24,202 nt of DNA from a virus. This document shows positions 1 to 24,202 of the stretch, piece by piece; within the stretch, counting starts at the first letter, position 1, and every line of letters begins with the position of its first letter. The stretch covers positions 1 through 24,202 of the IMG/VR virus record IMGVR_UViG_3300021137_000098; one strand, 5' to 3'. Position numbers and translations under genes: made by a program. The notes beneath the pieces were generated by a model that saw only the letters and a program-made list of their open reading frames with translations, was not told the origin of the DNA and did no database searches.

Positions 1-1199
1 CTGCCACTTATTAATGCAAGCGGTGCTAATCCTTCGGCTAATATTTTTATGCCTAGTCCTGATTTCTCACCTGCGAAGCCAAGTTCCAATATTGATGCTG
101 CACTTCCGATAGTAAATGCGTTTAAACCTTCTGCCAATCCTTTTAAATTAATACCGCTTATTAATGCAAGCGGTGCTAATCCATCAGCTAACATTTTTAT
201 TCCGTTACCAGATTTCTCACCTGCATAGCCAAGTTCTAATATCGATACTGCACTTCCGATAGTAAACGCTTTTAGACCCTCAGCTAAACCTTTTAGGTTG
301 CTGCCACTTATTAATGCAAGCGGTGCTAATCCTTCGGCTAATATTTTTATGCCTAGTCCTGATTTCTCACCTGCGAAGCCAAGTTCTAATATCGATACTG
401 CACTGCCAATAGTAAATGCCTTTAGGCCTTCGGCCAAACCTTTTAAGTTGCCGCCGCTTATTAAAGCAAGTGGTGCCAGTCCATCTGCTAGAAGCCATAG
501 TCCAAGTCCGGATTTCTCACCTGCGAAGCCAAGTTCTAATATTGATACTGCACTCCCGATACTGAATGCTGCTAGACCAGCTGCTAGACCAGCTAGATTA
601 TTGCCATTTATTTCAGATAATGGTTTTAATCCAGATGCAAGAAGCCACAATCCATTGCCAGATTTCTCACCTGCGAAGCCAAGTTCTAATATTGATACTG
701 CACTTCCGATACTGAATGCAGCTAAGCCAGCTGCTAACCCAGCCAAATTGTCGCCGTTTATTTCTGATAGAGGTTTTAAACCATCTGCTAGAAGCCATAA
801 TCCGAGACCTGACCTCTTACCAGCAAAGCCGAGTTCTAATATTGATACTGCACTTCCGATGCTGAATGCATTTAAACCTTTTGCTAGTCCAGCTAAATTA
901 TTACCAACTATTTCAGCCAGTGGTTTTAGTCCATTTGCTAAAAGTAATAATCCTTCTCCAGCTATCTCACCGGCAATACCAAGTAATCTTATTGACATTG
1001 CACTACCCATACCGAATGCATTTAAACCTTTTGATAATCCAGATAGATTGTCTCCATTTATTTCTGATAGTGGTTTTAATCCCTCGGCTAACATTTTTAT
1101 TCCTGGCGCTGCATCAGCGGCCGCTGCGCCAAATTTCATTAAATCCAATTTACCATTAGCAGTTAGAACACCTAAACCTATTCCTAAATCTATTAATGA
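1..1199 (-). repeat. In-frame 150-bp (50-residue) tandem repeats, at least eight units
   Basis: The period is exactly 150 bases. Unit boundaries read on the minus strand fall near 1199, 1049, 899, 749, 599, 449, 299 and 149, and the array continues past base 1. A typical unit starts NLKGLAEGLKAFTIGSAV, continues SILELGFAGEKSG and ends ILAEGLAPLALISG. The unit at 1199-1050 is diverged and the units nearest the left edge are most alike. Bases 1-86 and 301-386 are identical, pointing to a recent duplication in a 300-base step. Further upstream in the gene (about 1200-2200) looser hydrophobic repeats with spacing near 180 bases share the phrase LLAWGLKSL, suggesting that the 50-residue units grew out of an older repeat. 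Confidence 0.93.
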
Positions 1200-4100
1200 T
1201 GATCCATCTATATCAGCTAACAATGTAAGACCTTCGCCTAGCATCTTTATTCCGGGTGCTGCCATAGATGCTGCGATACCAAATGCTGCTAATCCAAGAG
1301 ATCCTAATAATAGTAATGGTGATGCAATAACGGCTGCTGTTCCTAGTGCTATAAGACCATACGAGATGCCAATCATATCCAATAAACTAACATCCTTAAA
1401 TGCTTTCATACCTTCGGCTAACGACTTAAAGCTATCACCTAATAATCCTATTCCTGGGGCCGCAATTAATGCTGCTAAACCTATTGCTGTTAGACCGACA
1501 GATGCCACTAATAAGAAAGGTGTTGCAAATGCAAGTGAAACACCTAATGCAGCAATACCATATCCGATACCTACTAATCCCAAGAATCCTATAGCTGATA
1601 AATTTGTAATTGCTTCGCTTAATATTTTAAATGCGAAACTAACGCCTAATAATCCGGGCGTAGCTATTAATGCCGCTACACCAATTGCAATTAATCCTGC
1701 CGACCCAATTACCAAGAATGGTGATGCAAATCCAAGAGCGACCCCAAATAACGTTAAGGCGCCTCCTACTGCAAGTAAATCACCCGCACTAACTTCCATT
1801 AATGATTTAAGACCCCATGCTAATAATGCAATAGGTACTGCCGCGATTGCCGCAGCAACACCAAATGCTGCTAGAGGAATGGCAGCTAATAATAATGCAG
1901 GAGAAACAAGTAGTATTGATGCCGCTAAACCTGCAAGTCCTAGAGCAATACCTGCTATTTGCATGCCACTGATATCGCTCAGTCCTTTAAGGCCCCATGC
2001 TAATAAAGCAAGACCGGGTCCTGCTACCATTGATGCTGCACCTAATGCTACCAATCCTACCGACCCGATTAATAAGAATGGAGTAGCAAATGCCAGCCCG
2101 GCACCTAATGCCACTAACCCGGCAGAAATACCTATTATATCTAGTAAACCAATATCTTTTAGAGAATCAAGCCCATCACTGAGCATTGTAAATCCGGACC
2201 CTATGGCTTGTATTGCTCCACCTAATATCCATAATGCTGCACTGAATAATCCAATGCCGGCGGCTGCGAATGCCAATGGAACAAACATTGCATCTAATAC
2301 AGGTGCAACTATTGCTAATATTACAGTTAATCCTAGAAGTGCTACACCGGCTTTTGCTAAAGATTCCCATTCTATAGTATTAAACTCGACTAGTGCCTTA
2401 CTAAGAATCCATAATGATGCAGCAATCCCTGCCATTGCTAGTACACCTTTCAATACTTGAGTAGAACCAAATGCTTTTATTCCGTTTGCTATACCTTTTA
2501 ATATATCAGTAACGGCTTTGCCGGCGCCTTTCGCTAAGTCTGCAATACCTTTGCCTAATGTGGATAATGCACTACTTGCTCCACCACCTGCGGCTTCAGC
2601 TGCACCACCTGCGGCGCCTTTCGCTGGGCCACCCACAACTCGAGCAGCAAGGTTTTTAAATCCATTTTTTAAACCACTTAAACCACCTAGTAATCCTTTA
2701 AAGACTGGTAATAATGCCGCACCAATAATGCCTACACCGATCCAAGCTGTTAAATCAAAGCTATCAGCAAGTCCGAAAGCACTTAATACTCCACCTATCT
2801 TTTCACCTAACCAATCTAATCCGTTTATAACCCACTCAATTGGTTTAATCAATAGGGTTAATGCGCCGGTTAATATATTCATCATTGTAGCAGTAGGGCC
2901 AAATGCTCTTTGTAGCAACGATATGAATTTTTCCCATGCATTTGTAAGACCTTTACTTGCAGCATTGCTCGCTTGTAGTCGCTTAATCTCTTCTTCTTTA
3001 AGAGGTTTAATAGCGTTGGCTTGTTTTTCTAATCCTACAATGAAATCTAATGCTGCACCTGCCTCAGCAACACCTGCCTGCTTTAGTAATGCTAATCGTT
3101 GCTTCTGCTGTGCAAATTCACCTTTGTGTGCTTCAACGTATGCTTTTAATTTCTGCGCTTGTTCTTCTGCTGGCATACCTTCGAGTGTTTTAGTGAAGGC
3201 TGTAAATTGTTGAGCAAAACCACCCATACCTACTTTCTGAAGATTCATAAATGTATCATTTAGTTGTTTAATAGGACTAGACATTAAGTTTAATATCTGT
3301 TGAGCGATGTTTTGATTCTTGAATGATCCTAAAAAGGTAGTCATTCCTTCTGCTGCTTGTGTGCCGACCTGCCCAGCATATATATTTGCTTCTGTCATTT
3401 CAGCAAGTGCTGTTGTCTGCTTTATGATTGTTTCGCGTGACTGGCCTGTTGCCATCGATAATCTAAATACATTCTTACCAAATTTCTGTAGACCATCATT
3501 TGTTTCTTCGGCTGTCTTATGGCTGACATCTGAAGTCTGTTGTTGTATGCTTAGATACTGTCCTAATAATTCTGCACTTTCTTTAGCAGAGAATCCAAAT
3601 TGTGTTAAATTAGAACTTGCCATACCTACAGTTTTAGCAAATCTTCCAACACCAAAGGAATTTACCGCATTAGAATATGTTGTCATTGCGGCAGCAAGTT
3701 CTGTAAACCTAACACCAGTTTCTGCTGTAAGTTGACGCAATGATTGAAAACCATCTTTGGTTGCGCCCATACCACTTATAACATTTACACCAGCAGCAGT
3801 TAACTCATCAAATGTCTTCTTATTTTCAACAAATGTATCACCGATAAGCTTTGCGGCGCCAGCAAGACTAAGATCGAAAGAGATTCTTTTACCAAATACT
3901 TCTGCATTTTCTAATCGACGTTTCTTTTCTTTCTTATCTTCAAGCTCTTTCTCTTTATTACGCTTCTTTTCCTTGACATTCTCATCTTTTAAGTCTTTGG
4001 CCCAGTCTTCAAACGCATCCTTAACATCATTAACTTCTTTTGGAGTTAAACCAGAGCCTCCGGCAGCGGCAGTTTTAATGAGTTGAGCAAGAGCCTGTTT

Positions 4101-4238
4101 CTGTACAGATAAGCTTTGAGCAAGTATTCCTTTAACTGTTACCGCGGTATTTTCCGTTGCCCACGGCGGTAAACTCTCAATTTCTTCAGTGAGCGCACCT
4201 TTTGCGATGCCAGTTATAAAGACAGAATTATCAGCCAT
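1..4238 (-). CDS. Tape-measure-like tail protein, C-terminus cut off by the window edge
   Basis: The frame is open from an ATG at 4238 to the left edge, at least 1,412 codons; I read most of it without meeting a stop. The N-terminus (MADNSVFITG) is followed by a Lys/Glu-rich charged coiled-coil-like stretch at about residues 80-112, then a long Gln/Ala/Thr-rich helical region. Small-residue-rich Gly/Ala segments follow at about residues 530-580, then very hydrophobic Ala/Leu/Gly/Ile segments from about residue 600. From about residue 1013 the protein consists of 50-residue tandem repeats. Great length, low complexity, hydrophobic central segments and a gene for a tail-assembly-type protein next door fit a tape measure protein, which sets tail length and passes through the tube during DNA ejection. 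This is inferred from architecture, not from a conserved motif. The Shine-Dalgarno is weak (AAAGAAAC). A late promoter lies upstream at 4290-4297. It is much longer than T4 gp29 (about 590 residues). Confidence 0.75.
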   Translation of the reverse strand, partial: MADNSVFITGIAKGALTEEIESLPPWATENTAVTVKGILAQSLSVQKQALAQLIKTAAAGGSGLTPKEVNDVKDAFEDWAKDLKDENVKEKKRNKEKELEDKKEKKRRLENAEVFGKRISFDLSLAGAAKLIGDTFVENKKTFDELTAAGVNVISGMGATKDGFQSLRQLTAETGVRFTELAAAMTTYSNAVNSFGVGRFAKTVGMASSNLTQFGFSAKESAELLGQYLSIQQQTSDVSHKTAEETNDGLQKFGKNVFRLSMATGQSRETIIKQTTALAEMTEANIYAGQVGTQAAEGMTTFLGSFKNQNIAQQILNLMSSPIKQLNDTFMNLQKVGMGGFAQQFTAFTKTLEGMPAEEQAQKLKAYVEAHKGEFAQQKQRLALLKQAGVAEAGAALDFIVGLEKQANAIKPLKEEEIKRLQASNAASKGLTNAWEKFISLLQRAFGPTATMMNILTGALTLLIKPIEWVINGLDWLGEKIGGVLSAFGLADSFDLTAWIGVGIIGAALLPVFKGLLGGLSGLKNGFKNLAARVVGGPAKGAAGGAAEAAGGGASSALSTLGKGIADLAKGAGKAVTDILKGIANGIKAFGSTQVLKGVLAMAGIAASLWILSKALVEFNTIEWESLAKAGVALLGLTVILAIVAPVLDAMFVPLAFAAAGIGLFSAALWILGGAIQAIGSGFTMLSDGLDSLKDIGLLDIIGISAGLVALGAGLAFATPFLLIGSVGLVALGAASMVAGPGLALLAWGLKGLSDISGMQIAGIALGLAGLAASILLVSPALLLAAIPLAAFGVAAAIAAVPIALLAWGLKSLMEVSAGDLLAVGGALTLFGVALGFASPFLVIGSAGLIAIGVAALIATPGLLGVSFAFKILSEAITNLSAIGFLGLVGIGYGIAALGVSLAFATPFLLVASVGLTAIGLAALIAAPGIGLLGDSFKSLAEGMKAFKDVSLLDMIGISYGLIALGTAAVIASPLLLLGSLGLAAFGIAASMAAPGIKMLGEGLTLLADIDGSSLIDLGIGLGVLTANGKLDLMKFGAAAADAAPGIKMLAEGLKPLSEINGDNLSGLSKGLNAFGMGSAMSIRLLGIAGEIAGEGLLLLANGLKPLAEIVGNNLAGLAKGLNAFSIGSAVSILELGFAGKRSGLGLWLLADGLKPLSEINGDNLAGLAAGLAAFSIGSAVSILELGFAGEKSGNGLWLLASGLKPLSEINGNNLAGLAAGLAAFSIGSAVSILELGFAGEKSGLGLWLLADGLAPLALISGGNLKGLAEGLKAFTIGSAVSILELGFAGEKSGLGIKILAEGLAPLALISGSNLKGLAEGLKAFTIGSAVSILELGYAGEKSGNGIKMLADGLAPLALISGINLKGLAEGLNAFTIGSAASILELGFAGEKSGLGIKILAEGLAPLALISG

Positions 4239-4261
4239 ATGTTTCTTTGATTAAGTCCCGT

Positions 4262-4269
4262 GATAAATA
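4262..4269 (+). promoter_or_regulatory. Probable T4-type late promoter GATAAATA
   Basis: GATAAATA differs in one base from the T4 late promoter TATAAATA. It lies 49 bases before the ATG of the gp26-like gene at 4319, in an 80-base intergenic region that also holds an oppositely oriented copy at 4290-4297. A gp55-like sigma factor in the same window would be the recognition protein. Confidence 0.65.
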
Positions 4270-4289
4270 AGATAAACAATGTTCGATAC

Positions 4290-4297
4290 TATTTATC
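4290..4297 (-). promoter_or_regulatory. Probable T4-type late promoter GATAAATA for the tape measure gene
   Basis: Read on the minus strand the sequence is TTTGATAAATAGTA, about 50 bases before the ATG at 4238. With the plus-strand copy at 4262-4269 it forms a face-to-face divergent pair. Confidence 0.6.
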
Positions 4298-4318
4298 AAA
4301 TATTTTAAAGAGGAAATT

Positions 4319-5164
4319 ATGAAACAAGAAATTCGCCAAAACCCGCTGAAGGGGTACTTCAGACAATTTAAGTTATTTCTAAAACTACCTAGCGGAACAT
4401 CATATTATGCGCCTGGTGCTATAACTTTTTCAGATAATGGAGAAGTAGGAATTATGCCCATGACTGGCAAAGATGAACTTATCTTAAAGAATCCAGATGC
4501 TCTATTAAACGGTGAAGCATTGCTAGAAGTTATTAGAAGCTGCACGCCGGCGGTAAGTGATCCGCGGATATTACTAACAAATGATATCGATGCGATTATC
4601 ACAGCTATTAGATTTGCTACATATAATGATGCACTTGAGACAGAATTAACCTGCCCTGAATGTAGTCATAAGAATCTATATCCACTAGACTTGCAATATT
4701 CTATAGATAATATGTCTTTCTTAGATACAGAGTATGTTGTTAATATGGATAATGGATTAAGTATATTTGTTAAACCTTATGGTTTTCCAGAATTACTCAA
4801 AGGCCTACATGCCCAGTTTGAACAAAGCAAACTAACACGCGCTATCGAAAGTGAGAATATCACAGAAGATGCTAGACTAAAACTTTTTGCTACAGCATTT
4901 AAAGAACTATCTGTTATTACATACGAACTAATGGTTAATTCTGTATTAAAAGTTGTTGATGAAAGTAAGAAAATTAATGTGTCAGATAAGAATGATATTA
5001 AAGAATTCTTACAAAACATTGATAAGAAGAGTAGCGACAAGATTAGTGATTTAATTAAAGAAATAAATCAGATTGGTATTAAAAGAACATTTACTCCTCA
5101 TTGTGAAAAATGTAATCACGAATGGGAAAGCGAGATTGATTTTAATCCAGTAAATTTTTCATAA
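4319..5164 (+). CDS. gp26-like baseplate/tail-assembly protein with two CxxC pairs
   Basis: This 281-residue protein opens MKQEIRQNPLKGYFRQF and contains LPSGTSYY, a common opening in the T4 gp26-type (T4_baseplate family) proteins. Two CxxC pairs, CPEC near residues 111-114 and CEKC near residues 262-265, could bind one zinc ion by bringing the central and terminal parts together. The Shine-Dalgarno AGAGGAAA precedes the ATG and a late promoter lies at 4262-4269. In T4, gp26 is a baseplate hub assembly component and gene 51 follows gene 26. Here a short ORF follows in the -1 frame without a start codon. The last codons contain an A-AAT-TTT slippery sequence one codon before the TAA stop, so this protein is probably made both alone and as a longer fusion. 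That arrangement next to a tape measure gene is the hallmark of tail assembly chaperones (lambda gpG/gpGT). Family assignment is from memory of the sequence pattern. Confidence 0.7.
   Translation: MKQEIRQNPLKGYFRQFKLFLKLPSGTSYYAPGAITFSDNGEVGIMPMTGKDELILKNPDALLNGEALLEVIRSCTPAVSDPRILLTNDIDAIITAIRFATYNDALETELTCPECSHKNLYPLDLQYSIDNMSFLDTEYVVNMDNGLSIFVKPYGFPELLKGLHAQFEQSKLTRAIESENITEDARLKLFATAFKELSVITYELMVNSVLKVVDESKKINVSDKNDIKEFLQNIDKKSSDKISDLIKEINQIGIKRTFTPHCEKCNHEWESEIDFNPVNFS
5152..5158 (+). promoter_or_regulatory. Candidate -1 ribosomal frameshift heptamer A-AAT-TTT
   Basis: In the frame of the gp26-like gene the end reads GTA AAT TTT TCA TAA, so the heptamer AAATTTT matches the X-XXY-YYZ rule with X=A and Y=Z=T. 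Slipping back one base re-pairs TTT perfectly and AAT on AAA in two of three positions. The -1 frame is then open from 5158 to a TAA at 5389-5391 (77 codons). A short stem AGGTC (5164-5168) / GACCT (5200-5204) begins 5 bases after the heptamer, though its loop is long. Confidence 0.65.
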
Positions 5165-5391
5165 GGTCCTTAATTTTTCTACCTGCTGAACAATTAGGTG
5201 ACCTAATTCAATCATATGCTAAAGAATCATTATTACTAAGAGAACAAATAGCTGATATATGCTACTTTATGAAGGGCGGGATTGAATGGAATTCAGCATG
5301 GGGTATGAGCTTTCAAGATAGGGAGATTACAATTAAAGTTCTCAATAAGAGATTGAAAGAGCAGAACCCCGGTGGTAAGGAATATATGTAA
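5158..5391 (+). CDS. Start-less small ORF, probably the frameshift extension of the gp26-like protein
   Basis: The frame is open for 77 codons after the slippery site and gives FIRSLIFLPAEQLG, then a helical, conserved-looking stretch with ICYFMKGGIEW, GMSFQDREI and NKRLKEQNPGGKEYM before TAA. Upstream in this frame there is a stop at 5143-5145, and no ATG, GTG or TTG occurs until an ATG at 5269, deep inside the domain; only ATA, ATT or similar poor codons could start it. The pattern of a short helical protein with a Trp and a DRE-type motif recalls small tail-assembly partners (lambda gpT-like, and the ORF following gene 26 in T4-like phages). The fused product would be about 357 residues. 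Alternative: initiation at ATT 5173, which has AGG a few bases upstream. Confidence 0.65.
   Translation, partial: FIRSLIFLPAEQLGDLIQSYAKESLLLREQIADICYFMKGGIEWNSAWGMSFQDREITIKVLNKRLKEQNPGGKEYM
5192..5208. repeat. Perfect 8-bp inverted repeat with one central base
   Basis: AATTAGGT-G-ACCTAATT lies within the frameshifted small ORF, 33 bases after the slippery heptamer. As RNA it can form a 7-bp stem with a TGA triloop. It may be chance in coding sequence or a stimulator or modulator of frameshifting. Confidence 0.5.
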
Positions 5392-5400
5392 GGAAAATAT

Positions 5401-5982
5401 ATGCAAAAAAAGACAGACACGCTAGAACTTGATATCCCGGTAGATGATATCGAGTGTTGGGAGCGTTATCCTAAACATCGATGGGTATACGACCTATCAC
5501 GATTACTTGATGCTCAAAACATCAAGTGGAGTCCTTACGAGACAGACACTTTGCAAGATAAAGAAGTGAATATGTATTTTAATTCAAATAGAAATATTAT
5601 ATATGAAACTTCACATATCTATATTAATAAACCAGAAGGTGATCATATACTTACGGAAGTATATATCACCAAGGGTGAGATTAAGTTAACAAGACATATA
5701 GATAAGAGAACTCGTGTAGAAATTCAAGAGTTCATGGGAAATATCGAATTACGTGTCAATGCATTTGTATCTATGCATTTTCAGAAATTCACAGGAGTCA
5801 TTACAGCAGAATCTATTGGCAACGATATTATGTCAATACGCCTACGTCCATATTCAGAACTTAGTATTAATGTCAGTCCTGATATTATTAAGCTCACAAA
5901 GCGCATATATAAGAAAACTGATATAACCTTAAGTGGTCTTACAGACCAAGTCATTCGCGAAACGAATACGTTATCTATTTAG
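5401..5982 (+). CDS. Unrecognised phage protein, 193 residues
   Basis: The ATG is preceded by AAGGA at good spacing and lies 9 bases after the stop of the frameshifted ORF, so the gene is in the same late operon. The N-terminal quarter is aromatic-rich (ECWERYPKHRWVYDLSRLL). The middle alternates hydrophobic and polar residues in a beta-rich pattern (NIIYETSHIYI, ILTEVYITKGEIKL). The C-terminus is Thr/Ile-rich. There is no signal peptide or membrane segment. I do not recognise a family. Its position between tail-assembly genes and its late promoter suggest a virion or assembly role. It ends in TAG, overlapping the stop of the convergent gene by 4 bases. Confidence 0.7.
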   Translation: MQKKTDTLELDIPVDDIECWERYPKHRWVYDLSRLLDAQNIKWSPYETDTLQDKEVNMYFNSNRNIIYETSHIYINKPEGDHILTEVYITKGEIKLTRHIDKRTRVEIQEFMGNIELRVNAFVSMHFQKFTGVITAESIGNDIMSIRLRPYSELSINVSPDIIKLTKRIYKKTDITLSGLTDQVIRETNTLSI

Positions 5983-6227
5983 TACTCATCAGAATAATAT
6001 TGTTGCTTAAAATATGGGTCCACAGGACACCCATTATTTGCAGAATTACCGGATTGTCTTATAAGTTTATACGGTAGCATCTGTTCTGCTAATACGCATA
6101 ATATATTATATTGCTTTTCAGAAATATCATCTTGTTTATGCACTCCCTCTAAGAGAGTCATTTCCCACATATTAATCTTCTTCTCAAAGAGTGCTCTACG
6201 TGCCTCATCAAGATCTATAGGTATCAT
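5979..6227 (-). CDS. Small unrecognised protein, 82 residues
   Basis: The sequence opens MIPIDLDEARRALFEKKINM and ends PVDPYFKQQYYSDEY. It looks mostly helical and acidic, with no membrane segment. The ATG at 6227 is preceded by a clear Shine-Dalgarno (AAAGGAAA), which argues that it is real despite its size. It stands alone, convergent with the gene ending at 5982, and starts at the edge of the GC-rich non-coding region. I found no convincing promoter for it. Function unknown. Confidence 0.65.
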   Translation of the reverse strand: MIPIDLDEARRALFEKKINMWEMTLLEGVHKQDDISEKQYNILCVLAEQMLPYKLIRQSGNSANNGCPVDPYFKQQYYSDEY

Positions 6228-6270
6228 ATATTTCCTTTGTTATTAATGATCCATCACTTCGTGCCGTATC

Positions 6271-6321
6271 AGCAATAGATTAAATACCATCCGCTGTCGC
6301 GTCTGTATTTAATCTATTGCT
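6271..6321. repeat. Perfect 17-bp inverted repeat, 17-base loop
   Basis: AGCAATAGATTAAATAC at 6271-6287 is exactly complementary to 6305-6321. The loop is 6288-6304. There is no T-run after either arm, so it is not a standard intrinsic terminator. It marks the left border of the structured non-coding region. Confidence 0.9.
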
Positions 6322-6329
6322 CGAACTCA

Positions 6330-6870
6330 CGTGTATTATAGAGACATAATGTAGATAAAGCAATATAACTGACGGAGGAGTCAGACCAAGGGTATCCAAA
6401 ACCTGGATACTGGAATACCTGACGGTTTCGCAGACTGTTATATTGAAATATTTTGTAGTGTTGGATTGATTATGTCAACTACCGCTTCTTACAGCGTTTC
6501 TGAAGGGGTCTCTAGGACTCGACGCATTGCAACCACTTATAACCAATGATTACGCATCTGGGAGGGCATACCCGTTTCACGTGCCTCCCACAAACTTAAA
6601 CTCAATCATCTTACTCACGACTCGGCCGCTTTCATATGATTTTGCCATTGCATATCCAACGGGCTTGGCTGTTGCGCCCTATTCTGAACGACACGCCGGC
6701 GAGAAATTAACTTGGCTCGCTAACCTTAACTATGATTTTCTAACGTTGATTTTTGATTTTGAAAAGATTTGGGTTTTATTGTGCTTGTGTAGTTTTGATT
6801 TATAAAACCTATACGCTGGAGTTCTTAATACGTTCACAGGGCGCGTCAGTCCTGCTATCTATATAATTTT
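6330..6870. ncRNA. Candidate large structured non-coding RNA region, strand uncertain
   Basis: This is the core of a gap of about 715 bases (6228-6942). The only sizeable frame, 92 codons at 6527-6805, has no Shine-Dalgarno and an unprotein-like composition. Bases 6481-6720 are about 50% G+C by hand count, against under 40% in sampled coding sequence. Compact complementarity is frequent: a closed multi-branched domain at 6361-6445, a strong hairpin with a bulged G (6559-6568 with 6582-6590), a stem at 6698-6703/6716-6721, and CAGG/CCTG near 6840. Long perfect hairpins bracket the region (6271-6321 and 6891-6931). GC enrichment plus structure in an AT-rich phage is what a folded RNA looks like. 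Size and phage setting recall the giant ornate phage RNAs GOLLD and ROOL, but I cannot confirm membership. Stems are described on the plus strand. Confidence 0.45.
6361..6445 (+). other. Four-way-junction-like RNA fold
   Basis: CAATATAAC (6361-6369) pairs perfectly with GTTATATTG (6437-6445). Inside are three hairpins: TGAC-GGAGGA-GTCA (6370-6383), GTATCC with a 7-base loop and GGATAC (6392-6410), and CTG(A)CG-GTTT-CGCAG (6419-6433, bulged A). The phrase CTGACGG occurs twice (6369 and 6419). It resembles a tRNA cloverleaf only in topology: the 7-base loop AAAACCT lacks the U33 of an anticodon loop and there is no T-loop. Confidence 0.6.
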
Positions 6871-6890
6871 GCTTGAACAGATTTTTTTAC

Positions 6891-6931
6891 TGTTGCACTA
6901 CTTTATCGTTGCTGATCTCAGTAGTGCAACA
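6891..6931. repeat. Perfect 12-bp inverted repeat after the endolysin stop, 17-base loop
   Basis: TGTTGCACTACT (6891-6902) and AGTAGTGCAACA (6920-6931) are exact complements with a 17-base loop. It starts 11 bases after the minus-strand endolysin stop codon. On that strand it is followed by GTAAAAAAA, not a T-run, so a 3'-end-stabilising or processing hairpin is as likely as a terminator. It could equally be the 3' end of the plus-strand RNA candidate. Confidence 0.85.
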
Positions 6932-6942
6932 ATATTGATATG

Positions 6943-7515
6943 CTAAAAACTTCGTGCTGGGCTAGTAACAAATGCACGCATTTCTTTCACTCTGCGTAAC
7001 CAGCCATCTAAGAATTTCTGTTGAGTAGGATCCTCAGCAACAATTTCGTTATAATATTTTACACGCTGATCGCAGACTGAGTTACATATTTCAGTAGCAT
7101 CTTGATCAGCTAGGCTAGCAAGTGTTATGGGGCCGATTGCACCATCATCTTCTACTTCTATAGCACGTTGAATAAATTTAGAAGCTGTACCAGGCCCGTG
7201 TTGTATTGCACCATCAAATTGTAATATCGCAAGGCGGCCATCCATCTTATCACATTTAGCGTTTAACCAATAATGACTAAAATAAACTGCCTTGGCTGTA
7301 CTCCAATCCATATGTGTAATATCTAGATCGGGATTAGCATTTTTAGCAATTCCGTACTTTGTTTCTCCACCATGATCATGGGGGTCGTTTGTATATCCGC
7401 AGGCCCGAGCATTAGTACCATCTTCTGCACCCGGTGTATCGAGATTCCAGAAGCTACCGACTTCGTATAACATTGCGTGATTTATAGCCTTTTCAAATGC
7501 TTGTGTATATTCCAT
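6943..7515 (-). CDS. GH108-type endolysin (muramidase) with C-terminal peptidoglycan-binding domain
   Basis: This 190-residue protein is predicted to cut the glycan strands of peptidoglycan for host lysis. The N-terminal half carries the GH108 signature: YEVG with the probable catalytic Glu18, and GYTNDPHDHGGETKYGI, which matches the family's usual GYxNDPxDPGGETxxGI. The C-terminal half (about 100-190, QHGPGTASKFIQRA, DGAIGPITLASL) fits the peptidoglycan-binding type 3 domain found with GH108. Between Glu18 and GYTND there are about 20 extra residues rich in Gly/Asp/Ala, where the family usually has only a few. There is no signal peptide, so a holin elsewhere would be needed. Strong Shine-Dalgarno AAGGAG. 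It is the last gene of the minus-strand glycosyltransferase-methyltransferase operon, 9 bases after its neighbour. Confidence 0.85.
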   Translation of the reverse strand: MEYTQAFEKAINHAMLYEVGSFWNLDTPGAEDGTNARACGYTNDPHDHGGETKYGIAKNANPDLDITHMDWSTAKAVYFSHYWLNAKCDKMDGRLAILQFDGAIQHGPGTASKFIQRAIEVEDDGAIGPITLASLADQDATEICNSVCDQRVKYYNEIVAEDPTQQKFLDGWLRRVKEMRAFVTSPARSF

Positions 7516-7524
7516 AGTTCTCCT

Positions 7525-8085
7525 TTATAAGACAAAATTTCCATAGAAACATTTTCCATAGCATCCGTTTTGTCCTGTTAATTCTGTTACTTTACCTGCT
7601 TGTCCAATCCACTTTTCTAAATTCTGCTGCGTTAGCATATGTGGATGCCCTTCGTGTGCTGGTATATCGATCCATTCAAATATTCGTAGTACCTTAGCGG
7701 CACGCTTGGCATTCTGAATAATCTTCTTAGGATTTTCTGAATGTTGCATAACATTGTAAATCCACACTTCATCCCAACCAGTTTCTTTAACATCCTCGCC
7801 GCCCACTACTTGGACTGAAATATTTTTGCTCTTATATCTATCTTTAGTCCATTGAGGATAATTTATAGGATCACAAACCTTACCTTCGACAAGATTATAT
7901 GTCTTTAATAGCATAGAAGTAGGCCCACCGCCGATATCGAGTATTCTTTTATTCTCTGCATCATAAGAAAAATAATTACCCACTAATCCCATTAGATTAC
8001 CGTAGATAAAATGTTTCTGATCTTCGCCAAATGTATTACAGCAATCGCCCCAGAATCCCTGTTCAAATTCTAAATCGTTATGCAT
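7525..8085 (-). CDS. Class I SAM-dependent methyltransferase, small
   Basis: The 186-residue protein has the glycine-rich SAM-binding motif ILDIGGGPTSML at about residues 48-59 and a later DEVWIYNVMQHSENP, the motif IV region typical of small-molecule or glycan methyltransferases of the UbiE/Methyltransf type. IFEWIDIPAHEGHPHML follows. It starts inside the end of the glycosyltransferase gene (8-base overlap), so the two are co-translated and probably act on the same glycan: a methylated sugar on the virion or the host surface is the simplest reading. The motifs are not those of DNA or RNA methyltransferases. The substrate cannot be told from sequence. Confidence 0.75.
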   Translation of the reverse strand: MHNDLEFEQGFWGDCCNTFGEDQKHFIYGNLMGLVGNYFSYDAENKRILDIGGGPTSMLLKTYNLVEGKVCDPINYPQWTKDRYKSKNISVQVVGGEDVKETGWDEVWIYNVMQHSENPKKIIQNAKRAAKVLRIFEWIDIPAHEGHPHMLTQQNLEKWIGQAGKVTELTGQNGCYGKCFYGNFVL

Positions 8086-9214
8086 GTGGGAATTCCTTCT
8101 TTAACCAATCTAAATTCTTTCTTCCAGGATTAGGTTCATACCAACCCTTCTTACCGTGTATATTTAACACTGATTGAAAATATTCCTCATACATAGGTGC
8201 TATTCTTTCCATAGAGTAATTCTTTTCCGCATATTGTCTGCAATCTGCCGGTTTAATATTACCAATATTTTTAGCTGCCCATACAAATTGTTCAAATGTT
8301 CTACCACGATATCCTGTATAACCGTGTATGTTATTTTCAGCCAACGCACCCCAATCAGAAGATATAACAGGTGTTCCCGACAGCATAGATTCTATCTGCA
8401 CACCTGCGAATGGTTCGTTATACATCGAAATAACAAAAGTAGCACGAGCCTTACTCATTAACTTTCGTCTTAATTCTGTATCAGCATGGCCTACTTCAGT
8501 AACATGATCAGGGATAGTCTTATATCCCATATCTAATAAACTGCCTTGACCAGCAATAACTAACTTTGCACCAATTTCTCTAGTAATTTGTTCAGCAATA
8601 TGAACACCTTTACCATCATAAACACGACCTATGTATAAGAAGTAATCATCTTTCTTCTTTGTATAAGTAAAATCATTTAAATCAAAGTAGTTAGGTATTA
8701 CAACTTCATACCAATCTTCATTACACTGTAATACACTATTTAATCCATAATAGGCAGAATGCATGGCATATGATTCAAAAATCTTATATCTAGCCCAATG
8801 CCCTGCTGGATATCCAATACCGGGTTCAACTGTTATAAGATCGGGGTGAGCATCACATACAGGTCTAACGCCGTGACCCCAGAAAGGTAATATGAAATCC
8901 TTAGGTTGTTTGCGTTTTCCAATTTCTTTAATAGCATTCTTAAAAAAAGTTTGATATGCTAAGTCATTTAGATCGTATTTAAAGAATGATTTACGCCAGT
9001 CGTAATCACCATATGTTTGTTTCCATACATCTGATGTTAGAACCGTAACATGTTCATCACATACAACATCAGACTCTTCGTGACCGTAATGTATGATAGT
9101 ATGACCACGGTCAGACATCATTTGACAAAACTTAACTACTTTTTGTGTGAAGGCACAAGCTGTAAATTCTTTACTGCTAACCGTGTGCGGAACGCCTAAT
9201 ACGTGAAATCTCAT
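8078..9214 (-). CDS. Glycosyltransferase, GT-B fold, GT4-like
   Basis: 378 residues. The C-terminal half is the nucleotide-sugar-binding domain: YFLYIGRVYDGKGVHIAEQI, then LVIAGQGSLL, then EPFAGVQIESMLSGTPVIS at about residues 265-283 with the two glutamates of the EX7E motif. The N-terminal half is a Rossmann-like acceptor domain starting MRFHVLGVPHTVSSKEF. There are no membrane segments. It is not recognisably related to T4 alpha- or beta-glucosyltransferases that modify hydroxymethylcytosine; the motifs are those of GT4 enzymes of polysaccharide and glycoprotein synthesis. Shine-Dalgarno AGGGGAA precedes the ATG and a consensus TATAAATA late promoter lies 21 bases upstream. The partner methyltransferase follows directly. 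A virion-glycan role is inferred from late timing; DNA modification is not excluded. Confidence 0.8.
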   Translation of the reverse strand: MRFHVLGVPHTVSSKEFTACAFTQKVVKFCQMMSDRGHTIIHYGHEESDVVCDEHVTVLTSDVWKQTYGDYDWRKSFFKYDLNDLAYQTFFKNAIKEIGKRKQPKDFILPFWGHGVRPVCDAHPDLITVEPGIGYPAGHWARYKIFESYAMHSAYYGLNSVLQCNEDWYEVVIPNYFDLNDFTYTKKKDDYFLYIGRVYDGKGVHIAEQITREIGAKLVIAGQGSLLDMGYKTIPDHVTEVGHADTELRRKLMSKARATFVISMYNEPFAGVQIESMLSGTPVISSDWGALAENNIHGYTGYRGRTFEQFVWAAKNIGNIKPADCRQYAEKNYSMERIAPMYEEYFQSVLNIHGKKGWYEPNPGRKNLDWLKKEFPHA

Positions 9215-9235
9215 CTTTATTCCCCTTGCTTCTTA

Positions 9236-9243
9236 TATTTATA
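9236..9243 (-). promoter_or_regulatory. T4 consensus late promoter TATAAATA
   Basis: Read on the minus strand: GTTATAAATATAAG, 21 bases before the glycosyltransferase ATG at 9214. It matches the T4 late consensus in all eight bases. It is divergent from the GATAAATA at 9261-9268. Confidence 0.7.
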
Positions 9244-9260
9244 ACGGGAGATAAACATTA

Positions 9261-9268
9261 GATAAATA
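9261..9268 (+). promoter_or_regulatory. Probable late promoter GATAAATA
   Basis: GATAAATA lies 20 bases before the ATG at 9289, with AAGGGA as Shine-Dalgarno in between. It would start a short leader for the nuclease gene. Confidence 0.6.
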
Positions 9269-9288
9269 GTGATAACAAGGGATTTAAT

Positions 9289-9807
9289 ATGCCATCGAAA
9301 AGTAAAGCAAAAGGTAATGCATGGGAATTAGATGTAGCTAAGTTTCTATCAGCTACATATAACGAGTCATTTATTCGTATACCTTCATCTGGCGCATTTG
9401 TAGGTGGCAAGAATAATTTTCGTAAGACACAAATAGATTCTGCACAGCTACAAGGTAAGAAGGGAGATATTCATCCTCCAGAAGCGTGGAAGCATTGGAA
9501 TCTAGAATGCAAAAGTTATGCAGATTTTCCATTTCACCAATTATGGACCACAGATGTAAAGATACTTGACGCATGGATTGCCCAGCAACACGATGTTGAG
9601 GATGTTGGAGACTTAAATCTAATACTAATTAAGATAAGTCGTAAAGATAAATGGGTAGTCTATCAAGAGAATTTAGGATTTCTCTCAGATAGATCTATAC
9701 ATTACAAAGGTTGGTATTTTACAAGTTGGGATGATTTTTGGCTTAAACAGACAAACATTGATCTTGTGAAATATTATTCAACCGAAGTTATAACCCCTGG
9801 TAAGTGA
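9289..9807 (+). CDS. PD-(D/E)xK nuclease, Holliday-junction-resolvase-like
   Basis: 172 residues. The opening KAKGNAWELDVAKFL has the basic stretch and Glu of the Hjc-like resolvase family. RIPSSGAFVGGKNNFRKT follows, then the catalytic core GDIHPP with an Asp near residue 60 and LECKSY, the ExK motif, near residues 72-76. This Glu / Asp / Glu-x-Lys order is the standard PD-(D/E)xK active site. It may resolve branched DNA before packaging, filling the role of T4 endonuclease VII (gp49), for which I see no homologue here. A late promoter directly upstream agrees with that timing. The C-terminal half is rich in aromatic residues. Its 3' end overlaps the convergent 72-residue gene by 30 bases. 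It could instead be a general recombination nuclease. Confidence 0.7.
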   Translation: MPSKSKAKGNAWELDVAKFLSATYNESFIRIPSSGAFVGGKNNFRKTQIDSAQLQGKKGDIHPPEAWKHWNLECKSYADFPFHQLWTTDVKILDAWIAQQHDVEDVGDLNLILIKISRKDKWVVYQENLGFLSDRSIHYKGWYFTSWDDFWLKQTNIDLVKYYSTEVITPGK

Positions 9808-9996
9808 TAGATAGGTTCTATCTTCGGGTTTTATATTAGATGGATCAAAAACTAATGTATATCCACAAGGAACATTATTGTGATACGCATCTACTGCTTT
9901 TATATATCTAGCACCATATGAAACGATTTCGTTATATATTTCGTTACATTTATTAGTATTAGATTCATCCCAAATTCTTAATTTCTTCACATTCAT
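9778..9996 (-). CDS. Small unrecognised protein, 72 residues
   Basis: Starts MNVKKLRIWDESNTNK and contains a beta-like VPCGYTLVFDPSN. A Shine-Dalgarno AAAGGA stands close before the ATG. It overlaps the end of the upstream 181-residue gene by 32 bases and the convergent nuclease gene by 30 bases, so the frame is shared at both ends, which lowers confidence somewhat. It is last in the candidate restriction-modification operon. No function can be assigned. Confidence 0.5.
   Translation of the reverse strand: MNVKKLRIWDESNTNKCNEIYNEIVSYGARYIKAVDAYHNNVPCGYTLVFDPSNIKPEDRTYLSLTRGYNFG
9792..9830 (+). terminator. Weak nested hairpin at the convergent gene ends
   Basis: Inner stem GATAGA (9806-9811) / TCTATC (9817-9822) and an outer AACCC/GGGTT pairing are followed by TTTTATATT just after the stop of the nuclease gene. 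The T-run is short and the sequence is also coding on the minus strand, so this is only a possible terminator. Confidence 0.3.
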
Positions 9997-10510
9997 CCTT
10001 TATTACTTCTACACAAATTTCTTCGAATGTATCTTTAGAATAATCCCACCAATTTACATTACATTTATTTACTTTCTTAGGTGAGCCGTCGATATTGAAC
10101 GGTATTTCGATATTACTTGTTTTGGGAATATGTTTATATTTTTCATATGGTATGACAAAGTAATAAAACTTATCCTGTTTGCGTTCATAGACTACTGCTC
10201 TTATTAAACCTTGCTTACGGTGTAGATTAGTGATAGGAGCAGAGTAAGCTTTTCCTTTACTACTTGTCCTTACCGAAGCAAGTTTAGCATCAGACTCATC
10301 GTGAAAATCTTTACCGATAGTATTATGTTTAGTAATATTACCGATGATATGAATAGCATGTTCAAGCAGACTACCGAAATTTGTCCAAGCACCATCAGCT
10401 ACCGTTTGGCGATGATCGAGATATGATTCGGTAGATCTAGTAGGATATGCTAATGGCCACAAATAATCGAAATGTTTTAGACAGAGAAGTTCTGCGACAG
10501 GATAGGACAT
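9965..10510 (-). CDS. Unknown protein with nuclease-like DAK motif, next to the DNA methyltransferase
   Basis: 181 residues. The ATG overlaps the methyltransferase stop codon by one base (TAATG), so the two are translationally coupled. A central segment reads GKDFHDESDAKLASVRT at about residues 66-82. GKD followed by DAK could be the Asp and (D/E)xK of a PD-(D/E)xK nuclease core. After it come beta-like strands (IRAVVYERKQDKFYYFVIP) as in the core sheet of such enzymes, then a Trp/Asn/Cys-rich tail. Position beside a methyltransferase supports a restriction-endonuclease role. This is inference: I do not recognise a named family, and the gene could be another DNA-related accessory protein. Confidence 0.55.
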   Translation of the reverse strand: MSYPVAELLCLKHFDYLWPLAYPTRSTESYLDHRQTVADGAWTNFGSLLEHAIHIIGNITKHNTIGKDFHDESDAKLASVRTSSKGKAYSAPITNLHRKQGLIRAVVYERKQDKFYYFVIPYEKYKHIPKTSNIEIPFNIDGSPKKVNKCNVNWWDYSKDTFEEICVEVIKDECEEIKNLG

Positions 10511-11442
10511 TAGGCTTTAATAAACAGATTACTAAATTGATCTCTTTCGTAATCTTCTATTCTGTCATTAGCAAATTTAATGTAATCTTCATCGATATCG
10601 AACCCAATAAATTGTAAATTATTTTCTAATGCTCCTATAGCACCTGTTCCCGAACCCATAAAAGGGTCAAGTAATACCGATGATTCCGGCACGCCTGAAA
10701 ATTTAATACATTGTGATACAAGGTCAACTGGGTATGTGGCCGGATGAGATCCGCGATGTTTCTCTCGATTCGCAATTGTGTCATACGGAATATACCATGT
10801 ATTTCCCTTACACCTTTTATCTGCCCTAGGTGCCTTATTGTCTAATTTTAATTTTAGTTCAAGTTCGAATGTTTCCTTTTGTTCTTTGGTAGCAGTTTTA
10901 TTAAAATCTGTTATATCCTTAAATCCATATTTTTTAGCTAAACGACCCCTAATTCTTCCAGAATTATCAATATTACAATCCCACATATACGGGACACCTA
11001 CAGCAAGTTTATCACATTTCACATCACCTGTTTTAGTAAAATGGAATAAATGTTCCCATGTAGGATTTGCGAATCGTTCTGAATTGATTGGTTTAAAATG
11101 CCCTGTTGTGATATCATTGATAGATATACTTTTAACCCATGTAAAATTATTCTGTAAGATAAAATGTTTTCTAGCAATCTGGCCAACATCCATCCCAACC
11201 CAGGGATCTATATTGCTATAACCTACATTTAAAAAGAAATGTCCATTATCCGATAAACAATGCTTTACGGCTGAAAATACATTATCTAACCATTCTAAAT
11301 ATTCTTTCCTGGGCTTGTTGTCTTCATATGTTCCATACGCTATATTTAAGTTGTATGGTGGACTTGTGATACATATATCTACACTACCAGCAGGTAGAGC
11401 CAACATTCCAGTTACGCAGTCGCAGTTTATAATTTTATTCAT
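10510..11442 (-). CDS. DNA methyltransferase, beta class (N4-cytosine or N6-adenine)
   Basis: 310 residues. The catalytic motif IV, TSPPYN, is near residues 28-33 and the SAM-binding motif DPFMGSGTGAIGAL near residue 260, so the order is catalytic first, then target-recognition region, then SAM motif: the beta class of amino-methyltransferases. FIGFDIDEDYIKFANDRI after the SAM motif carries the expected acidic residue. TSPPY occurs in both N4-cytosine and N6-adenine enzymes, so the modified base is open. The central 100-250 region, with Lys-rich KKYGFKDITDFNKTATKEQK, is probably the target-recognition domain. It starts 3 bases after the upstream gene's stop and overlaps the downstream gene by one base. 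It could protect phage DNA, or be the modification half of a restriction-modification system. Confidence 0.88.
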   Translation of the reverse strand: MNKIINCDCVTGMLALPAGSVDICITSPPYNLNIAYGTYEDNKPRKEYLEWLDNVFSAVKHCLSDNGHFFLNVGYSNIDPWVGMDVGQIARKHFILQNNFTWVKSISINDITTGHFKPINSERFANPTWEHLFHFTKTGDVKCDKLAVGVPYMWDCNIDNSGRIRGRLAKKYGFKDITDFNKTATKEQKETFELELKLKLDNKAPRADKRCKGNTWYIPYDTIANREKHRGSHPATYPVDLVSQCIKFSGVPESSVLLDPFMGSGTGAIGALENNLQFIGFDIDEDYIKFANDRIEDYERDQFSNLFIKA

Positions 11443-11445
11443 ATT

Positions 11446-12027
11446 TTATTCCATTATAGGTGTAAGATAAGTAGCATTATCTCTACCCTTCTTTGTTTTA
11501 TTACTCATTTTCCCAACAATTATATTTATTTTATCTTCATCATCGGCTAAAAATGTCAAGCCACTAAAATTACCACTTTTTCCCGGCAATGTCCATTTAC
11601 TGGCACATTTACTTAAATCTACGATCATCGCAAATTGGCCTGTTATTATACCATTTCTATCTTGATTAAATTTTAGTAATAAATGCCACGGCGTCTTCTG
11701 ATATCCGTTGCCAGTCCACCCTGGTCCTGCTCCAAATGTAATTTTCGATTCAATATCAATGACTCCATATGTATAATCTCTACCATTGCCTTCATTAATC
11801 CTAAATTCGGGAATAATTGCCTGTATATGCCTAGCAAAAATAGAATCTAAAATAGATGATAGCCTTTTTGTTTTTTCTTGTGTTTGAAGATTTTTAAAAT
11901 ATTGTTCAAATGATTGTTCGTATAATGTCTCAAACTGAATTAATTTAATTTCGTTCCATTCTTTTATTACTGCTGGTAAGATATTCTTGACAGCATCTAC
12001 TAATTTTTGTAATTCTACAGGTGTCAT
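11446..12027 (-). CDS. Candidate restriction endonuclease-like protein preceding the DNA methyltransferase
   Basis: 193 residues. The N-terminal 70 residues are helical and charged. The middle reads GRDYTYGVIDIESKITFG (about residues 80-97) and fits a PD-(D/E)xK core: an Asp, a hydrophobic strand, then ESK. GPGWTGNGYQKTPWHLLLKF follows, with the aromatic and glycine residues often seen near such cores, then alternating strands FAMIVDLSKC and INIIVGKM. It is first in an operon with a DNA methyltransferase 3 bases downstream, the classic layout of type II restriction-modification. Shine-Dalgarno AAGGAGA is strong but lies in the loop of a 7-bp hairpin. I do not recognise a named enzyme, so the function is inferred from motif and context. 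Confidence 0.6.
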   Translation of the reverse strand: MTPVELQKLVDAVKNILPAVIKEWNEIKLIQFETLYEQSFEQYFKNLQTQEKTKRLSSILDSIFARHIQAIIPEFRINEGNGRDYTYGVIDIESKITFGAGPGWTGNGYQKTPWHLLLKFNQDRNGIITGQFAMIVDLSKCASKWTLPGKSGNFSGLTFLADDEDKINIIVGKMSNKTKKGRDNATYLTPIME

Positions 12028-12055
12028 TGCGTCTCCTTGTTGTTATAAGACGCAA
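12027..12055 (-). promoter_or_regulatory. 7-bp inverted repeat around the ribosome-binding site of the 193-residue gene
   Basis: On the minus strand TTGCGTC-(15 bases)-GACGCAA holds the Shine-Dalgarno AAGGA in its loop and ends at the ATG. It could be an RNA hairpin that damps translation or an operator, useful if the gene is a restriction enzyme that must lag behind its methyltransferase. Confidence 0.45.
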
Positions 12056-12083
12056 GCATACTAAAATTCATTTAGAATGCCAA
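12055..12083 (-). promoter_or_regulatory. Possible sigma70 promoter for the methyltransferase island
   Basis: Minus strand: TTGGCA (12083-12078), a 17-base spacer, then TATGCT (12060-12055). Five of six bases match the -35 consensus and four of six the -10. It lies in a 99-base gap, the only break in the minus-strand gene run from 17721 to 9778. Confidence 0.4.
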
Positions 12084-12126
12084 TCATTCAAGAAGAACAC
12101 CATTAAAATATCTTTACAACATATAT

Positions 12127-12561
12127 TTATTCCTCTAAAAGCCTACCTTCCGGATATTCCTTATGAACTAAATAGTAATCCTCGGCAGCTTCTTTACTCC
12201 ATTCCCACTCATTAGTATTCTTATTATAGAATGGCAATCTAGTTGAATAATGTAATAACTTGATAAACCACCAAAGTTGAAATTGACTACTATCATCGGG
12301 ATCGCTCGCATCGAGTAATTCGCATAATGTCCAGTGTTGTTTTTCTATACAATACATTCCTTCCATCATCACTTTATCCCACGAACTATATACAATATTC
12401 ATTTCGCGAATGTGAAGAGGATAATCTTCACTTTGACTAAAAATTTTCCAATGAGTTTTTCTTGTTTGTATCGAGACATAATCTTCAAAGATATGTTTTA
12501 AATCATTATATGAAGGTCGTTTCAGTATTCTGAAACATCGTTCCTCTTCAGACTCATTCAT
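12127..12561 (-). CDS. Unrecognised acidic protein, 144 residues
   Basis: Begins MNESEEERCFRILKRPSYND. It is rich in Trp, Tyr, Glu and Asp (for example LWWFIKLLHYS and EWEWSKEAAEDYYLV) and appears largely helical, with no membrane segment or catalytic motif I can name. Its ATG overlaps the preceding stop as ATGA, so it is translated with the upstream 109-residue gene in the early gp55-47-46 operon. A small acidic protein in such an early operon could be a host-takeover or inhibitor protein; that is only a suggestion. Confidence 0.7.
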   Translation of the reverse strand: MNESEEERCFRILKRPSYNDLKHIFEDYVSIQTRKTHWKIFSQSEDYPLHIREMNIVYSSWDKVMMEGMYCIEKQHWTLCELLDASDPDDSSQFQLWWFIKLLHYSTRLPFYNKNTNEWEWSKEAAEDYYLVHKEYPEGRLLEE

Positions 12562-12887
12562 AATCCATACCTCATTGCTTGTTTTATAACTACATCTGCC
12601 ACTATTTTACTTTCATCTTCTGACATTGGATCTACCTTTAATTCCTTAAATACTTCCATTTGTAATTTACGAACTTCTTTAGTTGAAACACGTAGCCAAT
12701 ATCTGTATCTTTTATGAAAGATCTTAAACTCCGGTATAAACCTACAACCACTTTCTGGTAAAAATTGAGCAATACGCATCATTCTTTTAATTTCTATATA
12801 ATCTTCAGCCAGTATGGGTTTAATGGAATTCAACCTATACTTTTCTAAGACCTTATTTGCTTCAGCGTATTCCAGTAAGTGGTCCAT
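12558..12887 (-). CDS. Unrecognised basic helical protein, 109 residues
   Basis: Begins MDHLLEYAEANKVLEKYRL. The middle is basic and aromatic (FIPEFKIFHKRYRYWLRVSTKEVRKLQ), which would suit nucleic-acid contact, and the C-terminus is helical. It starts inside the upstream gene (26-base overlap) with a poor Shine-Dalgarno, suggesting translational coupling, and ends in an ATGA overlap with the next gene. Function unknown. Confidence 0.65.
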   Translation of the reverse strand: MDHLLEYAEANKVLEKYRLNSIKPILAEDYIEIKRMMRIAQFLPESGCRFIPEFKIFHKRYRYWLRVSTKEVRKLQMEVFKELKVDPMSEDESKIVADVVIKQAMRYGL

Positions 12888-13227
12888 TTTCTTTTATAAA
12901 TTTGTCAAGATCTTCCTGCGTTATTCCACTATCTAATGATGCCTTAATAGCTTGCTGCTCATCAAACTCTGCCATGGCATCTTCGATAGCTTTTTCATCT
13001 GGCGTTAAAGCATTATATTCTGCTTTTTTGATTCGAGTATATTCTTCTCTATATTCTTCTAATGTCCACCCGATTGATTCAAAGAATTCTTTAACTTCTT
13101 GACTATTTTCTACATCTGGACAATCACTTATATTGAAACCAGTGCGTTCGCACCATTTTCTTATACGCCCATCAATATTATTCAATTCAACTTTTCTTAA
13201 TTTATTAAACGTCTCATCTTCTGTCAT
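12862..13227 (-). CDS. Unrecognised acidic protein downstream of gp46, 121 residues
   Basis: Begins MTEDETFNKLRKVELNNID; the composition is strongly acidic and helical (Glu/Asp-rich) throughout, with ITQEDLDKFIKENGPL near the end. The ATG overlaps the gp46 stop codon (TAATG), so it is coupled to gp46 expression. Coupling and charge would be compatible with an accessory or inhibitory partner of the recombination nuclease or another DNA-mimic-like role, but nothing in the sequence proves this. Confidence 0.7.
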   Translation of the reverse strand: MTEDETFNKLRKVELNNIDGRIRKWCERTGFNISDCPDVENSQEVKEFFESIGWTLEEYREEYTRIKKAEYNALTPDEKAIEDAMAEFDEQQAIKASLDSGITQEDLDKFIKENGPLTGIR

Positions 13228-15008
13228 TATATATCTCCCATATTATCATTTGATTCTATTGTTGTGAAACCACCGTCCTTAATTACCTTTAGAACATTCG
13301 AAACACGACCAACTAACTCATCTCTATGTGAAATTAAGTAAATATTCCTATTATTTTCTCTACACATCTTTTTCAATATAGCAACAGATGCTTCGACACC
13401 ACTTGAATCTAGCCCTTGATCGATGAGCTCGTCCACAAATAGTATATTAATCTTATTATTCATATTCTCAAATACGTCTCTAAAACTCCAACTTAGAGAT
13501 AATATTAATCGTGTGCGCTCGCCACGAGAAAGGTTATCAAAGTCAAATTCCTTACCATACATAGAAATCTCTACCTCTAGATCGGATTTGAATTTTACTA
13601 AGTGTGGCAAACCTATGTCTGTTAAATAATGCGCTAAACGATGATTTAAGAATGCTAAATTTTGATCAATAATCTTCTTACGAATAAATGAGTCTTTGTT
13701 TGTTAATAGCTTTAATAGAAAATCTTGATGATCTCGTAAATTGACAAGATTATTCAATACCGTAAAATCAATTGCTTGTAATCCGTCCCGTTTTAGAACT
13801 ACGATCTGATCTACATATGGATTAATTGTATCTAAATCCGATGCTAAACTATTACCTAAGGTATCTAGTGTTGTCTTATGATTCCATGCTTCATCAATTG
13901 TATCGTAGAAGGGCTCGGGCAACTTAGGGATCATAGATGCAACTGTTGTTGCAAGTGTTTTTACTTCGTCCCGTTTTACTGCTTTTTCGGCTAATCTTGT
14001 CTTGGCGTCGCTATGTTGGGCTACATATTCGCTATGCACCGCAGCATGTGTATCTTTGTCCATTTCCTGGCTACATGTAGGGCAGATCTTCTCGACAGAA
14101 CTTGCTAAAACTTTATCTAAACGAACAATCGTCCTAGATGAATCAGTAACATCCTTTTCGAGCCCGCTTAATTCTTTAGCAAGAGATCTATACTCAGCAG
14201 TTAAATCTTCAACTTCTTTCTTAGACTTGTGTAAAGCAATTTCATCATCGATATTAACATTAAGTAGTTCTAAGATAGATGCTTGAAGTTTATCTATCCT
14301 TAGCGACTTCGCGCTATCCCACGCCTTGGACTTTGCCTCAAGCCCTGTAATATTCTGTTCAATCCTTTTATTAGCCTCCGTTGCCGCCGTAATTCTAAAT
14401 TCCTCTTCTTTGATTTCATCTTTTGTTATCCTTGCTTCTTCTTTAAGCTTGTCTGCTTTTTCAGAGAGTTTGGTAATGCCTAAGAGCTGCTCAATTATAA
14501 TTCTTTGATCATTTGTTTTTAACGCAAGGAAAGGTTCTACGTATGTGTTAAGGGCTACCAAGTGACTAAAAAGGTCATGCGAAATGCCAAGTATTAATTC
14601 TATTTCTTTTTGTGTATTAGAATTTTCACCTTGTGCCTCATCTGTCTTTTCACCATCATCTTGTTCTGTGCCATCTTTAATAAACTTAAATATATTAGGC
14701 TTTCTACCACGTATAATTTTATATTTTTGCCCATGCACTTCAAAATCGACTGTAACAACCATATTCTTTTGGTTTGTGGCATTAATTAGATTATCTTTTC
14801 TGATCTTTGTTAATGCCGCACCAAACAATCCATAAGATAATGCATTTACAATTGCCGATTTACCAACTCCGTTACGATTATCGTTGCCGCCTAGATCTAA
14901 ATTTTCACCCAGAACCAAAACTAAATCAGTGCCGTGAAAATTAATACTCTGAACAACATTACCGATACTTAAGAAATTCTTAATTGTTATTGAATTGATT
15001 ACTATCAT
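13227..15008 (-). CDS. 46: gp46-like recombination nuclease ATPase subunit (Rad50/SbcC family)
   Basis: 593 residues, close to T4 gp46 (560). Motifs in order: Walker A with NGVGKSA near residue 50; long coiled coil arms; a zinc-hook CPTC near residues 307-310; the ABC signature LSRGERTRL near 490; Walker B ILFVDELID near 520; and SHRDE near 560, the switch histidine. Together with gp47 it forms the Mre11-Rad50-like complex that resects DNA ends. In T4 this drives recombination-dependent replication and host DNA degradation. The ATG overlaps the gp47 stop (ATGA) with no clear Shine-Dalgarno, giving coupled and balanced synthesis of the two subunits. Confidence 0.95.
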   Translation of the reverse strand: MIVINSITIKNFLSIGNVVQSINFHGTDLVLVLGENLDLGGNDNRNGVGKSAIVNALSYGLFGAALTKIRKDNLINATNQKNMVVTVDFEVHGQKYKIIRGRKPNIFKFIKDGTEQDDGEKTDEAQGENSNTQKEIELILGISHDLFSHLVALNTYVEPFLALKTNDQRIIIEQLLGITKLSEKADKLKEEARITKDEIKEEEFRITAATEANKRIEQNITGLEAKSKAWDSAKSLRIDKLQASILELLNVNIDDEIALHKSKKEVEDLTAEYRSLAKELSGLEKDVTDSSRTIVRLDKVLASSVEKICPTCSQEMDKDTHAAVHSEYVAQHSDAKTRLAEKAVKRDEVKTLATTVASMIPKLPEPFYDTIDEAWNHKTTLDTLGNSLASDLDTINPYVDQIVVLKRDGLQAIDFTVLNNLVNLRDHQDFLLKLLTNKDSFIRKKIIDQNLAFLNHRLAHYLTDIGLPHLVKFKSDLEVEISMYGKEFDFDNLSRGERTRLILSLSWSFRDVFENMNNKINILFVDELIDQGLDSSGVEASVAILKKMCRENNRNIYLISHRDELVGRVSNVLKVIKDGGFTTIESNDNMGDI

Positions 15009-16024
15009 AGATTATTATATATTTCGATGAATTTATTAATTTCAAACTTTGAATCATTATCTAACGTGTTTAGACATTCGATAACAATTTGATCCACTGT
15101 TTTTAGTGTAATATCACCCGTAAATTCCTTAGTTAAATCATCATTGGGGTTTCGAATAAGCTTAAACTCTCTTACGCTATACTGAGACATAAATGTTTCA
15201 CGTAAAAAAGCTGCTTCTTCGTACGTTATGTCGATGTCTAAAGTAACTTGAAGATATGTTTTAGGTTTAAGATAGATATCTGGATTAGCTAGTAATGCCG
15301 CTAAGTTGATACTTATAAAGCGCGGTCCACCTGTATAATCTAAGAACTCTGGTTCCTTATCCCATTCTAAATACATGGCACCACGTTCAAAGTCCCAAAC
15401 GTCGCTGTAATTATGTCCGAAAGGATTACCAATATAAGTAACCTTGCCTTTTGTTTGTCGTAGGTGAAAGTGTCCAGAGAACACGTAATCCTGATGTTTG
15501 AAATGTTCTGCATTGATGCCACCGTGATCGGGCATCTCGACTTGAGCATTCATTTTAAATCCCGGAAGTTCTAAATGGCCGAAAAGATATTTTGATTTGA
15601 TGTTAACAATATCTTCCCACTCATCATTAACTAACCAAGGCACAAAAGCAACATCATCGACAACAAGAGGTTCATCTACGAGCACAATATTAGGATATAG
15701 TGCAGCAAACTTCATTGATGTTACAGAACGGTTATCACGAAAGTATAAATCGTGATTTCCGACCATAAAATATGTCTTCTTAAACGAACTATTCAACATA
15801 CCTAGCAATTTAATGCTATATTCGAGTGTCTGAGCATTGATTGTATTCCTATGGTGCATAAAGTCGCCCATAAAAATACAGGTATCGACATCTCGACTTT
15901 TCGCTTCAGCTATCAACCAATGGGTATAGTCTATGCAATCGTCGAGATGTGTTACTGAATTATGCTTTAGACCGAGATGGATGTCACTGAAAACTATCGC
16001 TCTTTTAAAAAGTTGATTTGTCAT
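15005..16024 (-). CDS. 47: gp47-like recombination nuclease subunit (Mre11/SbcD family)
   Basis: I start it at the ATG at 16024 (339 residues, the same length as T4 gp47 as I remember it) because GGGAG lies just upstream; a GTG three codons earlier is possible but lacks a better site. Metallophosphoesterase motifs are complete: FSDIHLG (Asp14, His16), MGDFMHHR (Asp54), GNHD (Asn90, His91), a FGHLE near 150 and SGHFHLR further on. It is the Mn-dependent nuclease partner of gp46. The stop of the GIY-YIG gene overlaps its start as ATGA, so the homing endonuclease sits between gp55 and gp47 without separating gp47 from its ribosome-binding site. Confidence 0.95.
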   Translation of the reverse strand: MTNQLFKRAIVFSDIHLGLKHNSVTHLDDCIDYTHWLIAEAKSRDVDTCIFMGDFMHHRNTINAQTLEYSIKLLGMLNSSFKKTYFMVGNHDLYFRDNRSVTSMKFAALYPNIVLVDEPLVVDDVAFVPWLVNDEWEDIVNIKSKYLFGHLELPGFKMNAQVEMPDHGGINAEHFKHQDYVFSGHFHLRQTKGKVTYIGNPFGHNYSDVWDFERGAMYLEWDKEPEFLDYTGGPRFISINLAALLANPDIYLKPKTYLQVTLDIDITYEEAAFLRETFMSQYSVREFKLIRNPNDDLTKEFTGDITLKTVDQIVIECLNTLDNDSKFEINKFIEIYNNL

Positions 16025-16773
16025 ATCTCCCACCCCCTAAATCCGCGATGAGTTTTATTTTCTTTTGTTTTTAATAATATACGATCTATTATGCACCCAT
16101 ATTCTCTACTGAATGCTGATTTACTATCGTATATTTTAATTGTCCCATCGACAAATTCTATCTTTACTTTTTTAGATACTTTTGCTGCACCTAATAATCC
16201 GCCTAGTTTTGCCTGTTCATCTCGAATTTCTTTATTTTTATTTCGTGATATAATCATTTGTTCTCTTTTCTTTTCCACTAACTCGGGATGAGATTTATAA
16301 AATTCGATAAGTGTCTCTGATCTTTTTTTATATACTTCTTCAGTATGTAAATGCTTCGTTAATTCGCGTCGTTCGTCATTAGTTTTATTCTTCCATTTTA
16401 TATTATAATTATAGTCGGTCATTGTAAAACTATATAATTGCTTTAACTGGTTAATCTCATCTTCTGTAAATTGCGATAAATCTTGTCCTATACCGTCACC
16501 GCCACGGGTAGAATTATAGCCCTTCTTGTATGAATTATACTCATCTATCCAGTAAATCTCTTTAAATGCTAAATCGATAATTCTGTCAGAATGATCAATG
16601 ATCTCGTATCGGAATTTATCTGGACCTTTTCTTAGAGCCATATAGAATTTTGTATCTTTAGTGAGACAATCCCGTTTATGTGTTTTCCATCTATGTTCGA
16701 GATGTTCGAGATGTGTATCGAATCCGATATAGCAGAGATTATTTTCGACATTTGTTATTTTATAGATAAACAT
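16021..16773 (-). CDS. Free-standing GIY-YIG homing endonuclease
   Basis: 250 residues from the ATG at 16773 (a TTG at 16785 is in frame, but the ATG has GGA at proper spacing). The N-terminal GIY-YIG domain reads FIYKITN...CYIG, with Tyr4, Tyr15, Arg28, Glu72 and Asn87 (GYNSTRGGDG) in the order and spacing of I-TevI's Tyr6, Tyr17, Arg27, Glu75 and Asn90. A basic helical middle follows, then a C-terminal DGTIKIYDSKSAFSREYG motif resembling the NUMOD/IENR1 DNA-binding modules of homing endonucleases. There is no intron around it: gp55 and gp47 are both intact, so it is an intergenic, Seg-type selfish gene. A late promoter and a hairpin stand directly before it. Confidence 0.88.
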   Translation of the reverse strand: MFIYKITNVENNLCYIGFDTHLEHLEHRWKTHKRDCLTKDTKFYMALRKGPDKFRYEIIDHSDRIIDLAFKEIYWIDEYNSYKKGYNSTRGGDGIGQDLSQFTEDEINQLKQLYSFTMTDYNYNIKWKNKTNDERRELTKHLHTEEVYKKRSETLIEFYKSHPELVEKKREQMIISRNKNKEIRDEQAKLGGLLGAAKVSKKVKIEFVDGTIKIYDSKSAFSREYGCIIDRILLKTKENKTHRGFRGWEI

Positions 16774-16778
16774 ATTAC

Positions 16779-16815
16779 GATCCAAAGTGTATAATGTTAT
16801 TTATCACTTTGGATC
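16779..16815 (-). promoter_or_regulatory. Late promoter inside an RBS-hiding hairpin before the homing endonuclease
   Basis: GATCCAAAGTG and CACTTTGGATC are perfect 11-bp complements (16805-16815 and 16779-16789) separated by 15 bases. On the minus strand the late promoter GATAAATA (16805-16798) starts at the end of the first arm and fills the loop; the second arm contains GGA, the ribosome-binding site for the ATG at 16773. A read-through transcript from gp55 would fold and hide the site. A late transcript starting in the loop (about 16792) lacks the first arm and leaves it free. Confidence 0.7.
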
Positions 16816-16818
16816 ACA

Positions 16819-17721
16819 TTATTCGTTGTCATCTCTGGCCGCTTCCTGTGCTTCTTCTCTTAGTTGCCTAATATCTGCTTCGATATTTAACTGACGTGTA
16901 AAGCTAGGACTTGCTCCACTATCGATTAATAAATCATCGCGCAGATCTTGATTTTTCTTTTCTAAGTTAAGAACTCTCGTAAAGCTATTCTGTAAAGATT
17001 GTGTATAATATGAGAATGGATTATCACTCTTGGATTCGTCAAACTGTAAACCCATTTGCGCTAATTGAAGTAGAGCCTGCCCCTTCATTTCATCAATGTA
17101 TGTATAACCGCGCCAGTTGCCACGTTGACCGTATTTGTTTACCATAAGGATAAACATCTTAGCAAGCTTATTAGTAATAGAACCGCGCTCTAGATTAAAC
17201 TTTCCACCTTTGGAATGTGATCGGCCAACTTCTTTTGTAGTACCATTTTCAATAATATAATGTTTGAATGGGAAGAAATTTAATTTAACATGGCTATCTG
17301 CTGTGCTCTTTGGATTCTTCTTTCTACCGGGTGCAAGTGGAATATGTTCAAATGTTAAAACACGATATACTAAATCATCAACATTAATTGTATCAGGTTT
17401 AATCTTATATTCGGACATCTTTGGTCTCTCTGTCCTAGATGTGTTGTTAGCTACCGCTACAGCAAATGCAGCCGATCCAATTCTAGCTGCTCTGGCAGCT
17501 TTTGCTTTTTCCTGAACTTCGGGAAGAAATGCTTCTTGAGCATTATCTATGATAACATCATAGTCAGCATACTTCTGATCAGTATATTCACAGAAAGAAT
17601 TCTTACTCTGGTGAATTTCCTTCAACATATCTTTGTTATTTAAGTAGTTAACTTTCTTAACCGGGAATATTGAAATAACCTCCGGTGTTTCCTCTTCTTC
17701 AAAATCTATAGAACCGATCAT
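16819..17721 (-). CDS. 55: gp55-like late-transcription sigma factor
   Basis: I start it at the ATG at 17721 (300 residues) because AAAGGAG stands just before it; an upstream ATG at 17757 has no such site and lies within the promoter's transcribed start. The C-terminal part has NWRGYTYIDEMKGQALLQL, LQFDESKSDNPFSYYTQSL and NSFTRVLNLEKKNQDLRDD, matching the region-2-like core of T4 gp55 (FSGYT...EM...FDETKYKNPHAY...ERK). NYLNNKDMLKEI near residue 25 matches T4's NYVNNKELLQAI. Between these two anchors lie about 120 residues absent from the 185-residue T4 protein. It directs host RNA polymerase to late promoters, probably the GATAAATA sites seen here. It is first in the early operon under a strong sigma70 promoter. 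Confidence 0.9.
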   Translation of the reverse strand: MIGSIDFEEEETPEVISIFPVKKVNYLNNKDMLKEIHQSKNSFCEYTDQKYADYDVIIDNAQEAFLPEVQEKAKAARAARIGSAAFAVAVANNTSRTERPKMSEYKIKPDTINVDDLVYRVLTFEHIPLAPGRKKNPKSTADSHVKLNFFPFKHYIIENGTTKEVGRSHSKGGKFNLERGSITNKLAKMFILMVNKYGQRGNWRGYTYIDEMKGQALLQLAQMGLQFDESKSDNPFSYYTQSLQNSFTRVLNLEKKNQDLRDDLLIDSGASPSFTRQLNIEADIRQLREEAQEAARDDNE

Positions 17722-17747
17722 ATTTTCTCCTTTAGAGCGTTCTGTAC

Positions 17748-17776
17748 AGTATAACAAAAGAAGTTCGTAGAGTCAA
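17748..17776 (-). promoter_or_regulatory. Strong sigma70-type early promoter
   Basis: Minus strand: TTGACT (17776-17771), exactly 17 bases, TATACT (17753-17748). Five of six bases match each consensus hexamer. Transcription would begin near 17740 and read gp55, the homing endonuclease, gp47, gp46 and the small genes after them. Confidence 0.85.
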
Positions 17777-17810
17777 GGGTTCCGTGATTAACACACCTGT
17801 TTATAACCAA

Positions 17811-17818
17811 GATAAATA
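17811..17818 (+). promoter_or_regulatory. Probable late promoter GATAAATA for the baseplate operon
   Basis: GATAAATAAG lies 21 bases before the ATG at 17840 and 34 bases from the divergent early promoter, so early and late arms separate here. Confidence 0.65.
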
Positions 17819-17839
17819 AGCAGATAAGGGAATATATAA

Positions 17840-18514
17840 ATGTCAAATCAAGATCAACGAGCACGATTACAACCGAAATCATTAGATAATGAAGAGGTTC
17901 TCGGCCCACGAGATCCTACAAATATTTTATTCCCTCTATGGTCAACACGTGGTGTCCTTTTTCCTTATACGCCGTCTGTTGCTACAGGCAACGTTGTAGA
18001 GTACGATCCTTCAAGCTTTATTCATTCAAACTATGGATATAATGCTTATGTTAGGTCATATCCGAAACCTATTAGTATTTCTGCGGAATTTACAGCGCAG
18101 TCAAATGATGAAGCTATATATTTATTGGCGGTGATAAGTTTCTTCCGGTCCGTTACGAAATCTTATTTCGGTGTTAACCCGTATGAGAAGGCAGGAACAC
18201 CTCCCCCGACCCTTATATTTAACTATTTAGGTGATTATCAATTTAATAATGTCCCTGTTATTGTTAAGAATTTCGAATACACATACGAGGCAGATATTGA
18301 TTATATTCCAATTAGTACAGCAAATAATCAAATATTCTCTAGCAATATTGGCGTAAATCTTCCGATTGGTAATAACGGTGGTTTCACTTGGGTACCAACA
18401 CACTTAAAGGTGCAATTAGATTTGGATACTCAGTATATTCCTATTAAGATGAGAAATGAATTTAATCTAGATAAATTCCGCCAAGGTAAATTACTTAATA
18501 AGGGATACATTTAA
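17840..18514 (+). CDS. Baseplate tail-tube cap/initiator-like protein (gp48/gp54 type)
   Basis: 224 residues. SYPKPISISAEFTAQSNDEAIYLLAVISFFRS at about residues 73-105, GTPPPTLIFNYLGDYQFNNVPVIV, and an end with FNLDKFRQGKLLNKGYI are the phrases I associate with the T4-like baseplate-tube junction proteins on which the tail tube polymerises. T4 gp48 and gp54 are longer (about 320-364 residues), so this may be a shortened version. AAGGGA precedes the ATG and a late promoter lies upstream. It overlaps the gp53-like gene by one base (TAATG). The family assignment is from pattern memory; the virion baseplate role is supported by all downstream neighbours. Confidence 0.6.
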   Translation: MSNQDQRARLQPKSLDNEEVLGPRDPTNILFPLWSTRGVLFPYTPSVATGNVVEYDPSSFIHSNYGYNAYVRSYPKPISISAEFTAQSNDEAIYLLAVISFFRSVTKSYFGVNPYEKAGTPPPTLIFNYLGDYQFNNVPVIVKNFEYTYEADIDYIPISTANNQIFSSNIGVNLPIGNNGGFTWVPTHLKVQLDLDTQYIPIKMRNEFNLDKFRQGKLLNKGYI

Positions 18515-18801
18515 TGGCAACCAATTCTAAAGACACGAGTCAGTATCTATTGACCCCAGTTAAAAATTGGTATCTAGATCTATGGGTGCCAAGAACTATT
18601 GCCGCAAACGACTATGATAAGATTTTAGTCATACCGCCGGCATTTGATCAACGCCCTGACTTATTAAGCCAACAAGAATATGGCACTCCAAAGTTATGGT
18701 GGGTATTCTCTCTTAGAAATCCAGATCTTATAATTGATCCTATAAATGACTTTGTTTCCGGATTAGAAATTTATATTCCTAAAAACATTTTGAAGAATTA
18801 A
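18514..18801 (+). CDS. 53: gp53-like baseplate wedge protein
   Basis: 95 residues. The core DQRPDLLSQQEYGTPKLWWVFSLRNPD and DFVSGLEIYIPK are characteristic of the gp53 / LysM-like baseplate wedge family: RPDLLA-x-xxYG-xxxLWWVF followed by a G-x-x-I-Y-I-P ending. T4 gp53 is about twice as long, and short versions are common in other myoviruses. In T4 gp53 closes the wedge around the hub during baseplate assembly. It is translationally coupled to the gene before it and is followed after one base by the hub gene. Confidence 0.85.
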   Translation: MATNSKDTSQYLLTPVKNWYLDLWVPRTIAANDYDKILVIPPAFDQRPDLLSQQEYGTPKLWWVFSLRNPDLIIDPINDFVSGLEIYIPKNILKN

Positions 18802-18802
18802 T

Positions 18803-21550
18803 ATGCCAGTAGATTCACCGAAAAGTTTCATGGCGCCGCCTGTCACCACACATACCTATACACTTAATGGCAGAACTGTTGACAAGGCAACATATGATAA
18901 AGAATCTGCAGCATTTGATACTGCACACGGATTTACAACTAGCACACCTCAAGTCGGCCCAGCGCCAGTAACAAATGCATCATATGCTCCTGCACAGGCA
19001 CCTCAAATTGTAAACGCTCCGGCAAGCACATTTAATCCGGCAAAAGATTCTCAATCGGCATATGCAAATATGGCATCGCCGATTAATAATATTAGTATGG
19101 CATTTACGCCCAACATATTAGATTACTATGATGTTTATACATATCATTGGAAATTATTTATGGTGCCTATGTCTGCTTCTGCATCCGGGACAGTTCTTAA
19201 TACTGCTATTCAGTCGATTATTGCTGAAAGCGGTGTGTCTGATTTAACAATAGATAAGGTAGAAGTCTCGTGTATCGCCACCCCATCGGTAGAAAGTGGT
19301 TGCGGCACAATGACAAATGTTAAATTTGAAATTGTAGAACCATCGGGTGCAGGTTTATTAGACAAAATATTCTACGAAACAATTTCGCTAGGTTTAGGTA
19401 ATTGGATGACTAGTCCATTTTATCTACAATTAGAATTTAGAGGTCGCGATCCAGAAACAGAAGCATCTGTTATCAATGGAGTAGATGGCGGAATCGGGCA
19501 GATGAGGTGGGTGTGGCCTGTTACTATATCTAAGTCAAAAATTAATGTGACACACGTTGGCACGAGATACGAATTTGAAGCAGTTTTGTATGATGAAAAA
19601 GCTCAAGCAAATGCATACTCTTCGTTATTACATAGCGTTACACTAAAGAATCTAGCAAAATTTAAAGATGCGATGGCGGACCTAGAAAAGAAATTAAACG
19701 AAGATGCGTATGAACAATTAATTGACAATTATAGCATACCTGATACATTTAAAATTATTGTAGATCCGATATTAGCTAAGATAGATCTAGTTAATCCAGA
19801 TTATAAGAAGAATACTCAACGAGCATCCGATTGGGTCGATCTTTCAAAGAAGTCCGCAACATTTACACAAGGTACGAGTGTTGATAAGATTGTTGATTCA
19901 TTATTGGGCAGTACATCGTTGGGCCAGGAATTGGTACAAGATTCTAAGACGCCTTCCGCAAAACCTAATACACCTCAAGAAAGCAAAGATCAGATGAAAA
20001 AGCTCTGGAGAGTTGTAACAGAGACTAAGCCTATTGCGTATGATGCCCAGCGACAGAATAATGCTAATGCAATAACCATTTATGTAGTTCAATATGATCT
20101 AGGTAATCTACAAGCAGATGCAGCACAGACAGGGCAGACACCCGATACAATACCTGCTATGAAAAAAAGATTAGATGAATATCTTAAGAAAAAAATCTTA
20201 AGAAAGAAGTATAATTACATATTTACGGGATTAAACGATCAAATTATAAAATTAGATCTAGATATGAATTATGCATTCGCAACTGCAACAGCGCGTTTCG
20301 GCGGCATATATGTTGATAGTGCCGCTGGCAGCACAAAGGGTATTACTCAAGAAGAGAATCAAGATAATGAAAAGAAAGCTGGTGAAATTATCAGAAATAC
20401 TTTAAAATTCATTAATGATTCACCTCCCGGAACTAATGTCGATGCCAAGATTGCACAAGCAAAAAAGTCGATAGCTGCTACGAAAGTAAGTCCTGAGGTT
20501 GCGGCGAAATATGCTGCCATATTAGACCACAGTCGACCTGGCCAGAAACAAGCATACGGAAAAGAACTTGCAGCAGGTGGTGGCCTAAATCAGAAAGGTA
20601 CAGTAGGAACTGCAGGTCAGACAGATCCATTGACAGGTAAACCGTATAAGCCTTTAACAATGAGCTCGCTGGCATCTTCTACCCAAAGTAATCAAGGAAA
20701 GCTAAATTTTGTTTCTGATGTAGATATAAGTTCGCCAGCCGCTCAGAGTGCTCGATCAACAGCTGAAGCTTCCGGAAGAGGAAAATTAAGACCTATTCCC
20801 ACTCAGGTAGCACCACAAGAAGGCAACTTTAAAGGTATTGATCCTGCTGCTGATTCGGGTCGTGCCAAAACTTCTAGTATGTTTGCTGCGGCACTATATT
20901 CCGGACAAGGTGCCGATTTACAAAGTATTAAAATGACAATTAAGGGAGATCCTTTTTGGCTATTCCCTAGAAGTCTTAGCAGGGATGCTACCTCTTTAGT
21001 TTATAAATCCAATATGGCTGACGCTGATGCAATTGCAGAAATAAAGAATGTGCCGCCAGGAGATGATGCTACAGTAAATATACTTGGGACAGATAATTTT
21101 ATTGTTATTCGTTTTAGAACACCGAGAATATTTAATGACACCACCGGGTCAATAGACCCATTTACTGAGTCAGAAGCATTTAGTGGCATATATAAAATGA
21201 CGCGAGTAATAAGCAAATTTGAGAATGGCAAATTTAGTCAGGAATTAGAAGCTATCTTAGATCCATTGATCGATTTCGGTTCTTTACCTGAGTTTTTACG
21301 TCTGTTATCAACGTTAGAAGCAACAAATAAAGATTTACAATCTACCAGTATTCCTGCGCCACCGGCAATCCCAGTAACTGCTACAAAAACAGAAAAATTA
21401 GCAGGTACTGCAAGTAATCCACCGGGTGTAGATACAACTAAACACGTGAGTCCTACAACAAAAACATCTACATCAAATATTCCATCTAATAGTGGATTAA
21501 CAGCAACACAGAGAATAGGTCAGCAATTGCCCCAAAAGTCTTCACCATAA
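18803..21550 (+). CDS. Large baseplate hub protein, gp27-like in position and ends
   Basis: 915 residues. Residues 1-95 are a Pro/Ala/Thr-rich linker-like region. Residues about 100-310 hold a beta-rich domain (VDKVEVSC... TMTNVKFEIVEP... MTSPFYLQLEFRGRDP... KSKINVTHVGTRYEF). A charged helical segment and a second folded region follow (about 400-510), then a low-complexity Ala/Gln/Lys linker at 550-690. The C-terminal domain has IKMTIKGDPFWLFPRS, then SGIYKMTRVISKFENGKFSQELEAI, the closing pattern of hub proteins of the gp27/gpD type that carry the spike. Residues after 850 are again a Thr/Pro/Ser tail. It directly precedes the gp5-like spike, as gp27 partners gp5 in T4. It is more than twice the length of T4 gp27 (391). 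Confidence 0.7.
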   Translation: MPVDSPKSFMAPPVTTHTYTLNGRTVDKATYDKESAAFDTAHGFTTSTPQVGPAPVTNASYAPAQAPQIVNAPASTFNPAKDSQSAYANMASPINNISMAFTPNILDYYDVYTYHWKLFMVPMSASASGTVLNTAIQSIIAESGVSDLTIDKVEVSCIATPSVESGCGTMTNVKFEIVEPSGAGLLDKIFYETISLGLGNWMTSPFYLQLEFRGRDPETEASVINGVDGGIGQMRWVWPVTISKSKINVTHVGTRYEFEAVLYDEKAQANAYSSLLHSVTLKNLAKFKDAMADLEKKLNEDAYEQLIDNYSIPDTFKIIVDPILAKIDLVNPDYKKNTQRASDWVDLSKKSATFTQGTSVDKIVDSLLGSTSLGQELVQDSKTPSAKPNTPQESKDQMKKLWRVVTETKPIAYDAQRQNNANAITIYVVQYDLGNLQADAAQTGQTPDTIPAMKKRLDEYLKKKILRKKYNYIFTGLNDQIIKLDLDMNYAFATATARFGGIYVDSAAGSTKGITQEENQDNEKKAGEIIRNTLKFINDSPPGTNVDAKIAQAKKSIAATKVSPEVAAKYAAILDHSRPGQKQAYGKELAAGGGLNQKGTVGTAGQTDPLTGKPYKPLTMSSLASSTQSNQGKLNFVSDVDISSPAAQSARSTAEASGRGKLRPIPTQVAPQEGNFKGIDPAADSGRAKTSSMFAAALYSGQGADLQSIKMTIKGDPFWLFPRSLSRDATSLVYKSNMADADAIAEIKNVPPGDDATVNILGTDNFIVIRFRTPRIFNDTTGSIDPFTESEAFSGIYKMTRVISKFENGKFSQELEAILDPLIDFGSLPEFLRLLSTLEATNKDLQSTSIPAPPAIPVTATKTEKLAGTASNPPGVDTTKHVSPTTKTSTSNIPSNSGLTATQRIGQQLPQKSSP

Positions 21551-21565
21551 TTTTAACAGGTACAT

Positions 21566-24130
21566 ATGTCGTATACAGATACACTAACCAGAACAACAAA
21601 AACAACGAAATCTGATGCCGGCGAGGCAATGGGTCGGTCATCGCCGCTGACTGGGTTGTTTATAGGATTTATAAAAGAAGCGACAGACGTCCAAAGAAAC
21701 GGTAGATTACGTGTGTGGATTCCAGAATTTGGCTCTGCACCAGATAACCCCGATGGATGGACGATTTGCAGCTATTGTTCACCGTTTGCTGGTGCGACAA
21801 ACGTCGATACTATAAGCAAGACAGACACTCATTCATTTGATCAGACGCAGACATCATACGGTATGTGGATGGTGCCGCCTGACATTAATAATGAAGTATT
21901 GGTAATGTTTATTAATGGTGATGCATCTAGAGGGATATGGATTGGATGCCTGTATAATCAGTTTATGAATAATATGATTCCCGGTATGGCTGCAGATGCT
22001 AAGAACTGGGAATATCCGGGCAAGGTTATACCTGTTGCCGAATATAATAAATGGGATAACATTGATACTCCTGATCGAGCAATTAAACCGTATCAGAAGA
22101 CGAAATTTAAAGGTGTCGGTAATCAGGGACTTATTAACGATAAAGGTCGCGGCACAACAACATCCGGCGCAAGACGCGAAGCGCCAAGTACTGTATTCGG
22201 TATTATTACTCCGGGACCATTAATTGATAGCAATGTGACCTCTGATAAGTTTAGAAGAAAAGGTGGCTCATCCTTTATTATGGATGACGGCGATGGTACA
22301 GAGTATGTTCAGCTTGTTACAAAGACAGGTGCCCAGATTAGACTAGATGAAACCAATGGTTTTGTTTACATGATTAATCGAGATGGTACAGCATGGGTTC
22401 AGATGGATCAAACTGGAAACATAGATATCTTTAGTGCTGCTACTATCTCCTTACGCGGCCAGAAAGATATCAATATTCGTGCAGACAGAAATGTAAATAT
22501 TGAGGCGGGACAAAACGTCTTTATAAAGGCAGCGAAAGATACAATACAAGAAACTACTGTATTCACATATGATGTAAATAATGTACCGAAAACAAAGACT
22601 ATCCCTGTCTGGAACTATAAAGGCGAGGGACTCGGTGACGGTGGCAATATTGTTATGCAGGCTCTTAATAACTGGCACAGCACTACACAAAATAATGCAT
22701 TCTTAACTGTTGTTAATAATGATATGGACATTGATATCGGTAATGCATTTAGTCTTACAACAATTGCAGCAGGTCAAGATTATAATGCTAAATTAGGTAT
22801 TAAGATGTCTACTCAAGCTTCTATAGATTTAGTGGCAACAAGTAATATCAGAGTAGGAGCAAATGGTAGCGTATCTGTTGTAGGTATGGGCGATGTCGTA
22901 TTATGTACTAGTGCTAATATGAGTCTTAATGCATCAGGTAATATTATAGAAACTGCTGCAGGATCATTCTCGTTAGATGCATCATTTGTGGGAATTGGCA
23001 CTAGCGTTGGTATTAATGGAAACTTAGATGTCACTGGCAATATAACAGGCGGCACCATAGTAGGAAATTTCCCGGGACTTCGCGGCGGCGATGGCGCCAC
23101 AACTGGCGGCCCTGGTGCAGCACCATCACTAAGTTCACCTATTGCTGCACAACCTGCAATGACATCAGGTGTTGCTAAACAAGCCGAAATAAAACCACTT
23201 GTTGAGAAAATTAATATTCTTGCAACCTGGATTCCTACTGTAACATACCCTAAGTGGAAAAAAGATACGGCATACAATTCTGGCGATCTTATTACCAATA
23301 ATGATATTATATACATATGCAATGCAGGTGGCCAACCACCATCGGCAACATTTCCTGCACAACAATGGACAATACTTATTCCAGAAGATAAGTTTAAGAG
23401 AAAGGCCGAGTCTTTAGAAACAACACTTTCTAGACTTCCTACATATGAACCGTGCCCAGAACATGAAAACTTTGGTTTTGGATCTATTAGCGGTTATACA
23501 CCAAAACAGACAGAAGCATCTAAGACATATGAAGGTTCGGGTGGTGCAGGTGGCGGAGCAACATCGTCGCCGGCGACTAACACAACACCGGGTGCAAATA
23601 ATAAAGATATTGCACCTGTACCAGCCGAAGATAGTGCAATATCCAAAGACTTTAACATGGCCGCTTATCAATGCGAACTAAAGATAAACGAAGGTGTAAA
23701 ATACGTCTCTTATAAGGATACAAAGGGTTTGCCAACAGGCGGCATTGGTCACTTATTGCGTCAAAATGAAATATCACAATATCCTGTACCGACTACTATT
23801 TCCGAAGCACAAGTCAACACTTGGTTCCAGTCTGATGCGCCAAGTTCAATAGGTGGCGCACAACGATTATTAGGTATGGATTGTTGGAGTGGTTTATCTG
23901 ATATTAGAAAACGTGCATGTGCAGACTTATGTTACAATATGGGTGAAGGTGAATTATCCAAATTCAAGAGCTTCTTAGCAGCAATGAAGGCAGGTAATTT
24001 CAATGAAGCTGGAGCACAATTAAAGAGTTCTGCTTGGTTTAACCAGGTAGGACAACGTGGTCCACGAATTATAACAATGATTGTACAAAACGTCGACAGC
24101 AACGGTTGCGATAAAAAGTGGCCGACATGA
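21566..24130 (+). CDS. 5: gp5-like central spike with C-terminal T4-type lysozyme
   Basis: 854 residues. Domains in order: OB fold at about 25-130 (GLFIGFIKEATDVQRNGRLRVWIPEFG, then NNEVLVMFINGDASRGIWIGCLY) as in gp5/VgrG; a beta-helix at about 230-520 (SSFIMDDGDGTEY, NGFVYMINRDGTAWVQMD, then repeated NI-x-I-x-A-type strands); a carbohydrate-binding-like module at about 562-608 (KWKKDTAYNSGDLITNNDIIY, ending QQWTIL); a Gly/Ala/Thr linker; and a T4-lysozyme domain at about 695-852 (INEG...YKDTKGLPTGGIGH). Catalytic Glu709, Asp718 and Thr724 have the same spacing as T4 lysozyme Glu11, Asp20 and Thr26. In T4 gp5 the lysozyme lies between the OB fold and the beta-helix; here it is at the end. It pierces the envelope and opens the cell wall during injection. 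Confidence 0.9.
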   Translation: MSYTDTLTRTTKTTKSDAGEAMGRSSPLTGLFIGFIKEATDVQRNGRLRVWIPEFGSAPDNPDGWTICSYCSPFAGATNVDTISKTDTHSFDQTQTSYGMWMVPPDINNEVLVMFINGDASRGIWIGCLYNQFMNNMIPGMAADAKNWEYPGKVIPVAEYNKWDNIDTPDRAIKPYQKTKFKGVGNQGLINDKGRGTTTSGARREAPSTVFGIITPGPLIDSNVTSDKFRRKGGSSFIMDDGDGTEYVQLVTKTGAQIRLDETNGFVYMINRDGTAWVQMDQTGNIDIFSAATISLRGQKDINIRADRNVNIEAGQNVFIKAAKDTIQETTVFTYDVNNVPKTKTIPVWNYKGEGLGDGGNIVMQALNNWHSTTQNNAFLTVVNNDMDIDIGNAFSLTTIAAGQDYNAKLGIKMSTQASIDLVATSNIRVGANGSVSVVGMGDVVLCTSANMSLNASGNIIETAAGSFSLDASFVGIGTSVGINGNLDVTGNITGGTIVGNFPGLRGGDGATTGGPGAAPSLSSPIAAQPAMTSGVAKQAEIKPLVEKINILATWIPTVTYPKWKKDTAYNSGDLITNNDIIYICNAGGQPPSATFPAQQWTILIPEDKFKRKAESLETTLSRLPTYEPCPEHENFGFGSISGYTPKQTEASKTYEGSGGAGGGATSSPATNTTPGANNKDIAPVPAEDSAISKDFNMAAYQCELKINEGVKYVSYKDTKGLPTGGIGHLLRQNEISQYPVPTTISEAQVNTWFQSDAPSSIGGAQRLLGMDCWSGLSDIRKRACADLCYNMGEGELSKFKSFLAAMKAGNFNEAGAQLKSSAWFNQVGQRGPRIITMIVQNVDSNGCDKKWPT

Positions 24131-24136
24131 TAAATA
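24129..24136 (+). promoter_or_regulatory. GATAAATA motif overlapping the spike gene's stop
   Basis: The GA of the TGA stop codon starts a perfect GATAAATA, 4 bases before the ATG at 24141. If used, transcription would begin at about that ATG, giving an almost leaderless message. Confidence 0.45.
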
Positions 24137-24140
24137 TAGT

Positions 24141-24202
24141 ATGAACTATATACAACATTATAATAATCTAATAGATCGAGCAAAATATAGAAATCTCGAA
24201 AT
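24141..24202 (+). CDS. Start of a probable HNH homing endonuclease gene, cut by the window edge
   Basis: The frame from the ATG is open to the right edge: MNYIQHYNNLIDRAKYRNLE. This opening (MNYxxxYxxLIxRAKxR) is the usual N-terminus of phage free-standing HNH endonucleases, where HHIIPRC-type HNH residues follow about 15 residues later, outside this window. There is no Shine-Dalgarno apart from the upstream stop region. Only 20 residues are visible, so the call rests on this opening. Confidence 0.55.
   Translation, partial: MNYIQHYNNLIDRAKYRNLE

Follow-up and report, generated by a model that had tools for sequence, protein, structure and literature searches.

The 3′ end of this virus gene raises the question of whether a gp26-like protein simply ends at its stop codon or is also continued, through a programmed −1 frameshift, into an overlapping open frame that lacks a start codon. 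The window, by which we mean the whole stretch of DNA analysed, is the 24,202-base virus record IMGVR_UViG_3300021137_000098 (positions 1 to 24,202), and the gp26-like ORF, which we read as the short tail assembly chaperone (TAC-N), lies on its plus strand at 4319..5164 and encodes 281 aa. The ORF ends GTA AAT TTT TCA TAA, which places the slippery heptamer A_AAT_TTT (5152..5158, plus strand) in the X-XXY-YYZ phase one codon before the frame-0 stop TAA (5162-5164, plus strand). The −1 frame has a stop at 5143-5145, is open from 5146 and closes with a TAA at 5389-5391; the extension read in it (TAC-C; 5158..5391, plus strand), which was aligned across 75 sequences, comprises 77 codons and this TAA. 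The first ATG, GTG or TTG that it offers in the window is an ATG at 5269, midway through the conserved domain, and no normal start for an independent gene is found before it. Joined at residue 280, TAC-N and the extension would form a fusion of 357 residues (TAC-NC; 280 + 77). The heptamer, the 77-codon frame without a start before its conserved part and the size and junction of the fusion had all been described in the original prediction, and the sequence agrees with it on each. Comparison with relatives leads us to read the locus as a gp26-family tail assembly chaperone gene whose two products, TAC-N and TAC-NC, are predicted to be made by −1 frameshifting at A_AAT_TTT, a reading to which we assign a probability of about 0.88 on the evidence of sequence.

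The gp26-like ORF matches the Pfam family PF12322 (T4_baseplate) with an E of 5e-21 and 75.8 bits against a curated cut-off of 24.5, and all 77 of the 77 aligned members match the same family (E ≤ 0.001). Matches to the protein were found in 62 named phage records, among which PA5oct-like Pseudomonas phages rank first (∼43% identity), followed by Phosso, SCTP-2, Atu_ph07, CBB, RaK2, 121Q and others; closer kin are present in IMG/VR, where 20 of the 22 loci of one search share 65–100% identity with the window. For the comparison of junctions 123 inputs (the window, 21 of 22 IMG/VR loci, 4 of 5 more, the best 80 of 581 relatives and 17 named phages) were collapsed by junction-region identity into 103 distinct loci, a set that leans towards the window's kin because only the best 80 of 581 relatives entered it, and that keeps near-copies, with kinship handled only through comparison within the same genes. 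Two loci were left out, one being a partial match (L027) and the other a match close to a contig end (L046). Within the IMG/VR relative searches, again including the best 80 of 581, we define a window clade of 32 distinct alleles.

Loss of the heptamer in close relatives, which the original prediction had named as evidence against a frameshift, is not seen, as AAATTTT is kept in 32 of the 32 clade alleles. Of the 103 distinct loci in the wider set (including the best 80 of 581 relatives), 102 have an in-phase heptamer no more than 45 nt from the frame-0 stop, a frequency that is not due to chance because random 45-nt windows from the same genes contain one in only 6.0 of 103 on average (maximum 13, 200 draws). 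The phase is equally telling: in the terminal 45 nt heptamer matches occupy 4, 21 and 147 of 1442 positions in the three phases, the 147 being in the frameshift phase. AAATTTT followed by TTTTTTC is the commonest arrangement (42 loci), TTTTTTC alone occurs in 29, AAATTTT alone in 26 and other heptamers in 5 of this same set of 103 with its best 80 of 581. In a sample of 19 diverse loci, 18 carry an in-phase T_TTT_TTC or T_TTT_TTT at a distance of 10 to 40 nt upstream of the frame-0 stop, and in 18 of the 19 the −1 frame runs from the heptamer into a similar extension, the nineteenth being the partial match L027. The sole locus of the 103 without any XXXYYYZ heptamer near its frame-0 stop (L092) may shift frame at a different slippery site; its −1 frame is nonetheless open and similar to that of its relatives. 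Codon usage in the window clade (31 full gp26 genes and 31 full extensions) points the same way, as alleles that share a residue also share its codon at GTA, AAA, TTT and AGG around the heptamer and, within the hairpin described below, at GAC of the 3′ arm, with TTC (0.94) and ATA (0.93) nearly frozen. Behind GTA the highest fourfold column reaches 0.68, and behind AGG the highest sixfold column reaches 0.71, whereas AAA, TTT and GAC are singly less telling because some twofold columns elsewhere reach 0.97–0.99.

Downstream of the heptamer lies a putative stimulator hairpin (5164..5204, plus strand), which the original prediction did not mention. The 60 nt that follow the heptamer fold with −14.9 kcal/mol (z −4.5), and the stem starts at 5164 after a 5 nt spacer (5159..5163, plus strand) that runs two bases into the frame-0 stop; AGGTC at 5164-5168 pairs with GACCT at 5200-5204, and further inward the arms can pair in two alternative registers. 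An initial reading of the hairpin as a 5-bp stem with a long loop was superseded, upon refolding, by this longer two-register form. In the window clade 30 of 32 alleles have z < −2 (mean −3.4, 60 shuffles each), the exceptions being one allele with z −1.9 (L023) and one without the hairpin (L078), and in a scan of this clade every 30 nt across gp26 and the extension (30 offsets) the mean is −14.3 kcal/mol at the hairpin, whereas the means of the remaining 29 offsets range from −4.4 to −10.0. The outer five pairs are nearly invariant in the clade. The next pair (columns 18 and 48) is seen as A-U, U-A and C-G and is unpaired in 15 of 31 distinct rows, 14 of which pair in the register with one bulged base. 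The unbulged register pairs 91.5% of cells and its covariation score is higher than in 500 of 500 shuffles, and the bulged register alone covaries weakly, its score being reached by 38 of 500 shuffles. When the better of the two registers is taken for each row, pairing is 0.948 against a mean of 0.885 and exceeds 5000 of 5000 arm swaps, a result that is not a strict probability because the alleles are related.

Outside the clade the downstream fold lies below the mean of its own gene in 66 of 76 distinct loci and at or below the gene minimum in 43 (including the best 80 of 581 relatives). The hairpin is therefore conserved in most groups and not universal, since in 10 of the 76 the fold is no better than the background of its own gene, and 8 of these 10 are named phages (Hallingskeid, CBB, GAP32, XbC2, RaK2, Munch, Kaldavass and BF). 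Downstream stimulatory structures are common, and not obligatory, for frameshifting tail assembly chaperones. A group of Erwinia, Pectobacterium, Cronobacter, Xanthomonas, Klebsiella, Salmonella and Serratia jumbo phages (L028, L029, L031–L035 and L040) keeps T_TTT_TTC but has no clear hairpin just downstream.

If the extension is instead a separate gene, ribosomes that end gp26 would have to re-initiate at the ATT at 5173 (ATN in relatives) by way of the SD-like AAGG (5163..5166, plus strand), which lies 6 nt upstream of that codon (5173-5175). In favour of this reading, extension codon 8, the ATT of the window, is an ATN codon in all 32 clade alleles and ATG in 7 of them; however, the A and T of ATN pair with other bases in one hairpin register, which can therefore explain their fixation, and the AAGG is itself mostly paired, with three of its four bases within the 5′ arm of the hairpin. 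What speaks most strongly against initiation at ATT 5173 is the sequence between the gp26 stop and the ATT, which already looks coding in the −1 frame. At extension codons 6 and 7 all 32 of the 32 clade alleles specify S-L, with 3 and 5 different codons in use, respectively, and the same bases give several different peptides in the other frames. In the wider set (including the best 80 of 581 relatives) 22 of 102 loci do have an early start codon accompanied by an SD-like 4-mer, the start being ATG or GTG in 16, yet 50 of 102 are without ATG, GTG or TTG up to extension codon 20. A separate second CDS, often late-starting, is given in 14 of 16 annotated named records (a seventeenth record carries no annotation). 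Re-initiation would nevertheless leave the heptamer without a role, despite its retention in nearly every locus compared, and we consider it very unlikely. A normal start codon in homologues, which the original prediction had named as refuting evidence, is thus not a conserved trait, although the 7 alleles with ATG at the ATT position speak against the prediction. These alleles and the 22 early starts mean that additional independent initiation is possible in some phages, so that frameshifting would supply TAC-NC and phages with ATG at this position would also make free TAC-C. Where such alleles keep the AAGG it is 6 nt upstream of the ATG, but it remains inside the conserved hairpin, and the codon is ATT, ATA or ATC in 25 of the 32 alleles, among them that of the window; a combination of both routes seems improbable to us, if less so than re-initiation by itself. 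On these sequence comparisons the extension is best taken as translated by continuation and not from a start of its own.

The same two frames could in principle be joined at the level of the transcript, by RNA polymerase rather than the ribosome slipping on the T run. The site is T-rich and in distant relatives the run reaches six or seven T, but the run in the window is only five T long, the codon phase is conserved and the hairpin sits at the spacing usual for ribosomal frameshifting, all of which make transcriptional slippage a highly improbable account. That the frame change lies inside a metagenomic contig might also suggest a sequencing error or a decayed gene; five other IMG/VR contigs, however, have the identical junction, and the same arrangement recurs in 102 of the 103 distinct loci, isolated phages among them, of the set that includes the best 80 of 581 relatives, so that this possibility is close to negligible. 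Programmed −1 frameshifting from the gp26-like ORF into the start-less ORF, as originally predicted, is thus the reading supported by the conserved heptamer, the −1 coding of codons 6 and 7 and the hairpin.

In the frameshifting model most ribosomes would stop at the TAA at 5162 and release the 281-residue TAC-N, and a minority would slip back one base at A_AAT_TTT and read 77 further codons to produce the 357-residue TAC-NC, probably helped by the hairpin 5 nt downstream of the heptamer. By analogy with lambda gpG/gpGT, TAC-N and TAC-NC would both cover the tape measure protein while the tail is being assembled, and TAC-NC would bring in the tail tube protein.

The probable tape measure gene is the large divergent ORF on the minus strand at 3..4238, an open frame of 1412 residues that runs off the window and is incomplete at its edge. 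The assignment is based on its length, its position and the many hydrophobic repeats seen by eye, and on RaK2, where the annotation of the gene in the equivalent place notes similarity to a tape measure protein. Attempts to place it by family or sequence match failed, as PHROGs and tblastn against phage records gave no match and Pfam none above the cut-offs. The tape measure gene that the original prediction placed beside the pair is thus a probable one, a large, repetitive and divergent neighbour. The divergence itself had been called unusual, which is not borne out: 15 of the 16 annotated named records show the gene and the one upstream of it in divergent orientation (the exception being Vibrio phage 2.275.O), and in T4 the same holds for gene 26 and 51-27-28-29. 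In Atu_ph07 and XacN1 the upstream neighbour is a small gene. The plus-strand ORF at 298-2460 is an antisense shadow of the 3-4238 frame. Directly after the extension follows a plus-strand ORF of 193 aa (5401-5982), whose start is also present in the contigs of several relatives and which has no match in PHROG, Pfam or phage tblastn. Elsewhere in the window are a baseplate hub and tail lysozyme-like protein (21566-24130, plus strand; phrog_13211), an endolysin-like ORF (6943-7515, minus strand; phrog_315), an ORF that by eye we take to be GIY-YIG-like, of the homing endonuclease type (16021-16785, minus strand), and, adjoining the latter, what are presumably gp46/gp47-like recombination genes (13227-16033).

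T4 gp26 and T4 gp51 both belong to PF12322 and are therefore paralogues, and their membership of one Pfam family suggests that T4 probably makes the short and long forms from two separate genes. T4 gp51 is longer than gp26 by a C-terminal part, and the profile of the extension aligns with the end of this part (hhalign P 7.9e-5, probability 61%). A single T4 sequence gave no significant match to the extension profile, and there was weak or no support when single-sequence T4 gp51 and gp26 were compared with the profiles or when the TAC-N profile was compared with the gp51 alignment; PHROG 634 is matched by 1 of 75 extension members. Structure models were made of TAC-N and TAC-C as separately folded halves. 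The TAC-N model (pLDDT 91) has Foldseek matches in BFVD to T4-like baseplate hub or gp26-type proteins and none in the PDB at E ≤ 0.001, and the TAC-C model is all helical (pLDDT 87) with no match at E ≤ 0.001 among the viral models of BFVD. Fold comparison with lambda-type chaperones consequently led nowhere. In an unrooted tree of 24 proteins one branch splits the Straboviridae gp26 and gp51 from the jumbo phage proteins (100/100), the gp51 rows form one group and the gp26 rows are long-branched and do not. A split of the gene in the T4 line fits this tree but is not proven by it, because the tree is unrooted and the gp26 branches are long.

Frameshifting in several T4-like groups has reportedly been described by Vladimirov and colleagues in 2022. 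The PRFect paper, citing Vladimirov, Gautam and Davidson 2022, states in a passage on these genes that some T4-like phages have a short and a long TAC gene instead of frameshifting (PMC10274946), and a passage of a further paper, citing Vladimirov et al. 2022, describes polyT slippery sites in the TAC-N genes of T4-like phages (PMC12846349). That T4 makes its two forms from separate genes is therefore, going by these citing papers, an idea already published. In Table 2 of a T4 review gp26 and gp51 appear under hub assembly chaperones, and in its account of the hub the same review says that genetic studies favour gp26 as a part of the hub, that gp51 is of unknown function and that conclusions on the place of both proteins in the hub are contradictory (PMC3004832). 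The chaperone role which the original prediction proposed for the pair gains support from passages of PMC10274946 and PMC3004832 and is thus not a new inference; the kind of system is already known because these passages, with that of PMC12846349, describe it. Genetic placement of gp26 in the hub and the lack of a function for gp51 in that review, together with annotation of the CBB gp26 homologue as a structural protein, do not fit a purely chaperone role. Our search of the open-access literature found no paper on frameshifting tail chaperones in jumbo phages.

A frameshifting tail chaperone is thus known in kind, and very probably one is also shared by a large group of giant phages, the relatives of PA5oct, RaK2 and Atu_ph07, which gain a testable chaperone pair. 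Annotations will need correction, as none of the 16 named records has a joined CDS and the second CDS is absent from those of PA5oct and RaK2. More speculatively, and at odds that we put well below even, a single frameshifting gp26-type gene may be the ancestral chaperone system of the whole T4-related supergroup, kept in jumbo phages (PA5oct, RaK2, Atu_ph07 and the window clade) and replaced in T4 by duplication into gp26 and gp51, with the hairpin of the window clade serving both to stimulate slippage and to hide the AAGG, blocking a start of the extension's own.

Among known systems lambda gpG/gpGT, as reportedly described by Xu and co-workers in 2004, gives rise to a short and a long product through −1 slippage on an XXXYYYZ heptamer close to where the first frame ends. 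The window resembles it in the kind of shift, in the site late in the first frame and in adjoining a tape measure gene, here a probable one; it differs in that its gene is divergent from the large neighbour and in the heptamer. No sequence relation was seen. The TAC of the Pakpunavirus Adele is similar in its alignment-inferred −1 frameshift, its T-rich motif and an extension usually annotated as a separate hypothetical gene, and differs in belonging to another phage family, in its motif GTTTTT and in having the extension upstream of the tape measure gene (PMC12846349). Set beside the T4 pair, the window gene shares a core of the same family, PF12322, and a −1 product whose end aligns with the C-terminal part of gp51, whereas T4 has gp26 and gp51 as two separate genes and the window has one gene with a predicted frameshift.
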